Shown: positions 1 to 64,000 of the stretch, in pieces
Layout: every line of letters begins with the position of its first letter
How positions within the stretch are numbered: position 1 is the stretch's first letter
NCBI RefSeq assembly: GCF_963675165.1
Contig: NC_087381.1
Span: 5,085,378-5,149,377 of the forward strand
Origin: Halichondria panicea
Lineage: Eukaryota > Porifera > Demospongiae > Suberitida > Halichondriidae
Length of the DNA: 64,000 bases
Reading direction: 5' to 3'
The notes under the pieces: generated by a model
Told to the model about the DNA's origin: nothing
Databases searched by the model: none
What the model saw: the letters and a program-made list of their open reading frames with translations, nothing else
Translations under genes and position numbers: made by a program

Positions 1-50
1 CGAATAGCCTCGTTCCCAGGCTGATTTAACGGAAAATAGGCATGGGATAG
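1..50. repeat. Partial end of the TAGCCTCGA repeat family
   Basis: TAGCCTCG at about base 5 followed by a CCAGGC block matches the terminal motif of the 9-bp-TSD family seen complete at 12318, 19371, 32523, 36210, 56674 and 62521. The element is cut or decayed and no second end was found. Confidence 0.4.
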
Positions 51-409
51 AAAAAAACGTCTCTTCCTTCACACAGGTGTGTGACAGCTTGAACTTGATG
101 CTCATTTGACACAACGTAGTGCATGCATAAGCTTCATTGAAATCAAAACTTAACTGGCCATAGATCTATAGCTCTATACCAGTGTGCTAGCTAAAATTTA
201 ATAGCTATATTAAAATATAATATGGAGCTATTTTTGTGATTACGACAGCTTTGATAGTCAATACCCATGCACATGCACGTACAGTATACGTTTAGTTATA
301 CTTAGTGTCTAGTACGTCATTGCATGGACTTCGCCACCAAATGTGCATTCCAACCTGAGATCCAGAAAAGGGGTCCTTTCTAGCTTACCCTATTATTAGA
401 TACCATGCT

Positions 410-474
410 CTAGGGATTTATGGCAGTAAACCCACCAAGCACGAGGTGTGGTTTACGTTACCATAAATCCCTAG
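410..474. repeat. Short hairpin element
   Basis: Arms 410-423 (CTAGGGATTTATGG) and 461-474 are exact reverse complements. Further partial pairing runs inward (AGTAAAC/GTTTAC). It looks like a tiny TIR element or a decayed remnant; no coding content. Confidence 0.5.
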
Positions 475-489
475 CAACCATAGTATGAG

Positions 490-727
490 CAGTGGCGGAT
501 CCAGGATTCTTGATAGGGGGGAGCTAAAATATTTTACTAACAATGACTGTGTTTCCTGCATGACTCATCAATAATTGTTCATGGCCATAATAATGTAACC
601 GTAGAGCTACGTGCTATCCAGTGCATGCAGTGAGTTGATAGCTAGCTCTAGATTCTATTCTTCAGGCTTTTCATCAAGGCCAGGGTGGTGCTCAAGCCCC
701 CAAAACTCCCCACTAGATCCGCCACTG
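490..727. mobile_element. CAGTGGCGGATC MITE, copy 1
   Basis: Terminal inverted repeats CAGTGGCGGATC and GATCCGCCACTG bound a 238-bp non-coding element. ATGAG flanks both sides (485-489 and 728-732), a 5-bp TSD. A second copy lies at 28509-28779. The subterminal GGTGCTCAAGCCCCC block recurs in partial form near 5035, 34738, 36150 and 36510. The superfamily is not assigned. Confidence 0.8.
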
Positions 728-997
728 ATGAGTGTTATATATCGTATGTGATTGGCTAGCTATAAGTGCGCATTTACTCCTCTACCATGGTAACTCACGT
801 TCAAACTATCAGAAAGTAAAAAGAAAGCATTGTGGACAAGCTTGCTCTGTCAGGGTCAGCTATTGACTTCCTGCATGCATGGGTGGAGCTTAATATTACC
901 GTTCCTAGGACATCCAAGACTTGCAATGCCAACATGGGGTATGCTAACTGCGTGAGCTCCAGATCTGATGTATGCCCGGCCCTTTCAGGCCTGCAGT

Positions 998-1044
998 CCT
1001 TGTTTCTTTGTGCAATAATAGTATTATTGCACAAAGAAACAAGG
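998..1044. repeat. Near-perfect 23-bp stem hairpin
   Basis: 998-1020 and 1022-1044 are exact reverse complements with one central base (1021). Outside the core, weaker pairing continues for about 20 bp. This is probably a very short foldback element; no gene is visible. Confidence 0.7.
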
Positions 1045-1137
1045 GGAAACAAGGGCTGAAAGACTTGTAATAATCGATCCATATTATTAATACTATGGAT
1101 GCAATACTGAGATTATTACAAGTCTGTACAATAATAC

Positions 1138-1583
1138 CAAGAGTGCATAAGAAGAGAAGAGTGTCGAAGTACTGATACTTCTACACAAACACTGTGCACA
1201 AAGTAACATGACTCGCACGTGATAAAGTATTGTAAACTTACTAGTAATCTCCTAGTAAATGTTAACCGTGACGGTGTGGTAATCGAACAATTTCTAGCTA
1301 GTCGTTCGCGTTCAACGTTCAGAGCTCATGGAGCTGCTCACTGCACACTGATAGGAGACGATCTCTTCACAAAAATCATCTAAATAGAGACAATAGTCGA
1401 GTTGATCCTCTTTACTTGCACTCTTTACTCACTATTAACAAATTCTGTGCGTTGCGTAATTATGCGCAAACGTCATCAATTGCGAGTTGCTCACGTGCAA
1501 TTGACAGGATGTCACGTTACTTTGTGCAGTGTTTGTGTAGAAGTATCAGTTGTTCGACACTCTTCTCTTCTTATGCACTCTTG
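1138..1583. mobile_element. TIR element beginning CAAGAGTGC
   Basis: About 75 bp of inverted repeat joins the ends (CAAGAGTGCATAAGAAGAG near 1138, its complement ending at 1583). ATAATAC flanks both sides (1131-1137, 1584-1590). It is 446 bp and non-coding. The 7-8 bp duplication fits a hAT-like class. A different element abuts it at 1591 and shares the same target duplication. Confidence 0.75.
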
Positions 1584-1590
1584 ATAATAC

Positions 1591-2120
1591 CATAGATAGA
1601 AGAGAAAGGGATTGGCAACGGAGTGCACTTCCGGTACCACCCGTATTTCGCCTCGAGGCTTACTTCTAACGTGAGTCTAAACATAAATAATTCATGAGAA
1701 TTTTTTTTGCTGTCTGTAAAAAAATTCTACAAGCAGTTCTACTGCTAAACATCAACTTCTGAATCACCTCATTTGTGTAGCGATTTGGGACATAGCACAC
1801 TACTTAGTAACACAACCTTAGCTATATCATAGGTGCTATAGGAACACAAGCATGAAAAAGCCTCTGACAGAGGCTCTTTGTACCTCTAGCTACTTCATGA
1901 AAATCAAGATTATATTTTAAATGATTACCTACCATCAGGAGGCATGTGTTTAAGTGTTGGAGGGGTCTTTGAGAAGTAGGCATTAGACACAATAAGTTTC
2001 TCGGGTTTTCGTGGAAGTTTTAGGGCGAAACACGGATGGTTTCAGGCCCATCTGTGTACATTCAATGTAAAAGCATCACGTGAACTGCCCCCGTTGCCAA
2101 TCCCTTTCTCTTCTATCTAT
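1591..2120. mobile_element. TIR element with AGGGATTGGCAACGG ends, copy 1
   Basis: A 530-bp element with terminal inverted repeats containing GGGATTGGCAACGG at the left and its complement at 2092-2106. GATAATAC (8 bp) is duplicated at 1583-1590 and 2121-2128. No coding region is recognised. Relatives are at 3695-4424 and, with altered ends, 28919-29423. The 8-bp TSD suggests a hAT-type mover. Confidence 0.8.
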
Positions 2121-2615
2121 GATAATACTTATCACAAGTCTGTGGCCTAGCTGTGTTCTTATTGAACTGTGACAAAGAACAAGAAAAAAATAGATACCGA
2201 TTGTAATTGCAAATAGAAGATTGGGCCACGCCCAGATAAGTAATTGTGACGCTACTTATGAGGGGCGTAGCTTCCGGGTAACCAAATTTCGGTTGCTAAT
2301 GCCTCTCGCCATGTATTTGCTTTTCGTGTTTCGTGTTAGAGTGTTACAGAATGATTATGCCTTGAGGCATAGCCGCACGAGGGATACGGTAAAGCCATAT
2401 ATAGAAGAGGAAGAGCACGTAGCCAAACTTGTTTACCGAGTGTTGCTACTCTACTTAGTAGTTAGCTCAGCACTATAACGCTAGCTATTAGTAGCTGCAA
2501 GAGTGAGAAGAGAGCTGCAAGGCTCTGCATTAATTTTAGACTTGAACTTTTGGCATCGATCGTTTTTAACAACAATCATCGTCGATCATTACCCACTCTT
2601 TGAGTTTGCAATCTA

Positions 2616-2821
2616 CCGTATAGCGTGTAATTTTCGTGGAGCAAAATATTCGTGGTTTTCGTGGTTGGAAGTCTGACCACGAATATTTTACCCACGAATG
2701 AAGCGACCTTGCCTACCTTTACCTGCAGTGCAAGCTCCAACCACGAAAATATTACCCACGAAATGTCTCGATATTGCTGAACCACGAATATTTTGTCCCC
2801 TGAAAATTACCCGCTATACGG
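2616..2821. mobile_element. CCGTATAGCG MITE, copy 1
   Basis: TIRs CCGTATAGCG and CGCTATACGG are flanked by TA on each side (2614-2615, 2822-2823). The interior repeats CGTGG/CCACGAA blocks in both orientations. At 206 bp and non-coding it fits a Tc1/mariner-like or PIF-type MITE. Copy 2 is at 35760-35963. Confidence 0.75.
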
Positions 2822-3499
2822 TATGAGCTGAAGAATGCAATTAATTGCATAAGCAAGAGTGCAATATGCCAGATATTGACTCAGTAGTAATCTTGTTTCT
2901 TTTCAACAAATTGCTTCAGTAACGAGTGTTGCAAGTGTGCACTTGCTAATGCCTCTCGCCATGTTTTTGCTTTCGCTCAAAAGTATTACAGTGTTATAGA
3001 AGAGGTAAATAATTTGCAATGTGCTTTGATTGTTTCACAAGAAAGAGGTGTCCACAGTTAATAGTGCATACTGAATGGCCTGTAGCCAAACAGTGGAAGC
3101 AAACCTTTGTCAAAGGCATAATTATATGGTCAGTAGTCTGTAATATAAGCAGAATTCAATCACAGAAAGTAGTATCTATAACAAGCAGTCTAAAAGAATT
3201 ATCAGAAAAGGTTGGTTTGTGGCTTACCAGGACCTCAACAAAGAAGAAAATTGATTCTGCCAGGATCTGGGGTTCAAGATGGATTCTCTTACACGTGGTA
3301 TTTTTTTCCGTGCATACGCATTACATCCAGGAATAAGGGGTGTGTCTTGCAAGTTCAATAATGGCTACTAAATTTTAATAGCTAGCTTCTTTAGCAGCTC
3401 TCTCTGACTCTTGTAGCTAACAAAAAGCTAGCGCTTTAGTGCAAGGCTAACTCATAAATTGAATAGAAAGTTTGTGCAAACAAAATAATGATGCTATAT

Positions 3500-3694
3500 G
3501 AAAGATTCTGAAGAGACTGCAACAGCCTTCAATGTGAGTCAAACTAGCCATAACTTGAGAAAGGAGCTTTAGTTTGCTAATCCACGAATTGAGAACGTGG
3601 CTAGAAGCCTATAGAAGCTGTTAGTTTTCGTCGCATTGCAACCGTTGAGCAGTTACAGCTGGAACAGACACACACACAGTCAGCTTTACCGTAT
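3500..3694. repeat. Dispersed repeat ending in a GCTTTACCGTAT tail, copy 1
   Basis: The block beginning GAAGAGACTGCAACAGCC and ending in an ACACACAC tract plus CAGCTTTACCGTAT recurs near 13603-13770 and 55950-56215. The best-preserved copy ends with a CCTCGAGGCAT hairpin near 56200. Two other elements have inserted at the ACCGTAT of this copy. Confidence 0.6.
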
Positions 3695-4424
3695 CAGAGA
3701 TATTATAAAGGAAGGAAAGGGATTGGCAACGGTCGAAAAAATGTGACTATCCGTGATGCGCTACGTCATCGACTTTTTTTTTAAATCTTTTGTAGCCTCT
3801 ATTTATAGCTAAAAGTAAAAAAAACATGCTTAAGGAAATCAAAATCAAGAATTTATGCAGCCTAGTTGATCAACAGAGACACAACAAAACAAGATATGTA
3901 GGCAAAACATCATAGGCTTACAGCAGTGCTTCTTAAAAGGGGCACAAACTAATATAACACTTTCTCGTCTTTTACAGCCTCCATTAATTGCATTTTGGTT
4001 ATAAATGTAAAAAACATACAAAAGAAATTATAACCAAGGAAATGTATGCAGGCCAGTTCGTCAACATAGACACAAATAAGCAGGATCTGTAGGCAAAACA
4101 TCATAATTATGGCTACGGCAGTGCTTCTTAAAAGGGGGCACAGACCAATAATAACTAGTTTTCAAGCTCTAGATCACCACAGTCAATTCTTCCACGCTTG
4201 GACTTCACTTAAATAAAGCACAGGACACGTGTAGCCTTACTATATGCAATTCTAAAGTCTCATGAGACTAATAACTAACTAAAAGTAATATTACTTCATT
4301 TCGCGGGCATTGTGCCGGGAAATAATGCGCATCAAGGATGGTTGAGAGGAAATCAATATGAAATCAATGTGAAATGATCACGTGAGTTACTCCCGTTGCC
4401 AATCCCTCTATTACTCTATCTCTG
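3695..4424. mobile_element. TIR element with GGGATTGGCAACGG ends, copy 2
   Basis: The left end CAGAGATA followed by GGGATTGGCAACGG is matched inverted by CCGTTGCCAATCCC and TATCTCTG at the right. ACCGTAT flanks both sides (3688-3694, 4425-4431). The interior contains two diverged copies of a block ending in CAGTGCTTCTTAAAAGGGG (near 3925 and 4120). No protein is recognised. Confidence 0.7.
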
Positions 4425-4431
4425 ACCGTAT

Positions 4432-4999
4432 CAAGGGCGTATACAGAGAAGAGGGCATGCAACTCACTATGTGCCGTACGTACTCATCTGACTTCGTATC
4501 AAAGGCCGGATATACAAGGTACTAAAAATAGAATCCAGTATACGGACGGGAACAAGTGGGCGGTGTTATTTACGGAGTTAATAGTTATAATTATTGGCGT
4601 GTACATCAGAGCTAGCAAGGCAAGCTTATTATTTTAGAGAAGTGTCATGACCAGTCCTAGTCCAAGACAACCCCTTCGAGTGGGAAGTTAAGTGCTGGGC
4701 GTATTGTACCAGAGACTCAGGAAGACAGGTTTAATTGTCCTAGGTTTCATCTTCTTGGCGTTGCAACTGTTGGATGCTTTGCCTTTGACACTGCTAGTAC
4801 GAGCCATACTGCTGCTGAGAACTAGTTCTATCCATGCTGCAATCGAGCTAGCTATAGCTACCTATAGTACCTGCAGATATAAAAAAAGATCTTGTGCGGT
4901 CAAAGGTTACGCGTGGGAGTTTTTGTGGGCAGTTCTCAATACGAAGTCGGATGATTCTGAGAATAGGGTGAGTTGCATGCACTCCTGTATACGCCCTTG
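4432..4999. mobile_element. TIR element beginning CAAGGGCGTATAC
   Basis: The inverted ends CAAGGGCGTATAC and GTATACGCCCTTG are flanked by ACCGTAT (4425-4431, 5000-5006). It is 568 bp. The reading frame at 4692-5000 lies wholly inside this repeat and shows no known domain, so it is not called a gene. The ends resemble those of the element at 1138-1583, which likewise sits beside a GGGATTGGCAACGG element. Confidence 0.7.
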
Positions 5000-5007
5000 A
5001 CCGTATC

Positions 5008-5130
5008 CAGGGGCGTAGCTAGACGGGCGTAGCCAGGGGGGATCATGGTGCTCAAGCACCCCCTTTCTATCTGAGATTGTACACAAAGTGTACCTGATTG
5101 TCTAGCTGAGCACCCCCTTCTCTTCCAGAT
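5008..5130. repeat. Partial CAAGCACCCCC-type repeat
   Basis: CAGGGGCGTAGCTAGACGG followed by GGTGCTCAAGCACCCCC resembles the ends and subterminal block of the 490-727 MITE family. No matching far end was identified. From here to 5525 nothing else is seen. Confidence 0.35.
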
Positions 5131-5654
5131 CTTTCTGCAGTTAGCTATAGCCAGTAGGCAAGCAAAACGAATTGGTCTTTAAACACTGTGAGCTATTCTG
5201 GCTTAGATCTATAGACTATAGTTCTCTTTCGTAGCAAAATAGGCTTCTTTATGCAAATAGAAGATTGGAGTGAAGCTAAATATAGGAATATTCCAATGAT
5301 GTAATTGTCTGCAAACCATGAATAACATTTAAACCCAGTCTCCATTTACTCTGGTGGAAAATTAGGTGGGAATTAGCTGTAAGACAAGGGAGTATTGTAT
5401 GTGTGTTCTCACTGAAGCTTTATAGTACTGGTGCAGTACGTTCTGTGTTGTACTGATTTAATAAAACACAAGTAGTCTATGTACATCTACAATTGCAAGG
5501 AATAACTTTGTCATCGGTATTGACTACATTTGTGGAATGACTGAACAGAACATCTTATCTTCCTTCCCATCGACAACTCAGAGGGGGATAGTCCACACCA
5601 CGGCATTGGTGTCGCTCGATAGGACAAAATGGCCAAGCAGAAACAGTATCGATA

Positions 5655-6828
5655 GTTCGCTCAAACCCTACTGGAAAGTCAAAGCTTCATTGACATTGGT
5701 CAAACAATTACTATTGTATAATAATCGCATCGTGGTGCCGTTAAAGCTAAGAAAAGAAACACTCGAAAATATACATGAAGGACATCAAGGAATTGAAAGA
5801 AGTCGACTTCGAGCCCAATTTTCTGTATGGTGGCCTTGTGTGACAGCAGAAGTCAAACAATATGTCGAAAATTGCCGAGAATGTGCAAAGGAATGCAAAC
5901 CCAAAAGGGAACCATTGATTCCTACACCTCTACCAGATTACCCGTGGCAAATGGTAGGAACCGACTTATTCGAGCTGAAAGGTCAGCAGTATTTGGTAGT
6001 AGTCGACTACTATTCTCGCTATCCCGAGTGTATTAAGTTGTCTCAAACTACCTCTGCTCATATCATAACGGTTCTAAAAGCAATATTTGCTAGACACGGA
6101 ATTCCTGAAACGGTACGCAGCGACAATGGTCCTCAATTCTCCTCGCATGAGTTTACACAATTTGCTCAAACGTATGGAGTCCCCACTACCCACAGAGCAA
6201 TGGCCAGGTGGAGCGTATGGTTCAAACCGTAAAACGCATCCTAAAGAAATCGGAAGATCCTCACTTAGCAATTTTGTCCTATCGAGCGACACCAATGCCG
6301 TGGTGTGGACTATCCCCCTCTGAGTTGTCGATGGGAAGGAAGATAAGAACGACTGTACCGCAAACCACAGAACATCTTATCCCCAAGTGGCCATATTTAC
6401 CCCATTTCCTAAAAGCAAACACTTCCTTTAAAGGAAAGCAAAAAAAGGAGTTCGATAGCCGACACCGGGTAAAGGAGCAAGTGGAAATATCTGAAGGATC
6501 AGATGTGTGGATCACAACAAATGGACAAAGATTAGAAGGACAGGTGGCACAATCTGTTGACACACCTAGGTCCTACGTGATAGTGACTCTAAATGGTGAA
6601 TTGAGACGCAATCGCACACAACTCAATGTAGCCCCTACAATGGCTCCAACACAAGAGACAACGGAACAATCCGAACAACTTGATTCTAATCCGAATAAAC
6701 AATCCGAACAAGTTGATTCTAATCCGAACGAACAATCCGATTTAAATCTAGAAGTACCAAGAAGAATTATGACTCGTTCACAAACGGGAACTATGGTCCG
6801 TCCCCCTGAGAGACTAACCTACACTTAA
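5655..6828 (+). pseudogene. Retroelement integrase, frameshifted
   Basis: This is the retroelement integrase, normally inserting the DNA copy into a chromosome. An HHCC zinc-binding part is visible (HEGH, then CREC about 30 residues later). The catalytic core has the first Asp in GTDLFEL and the second in SDNGPQF. The third catalytic residue, the Glu of NGQVERM, is in another frame: a deletion near 6180-6190, between YGV and the PHYPQSNGQ-type stretch, breaks the reading frame. The C-terminal part (6208-6828) continues to a Ser/Gln/Asn-rich tail with repeated NPN-SEQ units. The first 40 or so codons of the open frame (5537-5650) are not integrase: they read through the LTR stub and an inverted piece. 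Family assignment is by motif; confidence is high for integrase, moderate for the gypsy class. Confidence 0.85.
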
Positions 6829-6836
6829 AGGGGAGA

Positions 6837-7011
6837 TGTGGAATGACTGAACAGTCTATATTTAGAGATCAATGAATAATGATTATGAGTAATGTATATA
6901 GCTATTTATATACATGTTCTTATTGGCCTGTTCTGTCCTGTATTGTCAGTTGAGTCATATTATTAATACGGACAAAGTGATAGCTAAGTTAAGCTAATCC
7001 AGACTGTTACA
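6837..7011 (+). repeat. 3' LTR (175 bp)
   Basis: It begins TGTGGAATGACTGAACAG and ends CTGTTACA, directly after a purine-rich tract (about 6826-6836) that fits a plus-strand primer site. The following ACATT is the TSD. The upstream partner is reduced to 18 bp. Confidence 0.8.
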
Positions 7012-7016
7012 ACATT

Positions 7017-7592
7017 GAGCGCTTATAGATCTAGTGTATGTTATCAGCAACATTAATTTTTATTTATTTATCACTTGGGTTCGTTCATGCACATGACATT
7101 CACGTATCATAATTATTTGTACATTAACTGTGTTATGAAAACAATACACTCACGAGGACAATGACATGATATAATATAATTATAATCATTATCTATCTAT
7201 ACATATTCACCTACAACGTAAATACATGCAAGAGACTGAGTCGAGTCGCAGCCAGTAGTAGCTAGCTAGCGAGTGAGTTTAAGAGTATATGTATGGTAAA
7301 GTCAAAACTATATAACATTAATTTAGTAACGAGTATATTAAGCTTATAGATCTACATACACAGTATACAGTGTGAAGGCATGATCTCAGTCATGGAATAA
7401 TAATATAAATTGTCAGTATACAGTTTGATCTCTAAAAACTCCATTCCATTCAATACCAGATGTCATCCACCGCTGTTCTTCAGAAACTTGTCAGACACTG
7501 AGTGGCTATATAGGTATCCACTATGGCATGACTGGACAAGAGCCAGGAGAATCAGAGCTTTCATGAGCTTCATGAGGTTGATAATCATGCAC
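7017..7592. other. Gene-free spacer
   Basis: AT-rich sequence with many TAGC/TATA runs. I see no gene, TIR or tandem repeat that can be supported. Confidence 0.5.
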
Positions 7593-8346
7593 TAGTTGGG
7601 CGGAGTCCAACCAACGCTTCGCTCATGGTTGGGTATCAGTACATGTAGCAGTTTTGTTCCCACTGCAATAAATTTGCAGCCCAATCAGATTGCTGCGTTC
7701 AAGTGGAAACCTTACAGCTCAATTTAGCTGACAAGGCGAGCTGGGACACTGTATTTCTCTGGAGAATGCAGAAACAGCTCCTGCTGGATATCTAGGCTAC
7801 TAGAAAAGAAGCATAGTCTATCTTAGCATCTATGAATGAAGCTTGAACAGTATGTATTAATTAATTAATTAAAAGGACTTGTCTTTGTTTTAAGTTTTGT
7901 TGTGCTACCAATAAGATTAGATCATTAGTTTGGACAAAACCTGTGTTATGTATGCCTTCTTTGGTCTTCGAAAAGCTTCTCAGAAGCCTTGGGGTAGTCT
8001 TATAGCTGGCTGTACCTCTCCTTGTGCTAGATGTCTAACTATTATGAAAAAGTTTATTTCTGCCTGTACTAAATCTTATATTACAGGCTACAGTATTCTT
8101 CTACTTTCTCTAAGAGTCTGAGGTCTTTCTTGAATTCCAAAACAACTATAGCTAGATCCAGTCAGCTAGAATAGCCATCCAAATAGTTAATTGATTTCTT
8201 TATATCGCACCCCTGAGCCATGCGGTTGTCAGCCACTTAAAGATTAAACAATATTCATACTTTGTCTCAAGTACTGGTGGAACAAAACTGCTACGTGTAC
8301 TGATACCCAACCCAGAGCGCAGCGTTGGTTGGACTCCGCCCAACTA
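7593..8346. mobile_element. TIR element with 9-bp target duplication
   Basis: Long inverted ends start TAGTTGGGCGGAGTCCAACC and continue about 65 bp (including the ACATGTAGCAGTTTTGTTCC block). ATCATGCAC flanks both sides exactly (7584-7592, 8347-8355). The 9-bp TSD and long TIRs fit a Mutator-like non-autonomous element of 754 bp. The interior has no recognisable protein. Confidence 0.8.
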
Positions 8347-8355
8347 ATCATGCAC

Positions 8356-9585
8356 GGGAATTGAGTTTTTTAAGTAATAAAATTGAAAGGTCAAAGTTTG
8401 GAATATTCCTGTATTTGGAAGATTGGGCCACGCCCAACTATTAATTCTGAGCGAAGCGAGGTTATGTTCGGGTTCTATTGAGATTTTCCGTGGCGGCGGC
8501 AGTGGTGGTGGTGGTGGTGGTGGTTGACATCGAGCAAAAGGAGCTCTACGGTGAGCATGTATAGGCTTTGATACTTGGCGTGGAGTCTTGGCAGATGCTG
8601 AGGGACGTCGGCTTACAGTCTTAGACCTCAGCAACAGCCAGGAGTGGCTAAACCGGACCCTGGACGGTCGAACTTAAATCTAGCTTTCTTGTGTGTTGAC
8701 CATTATACGTCTTACCAGATTGAATGCACATACACCTAGCTTTCTTATGTGACGATTATTAGGTCCAGATGCTATAAACATGCGTAGCGAGGTTTGCACT
8801 CCAGTGTATCCCTAGTTATGACGTAATTAACCAGAGGTGTGGCTTCTGGTCAACCAAATTTCGGCACTGCACGGCTAAAAATCGGGGGGGTTTGGGCCCT
8901 CTTTGTTATAGACAGTACACGGGCATGAGGTATCTATATATGTGTTATAGACTAAGTGTCCCATATCACGAGGGTTTTGCCCGAGGGAGGAGGGACACTA
9001 TAACCGTATAGACACTGAATGCACATGTGCTAACTGATTTAGATCCCACTTTTCATTGGCTGCCTCAGGCAAGAAGTGCATCTATAAAAGCAGCAAGCCT
9101 TAGCAACAGGTTTATTGTCCTGTTCTGACAAGCTAGATGATTTCTCCTTCTCTGCTAAAAAACCGTTGCATTGGCCTTACTTCAACATTGGAATGGACAA
9201 ACTAGTGACTCCACCTTGTGCTACAGTGCACTATCATTCCCAAAAAGACCCAAGAGTCTACTGAAGTAAACAATTTTGAAACATGGCTGCAGGATAGAAA
9301 CATGCAGAAGTCAGGAGGACGAAGTTGACAAATGCTACATGTAAAAGACATGCTTTCATGCATGCTTGTGACAATTGACCCAGAATAGTTAGAATCATTG
9401 GCGCTGCATGAAAACAAAAACAACACAGTGCATATTATTACAGTGCATGAAAAACAAAAACAGCAGTGGAAGATAACGAAAGCCTAAAAATTCTATTTAG
9501 ATCTACAACTATATATAGTTATAGAACAAAACTATTCTCCGAGTGGAGATACTTTAATAACGTATAATGATACCATGAGTTGCAC
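8356..9585. other. Gene-free spacer with a GGT tract
   Basis: It contains a (GGT)n-rich run near 8490-8525 and a GGGCCACGCCCA motif (8425) shared with 2223. No supported gene. The minus-strand open frame at 8344-8634 is explained by the GGT tract. Confidence 0.5.
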
Positions 9586-9644
9586 GTATCTATGGGGTGC
9601 CAAATGTTTCAAAATTAAAAAAATTGCCGTATTTATATTATATC

Positions 9645-10251
9645 CAGGAGCACATTACAGAAGGAGCGTCTAACTGTGCATGGGTTCGGAAATCGCATCT
9701 CGTGTGCTTTCCTAAACGCCGCATTGCCTTATAAGAAAAGTGTGTAAGTACTGTGTACCTAAATTACAGACCGCGGTCAGCCTGTGAATATCATTATAAA
9801 CGGATTTTGCTATGTAGTGCAGCAGCAGGAGAGCTAGGTTGAGCCAGAAAGAGCTAAAATGAATAGCTAGATCTTTGATGGATGTTGGTATACATCATGG
9901 AAGAGACTGTCATCGGTGAGGTACAGAAAGTTCTAAAATAGGAGCATATCCAGTCACTTTGTACAGAGAAAGTTTGCTAGACTTAGACTAACACATACTA
10001 GGCGTTTTGTTTTTGCAGTAGGGAGTCTTACTGGGGTTCTTAGAAGAGAGAGCTTACTACCAGGCCTATAGCTAGCTAGCTAACTGTAGCTTTTCACTTT
10101 TATTGACCCATGCTTGGTAAAAGTGCACCGTCAGCTCAATTAGCACTCGCCCGCAGACCCACTTAGTGGTTTTGCATATAAGGTCATGCTTTGCAAACTT
10201 CCACGAGATGCGATTCTCGAGGTAAGACGCTCCTTCTGTAATGTGCTCCTG
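9645..10251. mobile_element. TIR element inside the left palindrome arm
   Basis: The ends CAGGAGCACATTACAGAAGG and its complement (ending at 10251) bound 607 bp, with secondary pairing around GCGTCTTA and CGCATCTCGTG. The flanks TTATATC/ATATATC form an imperfect 7-bp duplication. Non-coding. Confidence 0.65.
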
Positions 10252-10614
10252 ATATATCTATATGTGTATTTATAAATCCACGTCTGTATTTGTAAATCTA
10301 TGCCAAGATTTATATATCTATGCCTAGATATATTATATCTATGCTCAGATTTATAAATCCATGCCAAGATTTATATATCTATGCTCAGATTTATAAATCC
10401 ACGTCTGTATTTATAAATCCATGTCCAGATATAATTATATATCTATACTCAGATTTATAAATCATGTCTATATTTATAAATCCATGCCAAGATTTATATA
10501 TCTATACTCAGATTTATAAATCCATTCTCCAGATTTATAAATCCATTCTCCAGATTTATATATCCATGCTCAGATTTATATATCCATGCTCTGATTTATA
10601 TATCCATGTCCAGA
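10252..10614. repeat. Satellite array, left block 1
   Basis: Tandem, diverged 20-24 bp units of TATAAATCCATGYYCAGATT type. The longer reading frames here on both strands are repeats read as protein (YKSILQIYISM-like) and are not genes. Confidence 0.85.
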
Positions 10615-11969
10615 TTAGTACAACCAGTAGGTTGTACATAGGATTGACAGTGCAGTTGTGTGTGTTTTCAATTATTGCACAAATTTTGACTCGTGTTTAG
10701 ACTGCTCTATTTCTGCAGGGAAGGACCACAGCAAGAAACTGAGTTGACAGATAGCTTAGTTAGCCTTTTATCTGTCTAAATGTGTGAAATTATAGTCAAT
10801 GAATATTCTCATGCATTACTATTGATATTTGAAAAATTGCACTATTTTCATATTTCACCGCGTTTTGTCTGACTGACTAAGTAAGTAAGTAAGTAAGTAA
10901 GTTAGTAAGTAACATTCTTGGAAAGCATTTCCTCCTTGTACAGACATGTTCAGAAGATTCTAGATACAGCCTCTAGTCGACTAGAACCCGGACCATGGGC
11001 GTTTTTCTCAGAATTGCTTTCGCTTCCAAGAGGCAGATGACCTCTCAGGCTCCACTTTTCTTACCTACGCAATTCCGCCATCTTTAAATGACTGCCACAG
11101 CAACGCACATGGCAACTTATGAGATGGGCGTGGCTGGTTAACCGGCTGTGACATCGATCGGTACACAAACAGTCCCTAGTCTAGTCCTTTTCTCCAACTT
11201 CTCTCCATTCTCAACTCAGGTATGCTACTGGCTAGATCTACCATAGGCCTCCATGCTTTTGCACTTTGAAGTATACACTCTAGTATTTAACATGCATAGA
11301 TAAATGAACACTGTAATAAGAATTATGTGTTCATAATTATATTCCAGTCTGCATGGCCTGTCTTCTCTTCTCTTCTTGAACTTCTCTTGCTTCTTGACAT
11401 TCCTCTTAGGCATTTCACATTTCATTATTGAAGAGTATAAAAATACTGCTGTACTGAAAAAGAAAGGGAATCAAACTAAAAAAACATTTGCAATGTGAAC
11501 GTTGCTAGGATTGCCAGGAAAAGAAAAGCGCGAAAAAGCGAAGAAACAAGAAATTCGGCGAGTGCATAACTCCAATCCGTTACAACGCCATGAACATGTA
11601 CAGCCGAGTGGCCTACTGTTGATAATGATTTTAGAATCAAAATACAACTTGGGTAAAAATGAACCGCGAATAACTGAATTCACAATCATCCACCCACACA
11701 TCCAACACTTGCATGTTTGCTCAACACTGTAAGGGAAAACATCACAAACATTATATAGCTTGCAAAAAATTCACTATAATTGTATGATGAAGGGTTGGCC
11801 AGGCAGGAAAAGCACAAAACGAACAAAAAATTGAAACAGTACATGTGAATGAAGTTGTAACGGATTGGAGTTATGCACTCGCCGAATTTCTTGTTTCTTC
11901 GCTTTTTCGCGCTTTTCTTTTCCTGGCAATCCTAGCAACGTTCACATTGCAAATGTTTTTTTAGTTTGA
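10615..11969 (-). mobile_element. Helitron-like element, copy 1 (non-autonomous)
   Basis: Read on the minus strand, it starts TCAAACTA (11969) and ends in a hairpin GTACAACC-TACT-GGTTGTAC whose last C begins CTAA (10618-10615). It lies between host A and host T with no TSD. Joining the flanks restores a perfect satellite unit, CCAGATTTATATATCC. 5'-TC, 3'-CTRR, a 3' hairpin and A/T insertion are Helitron hallmarks. The first 115 bp (11857-11969) recur inverted at about 11471-11584. No Rep/helicase is present. A short ATGGCGGAATTG followed by a splice-donor-like GTAAG (minus strand, near 11083) could be captured gene sequence. Confidence 0.75.
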
Positions 11970-12265
11970 TTTATATATCCATGCCCAGATTTATAAATCC
12001 ATGTCCAGATTTATATAGACCACACCCAGATTTATATATCCATGTCCAGATTTATAAATCCACACCCAGATTTATATATCCATGTCCAGATTTATAAATC
12101 CACACCCAGGTTTATATATCCATGTCCAGATTTATAAATCCACACCCAGGTTTATATATCCATGTCCAGATTTATAAATCCACACCCAGGTTTATATATC
12201 CATGTCCAGATTTATAAATCCACACCCAGATTTATTTATCCATGTCTAATCCACACCCAGATTTA
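11970..12265. repeat. Satellite array, left block 2
   Basis: Regular alternation of ATTTATATATCCATGTCCAG and ATTTATAAATCCACACCCAG units, about 41 bp per dimer. It is more homogeneous than the 10252-10614 block, suggesting recent amplification. Confidence 0.85.
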
Positions 12266-12317
12266 TATTATAATGCCAGTCATGTGATACTCACGTGATT
12301 AATAGCTAGTGCAAAGG

Positions 12318-12363
12318 TAGCCTCGAATCCAGGCCGATTAAAATTGGCCTGGTCTCGAGGCTA
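12318..12363. mobile_element. Minimal 46-bp TAGCCTCGA element
   Basis: TAGCCTCGAATCCAGGCC, a short loop, then the inverted CCAGGCC and CGAGGCTA. GTGCAAAGG is duplicated exactly on both sides (12309-12317, 12364-12372), a 9-bp TSD. This is only the terminal hairpins of the family that elsewhere carries RecQ-like fragments. Confidence 0.75.
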
Positions 12364-12539
12364 GTGCAAAGGAGGCTGGAACCACTTGACCTTAGCTGAC
12401 CCCCACTTGCAAAATAGCTTATACAAGCACAGGCTTGAAGTACATGATTGTCTAGTGACCTTAATTAGCTAAGGTCAACTGGTTCCAGCCTCCTCTGCAA
12501 CCTATTAATCATGTGAGTATCACTTGACTGACATTATAA

Positions 12540-13085
12540 TATAAATCTGGGTGTGGATTTATAAATCTAGACATGGATAAATAAATCTGGGTGTGGATTT
12601 ATAAATCTATAGACATGGATTAATAAATCTGGGTGTGGATTTATAAATCTGGACATGGATATATAAATCTGGGTGTGGATATATAAATCTGGACATGGAT
12701 TTATAAATCTGGACATGGATATAAATTATAAATCAGAGCATGGATATATAAATCTGAGCATGGATATATAAATCTGGAGAATGGATTTATAAACTGATCT
12801 GAGCATAGATATATATATCTTGGCATGGATTTATAAATACAGACATGGATTTATAAATCTGAGTATAGATATATATATATCTGGACATGGATTTATAAAT
12901 ACAGACATGGATTTATAAATCTGAGCATAGATTTTATAAATCTGAGCATAGATATATAAATCTTGGCATGGATTTATAAATCTGAGCATAGATATAATAT
13001 ATCTAGGCATAGATATATAAATCTTGGCATGGATTTATAAATACAGACGTGGATTTATAAATACACACACAGATATATAAATACG
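12540..13085. repeat. Satellite array, right arm (inverted)
   Basis: Reverse-complement form of the left arrays (ATAAATCTGGRCATGGAT units). It ends at ACGGGCAATTTTTTT, which mirrors AAAAAAATTGCCGT at 9621-9631. Confidence 0.85.
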
Positions 13086-13130
13086 GGCAATTTTTTTAAT
13101 TTTGACACATTTGGCACCCCATACGTATCA

Positions 13131-13602
13131 CACTGTAAGTCAGAGTGGAGACAAGGGCAGTATATAATTAACAATACTGGAAAATCTCTCTGGTCTCTTG
13201 TGGCTATTCAGTTCTTTTGACAAAAATCTTCTAAACAACGTACAAGGTGGTGCCTCAATTTGTCTTCATTTAGGATGATGTGATACAAATTGTCTCCTTA
13301 AATTCGTGGTATGCAGCGGCAATAGCAAATAAACCACAGTTGTTGCTGCCACTGCATGTTCTGCTGCTGAATAGAGGCCACAGACAGTAACAACCCATTG
13401 TGTGCTTGTACATTTGGGCGATTTGCAGCTCAGCACTTGGCTCCAGTTTTTTCCCTTGCTACCTTAATTTCTCTTCATTCACATGCATAGGTCTACATTC
13501 TAGCTGTCACTTGCTGTCTACTATATTCATTGCTACCTTGATATACTAACCTTGCTCTTTATCCTGGCTCTTCATTCTAGATGGAAACAGGTCGCATTGG
13601 CG
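13131..13602. other. Gene-free spacer
   Basis: No repeat or gene is recognised in this stretch. Confidence 0.45.
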
Positions 13603-13770
13603 AACAAACTGCAACAGCCTTCAATGTGAGTCAAACTAGCCATAACTCGAGAAAGAAGCTTTATATAGTTTGCTAATCCACGAATCAAAATCCAAGAGAA
13701 CGTGGCTAGAAGCCTATTAGTTTTCGTCGCATTGCAACGGTTGAGCAGTTACAGCTGGAACAGACACATA
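13603..13770. repeat. Dispersed repeat, copy 2 of the 3500-3694 family
   Basis: It shares the block from CTGCAACAGCCTTCAATGTG through GAGCAGTTACAGCTGGAACA with copies at about 3515-3670 and 55965-56120. Here it stops before the CA tract. Confidence 0.65.
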
Positions 13771-14519
13771 GGATTTCCTCGTCCTCCAGATAGCTGCTAA
13801 TAGCTGCTCTAACGCTTCGACTTCCATTAATTGTTAATAGACGATAATTTACGGAGCAAGCGCAATGCGGTTGTTTTCCGTAATTGTTAGCGTTTCCAAT
13901 CCCTCTTCTTCTACTATCAATGCCTTGACCATCTCCAGGTCAATGTAGCTACCTGCTTCGACTCTGAAAACCAAAGGTTTAAAGTGGACAATCAACTGAT
14001 GAAAGAGGCCATATATTACAAGTAATGTAATTCATATTCATGACATGAACTAGAGCACTAAAGTGCAAACCCTCGGCTGGTGATATGATAATACAGAAAC
14101 CAGGGGAGTGATATAATTATAATACAGTGCATGTAGCATGTATGCATGACTAGCACAGCAACTCAATTAAGAGCAATAAAACTAAACTAATGAAAGCACC
14201 GCGGGTGCTGATGCCTCGGTGGAGGTGCCAAAGCTACATAACATAAAACTACTAATAGCTAGCTTTTATACACACATTTATCATGATGAAAATTTGTGCA
14301 TGCAATCACAGGTAAACTCAAATACTGGGTAATGTGATCGACCATGATTGTTGTTAAAAACGATCGATGCCAAAAGTTCAAGTCTAAAATTAATGGCTGC
14401 AAGTTAGCAGAGCCTTGCAGCTCTCTTCTCACTCTTGCAGCTACCAATAGCTAGCGTTCTAGTGCAGAGCTAACTACTAAGTAGAGTAACAACACTCGGT
14501 GAACAAGGTTTGCTACGGA

Positions 14520-14675
14520 CTCTTCTGAAAAGGCATTCTAAGTAAGCAAAACTAGGCATAACTCGAGAACGAAGCTTTATTTTGCAAATCCACAAATAGC
14601 ATGCCAAGAAAACATGACTAGAAGCCTATAGAAACTCTTACTTGCACTTCATTGATCCTTGAGCAGCTGAAATAG

Positions 14676-14712
<37 letters not shown>

Positions 14713-14760
14713 ACAAACACACTACCGTATACCTCGCTTGCGCATGCACACCGAGGCATA
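14520..14760. repeat. Dispersed repeat with CA tract and CGAGGCATAA end
   Basis: It shares AACTCGAGAACGAAGC, ACTAGAAGCCTATAGAAAC, a (CA)n microsatellite (about 14680-14730) and the end ACCGTATACCTCGCTTGCGC...CCGAGGCATAA with copies at 34002-34343 and 59030-59565. Non-coding. Confidence 0.65.
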
Positions 14761-15379
14761 ACAAAGTACATGCATGAGACATGCACTATGGACTGGGATC
14801 ACAGCAAAGAAGCTCTAAGTCTAGGCTCCTGCCAGGCTGGAGAGTAGGATCCAGAGCTTGACTCAGTCAACAACAACCAACCCAGTTACAATTCTACTTT
14901 GACCCTATTCTGGTACGGATCAATTCAGCTGCAAATACATAGTCAAGGCCACGTGTAGCCAACGTGCAAGAACAAGCTTCTTAGCTTTTGCTCGACAGAG
15001 AAGCTTTAACATCAAAATCTGCCACTATTTAAACCAAGATATTGTTGTATGAAGGCTATCCATGCTGTAAACGCAGTGCTGTACCATCCAGGTGAGTAGA
15101 AAAGGCTATCATAAACAAACAAACAGACCAACGGACTACTATACCCGTGGCCGCCCACGCGCGCCTCGGGTAATAATAGGTCTTGGCTGAGATCCAGAAG
15201 AGGGGGGCCCTTTCTAGTCAATCCAGCTCAACCCTCTACTATTAGCACTATACACCATTAATTGTATGCATACTTTAGATATTTATATACCGTGGCTATT
15301 ATGTGTATAACAGCATTATCACCAAAATTCAATGCAGTGCAATAACAGGTCAGCAAACTTGAAATAAATTGAGATTTAC

Positions 15380-15484
15380 TTTTTGGATCACAGTGATGAG
15401 TGATAGCGAGATATTTGACCACTTCCCAGTGTCTACCTTTGTAGGCCAGAGATAGTGGGGTATCACCAGCCTTGTTAACAGGCT
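15380..15484 (-). CDS. Ankyrin-repeat exon (most 3' one seen)
   Basis: A 105-bp exon reading PVNKAGDTPLSLAYKG then HWEVVKYLA, one ankyrin repeat. The acceptor CACAG and the donor GTAAATC are visible on the minus strand. Because a donor follows, further exons should lie below 15372, but none was recognised. Confidence 0.75.
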
Positions 15485-18400
15485 CTGTGGAAAACTATAC
15501 CATTAACAACATGTATAGTAGCTATGATAAACACTTACCGTTTGGATCAACATGTTTGTTGATGAGAGCCTTGACCATCTCCAGATCACCACGGGAACAC
15601 TCAAGGGAGAGAGGAGTGTCGCCAGCCTTATTCACTGCAACTGGGAATACAAACAAATTGTGGATAGTTTTTTTTTACCAGAAATTAACAGCATACACAT
15701 TTTGGGTCACCTGAGAAAGATATTAGTAAAACCAGTAGGTTTTACATAGGATTGGCAGTGGTGTTTAGCAATATTTCAATTATTTTGACTCATGTTCAAA
15801 CTGTTCTATCTCTGCAGGGAAAGGCCATCAAGGAACTGGCTAGATAGATAGTTTATTTAGCTTTTTCTCTCTTTGTATCTCTCATTTCGTAATCCATGAA
15901 CATTTTAATGAATGAATATTGTCATTGTACTATTTCGAAAGTAGTATATCGAAAGTAAGTTTCTTGCCCAGCATTTGCTCCAAGTACAGCCATCTTCAGG
16001 ACATTCTGCACAGGGTTTCCAAACGACTACAACCTGGATTACAAAGCGCTTCTTCAGATTTGCGATTGCTTCCACGAGGCAGATGACCTCTCAGTCTCTA
16101 TTTCTCTTACCTAGACAATTCCGCCATCTTTAATGACTCAGCAATTGTGTTGTGGCCAAATAATAGATAGGCCTGGCTAAGAACTTGAACCGTGCGCTAA
16201 AACGATCAGTGCTGTGCTTTTCCAGAGCCTAAGGTGTTGCTTTTCTTCACACTGTTCAGCTCTAGCTCCCTTTCTCTGTCATTTAACACAAATTCAACAT
16301 ATCAAGCAAAATATTACTCATTATTAGTCCAGAGATATTCGAGAAGATATCTGATTAGTCCTGTCTTCTCTTCTTGAACTTCTGTACTGCCTCTTGACGT
16401 TCCACTTAGGCCACTCCAAGTGATACTCTGGTTTCTGGTCCACCGCCGGCATCAGATTTTATTCAGTCTTGGATTTCTATCTCATTATCTATCTCATTAT
16501 TTCTACTACACATGCGCAGAATGGTCCACATGTGGATATTCATTTGCAAAATAATGAGATTCATAAGGTGAAATTGATAATGACATAATGAGAAAAGCCA
16601 CCCGCCCGCATGCAATTAGAAAAACTTCAGGACCAGAAACCAGAGTGTCACTTGGAGTGGCCTTACATGGATGTCATGATACGTAAATTTATACTTCTGT
16701 ACTGAAAAAGAAAGGGAATCCGACTAGAAAAACATTTGCAATGTGAAAAATTGCTAGGATTGGCCAGGGGAACCACAACAAAGCGTGGAAACAAGAAATC
16801 AGACGAGAGCATAACTCCAATCCGTTACAACGTCATGAACATGTACAATACATAGTATATAGACTGTGTTCCAGATCCATCTACCAGCTTCCATCCACCA
16901 CATCATTCCATGCAGGTCACCAGTACGGTTCGTGCATGTTACTACGCATGGATGGACTGTGTGTACCTGTGCTCAACACTGCATGTATTAGGAACATCAA
17001 TTCATCACAAATCATCATGATTATATGCCCGCACATTCCAAAATGGATGTATAATAGGGATTGGTCATCACCCCACCAGTAAAAAAATTGCGTGGTATAT
17101 TGGCCGGGAAAACATGGAAAACTACCAGTACATGTGATTGACGTTGTAACGGATTGGAGTTATGCTCTCGTCTGATTTCTTGTTTCCACGCTTTTTTGTG
17201 GATCCCCTGGCCAATCCTAGCAATTTTTCACATTGCAAATGTTTTTCTAGTCGGTAATTATATATAGTTGGCCTGAAATGTGGAAAAGTATAGGTGTTGG
17301 TTGATTTATAAAATTTGATGAGAAAGCATGGCAATTAATGGTTCGAATGAGGTTCAGCACTACTATACTTCAGGAGTGAATTGCCTCTGTAGCTAGCTGT
17401 CCTTATGTCATGCATGGCTTGCATGTTGTGAGAACAGTCTCTATAATAGAGTTACCCAAAAGGTCTACAAGTGGACAATCAACTGATGAAAGGAAGCTCG
17501 ATCAGTGTTGATCCAGGGGGACATCCAAGGGAGCAAAGGAATCCCCCCCCCCCCCCTTTCAGTCATTTACAGTTATGTTTCATCTATTCTACTTGTGTCC
17601 ACTCAGAAGCTATAGCTATACTTATTTCTACACTGATCGCACTGCAAACTCTATTATACAGAGATAGGGATTTCCCACATTTATGTGGGCAGAAATTGAG
17701 CCGTAAGTGGGCGTAACCCCTTCGAAATAAATTGCTATACAGTATTCTCATTGAGCAAATCATATTGATAACAATTTTACTATAAAATGTAATTGACCAA
17801 TTCAGTGCGGAAACAATTTGTCAATTAAAGAGATTACCCGGATATATGATTACAGTATAATTAAAGTTTCCTGGCTGAGATCCAGAAGAGGGACACTTTA
17901 ATCCAGCTATAAATTATGCTCCAGATAGTTCACACCGTACCCTTCTAAACAAGGCTATGCAATTATCATAACCATAAACAGTTAATATGAGATTTACATT
18001 TTGTATCACAATGATGAGTGATGACGAGATACTTGGCCACTTCCCAGTGTCCACCTTTGTAGGCCAGAGAAAGTGGGGTATCACCAGCCTTGTTGGTACC
18101 TGTACATGTATATAGGCCATGTACTGAGTGATTGTTTGGTATAAAAAAAAAGAGAGAGGGGTGTCACCAGCCTTGTTAACAGGCTCTGTGGAAAACCACC
18201 ATCAACAAAAAAACAGTCACTGATAAACACTTACTATTTGGATCAACATCCTTGTTCATGAGAGCCTTGACCATCTCCAGGTCACCACGTGAACACTCAA
18301 GGGAGAGAGGAGTGTCTCCAGCCTCATTCACTGCAGCTGTGGATACAAACAAATTGTGGACACGTACTATAGAAAGGTACAATTTCGCAGTACACACACT

Positions 18401-21400
18401 TTGGGTCACACTGATGTTTGAGCAAGATACTTCATGATCAACTATATAACTAGAAGCATGCAGAGCATGTTTAGAGCGAGCGTGCGCGAAATATGTATCT
18501 GCATGCATGGGTTATCAATGCTATAGCCATTACAGCAAAAGAACTGGGTGCAAAGCCTAACAGGAAGATAAAGGTTACCACAACAACTCCTTCTGGACTC
18601 AAGTACAAGAAAGCGTTTGACTTTTTAGTGTGTAATTGCACACATGAATGTGGCCCACACAGTTGCATGTCTGCTTTATGGTGATAGCTCCAGCCCAGAA
18701 ACATCAGCATGCAGGATGATACATGTAGATTCCAGCTCATCTAACAAGGCAACCCTTCTTGATCTGCTCTAACCCCGAAGTTGCATCCAATGATGAGATA
18801 GGTCAGAGTGAAACGTATCTATATCAATTATGAATGAAAGTTTATCATGTTATCAATAATAATTATGGCCCAACATTAATTTTACACAGCATGGGGAAAG
18901 ATGTGTCCTAAAAGGAGGAGAAGGTTAGGACTGAAGAAAAATGAGCACAATACTGTTTCTTGCTGGACTCAGGTTACAAGGCTTAAAACAAGTATTACCA
19001 TGTACTGTGTGAACAATCCTTAATAAAAGCTGCTCTGACCTGTTATAATGTTGTAAAGGTGCCTGTGTGACTTTAGATACCTCTAACTGAGCTGCTCTGA
19101 CCTGCCGTAGTGTCTGGTCTTTGTGTTGCCAGTCCTGTTAAGCTAGCAGGTTTATTTAGTATCACAAGACACACTAGACAAGGCTTGAAGTGACCTATCC
19201 TTGATGAAACATAGCAAGTAAGCTGCTGTTACCTCCTGCAGGCGTGCCTGTGTGATCTCAGGCTCAGAATGTCCTCATCTGAGCTGCTCTGACCTGCTGT
19301 AGGCATGCATGTGTGTGACCTCAAGAGTCTCTGTATCTTCCTTCGTTGGTGAAATGAGCTAGCTACCCATTAGCCTCGATTCCAGGCCGCAGGGAAAGGC
19401 GGCCTGGTAAACACTGTTTACGCATGCGCCAGAGAATCTTGGTAATCGTAAATTGTAGTATATTTATCAGTATTCTTATTCCGCATTTAGTTGTAAAACA
19501 TTGATATCCGTTTCATTTATAATAATGTCATTGAGAAAAGAAATCTAGTCCAAGTTGTAATGCACCTATCAATGTCAGTCCCCACTACCCCCCTTGCGGG
19601 GCATAGTGGGGACATAGTGGGGTTTTGTTGGGGTTTGATTCAGCAAGTAACCCCGAGGTGCGGGATAGGGTGGGGAATTTGACTTCCTCAATATATATAT
19701 AACAGTAATATCCGGAAAAGTAAAGCACATGCACGCGTGTAGTCAAATCCCGGGGTTGTTAAGTGGGGGTATGGGAGGGGAAGTGGGGATTTGATTTCAA
19801 CCAGGCCCCCTGGCGTGGGGCAGTTGATATTGATGTAAATCAAATCCCCACTAAACCCCGACATAGCCCGCATGGGGGATAGTGGGGACTGAAATTGATA
19901 GGTGCATAATGGCTGCTACCTTCTCTTCTGCTCTCGCGTACGCGTTATCCTGTGTTGGAAAACCAGGTCTAGTCTTGAAAGACAAGCAGCTGGAGGCGTT
20001 GAAGTGTCTGTACGCTGGTGTTTATGTGGGTACCGTACCGACCGGCTATGGCAAGTCCATCTGCTTTCCAGACTCTCCCTTTCTTGATTGAAGTGAAGCT
20101 TGACAGGACCAGTGCACCTCTCTCTGAAAGAAGTGTTGTGATGGTGATTTCTCCTCTTGTTTCTCTGAGTGAAGCCATCTTCAAAGTGTTGGTGTGTCTG
20201 TTCGACGTTCAGTGCCATTCTCTCTGGAAGGAAGCATTGTTGTGACATTTGCCGAAAATTGGTCACAGAGTAAGTACGTGGTATCTGATCCGAGAAATGT
20301 GTTGCCTGAATGTGTTTACAATCCGAGGGACTTGTCGCCCGAGTGTGTATCCATATCCGATCCGAGGGACTTGTTGCTTGAGTGTGTATTAATGGATAGT
20401 GCTTTCAATGGTAAATCTATTGTGTAAATCAATAAGTAGTCCTCACATTATGTTACGTCGCAGCCACTGTACTTATCCACATTTATTTTTACCTACAGGT
20501 TTAACTAATTTCTTATGAGATTGACTTGTCGCCTGAGTGTGTATCCGATCCGAGCCTCAAGTTAATGGATAAATCTACAGAGCTGAGGTTTTACTTAGCT
20601 GTCTCTGTCTACAGTATATAGTATATACAGAGAGGTAGCTCTCCTTTTTCTTTTTTCTGTTCTTTATCGCAGTCGTTCAATAAGATAAAATACTGTTTTA
20701 AATGTTCAATGACATAAAATACGGTAAATAATAAATTAATTGTCCACCCACGCGCCAACAGTAAATACCAGGCCCACTATTGAAGGGGCTGGAGTTGAGG
20801 CTAGCTACCCATGTGCAGCATTTCACGTAGAAGTTGGTAAAGGGTCACAATTACAAAAAACAAATATCGTGCCGGTGTCATAAAATGTTGGGCCCCCCAT
20901 GTTTACACCCCCCAGGGCCTAGAATTTTAATATTTTGGGCCCCCCGGGCCTAGAACGTTAACAGTTTAGGCCCCCCAGGGGTCCATTCTGTTAAAATTCT
21001 AGGCCCCCCAACTGTGAGATTAGGCCCCCTCTTTTCTGCTATCCTTTTCTGCACAGATAGAACAAAGATGAACGAAGTCAAAAAAAGTTATTATGATAAG
21101 GTTAGCTCTATTAGTTGACAAAGCATCAAAGGGACATGCATGCAAAGACTCTGTACTAGCAAAAATGTTAGCTATCATGGAATTCAAAGTGATGGAAGAT
21201 TTACCTTCAAGTTACTCATGCTTATACCTATATAAGAGTTAAATGCTTTGATGCAACTCTGCAATGTTGGATCTGCCTGTAAGACAATCGATGTTGTGCA
21301 TTACAGCTATCGCTATAAAATTATTTGCAACTTCGTGCTAGCTTCGCCATTCCAACTTTCCCAGCAGGACAAAACATGGTATAGCGTTATCCCCCGAACG

Positions 21401-24400
21401 GCTGGCTGCCAAAGGAGGGTAAATGTTGTGAATTCACAATAATTATAAAGCACACAATTTTCAGTGCAAAGACAACAATTCATATCTTCTTCCATATGTT
21501 TTCCTACATGGAAGAAGATCAATGTAAATTGTTGTGGAGATGCTCCAGTATATAGCTCAGCTCTCAATATGGAATCATAATTATATAGAGAGAAGAGAGA
21601 AACTCTTTTATCTATGGTGGAATCACAGTACATGCATGTAATAAGTGCACAAGCAAGTGAGCCCTGTTAGACTGATCGAGCTAGTTTATCTTGTGTAAAG
21701 CTTATTGTTTGAAAATTCTAGTAGTCCAGGCTTGATAAGCTTTTTGGAGTAACCCAGCTGCTCAGAAGCAGCAACCTTGAAAATCCGGTCGGGACAGTTG
21801 GCCCCTATGTGCTTCATGCTGCATGAGGCCTGATTCATGGAATGGTGCATGCTGTGATGGCTGTGACCAGCCGGTCAACCACTGAGTTGCATCGGAAATG
21901 TGTGCATGTGAGGAGAGCTTCATTCAGCAACTGGCACTGAATAGACTGTATCATACTTAATATAGCTGGTTTTATGTTGTTGTACTTTGAGAATACACAT
22001 TCAATGCTCATAAATAATAATAATTACTGCTGTGTTAATGTTTCGCTGTTAATGGGGGGGGGCCTAAACTTTTAAGAGGGGGCCTAGAATGTTAAATCAT
22101 GGGGGGTCTATAAAATGTTATGACACCGGTCCATGACACACAGACAGGAAGGGACTTGCTTCACTCGCCCCAATTATATAGTTGGCCAGAAATGTGGAAA
22201 AGTATATTGTCTGCGGCATATCATTATAGATGAATAATTGCAAGCATGCATGCATGAAGATACTGGCAATGGTTCAAATACTATACAGGAGTCAATTGCC
22301 TCTGTAGCTATACCTGCTTCGACTCTGAAAACATTAATTGTATATGCGGTTACTCAAAACGTCCACATTTTAAGTATAGACAATAACTGATGAAAAAGGA
22401 AGGTCTAATCTTACCATCGAAATAATTATATACAAGCATACATGGGCAATAATTATATTCTCATTTGATGTAATTCATATTCATGACATGGATAGCAAAT
22501 ACTTGGCTAAGATCCAGAAGAGGGCTCAATCCAGTGCTCCACCCTCTACTATTAGCTTTAAGCTAGAAGCTCAGTGGTGATCCAAGGTAGCAAAAGAACC
22601 CCCCCCTTTGCCAGAATTTATTTTTAGCAATCTACAGTCATTTACAGTTATGTTTTACTTGCTTATATGTCCACTCTAGAACGAACAGAAGCTATAGCTA
22701 AAAGCTTTATACTTCTTTCTATACTGAATGCGTTGCAAACTCTGCAATTATTGGTGCAGAGATGGAGATTTCCCATGCACATTTATGTGGGCAGAGATTG
22801 AACCGTAAGTGGGCATAACCCCTTTCCACCATACGAAATAAAATATACTGTATTCTCATTGATGCAAATCATATTGATAACAGTTTTACCACAGAATGTA
22901 ATTGACCAATTCCAATGTGCCAATTAAAGAGATTACCCGGATATATAATTACACCGTACCCTTCTAAACAAGGCTATGCAATTGTCAGAACCCATAAACA
23001 GTTAATGCTAAAAAATGGGATTTACATTTTGTATCACAATGATGAATGATGACGAGATACTTGGCCACTTCCCAGTGTCCACCTTTGTAGGCCAGAGAGA
23101 GTGGGGTGTCACCAGCCTTGTTGACTGTACCTGTACATGTATACAGGCCATATAATTATACTGAGTTGAGTATATTTGGTATGTCGTAAGGTTCCATTTT
23201 TACATTCTATCATACCATGAACGTACTTCTAATATCACAATGATGCTCGTTCACAAGGTACTTGACTGTGTTCAAGTGGCCATTAGTACAGGTCAGAGAG
23301 AGTGGGGTGTCACCAGCCTTGTTGACTGTACCTGTACATGTATACAGGCCATATAATTATACTGAGTTGAGTATACTTTGTATGTTGTAAGGTTCCATTT
23401 TTACATTCTATAGCCCCGTTTACACGACACCTAATCCGGGTCGAATCCGGATTGAATCCGGGTCAGATTTTTCTGAGTAGTGGGCATAGTAAAATGACCA
23501 CTAATTTCATTTGCGCAAACATTGGACTGATAGGAAGCTACAGGCTTACTCTAGAAACACCCACGAACATGTACAACACCTCAGAATTAGCCCTTTGCGC
23601 TTACTCACAGCTAAACCGCTACTGACACAATCTGAACCACCTCCAAAGGTGGGTTGGCTAATCCGGATTAGAACCTGGATAAGGGCCGTTTACACGAACG
23701 CGATTAGGTTTAATCCGGATTCCAACCCGGATTAAAGGCCTCGTGTAAACGGGGCTTATCATACCATGAACGTACTTCTAATATCACAATGATGCTCGTT
23801 CACAAGGTACTTGACTGTGTTCAAGTGGCCATTAGTACAGGTCAGAGAGAGAGGGGTGTCACCAGCCTTGTTGACTGGCTCTGTGGAAGACCACCTTCAA
23901 TAACATAACAGCCACTGATAAACACTTACTATTTGGATCAACACGCTTGTTCATGAGAGCCTTGACCATCTCCAGGTCACCACGGGAACACTCCAGGGAG
24001 AGAGGAGTGTCTCCAGCCTCATTCACTGCAACTATACAAGCAAATTGTAGAAAATGTGGAAAAGTAGGTGTTGGTTGATTTATAAAATTTGATGAGAAAG
24101 CATGGCAATGCTTCGAATGAGGTTCAGCATACAAGGCACTATGCACACAGCAATAACGAGTGCTAATAATAACGAGTGCTGCAAGCAGCTAGCGCTGTGC
24201 TATAAGTATATTATAGTTGATTGACAATGAATGAGATATAGACATTACACCAACGCAATAGATTGCATAAGCCAGAGCTTCACGGATCTCAGTCGTGGAG
24301 AAAGTATTACGGAACATATTCTTAGTAAGCGAACTAATTTACAGTATAATTTACTAAGGTTTTACGTTCGTAGTACGATTACCCATATTCTGGGTAATTT

Positions 24401-27400
24401 GAAGCGCATGCGCACTATCACCCCTGCAATAGGTACCAGGCCGTATTTTAATTGGCCTTGAATCGAGGCTAGTACTGTATTTACTCACGGATTGTAAAAG
24501 GAGATGGATAGGGAACACCAATGTTCACCCACGTAAAATCCGTGACACAATCAGTGTTTCGGATAAGTCCGTATAGTGTAGGAAAAAACAAGTATCTTTG
24601 TGTGAGGCTATCTCTTGGATAGAAGTAGCCAAACATTTGAGAGAGAGTGTGGTAGTTGCTAGCATGTAGGTGCATGCCGCTATTATTATTTTTTGTTTGT
24701 TGAAGAATTGCTTATGGTGTTAACAGTTCAGTTTATGACTGTCCATCTTGGCTGTGACCAAGTCAATAGAAGGCGGGGCTTTGGAAGTGTGTCCGATGCT
24801 TGAACGAGCACCTCTAATGCATTGAATAGCTGATCGGAGAAGAGAGAAGGTAAGGCGGCAGCGAAGCCAGGCCAGGGTGGTTGAGTATGATTGCTCCCAT
24901 TTGTCGGCAAGACACGCGGATAACCTTTTTGGTTAAAAGTAGTGGCTTCCGTGGCCAAGCCTCCAGTGGCAGACAATACAAGTGGAGTGAATGACGAGTG
25001 TTCTACTTCTCTCACTCTCTGTTCATATGCCCTCTTTTTGATGGCTTCATGTTTGCGATAGCAAGCGGCTAGGCTCGTCTGTCGGTTGGAGCCTGCATGG
25101 GGATTGAAAATTCTGACGTCAAAGAAACCGTTAGCAGCAATGTCCAGTCTTGCCCTATCCTGTGAGTTATAGAGGTGGCAAATGAGAGAGTTTCACCAGA
25201 TAGGGGTTGCAGATCTGGTTCTATTCGAACATCAGAGTATATTTCTGTTAGGAGATTTGCAGTCAGATCTCTAATCTCGTTGTGGTGAATGGATGGAAAA
25301 ACCGCCTTTAGAGAAAGATAGAGAGTGCTCTATCGAGAATCTTGCTCCGCAGCCACATGTAGCGGGACAATTTTGTGGCTGCCAATTGTATCTGTATCTG
25401 AGTGCAAGGGCATCTTGAAAGGACCTCTTGTGTAAGTTAAACCCGAACTCCTCTATGGGTAGCGCAGTGAGCCAAGAGGAGGCGCCTTTAATTTCTCCTG
25501 AGCAAGCTCCATTGCTCGCTTGAGAGTGTGAGGAAGTTCTTCTTTCAAGTTTTGTGCGGCTTCTTTAGCTTGTTTACGTCGTTGTTTGCGTACTTCCTTC
25601 TTGGCGTTCAGCTGTAAGTCCACACTGTTGCTGGAAACCTGAGCGTGTTGTTGGAGAACGGATTGTTGAAGGGGCTCAGTTACCCTCTGTGATGCGAGGA
25701 ATTCTGTATCCGAAGCTTGGATAGGGTTGGCCAAGACAATACCACCTAGGCGAGCAGGTAGAGCTAGGAGATTCCTTTCACAGTCATTCGGTGGCGGTCT
25801 TCCTGTGAGAGAGGGGATGAGCTTGGTTCTGATTGTTCCTTCAATGGGTAAAAGGCTGGAAGAAATGCCCTGTAAGGTGCGGGATAGGTATACCCATTTG
25901 CTCGCTATTCCATACATGGGCGAATATTTAAAATGGGCGTTTATTAACAAAGATAACTTTTACCATGGGCGTTTAAACGAGATGGGCGTTAAATACGGTA
26001 TTTTTGGCCACGTGGTATACATTATGTTATTAATTTATTACACAATAGTTAGGTCTGCACGTGCTTTTCTGAGCCCGTGTATGATGGGTGGGAAGATAGT
26101 CATTATTTATGTAGTCATTATTAGACTTGATGACTCTATACAGGGCCATATCATCGGCAAACATGTTGAGGTTGCTGTCCTGTGAAATAACTTCTGTTAC
26201 TGGGTTGATATAAGAGATGAATAGTATAGGGGGCCTAAGACCGAGCCTTGAGGAACTCCAGAAAGGACTCGTAGACTAGCTGAAAAACATCCGTCTATTC
26301 CAACAAATTGCTCTCTGCCCAGTAGATAACTTTTCATCCACTTAACAATGTACTCATTGACGTGCATATACTGAAGGTGCTTCAAAAGAGCAACATGTGG
26401 GACGGAGTCAAAAGCTTTTTTGACATCAAAAAATACAATACAGACCTCATATCTCCCGTCGACAGCCCTGCTCCAGTCATCAATCACTTGAATGAGAGCT
26501 GACACAGTTGAACGTGACGACATAAAGCCCCATTGCCTTGGGGAAATTGGTGAATGTAATTTCATGTGCTCCTCCAGAAGTGCTTTCACATGTTTTTCCA
26601 GGGTCATGCTTACAACTGGTAGTATTGATATTGGCCGGTAGTTGTTGACAAGTGATGGATCACCACTCTTGGGTACAGGAACAACTCGTGCCTTTTTCCA
26701 TGCTGAAGGGTAATTACCTGTGCTGATTGATAAATTAAACAACATTGCAAGTGGAGAGGCACTATTTTCTGCAGTACTTTTTAGCATATTAGGAGATATG
26801 CCATCACAGCCCATAGATTTGCCAGTTTCTAGGTTAACAAGATATTCATATAGACCTACTTCCTGTTCTGTACACAGCAGATCTTTTGGGCAATCAGAAG
26901 GGTCTAGGTCAACAAATTGGTCAGCAAAGTCATTTATTTCTAGTGGAGGACACTTGAGATTGAAACAATAATGGAAAAAAATGTTAAGTGCAGTGGCTTT
27001 TTCAATTGGTTTGTCAAATGTCCTGCCATTCTCTTTGAGTGTAGGGATCGAACAAGTGTTACCATTCAGGGTTTTTATTGTTTTCCAAAACAGTTTATCA
27101 TCTTTAGTATTCAATCTGTCGAAGAAGTTCTTCTTGCTTTTCCGAATCATGGATACCACAAGATTTCTTTGGTTTTTAAACCTCTTAGCATCCATCACCA
27201 GCTTGATTCGATAATTTAGATCTCTTAATTAAAAAGTATATTTCTCTTGGTTATCGCTCTGATAATTTCCTTGTTGATCCAAGGAATTTTTCCTTTAACC
27301 TTGATACTTGAATGGGGTATACTAACTTCCATGATTTGCAGGAAGGTCGAGTTCCAAGCTGACACACAGGAATCAATGTCATTCGAGTAGAACTCCATTT

Positions 27401-30400
27401 CCCAATTAGTCATTTCTATTAATTCAGCGGCCCGATCAAAATCTGCTAATGAATATCTCCAAACTTGTCTTCTGATAACTCTTTCTTTGAGGGGACAGTA
27501 TTTTTTCAGGGTGAGAAATAAACCCAAGTGATCTGAATTGGCTAGTTTAGGTATGGATGTACAATTTTCTACATTGTTCGGCCTTGAAACCAGCACCAAA
27601 TCAATAGTTGATGAATGGCCTGTGCTCGAAAAACGAGTGGGACACTTGGCAATTTGTGATAACGAAAAATTACACAACAATTCTAACAAGTGTGCATACA
27701 TGTAATGCGAAGGATGGAAATTAACATTGAAGTCACCAATAATAATTAAATCGGATAGACAAGACTGATTTATAGTGAGTAGTGCATCTGAGAAAGTATC
27801 AAAAATAGAATTTCTTGAGGACGGTGGACGATAAAAGACACCAAGACATAACTTGAGGTGATCTCTGATTAAAGTGACCAGCACAAATTCTAGACCAAGC
27901 GGCCCTAAAAGTAAAATGTTAAAATGAATGCTTTTGTGAATAAACATGGCAACACCGCCACCATTCCTGTTTCTATCTAATCTAAATACATTGTAGTTAG
28001 GAATGTATAACTCACTATCTATAATATCACTACACAACCATGTTTCTACTAGACAAACAACATCTGGGCAGTAGGTAGCACAAATAGCCCTTAAGTCCTG
28101 TTTGTACCCTGAAAGTTTGCACCCTCCACATTATGTTGATTGCCTAAGTCTGACCTAAAAAAGGTGGTTGCGAGTTGTTTTGATCCTCAGTAGATTGGTC
28201 TACATTGCTACTTTGGTCCTGTGAATCCTGATCAGTAACATCGTGAACTTGATCCTCAGGAAGGTCCAGCGATGGGTCTACATTGTCATCGTGAGCCTGT
28301 GTTCCAAGTGCCTTATCTAGTGGATCGCTAAAGCGATATAGTGGCTCTAACTTCCACCTAGCTTGCTGATCAATAAGCAACCAGTTATCCTCCAGTATTT
28401 TTAGCTTACTTTCATCGCCACGAACAACAAGCATTGGTTCATAATAATTATACCATACCCTCGCGAATAATATATGCCCACTATTTTCTGTTTAGGTACA
28501 AGAGGGTACAGGGGCGGATCCAGGATTCTTGATAGGGGGGAGCTAAAAATATTTTACTAAAAAAAAAAAAAAAAGTCATCTGTTTTTCAAGCACATGTTT
28601 CCTGCATGACTCATCAATGCTTTCATAATAAACTGGGTGTGGCCATGATAATGTAACCGTAGCTACGTGCATGCAGTGAGTTGATAGCTATAACATAATT
28701 ATAGCTCTAGATTCTATTTTTCAGATCAAGGCCAGGGGGGTGCTCAAGCCCCCAAAGCGCCCCACTGGATCCGCCACTGATGGGACTATTCGTATTTTCC
28801 CAAACGGTGCATAAGACATATATATATACGCCCATCAAAATGATACTTAATGTCACACCAAAGGGCAGAGGAGAGCCACCTATATAATTGTAATACTCGC
28901 TTTCTTAGTCAGTCAGACTATAGATTGAAGAGTTAGAGGGGGATAGGAAACGGTTGGTATCTCGAGTAACATCCGCGCTACGCTGCGGTTTAATCGAGGC
29001 CATCACAACAATATCTATTTCTACACTCAGTGCATAACTACAAGTAACTGTGCTTAGTCCGTGCAACTCACTTATATTTCAAGGTCTATACCTATTGTAG
29101 TAGTCATAACCAGCACGCTTACACGTTATATGTTCCAATAGCTCTAAAACAGCCTTGGGAACATATAACTTTATAGGAAAGTCTCTTTTTTACTGGGTGT
29201 GGTCAGTCATTAGCAAGCACTACACGTGGCTCATGGACTAGGCGTGTTATAAATTGCTGAAAGAGATGATGTCTCGAGGAAACACAGCTTTGGGAGTTAC
29301 CCGGCAAAAATGTGCTTAATAGCCTCGTAACGCGGATAATTTTCGAGGCTCCACTGCAGATTCAATCTAAAATCATCACGTGCACCACTCCGTTTCCTAT
29401 CCCTCTAACTCTTCAATCTATATAGTCAGACAAAGAGCGGTGAAACGAAACACGGGTAAACCCACTGCCAATCCTATGTAAAACCTACTGGTTTTACAAA
29501 TTGATAACCGTAAACAAACTTAAAAGATGGGATTTACTTGTTGTATCACAATGATGAGTGATGGCGAGATACTTGACCACTTCCCAGTGTCCACCTTGGT
29601 AGGCCAGAGAGAGTGAAGTGTCACCAGCCTTGTTGACTGGTTCTGTAAAAGACCACCATCAACAACGTAACAGACTGATAAAACTTACTATTTGGATCAA
29701 CACGCATGTTGATGAGAGCCTTGACCATCTCTAGGTCACCACGGGAACATTCAAGGGAAAGAGGAGTGTCTCCAGCCTCATTCACTGCAACTGTGGATAC
29801 AAGCAAATTATAAACAACAAAAAGTTTAACAGTTTGCAGTATACACACATTTTGGGTCACACTGATGTTCTTGAGCAAGATACTTGACCACTTCCCAGTG
29901 TCCACCTTTGTAGGCCAGAGAGAATGGGGTGTCACCAGCCTTGTTGACTGTACCTGTACATATACACCACATGCATACATTGGTTTCTTTTGAAACTTCT
30001 AAAGAATAATTTAGGGAGTTTTTATAGTGGCGTAATAGGAGATCATTATAATTCATTACATATGCCACAACATTGAAGATAACCACATGTATAATTATAT
30101 AATCAATTTATTATGCCTGTATGTAGAAAAGCTATAATTATATACAAATGAGTGGGTCTATATACGTGTACGTACAACGATAACTTACTTCTAGGAACAC
30201 AATGATGCTTGTTCACAAGGTACTTGACTGTGTCCAAGTGGCCATTGGCACAGGCCAGAGAGAGTGGGGTGTCACCAGCCTTGTTGACTGGCTCTGTATA
30301 TATAATTATATACTGAAGTGATGCAGCAATTAATGTGTCATACAATGCTTACTTCTAGGATCACAATGATGCTCGTTCACAAGGTACTTGACTGTGTCCA

Positions 30401-33400
30401 AGTGGCCATTGGCACAGGCCAGAGAGAGTGGGGTGTCACCAGCCTTGTTGACTGGCTCTGTATATATAATTATATACTGAAGTGATGCAGCAATTGATGT
30501 GTCATACAATGCTTACTACTAGGATCACAATGATGCTCATTCACAAGGTACTTGACTGTGTCCAAGTGGCCATTGGCACAGGCCAGAGAGAGTGGGGTGT
30601 CATCAGCCTTGTTGACTGGTTCTGCATGTGAAGGACCACCATCAACAACGTAACAGTACTGCTGATGAACACTTACTATTTGTATCAACATGCTTGTTGA
30701 TGAGAGCCTTGACCATCTCCAGGTCACCACGGGAGCATTCAAGAGAAAGAGGAGTGTCTCCAGCCTCATTCACTGCAACTGTGGATACAAGCAAATCATA
30801 AACACTAAAAGGTTTAACAGTTTGCAGTATGCACACATTTTGGGTCACACTGATGTTCTTGAGCAAGATACTTGACCACTTCCCAGTGTCCACCTTTGTA
30901 GGCCAGAGAGAGTGGGGTGTCACCAGCTTTGTTGACTGTACCTGTACATACACCACATGCATACATTGGTTCCTTTTGAAACTTCTAAAGAATAATTTAA
31001 TAATTATAGGGAGTTTTTATAGTGGCGTAATAGGAGATCATTATAATTCCACAACATTGAAGATAACAACATGTATATGTAATTTATATACAACAATTAA
31101 ATTTGATTATGCCTGTATATAGAAAAGCTATACAAATGAGTGGGTCTATATACGTGTATACGTACAACGATAACTTACTTCTAGGAACACAATGATGCTC
31201 GTTCACAAGGTACTTGACTGTGTCCAAGTGGCCATTGGCACAGGCCAGAGAGAGTGGGGTGTCACCAGCCTTGTTGACTGGCTCTGTATATATAATTATA
31301 TACTGAAGTGATGCAGCAATTGATGTGTCATACAATGCTTACTTCTAGGATCACAATGATGCTCGTTCACAAGGTACTTGACTGTGTCCAAGTGGCCATT
31401 GGCACAGGCCAGAGAGAGTGGGGTGTCATCAGCCTTGTTGACTGGTTCTGCATGTGAAGGACCACCATCAACAACGTAACAGTACTGCTGATGAATACTT
31501 ACTATTTGTATCAACATGCTTGTTGATGAGAGCCTTGACCATCTCCAGGTCACCACGGGAGCATTCAAGAGAAAGAGGAGTGTCTCCAGCCTCATTCACT
31601 GCAACTGTGGATACAAGCAAATCATAAACACTAAAAGGTTTAACAGTTTGCAGTATACACACATTTTGGGTCACACTGATGTTCTTGAGCAAGATACTTG
31701 ACCACTTCCCAGTGTCCACCTTTGTAGGCCAGAGAGAGTGGGGTGTCACCAGCTTTGTTGACTGTACCTGTACATACACCACATGCATACATTGGTTCCT
31801 TTTGAAACTTCTAAAGAATAATTTAATAATTATAGGGAGTTTTTATAGTGGCGTAATAGGAGATCATTATAATTGCCACAACATTGAAGATAACAACATG
31901 TATATGTAATTTATATACAACAATTAAATTTTATTATGTCTGTATATAGAAAAGCTATACAAATGAGTGGGTCTATATACGTGTATACGTACAACGATAA
32001 CTTACTTCTAGGAACACAATGATGCTCGTTCACAAGGTACTTGACTGTGTCCAAGTGGCCATTGGCACAGGCCAGAGAGAGTGGAGTGTCACCAGCCTTG
32101 TTGACTGGCTCTGTATAATTATACATAATTATTTTAACATAGTATTTAAAAAGAGTATAATTATAGTTATGTTTAAATAAGGTTAGTCATGCATGCATGT
32201 ACACAATACAAACAATAATAGTTTTGTACATGGCTTATAATTTATACCGCATAATAAGTAAGCTAATCATTTTTATCCGGTTCTATTTTTATCATGCAAG
32301 ATAGCCACATATCGTATTACTAGATTTTGCGGGTGAAAACCTTTGCGAATGAGCTAAATCAGCAGAAAATTTTACTTTTTGCGATCTAACTATTGCGATT
32401 TGGCAAGGATTGTGTGCACTTACTAGTAATAATTTAGGTTTTGCGATTTTATTGTTGCGAATTGATCAACCCTCGCAAAATTCACATATGTTTGTTACTC
32501 GCAAAACATTCTAGTAATATGGTAGCCTCGACCCCAGGCCGATCCGTCTCCAATTGAACGCTAGGTCGCCTACTAGGCCTGGTATTGATTGTATTTGGGC
32601 GTGATTTTTTAATACATAAAACAAATTGACTCTGTGTGGTACAACAAAAAATGAATCCTCCAACAGTGGTCTTCAACAACAGGCTCTGGGGCAGTATACA
32701 GCAGGAAATACTTCCCAGAAGACACTTCTTTGGCAGTGGCAACCAAATCTTTGTCGATTCCTTTATTGCTACTGAGGATGGCAGCAGAAACACCGCTATT
32801 GTTTAGACTCCTGACCTGGTCAATCATGAGTCTCATGATGAGAGATACAAGGGGAGAGACAATTAACAAGAACAACACTTTTGTCAACAGGAGGAGCCTT
32901 GGTCCTACCTAGCTTGTAGTCCATTAAAAAGGGTAGCAACTGATATAGCAGAGAGACTTGCCATACCCCGTTGGGAACCAGATACCGTAAACACGTCCAT
33001 TCCCTCAAACAGGAGCTTGAGAGCCTGGGCCTGTTCTGCCATGAGAGTGAGGCCATCTTGCTTCAAACAAGACAACGCGTTGCATGCCATAGCTAGCTAG
33101 CTATAAATTGAGAACATAACACGGAGCTACATTACTGTAACTTTTACGGGAGTAAAATGCCTCTACGTACACCTTTAGTATTACAGAAAAAAAGCAGGAA
33201 ACAAATGTGAAGAATCTCTGCTTTTGTTTCTGGTTCCTGTCACGCCCAGATACAATCAATACCAGGCCGTATTTTTCAACTTCGTTCTATTAAAGAAAAA
33301 TCGGCCTGGGACCGAGGCTAGTAATATGGTAGAAGTTATGTGTTCAATTATGGCTTCATTTATGCTTTTATGTGGTGAACCAAGTATGCCTGGGACTTCT

Positions 33401-34036
33401 ACATGTACATGGAAAATGCTAACTGGTTGGAGCTTATACCAGGTCTACAGCATACAGATATGAGATGTAAAAGCGCGTTTTAACAAGGTATATGAAACTT
33501 TGATTTTCAGTAAAGTATGACAAAGTTATGACAATGAAGGTCAAACTCAACACAGCAAGAACATCAAAGAAGAACACTATACAATTAGTGGGTGTAATAC
33601 ACAAAACTTACTTCTAGGGTCACAATGATGCTCGTTCGCAAGGTACTTGACTGTGTCCAAGTGGCCATTGGCAGAGGCCAGAGAGAGTGGGGTGTCACCA
33701 GCCTTGTTGACTGGCTCTGTGAACACCAATTAAGTAACCCCCGATCATCAATCTAATAATTATGACTAATAAGCAAATAATATATATAATTGTTGTGGGC
33801 TCAGACCGGCACAAAGGTATAAAGTTGAATAGGATTGAAAGCAAAAAACTTTTTCTTGAAGCATTATTTTCACCTTTTGGATCGAGGCCCACAGTTTTCA
33901 CAAAATGCTTGACACAGTCCAGCCAGCCACAGAATGCACTCACTGATAGAGCACTCTTACCTTCCCCTGCATGCAGTTGGTATTGAGACAATATAATGAT
34001 TATGCCTCGGTGCGCATGCGCAAGTGAGGTATATGG

Positions 34037-34093
<57 letters not shown>

Positions 34094-34261
34094 TGTGTAG
34101 ACTGCTACAGCTGCCAGGCATAACTCGAGAACAAAGCATTATTTTGCAAATCCACGAATTAAAATCCAAGTAAACATGACTAGAAGCCTATAGAAACTCT
34201 TACTTGCACTTGATTCATCCTTGAGCAGCTGTAGCAGTCTACGTACACACACACACATGCA

Positions 34262-34307
<46 letters not shown>

Positions 34308-37300
34308 ACCGTATACCTCGCTTGCGAATGGGCACCGAGGCATAATAATTATACTGACCTTGCTAAGTGCACACACTCGAGCTCTCTGCCAACTTAAACT
34401 CACCAATGCTCACTAGAGCTTCCACAATATCCTTCCACTGGATGCCAATATTCTTGATTTTGGCTTCCTTGAGAGTTTCTGCTGTGGGATGTTGGCTCTT
34501 CTTTATGGTTTCCAATTCATCATTGACCAATCCCAAGCAAACACCAAGTAGAAGCCATTGGTCACATTCACATTTCAGCTGACTCAGCTGTTCCAGTGTT
34601 GGGTACGAGGACAGGGGATCTACATACAATGTGTAGGAGGTATTAATGACATTTAGAAGCCAAAGAGACTCTGTAGTATATTGAGTGTATTGTGCATGTA
34701 GTTATATACATCTCAGGGGCGTTTCTAGAGATTGAAGCAGGAGGGTGCTCAAGAGCAGAGGAGGGTGGACAGGGTCAAAAGGTCACTAATGAATCATCAC
34801 GTGAGCTTATGTTTTGTGCAGTAAATTTGCAAGCTTGACTGCACATCGCGCCCTGATTCTTGTGATAAAGTAGCCCCTTCACGTTACTGCTGCTGTAAAT
34901 TAGTTACTTTTAGCTACTGCGCCCATCCAGAGAAATCGTGCATTGCCTAAAAGGGTGACCTCTCACAAAGGTCGTAGTTCTGTCATGTCAAACTGACCTC
35001 TGACCCTTATAAAGTAGGAGCTACCGTGCTGTAGAGTGAATGTATAGCTCAGCTATATCATCATCTAAGTATACTCTTGTTTCCAGAATGAAAAGGTGGC
35101 CTGCATGCTGGCTAGAAAAGAGCTTGTTAAAGTAGGTTCAAGGTTCAAGTATTTTAATAAAAGACTACGTCATCATTAATTTTTTGGCTTTGTGTCCAAC
35201 CTCCTCTGGCTCAAGAGTACAGAAAAAATGGGGCGCGCATAGCTCGCATTTATTGCGGCGCAATCTTTCATACATCCAGCTCCTCCCCCATGCAGCCTTG
35301 CAGCAAAAAAGTACAGCACACTGCCCAAGAAAAGAGCGGCTCCTACTATTCTCTTCTAGAGCTTCTCTCTTCCATTCTAGTTCTGTTACTATGATACTAG
35401 ACAAAGCATCTAGCTACAGTAATTTTTATGTTATTACATGTGTATCTTCTTGTAAATGACAATACAATGTATAATGTTGTAGTTTGTAGCCCAGAGCAAT
35501 CTATAGTACCGGTACTATAGCTCATAGTTTCCTGCTAAATACACTCAAATGGGATCTAATACATGCATAGCGTGATAATAAGACATAATTATGAGTCAGT
35601 CATCTTGTAGGATCTCCATGCACTATTCTTCTGGGGTACATCCTAGCAAACTGGTCAATCACTGCAATGGGGATGTCCAGTCATTCTAGTGTTAGTCATT
35701 GTTTCTCAGTATCTCTCAGTGGAGCAAGAGGTGAGAGTGCAGAGGATCTTGATCAGCTACCGTATAGCGCGAAATTTTCGAGGGGCTCAATTTTCGCAGA
35801 TTTCGTGGGTTAGAATTCTACACGAAAATTAAGTCTACGAAAATTTTTCTTTAATTAGAATTACCTGCTATCATGCAAATATTCCGCGAACATTGTGCAA
35901 CGAAATGGCTTTTAGAGGCCAATCAACGAAATATAAGTGCCTCGAAAATTTCGCGTTATACGGTATTATGCATTACAAACATTAGAATGGCAATACTGAT
36001 TGTGCATGCTCAATTGGGCGTGGTCATGACTTGTACATGTAATCGTTGTCAATGAGATAGAGCTGCACGTATCTCTGGAGCTGCACAGTTAGCTAGCTAG
36101 CTACTGAGTGATAGGATTAGTTTCATGCATGGTTGTCTGGGAGGACAGGGGGGTGCTCAAGCCCCCCATTGTACACGCCACTGCATCTGTGGTATTGCAT
36201 GCACTGTATTAGCCTCGATTCAAGGCCGATTAAAATACGGCCTGGTACCTATTGCAGGGGTGATAGTGCGCATGCGCTACAAATTACCCAGAATATGGGT
36301 AATCGTACCACGAACGTAAAACCTTAGTAAATTATACCGGAAATTAGTTCGTTTACTAAATATGTTCCGTAATACTTTATCTCTATGACTGAGTTCTGTG
36401 AAGCTGTGGCTTATGCCGTCTATTGCGTTGGTCTAGAAGGCTTGAACACTAGTTTTAAGACAAAAGATGCTCTCATCTACGTCTAGGACCAGGGGTGTAC
36501 ACAGGGTGGTGCTTAGGGTGCTCCAGCACCCCCATCCAGACTCTGGTGCTCCAGCACCCTATACAGACTCAGAGAAGCTCAAGTAGATAGTTCAACCATC
36601 ACTGGCTGGCTAGAAGGAAGCTACACTTACTGCAGCTATCTACAGCTTAATAGTGATAGTTACAATAACTTTATACCAGTTAGATCTAGCTAGCTAGCTA
36701 AGCTGGCCTAAAAAACTTACTTTTCTTCGATCGTTACTGGGATATCCATGGGACTAGTAAAGAGTGGGGAGGGGCTCAATAATAAGGCTAGGCAGCAGGA
36801 AGTGGTTTGCTGTATCAAACACATAGAACACTTGATTGCTTCACAACATGCAGCACAACAAGGTTCTTGGATCCAGGTACATGAGGTACATGAATGTATA
36901 GTATAATTATATAATTAAGCCTACATGTATGTACAATAAATTAATAATAATCAATGTTTGCAATGTAAACTACAAAGTCTCTTTTCCTCAACATCAAGGT
37001 ACTGGTGGTCATACTTTGTACGCTGCCTGTCACCTCCTGGTAAGCTGATCAATCTTTTAGTGGCCTGAAAAGAAAAGAATCAAGACTGTCGTCAGATCAA
37101 GCAAAGGAACAAACGTTTATCATCACTTACACTTCTACATTTACACAGAGTAGACTAGATATGATTGCATTGACATTTGACATACCTTAAGAAGAGTTGG
37201 CTAGAGTTTGCCATCCCCAGGCGAATTGAGCTTCTGGTCATAAACATTCTTGACTTGCTGGATGGCACTGTACTGATTATATGTCAGTACTGTGCACCAT

Positions 37301-40300
37301 CTAGAAAACAGTGGGCGTTGCCGACAAAAGGGGCGTTATCCCCGGAAGTGGGCGTGGTTTAAATTTTGCGGCGCGCTTCGCGCGCAATGAGCACCTCCAT
37401 TGACTGAATCCTAGGATCGCCCTGAGGACTGTCCTATAGCCGGGTTGTCTTTGTGAGTAGCAGTTTGAGGCACCATACACTTCCCATAGCCTGTACAGAT
37501 CCATGGTAAGACATCCTGACCATACAACCATCATAGAGGTAGATGAGAGCCTCTCCTGGCTTCAGACTAGTGTGAAAGCCTTCTGGAACAACGCAATAGA
37601 GAGCTAAGCTGATGTTTACAAAGATAGAAAATAGATGAGGGAGAAAAAGGGGATTCCCCAGATTTTGGTGAATAAACTAACGCATGCGCACTATCACCCC
37701 TGCAATAGGTACCAGGCCGTATTTTAATCGGCCTTGAATCGAGGCTAGCACTGTATATACAAGGAGTAGTGATAGGGATATGTATAAGTAAACTGGAGGG
37801 CAATAAAATGAACACGTTTTCTATGAATGTAGTGGTGGATCGAGGTTAGGCAATAATAATTATATGTGTGACAAGCACATTTGCATTTCAAATACCTTCA
37901 GATAACTAACATAACACTAACTGCATGAGATTCAACAGACGTGTCACTTGTATTGAAATTATTATTATGGACCGCACGACATCACAGAGAAACCACTGAT
38001 CTAGTTGTATATATACTGACCATGCATGGCAGTGATCAATGCAACTCACTAGATATCTACTGACTGCTGTGTACAACAGCTGATGGTCAACTCACCTCTA
38101 GGCCCAGGCTGGAACCCCTCCACATAGTCAGCCAAGGCATCGTACCCATACTCTCTGGCCAAATCAGCAGCAGTCCGTTCAATAATGTCCTTGATATCTG
38201 CATGATTGGTTGTGAACAGGAGCTGAGCATGAACTTACAGTACAATCATAATTATGTGACAGGCTTTGGAAAAATAAGACTTTTGGAGAGAATTTAGTAT
38301 TGAGCTATAGCTAAATTTATGGCTATACAATATAAAATCTTAAATAAAATGTTATTGGCATATACGTATCTACATTATCTATAAAATCTGATGCTTTAAA
38401 TCCAACCCTTTCCACCAAAGTGCTTTGTTTAAACTTTCACCATCACCTTATTTCCTAATTGAACAATCTTTGAGGTGCGTTTTCTCAATACCGTATACTT
38501 CTTCTAAAAGAGGCGACCTTCTAATAAGGTGCCACCTGGAGATTTCTCCCATGGGCCATAAGGCACCATATAAATTCATAGGCTGTTTCTTGTTTTGCAT
38601 ACACTATAGTCTCAAAAAGGTAATTATTAAAAAGTGGCGCTTATTTAGAAGAAGTACGGTACTTCTATGCGCTGTTTTTTCTTTTTGTGTATCATGTTCC
38701 TCATACCATTCTCTTGAAGTGTGATAAGTTTGGTTCTGGGATTCCAATGGGATCATGAGATATGTTTTGGGATGTAGTGTGATTTGGGAAATATAATTAT
38801 GTGTGCTAACTTTCCTGAACTTATGTTATCACAAGGAAGAATTCGAACTTTTGGCCGAGTGACATTTTCAGCCGAGAAACTGTAACGACTGATAGCTAAA
38901 GCAAGTTTACAGCAATCATATACGAACAGCAAAATAGTACTGACACCACGCCAGCTATTTGATTGAGCGGCGACAAGCATTTGAATACTGCACTACAGAG
39001 GACTATGAGAGAGAGCAACATCATCTTGAACAATAATTGACCTAGTGAAAGGGCTTGCCACACCCTGTCCGTGTGCATGGGGTAACTTGAAGTCCCTGGG
39101 AAGTCCAGTCAATAGTACAGGTGTGTGTTGAAAGTTGACTGTCAGTTTTTAAAATACACATGTGTTTTTTTGTAGAAAGGTCATGTGGTATGAGCTCTTT
39201 TTTGCTGCTGACGACGCTGTAAGGTGCAGAAGAGAAAGTGGTCCAGCTCCCACGTATTTGGAGGCCATTATTTGGTGAATCAGAAGTAAGCTTATGGATA
39301 CAAAACCAAATAATTATAGACCAAATTTATGTGTTTACTGCATCTCTGGTATATTTTATGTAGGGTTGTTTATGGGTTTACGTGTGCTGGAATTTTACCC
39401 TCCCAATACACCCACTTTAGTCAGTTCTGTGGTTTAGGGACAGAGTGTAAGTAAATTCATAGTGTTTCCTCGGTGTACGGAAAGCTAGGTTACCGTGACA
39501 TAGTACAAAGGGCAGCAAACGTGAGCATGATGTCGGCTGTTTTTGATGTGAAAGCCCTTCCTGAGTATACCACCAACAAAGGAGAGGTGTGTTTGTGTAC
39601 CGTATTACTAGAATGTTTTGCGAGCATCAAACATTTGCGAACTTTGCGATGGTTGATCAATTTGCAACAATAAAATCCATAAAACCTAAATTATTACTAG
39701 TAAATACACACGATCCTTTCCAGAACACAATAGTTAGATCGCAAAGGGTCAAATTTTCTGCTGATTTGGCTCATTCGCAAAGGTTTTCACCCACAAAATA
39801 TTTCTAGTAATACGCGTTACGGTTGTATAAATAATTTTATTAAACTAAGTGGGTAATCACTGATGCCCGGCACGACTCGACAGCCAACGCAGCATACCAC
39901 ACAACTGTGCCTTGCCTGTCTGAAAGGTGGGAAGTGTCCCTGTCAGTTTTGTTGTATATTTTCAGCAACAAGAAGATACTCGGCATATCAACTCTCTCTC
40001 GGGCCGAACACTCCACTGCACAGACCAGAGAACTTGCGTGTACCAAGCTTGTTATCAGGTTTATCCTCATAATAAATGAATGCACATAATTATAATAATT
40101 ATTGCCAAATCTAGGTATTGAAGTCATCGAGGTAGCTCATGATATGCAGGCGCAGGTCGCAAAGTACGTGTCAGACAAGTTGGGACTCATCAATTCCTAC
40201 GACACTTGGCATGGTAAGAAAATGTGTGGTATATATTGTATCATTTTCACACACATTTTAGGAACGAACAATGTGTCAAAGGAAATAAAGAAAGCAACGC

Positions 40301-43300
40301 AGGGCCTAGTTCGTGATAGAGGGAAGGTTTGGTTTCCTGAATTATCAGATAAACGTAAGAATCTACTAATTAAACTTTTATGTTTACACTAGTAAGGTGT
40401 GCATTAATAGGAAGAAGTATAAAGATCCGTACCAAAGATCCACCTGTATTGGGCAATGAAAAATTGCAGAGGGTCTGCTGAGAAACTAAAGGAGATAATA
40501 ATGAATATCCCAAATCACTACCAGGTTACTGTTAATTATTGTACGTGTTTACTATTATAGTAATACATTGATGTTTTTGTGAGAATCCACACAAATTTCC
40601 ACCCTTCCTCTACTTGCAATTGCCACATGGACGACTACACACCCAGTAGGGACAAGCTTGTTAGCAGAAAGGCTATAGAAGCTCTCATAAAGCAGCTCCA
40701 TACGACGTACATTTACCGCTATGCTAAAGCTTTCTGTTCGGTAAGGATTAAACATCATGTGTTGTTTAATTCAGCTTGTATAACATACCCGTATATTGTA
40801 TAGTGTCGTGATACCTACTGGGTTGAGTCGTTCAACCATCAACTCCTCACCTACCTGCCCAAGCGCATTCACTTTTCAACTGAGACGTTCATAATACGAA
40901 CGAATTTGGCTGTCTTGGATTGGGTACGTACATGGAGTATTATTATGTGTACACTATGCGGGGGGAGAGCTTCTCGTACCCTAATTTGTAGTAGTATTTA
41001 GAGCTTACATTTACTTTACATTTCAGTCTATACTATATCGATAATTGCTTTATTCTAGAATGAGAACGTCAATCACTCTTACACCAGTATGATCAAAGTG
41101 AGTGACCTTCGACAACCAGATCGCCGCACAGCAATGAAAGCCTTGGTGAAGAAAGGTTTTTAATTTGTTGCTTTGCTATGGGCAATGTATGTTGAACAAA
41201 ACAAAGCTGATATGAGGTATGATTACAATGTGTACGTATACATGTAAGGGCATTAATTTTAATTGACATGTAACTTTCGTAGAGAATTGATCGAAGACGA
41301 TGATGCAGTATAGAGGAGCAGAATGATGACGTGAACTTAGAAAACGGAGTGATACCACCAGAGTATTCTGACGAGTCAGAGGCTGAGGACGAGACATGGA
41401 CGACTAAAAATTTATGATGACATGGCTGACTAACAATTAATGAGTTTTAGCATAATTATTTATTACATAATTGGCGTGTACAGAATAATTATAGTTAATC
41501 TAAGGCAGTCACTCTCTAGAGGTGGACTCGGTTTCCATACCAGCCTCTTCTGGCAAATACTCATCAGTTTCTGCCTCAAATGTTGATCTGTAATAGAATT
41601 AATAAGGGTCTGGGTACTAACTATCCAGAGGGGGAGTATTTGCTTTGCTCTCGTTAGAGCTTCCCCCCTATGCTAAATTCCTAGTCTCTTAGCACACTAT
41701 CCCATTTGATATCAAGGCCTTACCTGTAGTCACGATATATGCCATTGTGGCTGGGGTACCTCTCCTACACAAGAGAAACAGTACATGTACATACCTATAA
41801 AATTTTATCGCTTACTAAAACTACACATTATTTCCCTCTTGTCATGTATCACTGTCCTCCTTGTCTCCTTCCTAGCAAAATACTCATCATCTACCCACAC
41901 TCTCAGTGTATTCAGCAACCTCCAAAACGTTCTGTACAGTTGATGTCTTTTCTCATCGTTGGCAGGATGGGGCCACAAGATCCTCTTAGAAAGTCTGGAG
42001 GAAGCTGAATCACACACGGTGAACACAGGCAGTGTATGCAGTGATCAATGCCACGGAGAACTGGAGTTGCTGGGTTGTGCTGGTAACCACGAGCATGGTG
42101 CAGGTATTCTAATAACTTGTGTGTTTATTTCTACTTTTATGTACATGTACCTTCTTGTGGTTCTGGTTCTGGTGAGTCGTCACTATGAGTGTCTAGTGTT
42201 GCATTCAACGTCAGCTGTACTCTGCGATTGCCGCTTGGTTGGTTGTTCTGAAGAAAGTCGTTCAACCTGTCCACCCATTTACTTGGAACTGCTTCCCCAC
42301 TCATTAGTATTAGCTAAAGTATGGATTCGTATGACTTTTTACATTGTTCTATTGTGCTTACTGTTATATCTCTATTTCCATCGCTGTTGGAGCTGCCAGA
42401 AGCCATTGTACCACAAAAAAACCATGTGGGTCTTGAAAAACTTAGGAGTGTTGCTGCCATGTGTTCAGGCCTTCTAAGGCTACTTCTGGGCATGTGCAGT
42501 AAAATAAGTGTGTTTGTATACTGTACGTGTCTGTGGATAGAGTTAGAAAGCATCCAGAGTTTGAATTAACCGCCATTTGCAGCAGCATTCACTTCCAGCC
42601 GGGCCCTGCCCCTTTTATACCGTAGGCGTAGCGCTCTAGCAAAGACGCGCAGTTCATAGATTGCGTATCAATTTTATGCGCAAGCTTCTAAGGCAAGTCA
42701 TATTTGGTCACAGTTAACGCACATACCAAGATAGTAACCATGTTAATAATGTTATCAGATGAAAGGTATTCCTGTTTACAATACATTTTGTGACAAATAA
42801 TGTGTAATTGACAAGATTTTTTATATTACAAAGGGCCTCACACACAGCTTACTTACTAAGGAAAAGTGCACAGTAACAATTGAGAATGCAGAAATGTTTT
42901 TCAACAAATGCACTTTTCCTTAGTAAGTAAGCTGTGTGTGAGGCGTTTATTCTCTAAAAACCACAAATATTGCCCACATCACACTACATCCCACAACATA
43001 TCTCATAATCCCATAGGAATCCCAGAATCAAACTTGTCACACTTCAAGAGAATGGTATAAGGAACATGATACTCAAAAAAGTACAGAAAAGAACAGTGTT
43101 TTTTGAGAAGCCAGACTTCAAAGAACACTAATTAGATGCAATACCCAAACTTTATCGAGTGAAGCCATACAACATGCCAAATGATGCAGAATTTCTTAGG
43201 CAACAAGATGATATACATTCTTAGTCTTGAATATTAATGGTCAGAAAGTTACAGTTTAACTAACAGCAGCCAGTTTCTAAAGTGGGGAATTTCTGCATTT

Positions 43301-44761
43301 TTCAATCTCAGAAACCATATTGTTTACAAACCCAAAATTTTTTCTGAGATGTTATCATTCCTCATACATATACCAAGTTTCATGCAATTACGTTGTTGAA
43401 TTGATATGGATTCTCAAACCAAAAATATATTTCTTTTATGCTTTGGCAAATCTATAAAAGGTAAGAGGGCATGCACTGTCCAATTAATGTCTACAATTAA
43501 GGACTGTGAATGTATGGCTGGCCTATTACTATGCCTCGAGGCACAAGGGATACGATAAAGCTGACTGTGTGCATGCATGTGTCTGTCTGTGTGGAAAGCG
43601 ACTAAATACAGGAATAATATTATGTTCAACTTTGACCTCTTTGGTTTCTGGACGTTTTAATAGTAAAAAACCGTAAATATTCAACGATCAAACACAATTT
43701 TCTTCAGAGCTTGAGGGCTAGGGGGAGCAGTCGCTGAAATACTAACCTTGTGGTGAACCATGCATGTATCCTATATAATAAATGCTGTATAATTATATGT
43801 AACTATAGCTGCTGTAGATCTAGTATCATCCGGCATTATATATAAAGAGGGCACATGCACCCTTTGCACCACCTCTCCACTCTTCTTTCCTGTGTATTGA
43901 CAACATTGGTATATCTCACTTCTTTGTTTTACTATTTCCCAGGCCGTATACGTACTGTACAAGTGAAAGCAATAGTCTACCAAGAGTCTGGTATCTGTTG
44001 TCGTTCATTTCTCATTTGCTGCATGGCGGGCGCTTTGCGACCATTATAATACCTCTGAGCACCTGGCTATGCCACTGAAAGTACCATATATCCACCACCC
44101 TATTAGCTTTTATGAAACTGGAGTGCATTGATGCGTGGAGACTTCCAATGCAGTCGGGTAGAATCCTGCAATCTGATTGGTCCATTAGGTAAGGATCCTT
44201 GAAGGTTATTACGTCATGCCCTCGTGCTGCATACTGCTAATACAACTCTTACCCTCGGGACTACGCCCCTCACGTTCGGGTTGTATTAGCTTTACATTCC
44301 TCGTGTATGCATGTCATTGAGTAATAACCTATACATTATCAACGATTTGCATTGGATTTTAGATCACGTAGTTTTGATCGGTTTGGCTTGCCATGCATAC
44401 AACTACACCTAGACAAAATAACAGACACCTACTGACACAGCTGGACTAACACCCAGGCTCACCTGTGGGACAGTGGTGCTCCAGCAACAGCCTAGCAGTG
44501 TCCATACTGTTGTAGACACATGCCCAGTGTAAGGGGATGTAGCCATCGTTATTTTTAGCAGCTACAATGGCTCCAAACTTGATGAGTAGGTCTGCACTGC
44601 GAATATGGTTATTAGCACATGCCCTGTGGAGTGGAGTGCCTCCACCCTGCTCGCTGTAGTAGTGACTGTTGTTGGGTGGAGCTCCTTTCTGTAGCAGTTC
44701 AAGCACTTCTTGGTCACGTCCATCACTGCTAGCCCAGTAGAGTTGTTCAGCAAGGTTGTCA
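15380..44761 (-). CDS. Ankyrin-Death-ankyrin repeat protein, multi-exon gene (ends not seen)
   Basis: A large intracellular scaffold or signalling protein: ankyrin repeats bind partner proteins and Death-fold domains assemble signalling complexes. Exons on the minus strand in order: 44463-44761, 38096-38197, 34404-34619 (Death-like), 33874-33966, 33612-33716, 32006-32110, 31663-31767, 31503-31604, 31343-31447, 31179-31283, 30837-30941, 30677-30778, 30517-30621, 30353-30457, 30189-30293, 29849-29953, 29689-29790, 29538-29642, 23930-24031, 23776-23880, 23227-23331, 23026-23130, 18235-18336, 17998-18099, 15539-15640, 15380-15484. From 44463 on, each listed exon ends in phase 1 and the joins read through (for example HCPT-D-IKDIIERT and GPR-D-PLSSYPT). 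The first coding exon and the 3' end are outside what I could find. One gene is inferred from strand, phase and spacing; more than one transcript is possible. Confidence 0.7.
15539..15640 (-). CDS. Ankyrin-repeat exon
   Basis: A 102-bp exon of the second type (AVNKAGDTPLSLECSRGDLE...VKALINKHVDPN) with acceptor CCCAG and donor GTAAGT. In the array, 102-bp ECSRGDLEMV-type exons alternate with 105-bp ACANGHLDTV-type or AYKGGHWEVV-type exons. Confidence 0.75.
15723..17254 (-). mobile_element. Helitron-like element, copy 2
   Basis: Same organisation as 10615-11969: the minus-strand 3' end is the hairpin GTAAAACC-TACT-GGTTTTAC overlapping CTAA at 15726-15723, followed by host T. The 5' end near 17254 reads CCGACTAG instead of TCAAACTA. 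The 5' region recurs inverted near 16713-16830. A 254-bp MITE is nested at 16409. The stem differs from copy 1 at paired positions, so pairing is kept. It lies in an intron of the ankyrin gene. Confidence 0.7.
16409..16662. mobile_element. 254-bp MITE with TTA target duplication
   Basis: TIRs GGCCACTCCAAGTGATACTC and its near-exact complement at the right, flanked by TTA (16406-16408, 16663-16665). A 3-bp TWA duplication fits PIF/Harbinger-type movers. Nested in Helitron-like copy 2, hence younger than it. Confidence 0.8.
17998..18099 (-). CDS. Ankyrin-repeat exon
   Basis: AYKGGHWEVAKYL-type repeat, 102 bp rather than 105 because one codon after the acceptor is missing (TNKAGD instead of TVNKAGD). 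The donor GTAAATC is at 17997-17991. Confidence 0.7.
18152..18184 (-). pseudogene. Truncated ankyrin exon
   Basis: Only the start of a repeat exon (PVNKAGDTPLS) remains after its acceptor. It runs into an AAAAAAAAA tract with no donor. A broken exon copy in the intron. Confidence 0.65.
18235..18336 (-). CDS. Ankyrin-repeat exon
   Basis: ECSRGDLEMVKALMNKDVD-type repeat with acceptor CACAG and donor GTAAGT, 102 bp, phase 1-1. Confidence 0.75.
18990..19330. repeat. Degenerate tandem repeat (GCTGCTCTGACCTG units)
   Basis: Four diverged copies of a block containing GAGCTGCTCTGACCTGC...GTGCCTGTGTGAC at about 19025, 19088, 19210 and 19280. Spacing varies. No coding signal. Confidence 0.45.
19561..19906. 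mobile_element. MITE with TAA target duplication abutting a start codon
   Basis: TIRs TGCACCTATCAATGTCAGTC and complement, G-rich interior (GTGGGG runs), TAA at 19558-19560 and 19907-19909. The right TAA overlaps the A of the helicase ATG at 19909. Its 3-bp TSD suggests a PIF/Harbinger type. Confidence 0.75.
19909..20245 (+). pseudogene. RecQ-like DNA helicase, 5' fragment
   Basis: ATP-dependent 3'-5' DNA unwinding is the normal role of this family. From ATG 19909 the frame gives a KDKQLEALK segment and a Walker A motif TGYGKS (about residue 50), then one extra base near 20068 shifts the frame. In the shifted frame QTLPFLIEV and the motif Ia-like stretch VISPLVSL follow, then similarity ends. 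Motifs II-VI are absent. It starts about 190 bp from the element end once the nested MITE is discounted. Dead fragment; assignment rests on Walker A plus SPLVSL spacing. Confidence 0.7.
20282..20556. repeat. Diverged tandem repeat of GATCCGAGGGACTTG units
   Basis: TCCGAGGGACTTGT...GAGTGTGTAT is repeated about four times (20282, 20322, 20360, 20523) within the RecQ-carrying element. Unit about 33-40 bp, with a non-repeat interruption near 20400-20515. Function unknown. Confidence 0.55.
20872..22129. mobile_element. 1258-bp element with CCGGTGTCATAAAATG ends
   Basis: CCGGTGTCATAAAATGTTG at the left and CATTTTATAGACCCCCCATG-type complement with ATGACACCGG at the right. The subterminal regions carry repeated GGGCCCCCC and CCTAGAA blocks in opposite orientation. 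No TSD was found. Interior frames (21248-21633) show no known protein. Confidence 0.65.
23026..23130 (-). CDS. Ankyrin-repeat exon
   Basis: 105 bp, TVNKAGDTPLSLAYKGGHWEV type, acceptor TACAG and donor GTAAATC visible. Confidence 0.75.
23227..23331 (-). CDS. Ankyrin-repeat exon
   Basis: 105 bp, TCTNGHLNTVKYLVNEHHCD type. It is nearly identical to the exon at 23776-23880: the two are a local tandem duplication including about 100 bp of intron. Confidence 0.75.
23412..23756. mobile_element. 345-bp MITE inserted in one copy of a duplicated intron
   Basis: TIRs AGCCCCGTTTACACGA and TCGTGTAAACGGGGCT, with TAT duplicated at 23409-23411 and 23757-23759. The unfilled site is visible at about 23206-23213 in the sister intron copy (ACATTCTATCATACC), so the ends are exact. 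The interior has repeated ATCCGGATT motifs. The 3-bp TSD fits PIF/Harbinger or a related class. Confidence 0.85.
23776..23880 (-). CDS. Ankyrin-repeat exon
   Basis: 105 bp, PVNKAGDTPLSLTCTNGHLNTV type, donor GTACGT, duplicated partner of 23227-23331. Confidence 0.75.
23930..24031 (-). CDS. Ankyrin-repeat exon
   Basis: 102 bp, AVNEAGDTPLSLECSRGDLE type with donor GTAAGT. The next exon 5' is at 29538, so this intron is about 5.5 kb and full of retroelement remains. Confidence 0.75.
24232..24476 (-). mobile_element. Half of a TAGCCTCGA element with RecQ-like 5' end
   Basis: The minus-strand reading begins TAGCCTCGATTCAAGGCC, has the same 70-bp subterminal block as 36210-36280, then a decayed helicase start: ACG in place of ATG, then EIREALAYAIYCVG (near 24300-24250). 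After VG it diverges. The other end and its TSD were not found; the outside sequence reads GTACTGTAT. Confidence 0.6.
24728..25920 (-). pseudogene. 3' end of a retroelement polyprotein, multiply frameshifted
   Basis: The minus-strand pieces in different frames line up in order: YGIASKWVYLSRTL (about 25915), PPPNDCERNLLALPARLGG, a basic KKEVRKQRRKQAKE stretch, FGFNLHKRSFQDALALRY then CGCGARFSIEHSLS (frameshift near 25450), LQPLSGETLS (about 25190), FFDVRIFNPHAGSNRQTSL (about 25110), and the open end REVEHSSFTPLVLSATGG (25015-24728). From memory this order matches the C-terminal half of a reverse-transcriptase polyprotein common in sponge and cnidarian genomes. The RT itself is missing. I do not assign a clade. 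Confidence 0.65.
26095..28140 (-). pseudogene. Non-LTR (LINE) retrotransposon: endonuclease plus reverse transcriptase, 3'-truncated
   Basis: It copies its RNA into a nicked target. The endonuclease part (about 28140-27228) shows CLVETWL, GGGVAMF, GDFNVNF, the STIDLVLV stretch and NSDHLGL, matching an AP-endonuclease fold. After a one-base-type shift near 27230 the RT domain follows (27198-26197): NNYRPISILPV, FFDVKKAFDSVPH and GVPQGSVLGPL. A second shift near 26235 moves the catalytic motif FADD (26150-26161) and MALYRVI into the next frame. Similarity ends near 26095, before the thumb and 3' region. Jockey/CR1-like by motif; inactive. Confidence 0.85.
28144..28434 (-). pseudogene. Possible LINE ORF1 C-terminal remnant
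   Basis: The minus-strand frame reads LVVRGDESKLKILEDNWLL...WKLEPLYRF and then an acidic Asp/Gln/Ser-rich tail (DQDSQDQSSNVDQ). The LVVRG...WKLE pattern resembles ORF1 products I recall from metazoan LINEs, and it sits directly upstream of the endonuclease on the same strand. It could instead be unrelated. Confidence 0.4.
28509..28779. mobile_element. CAGTGGCGGATC MITE, copy 2
   Basis: Second copy of the 490-727 element with ends CAGGGGCGGATC and GATCCGCCACTG, and a poly-A run near 28558. The flanks (GGGTA/ATGGG) do not form a clear TSD. Confidence 0.75.
28919..29423. mobile_element. 505-bp TIR element with 8-bp duplication
   Basis: Inverted ends TATAGATTGAAGAGTTAGAG and complement, followed by GGGATAGGAAACGG. 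AGTCAGAC is duplicated exactly (28911-28918, 29424-29431). Related in layout to the GGGATTGGCAACGG elements; hAT-like by TSD length. Non-coding. Confidence 0.8.
29454..29499 (+). repeat. Helitron-like 3' terminus fragment
   Basis: CCAATCCTATGTAAAACCTA followed by CTGGTTTTAC matches the last 40 bp of the elements at 10615 and 15723 in opposite orientation, including the intact hairpin. The expected CTAA is CAAA here. The rest of the element is missing. Confidence 0.6.
29538..32110 (-). CDS. Ankyrin exon array: 13 exons with nested tandem duplication
   Basis: Thirteen exons, each one ankyrin repeat: 29538-29642, 29689-29790, 29849-29953, 30189-30293, 30353-30457, 30517-30621, 30677-30778, 30837-30941, 31179-31283, 31343-31447, 31503-31604, 31663-31767, 32006-32110. 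All are 102 or 105 bp with canonical acceptors; donors are GTAAGT, GTAAGC, GTGTGT or GTGTGC. Exons 30517-30941 and 31343-31767, with their introns, repeat at a period of 826 bp; exons 30189, 30353 and 30517 repeat at 164 bp. Repeat cores read VNKAGDTPLSLACANGHLD and VNEAGDTPLSLECSRGDLE. Divergence among copies is very low, so duplication is recent or homogenised. Confidence 0.8.
30517..32170. repeat. 826-bp tandem segmental duplication
   Basis: Exon and intron sequence from about 30517 to 31340 is repeated from 31343 to about 32120 almost base for base, including intron landmarks such as TAGGGAGTTTTTATAGTGGC near 31011 and 31835. It enlarges the ankyrin array by whole exons in phase. Confidence 0.85.
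32317..32517. mobile_element. TTACTAGA MITE, copy 1
   Basis: Ends TTACTAGATTTTGCG and CGCAAAACATTCTAGTAA, flanked by TA. Copy 2, inverted, is at 39605-39810. The interior alternates TTTGCGA and TCGCAAA blocks. About 200 bp. Confidence 0.75.
32523..33320 (-). mobile_element. TAGCCTCGA element carrying a RecQ-like helicase fragment (798 bp)
   Basis: The left end TAGCCTCGACCCCAGGCC and the right end (minus strand) TAGCCTCGGTCCCAGGCC are each followed by a GGCCTGGTATTGATTGTAT block, so the inverted repeats are about 90 bp. GTAATATGG is duplicated exactly (32514-32522, 33321-33329). The interior is almost wholly a minus-strand helicase 5' fragment. It sits in the ankyrin gene intron, next to the 32317-32517 MITE. 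Confidence 0.8.
32609..33090 (-). pseudogene. RecQ-like DNA helicase, 5' fragment
   Basis: From ATG at 33090: ALSCLKQDGLTLMAEQAQALK then LLFEGMDVF (a Q-motif-like entry). Extra bases near 33000 shift the frame, so Walker A (WFPTGYGKSLCY) is in the next frame. KLGRTKAPPVDKSVVLV follows, then in a further frame IVSPLVSL (motif Ia), DQVRSLNNSGVSAAILSS and GKYFLLYTAPE. Translation then runs into the element end; the DEAH box and the second RecA lobe are missing. It is the longest helicase remnant here. At least two frameshifts make it non-functional. Confidence 0.8.
33612..33716 (-). CDS. Ankyrin-repeat exon
   Basis: 105 bp, PVNKAGDTPLSLASANGHLDTV type, between the first C-terminal ankyrin exon (33874) and the main array (32110). 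Acceptor CACAG, donor GTAAGT. Confidence 0.75.
33874..33966 (-). CDS. First ankyrin exon after the Death-like domain
   Basis: 93 bp reading GEGKSALSVSAFCGWLDCV then KHFVKTVGLDPK, a diverged ankyrin repeat. It joins in phase to the Death exon (SIG|EGKSA) and to the exon at 33716 (DPK|EPVNKAG). Acceptor GCAG, donor GTGAAA. Confidence 0.7.
34002..34343. mobile_element. ATGCCTCGG inverted-repeat element with TG/CA tracts
   Basis: The ends ATGCCTCGGTGCGCATGCGC and its complement, then TATACGGTAGTGTG and a (TG)n tract on the left and (CA)n on the right (34039-34091, 34257-34300), make almost the whole element an inverted repeat. The long minus-strand open frame of HTHTHT is this tract. Related copies: 14520-14760 and 59030-59565. 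Confidence 0.75.
34404..34619 (-). CDS. Death-like domain exon
   Basis: A 216-bp exon encoding 72 residues: YPTLEQLSQLK, then WLLLGVCLGLVNDELETIKK, HPTAETLKEAKIKNIG, IQWKDIVEALVSIGE. The LG..LGL...LE.I pattern and the terminal W.D.VEAL..IGE pattern match the Death superfamily (six-helix protein-interaction domain). The acceptor TGTAG and perfect donor GTGAGT are visible. It lies between N-terminal and C-terminal ankyrin blocks, suggesting an adaptor for immune or apoptotic signalling; that role is inference. Confidence 0.75.
35760..35963. mobile_element. CCGTATAGCGCG MITE, copy 2
   Basis: TIRs CGTATAGCGCGAAATTTTCG and complement (CGAAAATTTCGCGTTATACG) flanked by TA (35758-35759, 35964-35965). 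204 bp. Same family as 2616-2821. Confidence 0.75.
36386..36487 (+). pseudogene. RecQ-like helicase 5' fragment, left arm
   Basis: ATG then TEFCEAVAYAVYCVGLEGLN and FKTKDALIYV, then a stop at a repeat junction. It corresponds to the region before Walker A in the other copies (compare ALAYALSCVG at 19909 and EIREALAYAIYCVG near 24300). The ATG lies 176 bp inside the element. Confidence 0.6.
36949..37065 (-). other. Unassigned exon-like stretch
   Basis: The minus strand has TTTTCAG followed by an open frame reading ATKRLISLPGGDRQRTKYDH and VEEKRLCSLHCKH to a stop. It does not join in phase to the ankyrin-gene exons and has no known domain. It lies inside the TIR element. Possibly a decayed helicase-gene exon or chance. 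Confidence 0.2.
37440..37640 (-). pseudogene. Rec-Q like helicase 5' fragment, right arm
   Basis: Frames in order: LALYCVVPEGFHTSLKPGEA, LIYLYDG, then in a shifted frame QDVLPWICTGYGKCMVPQTA, where CTGYGKC stands for the Walker A consensus TGxGKS (the final Ser is Cys). Translation stops soon after. Inverted relative to the 36386 fragment. Confidence 0.6.
38096..38197 (-). CDS. N-terminal ankyrin exon 2
   Basis: 102 bp, IKDIIERTAADLAREYGYDA then LADYVEGFQPGPR. It completes the ankyrin repeat begun at the 44463 exon and joins in phase to the Death exon. Acceptor GCAG, donor GTGAGT. The intron 5' of it (38198-44462) is 6.3 kb and houses the two-gene transposon-like unit. Confidence 0.75.
38491..38659. 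mobile_element. 169-bp MITE with CCGTA..CTTCTTCTAAA ends
   Basis: Ends CCGTATACTTCTTCTAAA and TTTAGAAGAAGTACGG flanked by TA. Subterminal GAGGCGACC/GGCGCTT blocks. It abuts the left inverted repeat of the 38669-43097 unit. Confidence 0.65.
38669..38797 (+). repeat. Left inverted repeat of the two-gene unit
   Basis: CGCTGTTTTTTC, TATCATGTTCC, ACCATTCTCTTGAAGTGTGA, GGATGTAGTGTGAT in order, about 85% matched by the reverse complement of 42968-43097. Confidence 0.7.
39230..41417 (+). CDS. Uncharacterised transposase-like protein (5' end not found)
   Basis: Proposed exons: 39230-39285, 39364-39444, 39463-39586, 39850-39926, 39966-40058, ~40115-40213, 40262-40354, ~40435-40524, ~40583-40740, 40804-40923, 41059-41155, 41314-41417. 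Reading order: KRKWSSSHVFGGHYLVNQ, VVYGFTCAGILPSQYTHF, YGKLGYRDIVQRAA, VITDARHDSTANAAYHT, ILGISTLSRAEHSTAQTREL, EVIEVAHDMQAQVAKYV, INSYDTWHGTNNVSKEI, KVWFPELSDK, KIHLYWAMKNCRGSAEKL, CRDTYWVESFNHQLLTYLPK, NLAVLDW, then an acidic tail (PPEYSDESEAEDETW). The Asp residues in TDARHD, HDM and DTWH could be a DDE/RNase H-like triad: inference only. Two joins (40058/40115 and 40354/40435) do not keep phase in my model, so the copy may be decayed. A MITE sits in its third intron (39605-39810). Confidence 0.6.
39605..39810. mobile_element. TTACTAGA MITE, copy 2
   Basis: Inverted relative to 32317-32517, with ends TTACTAGAATGTTTTGCG and TATTTCTAGTAA flanked by TA. It lies in an intron of the transposase-like gene, so it arrived after that gene. 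Confidence 0.75.
41509..42406 (-). pseudogene. Partner gene of the two-gene unit (frameshifted)
   Basis: Proposed exons: 42362-42406 (ATG, MASGSSNSDGNRDIT), 42151-42313 (PSKWVDRLNDFLQNN and acidic PEPEPQE), 41825-42108 (HCIHCLCSPC, LPPDFLRGSCG, PHPANDEKRHQLYRTFWRLL, LRVWVDDEYFARK), 41724-41764 (ERYPSHNGIYRDY), 41509-41587 (acidic FEAETDEYLPEEAG, stop). One base is missing near 41972, so SCG and PHPAND are in different frames, and the join from 41825 to 41764 appears to lack a short piece. The family is, from memory, a repeated uncharacterised one; the CxxCxCxxC cluster may bind zinc. A DNA-binding accessory role is inference from the pairing. Confidence 0.6.
42835..42944. repeat. Foldback repeat with 36-bp perfect arms
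   Basis: GCCTCACACACAGCTTACTT and onward to GTGCA (42835-42870) is the exact reverse complement of 42909-42944; loop about 38 bp. It lies just inside the right inverted repeat of the two-gene unit. Confidence 0.8.
42968..43097 (-). repeat. Right inverted repeat of the two-gene unit
   Basis: Reverse complement of 38669-38797 with scattered mismatches and one small gap near the outer end. Confidence 0.7.
43098..44462. other. Intron sequence without recognised gene
   Basis: It contains a partial CCTCGAGGCA repeat (about 43530-43600) related to the family whose best-preserved copy ends near 56200. Nothing else is supported. Confidence 0.45.
44463..44761 (-). CDS. N-terminal ankyrin exon 1 (at least two repeats)
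   Basis: 299 bp: DNLAEQLYWASSDGRDQEVL, LLQKGAPPN, GGGTPLHRACANNHIRSADL, then AKNNDGYIPLHWACVYNSMD and ARLLLEHHCPT. The TPLHRACANNH and IPLHWACVYN cores are classical ankyrin. The exon starts in phase 2, so at least one coding exon lies upstream on the minus strand; it was not found in 44762-47100. Acceptor CATAG, donor GTGAGC. Confidence 0.8.
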
Positions 44762-45721
44762 CTATGGGAAAATAAGATGAGTGCAATGATTAAAATATAT
44801 ATAAGTGTGCATGTGTGTGATAATGTTGTGATAAATTTACGATAGCTGTATAGCTAGTGTTCAAAACCATGCCAACTGATGGCTGCATGTCATAAACAGT
44901 AAAACAAAAGTGGTGTGATGTACCATATATATATAAACTGTTATATAATTATAACCTCATTTCAGGCAGTGACTTGCTTCCTATGTCTCTGTAACGTCAC
45001 TAGCTTACTCAAGGCTTGCATATACGATCAATATAATCAGTAGCAGCCACTCTCCAATTAATACACAGCAGATTCACAAAGTGTGTGTTGACTCAAGGGG
45101 GAGGATTGGTGAGCAAATTCATATACCAAGTACCAACTCATAATGGTGACGGCTCAGCCTCAAAAAGGGGTATAGATTAAACCTGCAGTAATTCGATCAT
45201 TCATGGTTAGTGCAGTGTCACAAGGGAAGTATGCAAATAATGATGTACAAGATACATTATAGACTGATTATTCAGACCCACTTGTATTATTAAAAGCCAT
45301 CCAGATAATCAAGGTTCCATGCAGATACCCCTTAAGATTCCGCATTAATTTGCCTTACCTAATTCTTGTATAGAGTTGCTTCTCACTCTATATAGTTCTA
45401 TACACAACACTCAGACTGACAGCTCTGAAACTCACCCAGACAGATAGTAACAATAATTATGATTGGTTCAAATCATCATTCTACACACTACCAAACATGG
45501 TCACGTCAGTACACACCACACAGGAAAGGATGGTGCCATATATTTACAGTGGAAAACCACAAACCAATCATATACATCTAGGAATGACAACAATTAATGC
45601 ACACACCTGCAACCCAACACCAGCTCACTGGATATCACTCAGCCATGCACTACTAAATTCCCATGCTGTGGAGACCACAATCTCAGTTACACAATCTCAG
45701 TTACCTCTGAGTCAATTTTAA

Positions 45722-46160
45722 TGCAGTTGACAGCATCGGCTCAAATTCAATGGAAGAATGATGTTTGTGACCTCAACAGATTTGTATGTCACTGTTGACT
45801 GAAACTTCAATTCTCTACTGGTATCAAATCTCCACTGATAAATGGCCTATAGTTCATTTGGTGGACACTTTAAGTTACAAAAGAACATCCTTCTTGTGCA
45901 GTGAGGTTAAAATTAATGACATGCCACATTAAGAAATGTGAATCAAGTTCCATCGGACCTGCTACCCACGTTCTGATTCTCCACAGAATTGAATGACATA
46001 ATTATAGTTAAGACCTCAGTGCTGATATAAACGGGGGGGGGGGGAGGTTAATTATTAAGGGTCTTATACTTGCGTTGCATCCTCTTGACACTCTGAACAC
46101 ACAATAGTTGCAAGAAGTCATCATATAACTTTACTGGCAATGGCTCCTCAAATAGTAATA
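45722..46160 (-). pseudogene. Decayed third copy of the VWA/unnamed-domain exons
   Basis: 45725-46000 aligns base by base with the unnamed-domain exons at 52285-52623 and 59644-59985 (shared CAGTTGACAGCAT, GAAACTTCAATTCTC, GATAAATGGCCT, GACATGCCACATT). 46070-46150 aligns with the 3' part of the VWA exons (CTCTTGA, CTGAACACAC, GAAGTCA, CTGGCAATGGCT). Frames are destroyed by many indels. It marks an older duplication of the receptor gene, between the ankyrin gene and gene A. Confidence 0.7.
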
Positions 46161-47138
46161 CAATGACATCATCCTAGATCTATCTGAACAAGAGTGAAAA
46201 TGCAGTGTGCAATATATAATTGAAGACACACACAATATATAGCAGTGTCAATCCTATTATTGTACAATCTATACAGATTATTGGCTGTACATAATAAGGA
46301 TTTACCTTTGCAAATTGCTTGGGCCTGCTGCTTGGGTCATGTGAATGATGTAGTGACCATGCACTACCGGTATCTTAGACTTTATGCATTATTCCTTTGT
46401 ATACAGAATGCTCCGTAGCTTATTGTTATTTTGTGAGTTCAGTTTTGTGTTCGAAGAATCGTGTGTGTGGTCAAGATAATTGGTCAAAAAGGATACTTTT
46501 TGTTGGTGTTGTACGTGGGGTGATTGATTACGCGAGCTTTGACGACTTTCCTGTATGATATTTCACACCCAAGCTGTCCCTCTGGTTACCAGTCCGTCGA
46601 TGTGCTTGGAAAACTGAGTCGTGCAAGCACATGCATGGAGGACAGTCTGTTCTTTTACGTCATTCACTAGAAGAATTTACCAGTTTAGATGATTGAATAT
46701 AGCTCAGCAAAATATAATACAAATACAAAGGTCAATCAGAGTTTTCGACTATATACACTAGATCTATATAATAGATAGAAACCTAGCTCATGTTATTGGC
46801 TAAAATTAATGTTTAGTGCATGCGACGTTTTCACTATAATGCTACGGCATAGCGGGAAATGTGTGTGCGGTGCCTTTTCAAGCAAAGCAGTTAACGCAAA
46901 AATTAAACTCCCATGCACCGGTATTTCACATGCATGCAAAGCTATTGGTGGGTGTAGTTTTCTGGGATTGAAACGCAATATTAGAACCCATAAATATTTC
47001 TACTGACTAAATAGCGAAAATTTCCTGCTATATACAGTATAAACGTACTGACCGTCTCAACATTCACAATCAGATTATACACATAAAAGGATAGGAACAA
47101 ACAAGTAAGTGATGCAACTATTGTTTTATCTCGTGTTC
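46161..47138. other. Intergenic stretch, no gene recognised
   Basis: A weak relic of the CGTATAGCG MITE family may lie at about 46840-47035. Otherwise nothing supported. Confidence 0.4.
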
Positions 47139-47682
47139 CTATAGTTCTTTTTCTTCATTGTGTTGGGCGTACTGTTTTCTCGGCAATGTGTTTGACATGC
47201 TCGATAACTCCTCTACTGCAGTGCCAGAAACCGTACGTTGAGTAGTACTTCCTTTCTCAAAAGACACAAAGTTATCAGTGTTAGATTTAGAGCAATTAAA
47301 GAGTTTTATCCACGTCTGGCAAAAATCAGTACTTCGAAGGCCATAAAAATAGAAGATAAGCACACCTTGAGAGCCCACAAAGATCGAGAATATCACTTGG
47401 AACGGAAATGACAGCTCCAGCAGACCAGAGCTTGTTGATGCTAGTCCAAGGCCCCAACCCAGGCCAAGTACAACTGATAGGCACATTGCAATAGTCAAGT
47501 TCTTCTTAAAATTGCTAAACTGTTGACTTTGGGAGGTTTCTTTTTGTAATGAGAGGTTTCTATTGGCAGAATGCTTGCAAATGGATACAATGATGGCAAC
47601 AAACACAATCCAGTTGAGTACGTAGATGATGACAAAAGGAAGAATGAATCCGAACTAGAAAGGCCATTCAGTAGGACGACAG
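47139..47682 (-). CDS. Gene A exon: TM5-TM7 and cytoplasmic tail
   Basis: FGFILPFVIIYVLNWIVFVA (TM5), FKKNLTIAMCLSVVLGLGWG (TM6), FQVIFSIFVGSQGVLIFYFY (TM7), then a Ser/Thr-rich tail ending EEKEL. The upstream piece CRPTEWPF before the TAG completes the NPYY-C junction from the TM4 exon, so the stop replaces a codon in what would be PF-W-FGF. This matches family-B2-type GPCR topology. Confidence 0.75.
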
Positions 47683-48151
47683 CTAAATGAATAATGATGT
47701 GTGTATGTGAATTAATGACGGGGTGTATCATAATTATGCATGCCCTAATATTCCAGTATTGAGACTATACATTATGATAATTAATCAACTATACACAAAG
47801 CTCATATAGGATCCAGTACTTAAAGTGTGCTATATAGACTTCCCCAGACCCATCTTTTTTTACTGAGATTTAAAAAATCGGCAAAGTTAATTCTATCCAT
47901 AATTATACCGATTCACTTCACCAATTCCGCACTTACTAGTATGGGTTGCTGTAGTGCTGGTGGCCTGCCCCCGCACTTATGGCTACAATCACAAAGGGGA
48001 GTACTGCATGTGGAGTGGTAAATCATCATCACTATACAGTCAAGAAGCACATGCACGACATTGCGTTCAATTGTAGAATTATCCCTTAATTACATGCATG
48101 CATGCATACTAATAAAATATAATAAACACACACTGGAGTGAGTGCTTATAC

Positions 48152-48418
48152 CAAGCTGGGAGTCCAGCCTTCAGCATGAACTTGGAGGTGAGGGAATCAG
48201 ATCCCATTACCACTACCAGTTTGATATAGAGCCAGACAGCTTCTACAGCCATCCAGGAGAAGAACACTAGGAAGAAGTACTGCAGGAGGGCAGACATGAG
48301 CCCACAGAGAGGTGGGACACCAACAGTGAATCCTCCAATGAGGAAGGTGAGGTACAGGCATATCAAGGAAATACTAATGTTGATGAGGATTTGATTCTGC
48401 TTATCAGCGAGTAGCTTC
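48152..48418 (-). CDS. Gene A exon: TM2-TM3
   Basis: KLLADKQNQILINISISLIC then LYLTFLIGG (TM2) and LLQYFFLVFFSWMAVEAVWL (TM3), ending KAGLPA. The FSWMAVEAVWLY stretch is typical of adhesion GPCRs (FxWMxxEAxxLY). Acceptor CACAG, donor GTATAAG. Confidence 0.85.
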
Positions 48419-48478
48419 CTGTGAAGGAAATAGAAATGTCAAGCTTATATAAGTTGGTGTAATCAGGCTTCCACTTAC

Positions 48479-48600
48479 TTGCTGATAAAAATGGTAAACA
48501 TGAACACCAGAAGACAAACTACAGACAAGCCCAGGCCAACGTATGTGATGGTGCTCAAAACAATTGCAAGATTTTCAGGCAATGAAGTTGGATTCAAATC
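48479..48600 (-). CDS. Gene A exon: TM1
   Basis: NLAIVLSTITYVGLGLSVVC then LLVFMFTIFISK, a single hydrophobic helix following the GPS exon in phase. Confidence 0.85.
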
Positions 48601-48668
48601 CTGTAACCGTGAGGTGCATAAAAGGTTGTGATTTCATTCATTTCGTTGCCATGCAGATATAAACTTAC

Positions 48669-48772
48669 AAAGAGTATTCCAAAGTGGCCCAATTGTCTGC
48701 ACTCGCAATCTTTTCTCCCATTGGAACTGGTTATCTCTATACATCCAGCAGTGTCCCAAGCTCCAAACCGAT
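48669..48772 (-). CDS. Gene A exon: GPS motif
   Basis: DRFGAWDTAGCIEITSSNGR, then KDCECRQLGHFGILF. The Trp and paired Cys pattern (W...GC......C.C) is the GPCR proteolysis site. The usual H-L/T cleavage triad is Q-L-G here, so self-cleavage is not expected. Confidence 0.8.
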
Positions 48773-48985
48773 CTGAAATAGTCGGCATTATGACAGTATA
48801 CTTTTTGTTTGTGAGCTTATACTAAAGCTATTTCACCATGATGATTCATAATAGTAAAAGTGTCCTCAATTATTCTAGTCGCTAACCTTGAGTGTTAAAC
48901 ACAGCACAACTGCTGCTGTTGATATTATCCTGTAGGCAAAGTAACTTATTAAGTAGCTATTAAGATTCAAGTTTCTTATAATTAC

Positions 48986-49472
48986 CTTCGTCCTGATCAG
49001 AAAGTTAGTTCGTACTGGTACTGTCTTGTTGGTCTGCAGACAAGCTAGTCTTGCAGCCACCACAATAGATCCCACCTGATCAGTACTTCTGTTCTCAGGA
49101 AGGAAAAGCACACCAGACAAGAAAACAGAGTAACTTAATCTCTGCGTAAGCGAGGTACGATTTGTTGCTGGGTGATCCTCAAGAATTGATGAGCTTAAAT
49201 GCAGAGAAGCTGTTGAGTTTTTGTCAGCTGTATTACCTTTACCACCATTACATTTCAGAGCATCTTGGTCAATAACGCCAGTATTTTTAATTGCCTCTTC
49301 GACAGGTCCTAAATCAACAACAAACGCCTGGCCCTGGAAACTGCCAGGGTATACATCTTGCACTGTGATAGCAAATGTTTCGAAACTGAAAACAGTCCGA
49401 TTGCTTGTGGAGTTTCTGGAAACAGTTGAAATATTGAGATTGTCCAGAAATGAATCGAGGCTTGCAAGAATC
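48986..49472 (-). CDS. Gene A exon: GAIN domain core
   Basis: RILASLDSFLDNLNIS through FSFETFAITVQDVYPGSFQG, TQRLSYSVFLSGVLFLPENR and VGSIVVAARLACLQTN, beta-rich and with several N-glycosylation sequons (NRT, NST, NKT). It begins in phase 2 after 49883 and ends in phase 0. Confidence 0.75.
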
Positions 49473-50439
49473 CTATGCCAGTAAAATAAGATACATTAAT
49501 GCTCACAACTATTGTATAACGTTATAAAGTTATTATGTGTTGACATAGTGCAAAAACCACTACTGCATGCATGGTACAATATACTTATTATAGCAGCGAT
49601 CATTTGGGAAAGACCAAGGACTTTTAAGAGCAAGTGCATGTATATGAGCGGCAAGCATTTGGAGTTGCTCAAGCTTGCAATAATTTATCGTAAAATTATA
49701 GCGGGTAATTTCCGGAAGGTTAAGTTTGTAGTCAGTTCTGTCTTCGTGGATATGAATTTTGTGCACGTGGTTACCACTTTCTGCTTGAACTGCAGGTAAA
49801 GCTCCAATGATCACTTCTCATGCGTCATGTTCACCTTCGTATATCCCCCTAAATCTGCTGTATATATATATATATGTGATACCTTGTTGATGAATTCATT
49901 GCCAACTGGCTCTGATAGATGGCTTCAGCATTGGCTAGCTGAATATTGTTGATTGTTTGAAGATAGTTGTCCCTCACCTGCATGGACATGTGAAGAGTCA
50001 TTAAAATTAATTTTGACTTCAAGTAACAATGTTTACCTCTTGGTTGACAGTAGCTTCTCCTGTTAGTTGCTCTACTATTGAAGTAACCATGGCGATTTGA
50101 TTTGTAGTCAGATTTTGTGGCTTAGATGTGATATTGGCAATCTGATTGGATGCTTGAGTTGTCTTATTTGATGAGAGTGCCTATAATAATTATTCTTATT
50201 TACAGCAACGTTTACCATCCAGATACGAGTAAAACCTTGGGTGGTGGGGCACCGGGCCAAGCATTTGTTTCACTTTAAGCGAGTACACTGACTAAGGGAC
50301 ACTATATATATTTCTTACTGCGATGGACTTGCTATACTCCATGATTTTTCAGTACATTAATTAAAGTGGCTAAATCCTATAGCTGGCTATAACAAACATG
50401 ACACAGATGTTATACTATACACTTATTCAAACCACTTAC

Positions 50440-50669
50440 TAGTGCAATCTGACACAATTCCCGGGATATGTCTGAAAGTGTAGTCTCACAGCTGCTGAGG
50501 TCAAGCTCATCCTTCCACATACCTCCCTCACTGATTGACCCAGAGCACTGTCTGCTGACATTCCCTGCGAACACACCCAATTCAGCACATGGACAAGGAG
50601 ACAGCGCAATAGACCCTAGTGCCGTGTTGGGCCAAGAATGATCCTGGTGTATACCCGCTACACAGCCAG
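50440..50669 (-). CDS. Gene A exon: hormone-receptor-like Cys domain
   Basis: Cys-rich: AGCVAG, PCPCAELG, RQCSGSISEGGMWKDELDLS and SCETTLS. The RxC...GxW...D.S.C pattern resembles HormR domains, which sit before GAIN in many adhesion GPCRs. Confidence 0.7.
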
Positions 50670-51092
50670 CTGAAACATAATTTTGTGCATTGTAATTATA
50701 AGTTTTATAGAAGAGAGAATGATTTGTTAAGCATAATTATGTAGCTACGGTTAATTCCTTTGCAGATAAGAGTTAGGTAGTCAAATCATCAGCATCTCAA
50801 TTGATAGCTGGATGAAATGCATGACTTTGTTTACTAAGCAACAAAAACAGAGTATGCATGCATGGACGTTCAAATACAAATTAAGGTCGTGCACAATAGA
50901 CACATGCAATGTCTCTATAATTATTGCTCTGCTAAAATATCTTTATTAAACATTCATGTATACATGCATGTATAATTTATATATGTCATGCATTGCAAGA
51001 CTTATGCTTAAATTCCATGCATACATGGCTGTAATTTCGTTAAGTCTGAGACATGTACTACCTCGGTATATTTAAAGTATGCATTAACGTAC

Positions 51093-51607
51093 CGACACAA
51101 AGAGGCTTCTGACCACTCCACACTCCCATAGCATTTTCATCCATATACAAACTCGTGCCTCAGTGATATCCATGATATAGAATCCATCGTCACAAGTGTA
51201 GGTTGCATTAGTTCCCAGATCAAAATTAGGGCTGACGTCAGGAGAGTAGGAGATCGTGCCATTAGGAATGTCCAGTAGAGGAGGGCACTCAATGGCTGTA
51301 ATACAGATGGAAGATTTGCAATAAAATAGTGTACATTGCAAAATAGGGTATATTTTATAGGAGATATCTAACTCACGGGTACATCTTGGAGTTTGGTTAA
51401 GGTTATCAAACACTCCAATAGTATCCAGTCTATTATTGTCCGCACAAGTTTTAATCTCAGATCCTCCTAGGGAGAGGTCTAGAACAAACCCAATGTCACA
51501 GGCGTAAGTAGCCACAGTTCCCAGATCATAGTCAGGTGTGTTGTCAGGAGCGTAGGTGATGAATCCATTGAGAATGGCCGGTAGAGGAGGACACTGAGTC
51601 TGTGGGG
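51093..51607 (-). CDS. Gene A exons: two sushi/CCP domains
   Basis: 51377-51607: TQCPPLPAILNGFITYAPDN, ATYACDIGF, SEIKTCADN, PRCT. 51093-51295: IECPPLLDIPNGTISYSPDV, ATYTCDDGFYI, then VC; the required ending DENAMGVWSGQKPLC is in another frame, so one base has been lost. CCP domains bind proteins and glycans extracellularly. Gene B lacks them. Confidence 0.8.
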
Positions 51608-52284
51608 CTGAGGAAGGCGGTGATAAAATTAACCAATTGACAAGCATATCGTCCATAGTTAGAAAGAATCACATGCAGTGCTGTGGTGCTAACTCAACAA
51701 CTACAGGTGAACATGTTGTGGCAGACCACAATCCAACATACTTTACCTCTGACTGATCTCATCAACTATAGGCCATCACCACAGCTAAATAAAAGCAGCT
51801 CAAATAGAAGCATGAAAATGAAATGGTAATACTTCTTCTCTCATTCTATGATTATAGTTATTGCCAAGCACAAGTGCGGATTATAAGTTATCTAGTTATT
51901 TGGCATGTTGCACAAGGGCGCCTGCAATAACTAACTTGTCCAATGACGTCAAACTTTTCTGATTGGGCAAGTTTTTCTCTCATGTGTTTTGAGTGATCTC
52001 ACTAGTTTTGCTGAATTCCATCATAAATCATTAGTTTTGCTTCCCACAACTAGTACAAAAGGTAGATTCTATAAAAAGGACCAATTGGGTTATTGGGTGG
52101 GATGGTGTGGCATTAGTCAAAATTAGAGGTCTTTTGAAACCTATGTTCTGCATGGTGGTATAGTGATGCCATATACAGAGCAATGGATTGCTTTGATCTG
52201 CCCACTCACTGGGCAACAAAAACATATAAACATGCAGGGCCGGGGAGACTACTTTGTATATAAGTGCATTGAGCTAGGGCTTAC

Positions 52285-52623
52285 CATTGGTAGATACAGT
52301 GAACATGTTGGTAACGTTTATACCGACAATAGTTGTAAACACAGTGACATTAGTAACAGAACTGCAGTTGACAGCATTGTCCTCCAATGCAGGAATAATG
52401 TTTACGACCTCAAAAGAATTGGATGTGGCTGAAACTTCAATTCTCCACTGATAAATGGCCTCATTTGGCACTGTGATTTCTGTTGACGCGTACAAAACGA
52501 CTTCCCCTTCTTGTACAGTGAGATTAAATGACATGCCACATTCAGAAATAGTGAATTTCCATCGGACTAACTCCCCACGATCCAGTTCACCATTGTTGGT
52601 GGTGTTACTTGGCACAGTTGTTG
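52285..52623 (-). CDS. Gene A exon: unnamed beta-rich ectodomain
   Basis: 339 bp: ELDRGELVRWKFTISECGMS, FNLTVQEGEVVLYASTEIT, IYQWRIEVSATSNSFEVVNI and TNMFTVSTNGKP. Its counterpart in gene B differs at scattered positions. It may be an Ig/CUB-like beta sandwich, but I do not recognise the family. Confidence 0.75.
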
Positions 52624-52724
52624 CTACAGAAATGGAATGACATTATAATTATAATACTTCTTGTTTATAAGAACTCCATACGGGGCTTATGTAACAATAA
52701 TTATTTATGAACGAATGATCTTAC

Positions 52725-53297
52725 TTATGTTGCAGAATTGTCCCTCTAGATAACTTTGAACACATGGCAGCTGTGAGAAGTTATCAATACGGACAATATA
52801 CCGTTCTTGACTGGCAATGGCTACCAAATCTTCATTCCGAACATCTTTCCCGACTCCAATTGCAAACACATTAATAGGTGGAGAGGCAGCCCTCACATCA
52901 GCCGCAGCTTCAGCAACCGATGAATAGCTACAGTTGTTATCGTATACTGTAGACCGCCCATCAGTTAAGACCATGGCTACTCTAAACACACTGGGATCTG
53001 TACGACCTTCAGTTGAGAAAACTCGGAGAAGTTTTCAGAGAGCATCTTGTATGTTGATGTTTCCCCCAGCATGAGGAAGATCTGTTACAGCATTTCTCAA
53101 GGATGTAGCGTTGCTGTGGGTGTCTAGACTAAATTGCTCCCGGGCATGACTGCCAAATGTGATCACACCTACTCGATTGTCATTCGGTCCGATTTGCAAA
53201 CTACCCACATACTGTGCAGCAAATTGTTTCACCAGGTTAAAGTTGGTCTTCCCAATATTGCCAGATTCATCCAAGACCATCACAATGTCGCTATTAA
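52725..53297 (-). CDS. Gene A exon: von Willebrand A domain with nonsense codon
   Basis: SDIVMVLDESGNIGKTNF is a MIDAS-type start (DxSxS is DESGN here), followed by NDNRVGVITFGSHAREQFSL, a stop at 53035-53037 (TGA AAA where gene B has TGT CAA), then RVAMVLTDGRSTV and INVFAIGVGKDV. The MIDAS DxSxS is altered (Ser to Gly) in both paralogues, which may weaken metal-dependent ligand binding. Confidence 0.8.
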
Positions 53298-53483
53298 CTG
53301 TAAATCAGGATATTATAGTGCAGTCATTCTTCTATTAAATAAAACATTGAACTTACAATATATATAATTATACAATACCATGGATATTAAACTATGTATA
53401 ATTGTACATGCATGATTGTACAAATCGTATTTTGGCATAATACGTTTATCAATTTGCGGTTTAAACCTGTATTAAGGACTTAC

Positions 53484-54024
53484 AGTTTCTGTTTGCCGAG
53501 ATTATGTTAACATTCTCGATAAAGTGCTGCTCTGTTTCGTTACATGTCAAGCCACAGTAGACTCGGTTGTAGTAAGCAGCCTGTCCTGGTATATCACACG
53601 GAATAGGTTCCGTATCAGAAATTAAAAGAAACAGTCTCGCTGCTATTCCCGAATAGAGGGGAATCCGCAAATCCCTCCACTGTACACTTGGCCAATCAAT
53701 GTCAAACGCCTCTCTTATGGCGTCATGTCTCTCATCATTCAGTGCACTATTTGCTTGAGTGGTTAAAAACTTATCTTCATCCACCTGCCATATGCCTCCA
53801 TTGTAGCCAGGTCGATACGTATCCGTGTCAATTCCATCTCTCGATTCAACAAAAGCAATTCGCCTGAGAAGTTGTCGATCAAAATCAAGCACAGTTTGGA
53901 TTCTATTCACTGCTGCTCTGACAACATCGGACCCAGATGCTTCTCTTTGCAAGGTCAAGTCCACTCCCTGAGCTGTCAGTAGAGGGAGCAATGTAATCAG
54001 CACACTAAAAGTAGCAGCCTTCAT
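53484..54024 (-). CDS. Gene A exon: signal peptide and lysozyme-like domain
   Basis: ATG 54024 opens a hydrophobic leader (MKAATFSVLITLLPLLTAQG). Then VDLTLQREASGSDVVRAAVN, LRRIAFVESRDGIDTDTYRP, GYNGGIWQVDEDKFLTTQA. The FVESRDG and GGIWQVDE pair resembles goose-type lysozyme/soluble lytic transglycosylase sites (Glu in ES, GGIWQ). Whether it cleaves peptidoglycan is unknown. Confidence 0.7.
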
Positions 54025-56136
54025 TGAGTTGATTAAAGTTGAATTTATAGGATCTTATCCATGTGTATAATTATATAGACTATAATCATGGATAGTGTTC
54101 TTTCTGAGAATGATTCAGTCGTGGTTAGGTGTAACTTCCACGTAGTAAATGGTTGTCTCCCAGCCAATAATAATGAAACAGCTGCCAAGAGGGAAATGTA
54201 TGGAAGCACTATAACAGTATGTAATAGTTGTGACACATGCACCAGTGCCACATGGGATATATTGGCTCAGTAGTGGCACAGCACGTACCGTCTGAACTGT
54301 GCCATATGGCAGACATTGGCACAGTGTTTCTTTTGATCTCAGGAGTCAATATGCAACAAACATGTATTTTTATATTATTATATTTTTTTTGTTATTACCA
54401 TTCATAATTTGAAACTATCTGTAATCATTCACTTCCAAGTAATACCCTCACTTCCTGTACTCTATGCACTGCATGCCAGTTCAAACATCCCCTGGTAATG
54501 CACTGCAGGAAGAAATTAAGTCAGTCGTGGTCGTTGTAACTTCCACCATAGACACATGCTTCCATTGATATAGTAGATGTAAGTGTGATCCGAGCTAGGG
54601 ATGCCTTATAATAGTACATAATTATAGTTACCCCGTGCGCAGCATGCAGGGGTAGGGTGATTGGTGTGTGTGGACACAATATTAATGAGCTGTTTGAGCG
54701 AACTAGACACTTTCATGCATGGACTACTCTAGCTGCTAATGAGACAGTATAGGTTGAAAATACTTATATAGTTGAGGAAATCTTTGAAAACAAAAAAAAA
54801 ACTAAGTCTGATCGATGTAAATTGTAGATATTCATCAATTCACAATTCCCCATAATGTTAAGGTCATTACGGTAAAAAGCAGTTATCTCGTTTTTCCGCT
54901 GCAAGTTCAACGCACGGGAGTGAATGCTCTACTAAGCTTCTTATTTGTAAGGCTGTACTAGTAGAAGGTAAGCATAATTACTGTTTTGGAGGTGTCCATG
55001 AGATTTAGAAGCACTGATTTATAGTATCCTGTGTGTAGAGAGGGTTCTACGAGTAGCTGAGGGCTTCTTAATCACATGCATGGACATGCACTACATCAAC
55101 CACATGTCAAAAGGATTATGTGTACAAGTGTGTGTTGCTGCATTGTTTAATCAGTATATACGTGGTTTGGGTTAATATTATTGCACCCAAACAATACACC
55201 AACAATGAGTCTATAATTAAGGGATTTGGGGATTTTTATATCCAATTAAAGCATCGACATACTTTAAATTACATACCCGAACGTAGCGAGGGCGCTATAT
55301 ATATACTAGCGGTCTGAGGATCTCAATATCCCATAGTGACCATTGGACGAGGCCTAAAACTGGTTTATACTAGTGTTCAAGCTGGCGCTGTGCTAATGCC
55401 TCTCGCCATGTTTTTGCTTTCGCTCAAAAGTATTAGACTGTTATATTAGTTTCTATAATGAATTTTATATTAAAGTTAGCTTACCTATATAAAGTCACTG
55501 AGAAGAAAAGACTTATTTATATGCATCTATTGTTGTTATTTATTGTATTATGTGGCTTACCAGGACCTCAAGAAAGAAGAAAATTGATTCTTCCAGGATC
55601 TGTAGTTCAGTGTATATAATATCAGACCTGTGTACATGCATATTGTTATCTATATTGTTATATGGTAGTGTTTTGTGGCTTACCAGGCCCTCAAGACAAA
55701 GATGATTCTGCCAGGAGGATCTGGATCTGGATCTTGGTTTCTCACACGTGGGGAATGAGCGCGCATGCGCATTACATCCACAGGAATAATAAAGGGTGTG
55801 TCCAAACAGATCAATGGCTACTGCTAGCTAGCTAGCTGTTTTAACAGATATTTTCTGAGTCTTGTAGCTAACAAAAAGCTAGCGCTTTAGTGCAAGGCTA
55901 ACTCATATGTTGAATAGAAAGTATGTGCGGACAGATGATGCTATGAAAGATTCTGAAGAGACTGCAACAGCCTTCAATGTGAGTCAAACTAGCCATAACT
56001 CGAGAAAGAAGCTTTAGTTTGCTAATCCACGAATCAAAATCCAAGAGAACGTGGCTAGAAGCCTATAGAAGCTGTTAGTTTTCGTCGCATTGCAACCGTT
56101 GAGCAGTTACAGCTGGAACAGACACACACACACACA

Positions 56137-56172
<36 letters not shown>

Positions 56173-56438
56173 CAGCTTTACCGTATCCCTCGTGCGGCTA
56201 CGCCTCGAGGCATAAATATATAGCGCTATATATAAGGCTAAGCATACAGACTAAGATACGCAATTGACAGCACGGATGATGCTATACTGGACAACTAAGC
56301 AAAGATAAAGGTCAATGAGCGTGGTTTGTGAACTTGAAGAAAATAGCTTACAAAGAGCCTTTTGATGGCTACAAAATCTGGCCACTCTTTCTGCAATATA
56401 ATAAATGCCGGTCGGATCTCATCTGATAAGCCATTCTA
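54025..56438. other. Spacer between the two receptor genes
   Basis: It contains part of the dispersed repeat family (55380-55450 CTAATGCCTCTCGCCATG, also near 2297 and 2946, and 55860-56215). No gene is supported. Confidence 0.5.
55950..56215. repeat. Dispersed repeat, best-preserved copy
   Basis: From GAAGAGACTGCAACAGCC to a (CA)n tract (56124-56170), then GTCAGCTTTACCGTATCCCT and the CTCGAGGC hairpin. The uninterrupted GCTTTACCGTATCC here is the empty form of the target used twice near 3688-5006. Confidence 0.7.
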
Positions 56439-57313
56439 CGGAAGCCCATAGGGGCCATTCAGTTCCACTCTAAGATTCCACTCTAGAATGCACTTCCACT
56501 CTGCAATTCCACTCTAGAATGCACTTCCATTCTGAAATTCCATTCTGAAATTCCATTGTGTTATTGTCTCCATCCAGTGTGAAAAATGGCTATAGTGAAG
56601 TTGAGAAACTTGTTAATATTTTGAGAGTGCATGGGTATTCTTACAGGCCTGTGTTTTTTATCTTGTTAATCCCTAGCCTCGATCCCAGGCCGAGTTTTAG
56701 CTTTTATAACGGTACCGTTAGGTGAACAACGTTGTTTGCCTAACCGTTATAAAAGTGAAAACTCGGCTTGGGATAGTTAATCCCCAACAGCTACTGCTTG
56801 TAATAATTATTCTGAAACATATTTAGGACACAATCAAACAACCACTGTTATACGGTGACAGCATTGGGGACACGAATGCTAATGATCTGTCTCCAACACA
56901 TGCACAAATTGATATAAATGTTACAAATCATCAATAAACGCTAAATTTCTAACTGCAGTTTTAATGTTCATAGCTACCAGTTCTGTTACCAAGTGCCTGA
57001 ACATGTACAGACCAGATGATGTCAATTTGACCTTTGCAGTCTTGACATATACCTCCAGGCTCCACTCTGGTTGAACATCAGAGAGGGCAGAGCTGGTGGG
57101 CGGGACTTTATCTTGCATTGAGGACACTATACTCCCATGCACACTCTTTTAATACACTATAATTATGTGTGGGGGGGGTCAGTTTTGTAATCTCAAAGAT
57201 GTGTAGCTATAATTATAACGGCTGAATTTCAGTAGCCCTTGCTACAGTCAGAGTGGAAGTGCATTCTAGAGTGGGATCTTAGAGTGGAACTGAATGGCCC
57301 CTATGGGCTTCCG
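56439..57313. mobile_element. 875-bp TIR element with CGGAAGCCCATAGGGGCC ends
   Basis: The ends CGGAAGCCCATAGGGGCCAT and complement run about 75 bp, flanked by TA (56437-56438, 57314-57315). Interior: repeated TTCCA-TCT units, a nested TAGCCTCGA element, and a minus-strand frame (57142-56921) without a known domain. Confidence 0.75.
56674..56775. mobile_element. 102-bp TAGCCTCGA element
   Basis: TAGCCTCGATCCCAGGCCGA, then a hairpin around GCTTTTATAACGGTACCGTT, with a right end missing about 7 bp of the TIR. GTTAATCCC is duplicated exactly (56665-56673, 56776-56784). Nested in the 56439-57313 element. Confidence 0.75.
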
Positions 57314-58199
57314 TACCATTCCATGGAATGTTTATATCATAATGATATTCATGACCCGTTATGGTTGTTAATTACCAGTACCAGTACCAGTCCATGAAAT
57401 TCCTGGTATACCAATTGCCACATTGGAACTTGACCAGGCGTTCTATCTGTAACAAACAGCCTGTTCTCGACACTATAGGCCATTTCAACAAAAAGAATAT
57501 ATTCCTTGCGTTAACTAGAATGCAATTGACCTTTGACCCTTCTCAACCATCATACCCTCTGATGCTGTAATTGTAGGTAATGATCAAAGTGTCAATTTAA
57601 GAATAATTATTGTCCAGCTTTATAATTAATATGAGCAGAACGCTTAGAAATAATAATGCTTCTGAGGTGTAAAATTGAGTGTCCTCAATACCGTAAGTTA
57701 ACTAACACGTCCTCCAACTTTAAAGTCAAACTGTTTAATAACGTAAATGCAACAACCATGATATGCAGAGCCACTAATTTATAAGTTCTATTGTGTTCGC
57801 CACCAACATTATATAACGTCCATGCACTGCCAAAACCTCAATGTGACCTGATTACATGGCCGTAATAACCAAGGGGGCTGGGGGGTAGGTTTTCGTACTG
57901 CAATTATGTATCTATTAACAACTAAATTAAATTTCGCCTCCGGTGTGGCGGAACACCCCCCTCTCGGACCCACCCTCTGGGCAGCGCAAGAGCCGCCTTG
58001 CCAGGAGTTCGCCCCCATTTCTATTTGTGCCCTCCACCATAAAACATCTTACGGCCCTGGATTGGAGCCTTGCTTCGCTAGGAATTAAAAAGGGGCAGTA
58101 TATGATTGATATGAAAACTCAAGCAGCTAGAAATATAACAGCATGCAAATGACTAAAATAATATTCAGCTCAAAAAACTCTCATGTTCGCTAACTACTT

Positions 58200-61100
58200 T
58201 CACTCATTATAGTATCCGAGTATTGTATACTCAGTTAGCCGTATCTTTTTTTCTCCCAGTATTGGCGCGGATTGATAGCATTTGCACCTTTTTCTTTTTT
58301 TTATTATACGACACCTCACCCGACACCCGACAACGAGTATTAGACTACCACAGCCTACGATGAGCAGGATCACCACAATTGGTACCACTATGGCAGCGGC
58401 AACATTTACTGTGACTTCTACTTCAGGGGGGTTTATAGTAGTGTCAGTGGTGACTTCTTCCTCTGTTAGAAGCTGATCTATAAAAGAGAGACAATGCATT
58501 GCCAATATATAATGATCTAGTTGTGCTCAAGGAAATTGCCTATAATTATGTAATTATACAAAATGACCTCTCGAAATATTAAAATGGACTCAAGCGCACC
58601 ATTTCCATGCTTCAGTTTTAATGGCTAGCCGTTTTAACTTCAGAAATCTATAACAAAAGATATTCTATCATTAAATAACTAATCTATCATTGTCATATGA
58701 GTGTATCAAATCAAAAGTCAAAGATTCCAATCAGTATTTGATCACACCCACTTTTACCACGTGAATTTTGCACACGCTGGATTGACTGAAAGGCGTGGCC
58801 AACACAAGTGATATTCATCGCTATTGGCTAACACCCACTTAAAAATAATGATGCTATTGCGTAACAGGCCAGAACAAAACTGTATAGATAGGCTTGGTTC
58901 CCGTCAGCAGAGCTTTGCTCGCGTGCAATCTCTTTTCACTCTTGCAGCTACCAATAGCTAGCGTTCTAGTGCAGAACTAACTACTAAGTAGACTAGCAAC
59001 ACTCGGTAAACAAGTTTGGCTACGTGCTCTTCTGAAAAGGCTGCAATGGCATTCCAAGTAAGCAAAACTAGGCATAAAGCTCGAGAACGAAGCATTACCG
59101 TACTTATTTAAATAATTCCACAGCCAGAGGTCGTTTCTTTTGGAGGTTGAAAATTATGTTGAAGTCCTGGTGTCGCATATTTAGAGGGTGGCATCTATAA
59201 TTGGAGGTTACTCTACTATATCCTAGATTGTTTCTTGCAGCCTGGAATCGAGGCTGTAGTTTGACCTCGATCTACGCGACATAAAAAAAATAATTGTCAA
59301 TGCTGCAGTTGCTTCTTTTTGAGGTCAGAAAATTTGAAAAGATCGAGGGTATCGCATATTTGGAGGGTCGCGGCTTTAAATCGAATAAGTGCGGTATTCC
59401 ACGAATTAAAATCCAAGAAAACATGACTAGAAGCCTATATATAGAAACTCTTACTTGCACTTCATTGATCCTTGAGAAGCTGTAGCAGTCTACACAGATC
59501 GACACACACACACACAAACACACTACCTTATACCTCGCTTGCGCATGCGCACCGAGGCATAATTAGTGCAATTTATAGTGATTTTTCAACGTTTTGTGTG
59601 TATATTGTATATAGCTATAATTATAGTAATAATTATGGCTTACCATTGGTAGATACAGTAAATATGTTGGTATCGTTTTCACCGACAATAGTTGTAAACA
59701 CAGTGACATTAACAACAGAACTGCAGTTGACAGCATTGTCCTCCAATGCAGGAATAATGTTTATGGCCTCAAAAGAATTGGATGTGGCTGAAACTTCAAT
59801 TCTCAACTGATAAATGGCCTCATTTGGTGCTGTGGTTTCTGTTGACGCATACAAAACGACATCCCCTTCTTGTACAGTGAGATTAAATGACACGCCACAT
59901 TCAGATATGGTAAATTCCCATCGGACTTGCTCCCCACGTTCCAGTTCACCATTGTTGGTGGTGTTTCTTGGAACAGTTGCTGCGACTATACGTACAGATT
60001 TGGGTAATAATGTCATTATTTTTGCTCAGCATGCTAAGAACTCAAACAAAATGGGGTCTTACTTGTGTTGCAAATCTGTTCCTCTTGAACACTCTGAATA
60101 CACAACAACTGTGAGAAGTCAGCCGAACTGAAAATGTACTGCTCTTGACTGGCAATGGCTACCAAATCTTTTCTCTGGACATTTGACCCGACTCCGATTG
60201 CAAACACATTAATAGGTGGAGAGGCAGCCCTCAAAGCAGCCGCAGCTTCAGCAACTGATGAATAGCCACAGTTGTTAGTGTTTACTGTAGACTGCCCATC
60301 AGTTAAGACCATGGCCACTCTAAACACACTGGGATCCGTACGACCTTCAGTTGAGAAAACTCGGAGAAGTTGACAGAGAGCATCTGGTATGTTAGTACCT
60401 CCTTGACTATATGGAAGATCTGCCACAGCATTTCTCAAGGATGTAGCATTGCTGCAGGTGTCTAGACTAAATTGCTCCTGGGCAGTAGTGCCAAATGTGA
60501 TCACACCTACTCGATTGTCATTCGGTCCGATTTGCAAACTGTCCACATATTGAATAACAAATTCTCTCACCCGGTTAAAGTTGGCCTCCCCAACATTTCC
60601 AGATTCCTCCAGGACCATCACAATGTCGTTGACAACTCGACAGGCTGTAAATGATAAGACGCGCGCATTCATTGATTAGTATATAATTATGCATGCATGC
60701 ATGTAAAGCCATGCTGCAGATCTAAATTTAACATGCTGTCAGGCAATCATGCTTCGAAAAACCTGAATTTTACTATGTAATATAGCGGAGGACTATACAT
60801 TAATTGTCATATCATGTTTCCCAATGCAGTGTAAAGTTCAAACAGGGTGTATAATTATGGTCAGACTCTGACAGTATAGATAAACTGTCTTGCCATTTAT
60901 TTGGCACACATCAGGGGCGTAGAGCCAGGATTAGATTCTCAATGTCCTCAAGCACATGTATTATAGTGGCACAATACATGACAACAATATGTAGCTACCC
61001 ACATTCAATTTTAGCATATCAACACTGCATGCATGCATGTACATTGTGCACACAAGACTACAGTAAACTCTCGCTATTCCGAGTACGGCCATCTCCATAA

Positions 61101-62113
61101 TTATACCGGCCATTTGGTTTGGCACGGATTGCTATAGCTAGCTTGCTTTCCATATAATATTTACTTGCTGCCCCAAACTAGGTTTTCAACGTACAGCCAA
61201 ATATGACGTTTTGGGTGTGGTTTGGCAGATAAAATTTGATTACACTTAAATAGAGAGCAAAATGATTCAATACCCTTTATTATCATCTAAATAGAACCGC
61301 AAAATGAACCATTATAGATTCGAGGTAAAGTCGTTTTTTAGCCGCGGCTATTTTCTGAAATACAGCCACCTCGTGATCGCTATTCCGGCCAAGCTGCACT
61401 GCGCCCCAAGGGTGACCGGATTAACGCTACTGTATACAGATTCCTAACTTCAATTCGCCAATCAAACAGCTAGAGCGGGTGCCCTTTTGTATGTGTGCTG
61501 CATGTGTATCACAGAGAATGCATGCTTATAATTATCTAGACTTACGGTTTCTTTTTGCTAAGATGTTAACATATTCGATAAATGTCTCCTCCGAGTCAGC
61601 CTTATTACAAGTATAAATGCCACGGTAGACTCGGTAGTGTGTCTTCCAGTAAGCAGCCTGTCCTGGTATATCACACGGAATAGGTTCCGTATCAGAAACG
61701 TTTAAAAGAAACAGTCTCGCTGCTATTCCCGAATAGAGGGGAATCCTCAAATCCCTCCACTGCACACTTGGCCAATCAATGTCAAACGCCTCTCTTATGG
61801 CGTCATGTCTCTCAACATTCAGTGCACTATTTGCTTGAGTGGTTAAAAACTTATCTTCATCCACCTGCCATATGCCTCCATTGTAGCCAGGTCGATACGT
61901 ATCTGTGTCAGTTCCATCTCTCGATTCAACAAAAGCAATTCGCCTCAGAAGTTGTCGATCAAAATCGAGTACAGCTTGGATTCTATTCACTGCTGCTCTG
62001 ACTACATCGGACCCAGATGCTTCTCTTTGCAAGGTCAAGTCCACTCCCTGAGCAGTCAGTAGAGGGAGCAATGCACTGAGAGTAATCAGCACACTGAAAG
62101 CAGCAGTCTTCAT
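58200..62113 (-). CDS. Gene B: single-pass receptor with lysozyme-like and VWA domains (589 aa)
   Basis: Four exons: 61546-62113, 60063-60644, 59644-59985, 58200-58477. Sum 1770 bp with every join in phase 1 and no internal stop. Order: signal peptide (MKTAAFSVLITLSALLPLLT), lysozyme-like domain (FVESRDG, GGIWQVDE), VWA (DIVMVLEESGNVGEANF, RVGVITFGTTAQEQ, RVAMVLTDGQSTV), unnamed beta-rich domain, a short Thr-rich stalk, TM helix (VAAAIVVPIVVILLIVGCGS), and a basic tail (RCRIIKKRKRCKC) ending YYNE. Likely a type I membrane receptor with an extracellular binding head. Paralogue of gene A, sharing only the ectodomain. A soluble form or ligand cannot be judged from sequence. Splice borders are canonical. 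Confidence 0.85.
59030..59565. repeat. Dispersed CA-tract repeat inside a gene B intron
   Basis: It starts near AAGCAAAACTAGGCATAAAG and ends ACCTCGCTTGCGCATGCGCA plus CCGAGGCATAA. It is interrupted by an inverted pair of blocks (TTTGGAGGTTGAAAAT near 59140; TTTTTGAGGTCAGAAAAT near 59315) bearing TTATTTAAATAAT/GGAATCGAGG motifs. Same family as 14520 and 34002. Confidence 0.55.
61061..61432. mobile_element. CAGTA-ended MITE (pogo/Tc1-like)
   Basis: Ends CAGTAAACTCTCGCTATTCC and complement (GGATTAACGCTACTG) flanked by TA (61059-61060, 61433-61434). It contains repeated ATTCCGGCC/CGGCCAT blocks. Lies in the first intron of gene B. Confidence 0.6.
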
Positions 62114-62475
62114 TGATATATTGATTAAGTTAACAAGTGATGTGGCGACTAAAATGTTGACAGTGCAGAAAGTGATGCATGATGGCCACTATAGGGAAGT
62201 ATCCCTCAGAAAATCATGTACACAGCACAAGGAAACTATAATTATGCCCTCAAACCCATGCACACACACATAAGGAAACTAGGCCACCAGAAAGAAAATT
62301 ATACCCACACACACAAGGAAAGTTTAACCTCAAACCCACACAAAGTAGGAAACTCTAACCTCAGAAATGTACTCTCATAAAACAAGGCTCAATATCGTGA
62401 AATGTCAAAAGGATATATGACTGTGTACAAGTGTGTGTTGGTGCATTGTTTAGCATAACATTGTATACCCAACTA
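62114..62475. promoter_or_regulatory. Upstream region of gene B (probable promoter zone)
   Basis: The gene starts at ATG 62113 on the minus strand, so this stretch should hold its promoter and 5' leader. It contains ACACACA..AGGAAACT repeats (about 62255-62350). No TATA box or other site can be assigned with confidence. Confidence 0.3.
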
Positions 62476-63180
62476 GGCCCTGATAAATTATGCTCAGAAT
62501 AATTTTAGCATAATAGATCTTAGCCTCGATTCCAGCCGCGAAGATCGAGGCTAAATAGATCTAGGTGTCTAAAGATATCAATGTTCATTTTTGGGAAATC
62601 AATTTTTGCATAACGAATGTTCTCATAGCAAAAAGTGGCTGAAGGGGAGTACTGATTAGGCCAAGCCAACTTAATAACATGTTTCACGACTTTCATTAGC
62701 AATTTATAGACCAGCTAGGCCTGTAAAAAAAAAGTATGAATCTCATTAAAAATGAAGGGAGAGTGGGTGTTTAGGCTGTTAGAGAAATTGTTAGGCTTCC
62801 CAAACCACACTGGTAAGTTGTGGTCACAAAAAAACCTTATAAGGGTGTTTTTTTACAAAAAGAGACCTGCTTGCATCCGTGAAGCATGTAATTAAGTTGG
62901 CTTGGCTTTATAGTGAATATTATGGATCAGTTCAAGTCGGCAAGATAACACTGAGAACCATGCATGATCATATTAATTATGTCATGTGTCAGTCATGCAT
63001 GTGCTGTGTTTATGCCTACGTCTTAATTTCGTCAATAATTATTATGTCACATTTTTTGGAAATAATTACATTTTTATGAGAATAATCAGGGAATAATCGG
63101 ATTTTTTATGAGAATAATAGGTACATTTTTCAAAAATAATATAAAATAATGGGGAAAAAAAAGCATAATTTATCAGGGCC
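62476..63180. mobile_element. 705-bp TIR element with GGCCCTGATAAATTATGC ends
   Basis: GGCCCTGATAAATTATGCT and complement, flanked by TA (62474-62475, 63181-63182). The subterminal AAGCCAACTTAATAACATG (near 62661) is inverted near 62883-62907. A TAGCCTCGA mini-element is nested at 62521. Non-coding. Confidence 0.7.
62521..62553. mobile_element. Minimal 33-bp TAGCCTCGA element
   Basis: TAGCCTCGATTCCAG, short loop, ATCGAGGCTA. AATAGATCT is duplicated exactly (62512-62520, 62554-62562). Smallest member of the family in the window. Confidence 0.75.
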
Positions 63181-63182
63181 TA

Positions 63183-63768
63183 ACCTAAACCAATGCATGC
63201 ACCAACAATGAGTCCAATTGAGGGATTTGAGACCCGAAGCATAGACATAGTTTAAATTACATGGAACGTAGCGAGGGGGCTATATAAACTAATGGTCTGA
63301 TGATCTCAAAATCCCATTGTGACCATTGGACGAGGCTATATATACCGGACAACTAAGCAATGAGAAAGATCAATGAGCGTGGTTTGCGAGCTTGAAGACT
63401 TACAAAAAACTTGGAAAGCACAGCGCATCTGTATAGGAGACGACATGACATGTTGTTCAACTAGCCATTTGAAGGCTACAAAATCTGGCCACTCTTTCTG
63501 CAGTATAATAATGGTATTATAGTCTACTTTGAGACTATAATTATTGTTTTTCGGTGTAACTATAATCAAAGAACCGGCTCAGTTTATCTAAACGTAGTGA
63601 TATAGGAGTCTGGACTGTACGAATGTGAAAGACAGTTTACCCACCTGCCTGTTGAGAGCAGGGGAGGGGAGGGACGTACGAGGAAGAAAAAACAATACAG
63701 ATATCAACAAAAGTCATGGAAAAAGTGATATTGACCAAATAAACTTATGTAAAAGCCGTTTTTTATAG
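63183..63768. other. Gene-free spacer
   Basis: Sequence resembling 55195-55340 and 56310-56400 (shared CGAACGTAGCGAGG-like and AAATCTGGCCACTCTTTCTG blocks), so probably old repeat. No gene. Confidence 0.45.
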
Positions 63769-63770
63769 TA

Positions 63771-63949
63771 CAGTGGAATCTCAGTTAACAACTACCTCCG
63801 AATAAAGGCCAGCTGCTATATATAACGGCCAGGCACCCAGGTCCCAAATGAACAGTTTGTATACAAAACAACCTCTCAACAAAGGCCACCTCTGTATAAA
63901 GGCCAAAACATTGTTCACCAAAGGTGTCCGTTATAGAGGGGTTCCACTG
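63771..63949. mobile_element. 179-bp CAGTGGAA MITE (pogo/Tigger-like)
   Basis: Ends CAGTGGAATCTC and GAGGGGTTCCACTG flanked by TA (63769-63770, 63950-63951). The interior has repeated AAAGGCCA blocks. The end sequence and TA duplication are typical of pogo-type movers. Confidence 0.75.
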
Positions 63950-64000
63950 TATACACATGCACAGAGGTGCATTTTGAAAAGATAGGTGGTGCATGCCATT

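Follow-up and report, generated by a model that had tools for sequence, protein, structure and literature searches.

The three elements present in the window (the whole analysed stretch of 64,000 nucleotides of Halichondria panicea DNA) are, with a probability of about 85%, non-autonomous derivatives produced by deletion within a family of cut-and-paste DNA transposons, and this family fits AcademH. Two origins had been proposed in an earlier note for the RecQ-like helicase fragments inside them: a helicase gene regularly present in an autonomous parent, or repeated capture of the same kind of gene. The former is upheld by full-length elements with a helicase and a DUF6589 gene and by the helicase tree; the latter is contradicted by the tree, where the pieces are placed with the helicases of full-length elements.

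Common ends and exact 9-bp target site duplications (TSDs) occur at all three window elements (Table 1), and the sequence check of the window agrees with the earlier note in this respect. With up to 3 mismatches allowed, the window contains 13 matches to the 18-bp end, where 0.01 would be expected. Genome-wide, this end has 4,695 + 4,715 matches (9,410) at up to 2 mismatches, and its reversed control has 0, which answers the proposal of the note to search the genome with the end sequence. Pairing by matching 9-bp flanks, also proposed there, gave an exact 9-bp TSD in 30 of 40 sampled copies of the element 1 and element 2 families and a 10-bp TSD in 0/40 (shuffled pairs as control: mean 0.8, maximum 4); an exact TSD was absent in 10/40. 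The TSD sequence is varied, 29 of the 30 exact duplications being distinct.

Table 1. Transposon-derived features of the window (position 1 is its first base; TSD, target site duplication)
Feature	Position	Strand	Evidence
46-bp end-only element	12318..12363		exact TSD GTGCAAAGG
Element 1, non-autonomous derivative, helicase side left	19371..20803	+	ends; TSD GCTACCCAT at 19362-19370 / 20804-20812
Nested insertion in element 1, another repeat with its own inverted ends	19560..19906		absent from 39 other long matches
RecQ-like helicase 5' part in element 1	19909..20079	+	translation, tree
Half element comprising helicase start and right end, lacking the other end	24232..24471	-	end match, translation, alignment
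Element 2, member of a non-autonomous family of 798 bp, helicase side right	32523..33320	-	ends; TSD GTAATATGG
Helicase 5' fragment of element 2, frame-broken	32657..33092	-	translation; start codon by reading
Element 3, derivative, both ends helicase-side, inverted	36210..37747		ends; TSD GCACTGTAT
Helicase start, left copy in element 3, stops before motif I	36385..36489	+	translation
Different repeat nested in element 3	36490..37422		39 other genomic places match there
Helicase start, right inverted copy in element 3	37465..37613	-	translation
Lone family end	56674..56691	+	no TSD-matched partner elsewhere in the window
33-bp end-only element	62521..62553		exact TSD AATAGATCT

Element 1 belongs to a repeat family with at least 40 long matches, the window copy included (40 of 761 first-look candidates were scored). 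The 39 other long matches begin at base 528 of the element or beyond it, with left pieces that reach no further than base 192. The helicase piece extends from the start codon to just past motif I (57 codons), and its frame is broken soon after. A start codon about 150–230 bp inside the terminal repeat, as stated in the note, is found in uninterrupted copies (approximately 0.2 kb); in the window copy of element 1 it lies 538 bp inside, because the nested repeat interrupts the left part. The family of element 2 likewise has at least 40 long matches including the window copy (40 of 921 first-look candidates scored). The terminal inverted repeats (TIRs) of element 2 are 83 bp long at 78% identity, and its helicase fragment passes motif Ia and, with frameshifts, stops about 20 residues short of the DEAH motif. 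This element shares 79% DNA identity over 422 bp with a decayed copy, L004.

For element 3, 40 of 815 candidate repeat matches were scored, and the 39 other places match within bases ~270–1228 of the element, save one 36-bp end match. Outside this nested repeat, helicase-start sequence is carried at both ends in inverted orientation; element 3 is 72% identical over 302 bp to the full-length element L003. The half element with the same start, which the note had placed from about 24232, was recovered with an end of the same kind at 24471, and it matches the left part of element 3 (92% identity over 228 bp). RecQ-like translations were obtained from all three elements, as had been claimed; the claimed extent, ending by or soon after motif Ia, does not hold for element 2, which runs beyond this motif, or for the left copy in element 3, which ends before motif I.

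The full-length relatives contain two converging genes, each starting approximately 0.2 kb inside opposite ends. Gene 1 encodes a RecQ-family helicase with both core domains. Gene 2 is a multi-exon DUF6589 gene, with a zinc-finger-like cysteine pattern discerned by eye in exon 1. In L002, which is 5,349 bp long and has identical TIRs of 69 bp and the TSD CTATGATAT on both sides, the helicase frame comprises 396 aa (WRN and BLM as best PDB chains, E 1e-36), and DUF6589 exons are located on the opposite strand (Pfam, E 2.7e-31 and 9.2e-12). Five further copies match L002 at 99.85–99.93% over the parts compared, and because of this near-identity the L002 lineage appears to have moved recently. 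The second full-length element, L003, is 5,821 bp long with the TSD TGCCGGCCT; two other full-length copies, L001 and L012, showed no matching TSDs. Thus the long copies, in which the note had suggested looking for a complete helicase and whose lack of one would have spoken against its claim, do contain a RecQ-family helicase within TIR- and TSD-bounded L002 and L003. No closely identical full-length parent of any window element was found among the full-length elements compared.

The two genes are repeatedly neighbours in the genome. At least 27 RecQ loci were obtained from 35 matches merged by hand (28 of 511 candidates scored), and a DUF6589 match lies within 8 kb of 16 of the 27, on the opposite strand in 16/16. 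It is situated 284–698 bp downstream at 15 of these loci; the 16th is a merged cluster, with its nearest match 541 bp downstream. The remaining 11 loci, which lack such a neighbour, comprise three presumed host genes and eight others, among them the truncated copy L006 and the decayed copy L004.

The strong divergence among the helicase fragments could be explained if the family had picked up 5' parts of host RecQ genes on repeated occasions, in Pack-MULE fashion. Against this, the helicase sits within TIR- and TSD-bounded elements, and in the tree against host RecQ genes that the note had recommended the window pieces and the transposon helicases form a group separated from three presumed host RecQ loci (99/96). 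A host-gene origin of the internal part, as in Pack-MULEs, was not found with these three loci in the tree; capture of a host RecQ gene was rejected on this ground and is very improbable. The parents have their own helicase gene and a likely transposase gene, and therefore an AcademH-like kind of element is indicated, not host gene capture.

TIRs are a general feature of AcademH-type elements and are present here in both L002 and element 2. MULEs and Pack-MULEs have TSDs of about 9 bp and contain gene fragments; TSD length is the sole point for considering the window elements Mutator-like, with a MULE transposase reflected in the 9-bp TSD. In the family described here the helicase is the element's own gene, and the scanned frames of L002, L003 and L008 gave DUF6589 instead of a MULE match in Pfam (in L002, two of five transposase-side frames exceed the DUF6589 cut-off). 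The Mutator affiliation was accordingly discarded and is scarcely credible. The target site duplication of Kolobok is TTAA, and the varied 9-bp TSDs of this family do not conform to it.

AcademH (Kojima 2020, Mob DNA 11:15; via PMC10045372 and PMC10799480) is known from animals and fungi according to the title of the Kojima paper. In the corresponding passage of PMC10045372, AcademH elements are DNA transposons encoding a helicase and producing 9- or 10-bp TSDs, as does the family here: the superfamily II helicase is represented by the RecQ-family helicase of L002 and L003, and the TSD is 9 bp. An arrangement of this kind, which the note regarded as undescribed, is thus in print. The fit concerns the helicase and the TSD length of the published description; the abundance of copies and the derivatives bearing the helicase start were observed in this genome. 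The sister lineage within Academ, AcademX, differs in its 3- or 4-bp TSDs and in a nuclease in place of the helicase (PMC10045372, same passage).

Instead of branching within Academ, the family could also form a separate superfamily that bears a helicase, or be related to another such superfamily, for instance KolobokH. According to PMC9587614, KolobokH likewise encodes a RecQ helicase, and in Kolobok-1_CCri this helicase is located on the complementary strand of the DNA transposon; KolobokH is reported there only from fungi. DUF6589 has no named function in Pfam and is not named in the literature searched, and the placement in Academ was made on helicase and TSD length. The TTAA specificity of Kolobok, a different superfamily, as opposed to the 9-bp TSDs observed here, and the description of AcademH by a helicase with 9–10-bp TSDs (PMC10045372, as above) make this alternative rather unlikely. 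Among the matches listed by literature searches, nothing relevant beyond PMC9587614 concerned RecQ helicase transposons in sponges, and no title was on the topic of Academ elements in sponges; a search joining Academ, XPG and transposase found nothing. The family fits a further member of the already published AcademH kind, here with derivatives bearing the helicase start. Like MITEs and internal deletion derivatives, these are short and high-copy and share ends and TSD length with the autonomous parent; compared with ordinary MITEs, only the retained internal part, the helicase start, is unusual.

The genome also contains a DUF6589 family (L016, L017) in which no helicase was seen. The DUF6589 model of L016, a relative outside the transposon family, resembles the Hermes hAT transposase weakly in VIA (Z 4.9–5.6, tied with rows down to Z 4), and Foldseek gave nothing significant (best E 0.4). 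Acidic motifs in the C-terminal part of L016 resemble XPG by eye; an XPG-like nuclease, if real, would anchor DUF6589 to Academ. It was confirmed neither by Pfam, where no nuclease domain was obtained, nor by phmmer and profile searches of PDB sequences, which gave no nuclease. The C-terminal structure model is poor (pLDDT 56.6); Foldseek returned nothing significant for it, and in VIA-align the top row, XRN2 at Z 4.6, is tied with unrelated ones. The hhalign comparison with a host XPG exon gave a probability of 0.1%, and none of the 13 genomic XPG_I matches falls at the L016 locus. Near the L016 gene lies a 24-bp inverted pair; it has no TSD, and its flanks are common to three copies.

The KP derivative represses the P element, and by analogy the helicase-start remnants could be retained for a role, for example as a truncated protein repressing the parent. 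In the consensuses of the element 1 and element 2 families, the start codon still opens a short frame that extends past motif I, and both consensuses are frame-broken soon past this motif. A first count of 21 rows each gave ratios of 0.51 (element 1) and 0.37 (element 2). In larger samples, where counts are still small, the transition ratio for element 2 (39 copies) is 0.60, under both wrong frames (1.25, 1.18), and its transversion ratio is 1.42 (wrong frames 0.26, 1.94). For element 1 (38 copies) the transition ratio is 1.00 (wrong frames 0.52, 0.82) and the transversion ratio 0.51 (wrong frames 0.43, 1.15). Gaps or inserts occur in the aligned stretch of 14/38 and 11/39 copies, respectively, some perhaps being alignments that stop short. 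With no clear sign of selection in either family, a functional truncated helicase was rejected, and such a role is highly unlikely.

The 46-bp end-only unit occurs in 13 genomic copies when up to 3 mismatches are allowed, the window copy included. In 11 of them the TSDs match at 8 or 9 of 9 positions, with seven distinct targets, two of which, in repeated DNA, are each common to three copies. The same small asymmetry between the ends is seen in 12/13 copies, which the mismatch limit favours. Mobility of these units, as two touching terminal repeats still inserting with 9-bp TSDs, is possible though doubtful; if true, the unit would rank among the smallest cut-and-paste elements. The ordinary alternative is likelier: an inserted element would have collapsed between palindromic subterminal repeats (by eye, 11 + 24 + 11 bp).

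For the elements as deletion derivatives, the following history could be proposed. The DUF6589 protein, a putative DDE-type transposase, would excise the element and insert it with a 9-bp staggered cut, and the helicase may help to unwind the ends or to repair the gap. Deletion derivatives could arise by incomplete gap repair and be mobilised in trans. In the window, copies have kept one terminus and the adjoining helicase 5' end while the element middle is gone (element 3 has two facing termini). This end is retained because the helicase gene starts approximately 0.2 kb inside one terminus. The window elements would derive from separate branches among the autonomous elements, which could account for the differences between their helicase pieces.

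Helicase pieces thus recur in these elements because the helicase gene is the transposon's own and begins beside one terminus. Pfam DUF6589, whose function is unnamed, is thereby tied to a transposon that bears a helicase and has, within one genome, near-identical full-length copies and ends in the thousands, and this system is a useful handle on the role of a RecQ helicase in DNA transposition. In such genomes, annotating RecQ-like remnants as host repair genes should be avoided.

The window corresponds to G000:C5:5085378-5149377 of the host assembly (131 Mb, 39 contigs). Re-examination of the sequence bore out that three of its elements have TAGCCTCGA-type ends and exact 9-bp target site duplications (TSDs), and translation comparison confirmed a RecQ-like coding remnant starting near an end in each, as the earlier note had described. 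The end has 13 matches in the window against 0.01 expected, and 9,410 in the genome at up to 2 mismatches; the reversed pattern, used as a control at the same limit, gave no genome match. TSDs were sampled in 20 of the 39 other places of element 1 and 20 of the 39 of element 2, picked by coverage and rank; this sample is biased towards complete copies. At least 8 of 9 positions matched in 16 of 20 copies of either element. The duplication was an exact 9-bp one in 30 of the 40 (shuffled pairs: mean 0.8, maximum 4), two of which had the same TSD, and an exact 10-bp one in none of the 40.

Coordinates of elements, nested repeats, end-only units and related loci
Feature	Location	Remark
Element 1	window 19371-20803	
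Nested repeat in element 1	window 19560-19906	inverted ends CACCTATCAAT, apparent TAA flanks (by eye)
Element 2	window 32523-33320	one copy of a 798-bp family
Element 3	window 36210-37747	
Nested repeat in element 3	window 36490-37422	insertion of another repeat
End-only unit, 46 bp	window 12318-12363	exact TSD
End-only unit, 33 bp	window 62521-62553	TSD AATAGATCT
End-only unit, 39 bp	L007 9712-9750	exact TSD GTAGCTAAG
Full-length copy on C10	L001 4207-9555	
Full-length copy on C10	L012 512-5860	
DUF6589 protein family	L016 1195-6390	also L017, L118, L119
Frames with XPG_I match	G000:C13:3752339-3866203	six of 588-601 aa, barely above cut-off, and a weaker seventh, over about 114 kb

Two of the window copies are composite. 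The inner repeat of element 1 is recognized as nested because the 39 other long matches scored begin at base 528 or later, and their left pieces reach no further than base 192. In element 3 the same conclusion follows from 39 other scored places, which match about bases 270-1228 of the element, except for a 36-bp end match; since 40 of 815 candidates were scored, further copies of element 3 itself may exist. Outside its nested repeat, element 3 has the helicase-side end at both sides, inverted. For element 2, 40 of 921 candidates were scored, the window included; 38 of these alignments span bases 1-798, and the other two cover 1-797 and 1-761.

Full-length parents combine a helicase with a DUF6589 protein. 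The RecQ model TIGR00614 gave at least 35 matches in the genome (28 of 511 candidates scored), merged to 27 loci when on the same strand and within 6 kb; DUF6589 (PF20231) gave at least 85 (102 of 106 scored), merged to 57 loci, and no match in 14 prokaryotic control genomes. A DUF6589 match lies within 8 kb of 16 of the 27 RecQ loci, on the opposite strand in all 16; in 15 of them it follows the helicase downstream at a distance of 284-698 bp from that match. At the sixteenth (on C3) an apparent overlap with the helicase arises because several DUF6589 matches were merged there, the nearest being 541 bp downstream. Three of the 11 RecQ loci lacking DUF6589 (C13:1507530, C16:643344, C7:226457) are presumed to be host RecQ genes; no family end was detected at them at the thresholds used, in 2.3-4.8 kb examined each.

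The whole layout is represented by locus L002, an element of 5,349 bp that is flanked on either side by TSD CTATGATAT and whose inverted ends are identical over 69 bp. Its helicase, which matches chains of WRN, BLM and RecQ at E values as low as 1e-36, begins near the left end; the DUF6589 gene begins near the right end, with a zinc-finger-like cysteine pattern in its first exon (by eye), and runs towards the helicase. Gene starts and introns were read from genomic sequence, not from transcripts. In the parts retrieved, five further copies show 99.85-99.93% identity to it, which points to recent movement. A second full-length branch is represented by L003 (5,821 bp, TSD TGCCGGCCT). Two near-identical full-length copies, L001 and L012, lie about 22 kb apart on opposite strands. 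Read as its reverse complement, the right flank of L001 (TGGTTCTAT) equals the flank on the inner side of L012 (ATAGAACCA), which suggests an inversion by recombination between the two copies; the outer pair of flanks shows no such match.

The strong differences between the helicase fragments had left open whether autonomous parents carry the gene or the family captures it repeatedly; the former option is supported here, and repeated capture of host RecQ is not. A tree was built from 19 trimmed N-terminal pieces of about 33-100 aa; the three presumed host loci stand apart in it from the other 16 rows, which belong to transposons and window families (support 99/96). Element 2 groups with L004 (83/82), and elements 1 and 3 fall in one larger group with L003, L004, L008 and L074 (94/91), fine placement being unsure because two window rows leave more than half of the alignment columns empty and, among the host rows, one is long-branched and another short. 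DNA comparison agrees, with an identity of 79% between element 2 and L004 (422 bp) and of 72% between element 3 and L003 (302 bp). The differences are thus read as reflecting several autonomous branches rather than several captures. The helicase start recurs in derivatives because it adjoins one terminus.

The remnants give no clear sign of function in their sequences. Both the element 1 and the element 2 family consensus are frame-broken shortly after motif I. Among 38 copies of element 1, the non-synonymous/synonymous ratio of transitions was 1.00, against 0.52 and 0.82 in the wrong frames, and that of transversions 0.51, against 0.43 and 1.15. The 39 copies of element 2 gave 0.60 for transitions (wrong frames: 1.25, 1.18) and 1.42 for transversions (0.26, 1.94). 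A smaller earlier count, with 21 rows per element, yielded 0.51 for element 1 and 0.37 for element 2. The element 2 transition ratio leans towards constraint and the others do not; all these counts are small. Gaps or inserts within the aligned stretch occur in 14 of the 38 element 1 copies and in 11 of the 39 element 2 copies, some perhaps being alignments that end early.

End-only units, in which two terminal repeats touch, make up three of ten TSD-bounded pairs in a 285-kb scan of the window and part of the loci, made without a chance control; another of the ten (78 bp, in L016) is probably unrelated. The 46-bp unit has 13 genomic matches at up to 3 mismatches (window and L131-L142), 11 of them with TSDs agreeing at 8 or 9 of 9 positions and representing seven distinct target sequences; these could be remnants in the form of solo ends, or else a mobile unit of very small size. 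The 33-bp unit has one other match (L143) with the same flanks, and the two look like one insertion in duplicated DNA.

DUF6589 is listed in Pfam without a named function. In an alignment of 30 exon rows, inspected by eye, GD is kept in 15 of 15 covering rows, with Q as the next residue in 11 of them (GDQ) and a different one in the rest. DWH is kept in 15 of 16, and further on there is a third motif, roughly (M)EH(L/I)N; no column is invariant. A structure model of the relative L016, which has one open frame, reached a mean pLDDT of 65; between positions 181 and 560, ten-residue blocks ranged from 62 to 91. The best VIA matches were four Hermes hAT transposase entries (Z 5.6, 5.3, 5.0 and 4.9; 219-236 residues, rmsd 8-10), followed by a row of 65 residues at Z 4.3; rows less than 1 Z apart count as tied, and Z below 8 may mean little. 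Foldseek returned no significant match with the same model. The protein is taken as a putative DDE-type transposase with a hAT-like fold. L016-type proteins, with a frame of up to 1,732 aa and no helicase seen in their family, have a long C-terminal part with XPG/PIN-like acidic motifs (by eye), and some members show a weak CXC-type cysteine-rich match.

Helicase-bearing DNA transposons have been described: AcademH elements encode a helicase and have TSDs of 9 or 10 bp (PMC10045372), AcademH is likewise treated as helicase-bearing in PMC10799480, and KolobokH is described in PMC9587614. In helicase and TSD length the sponge family fits AcademH. It is provisionally filed here as an AcademH-type element, a new member of a kind already known.
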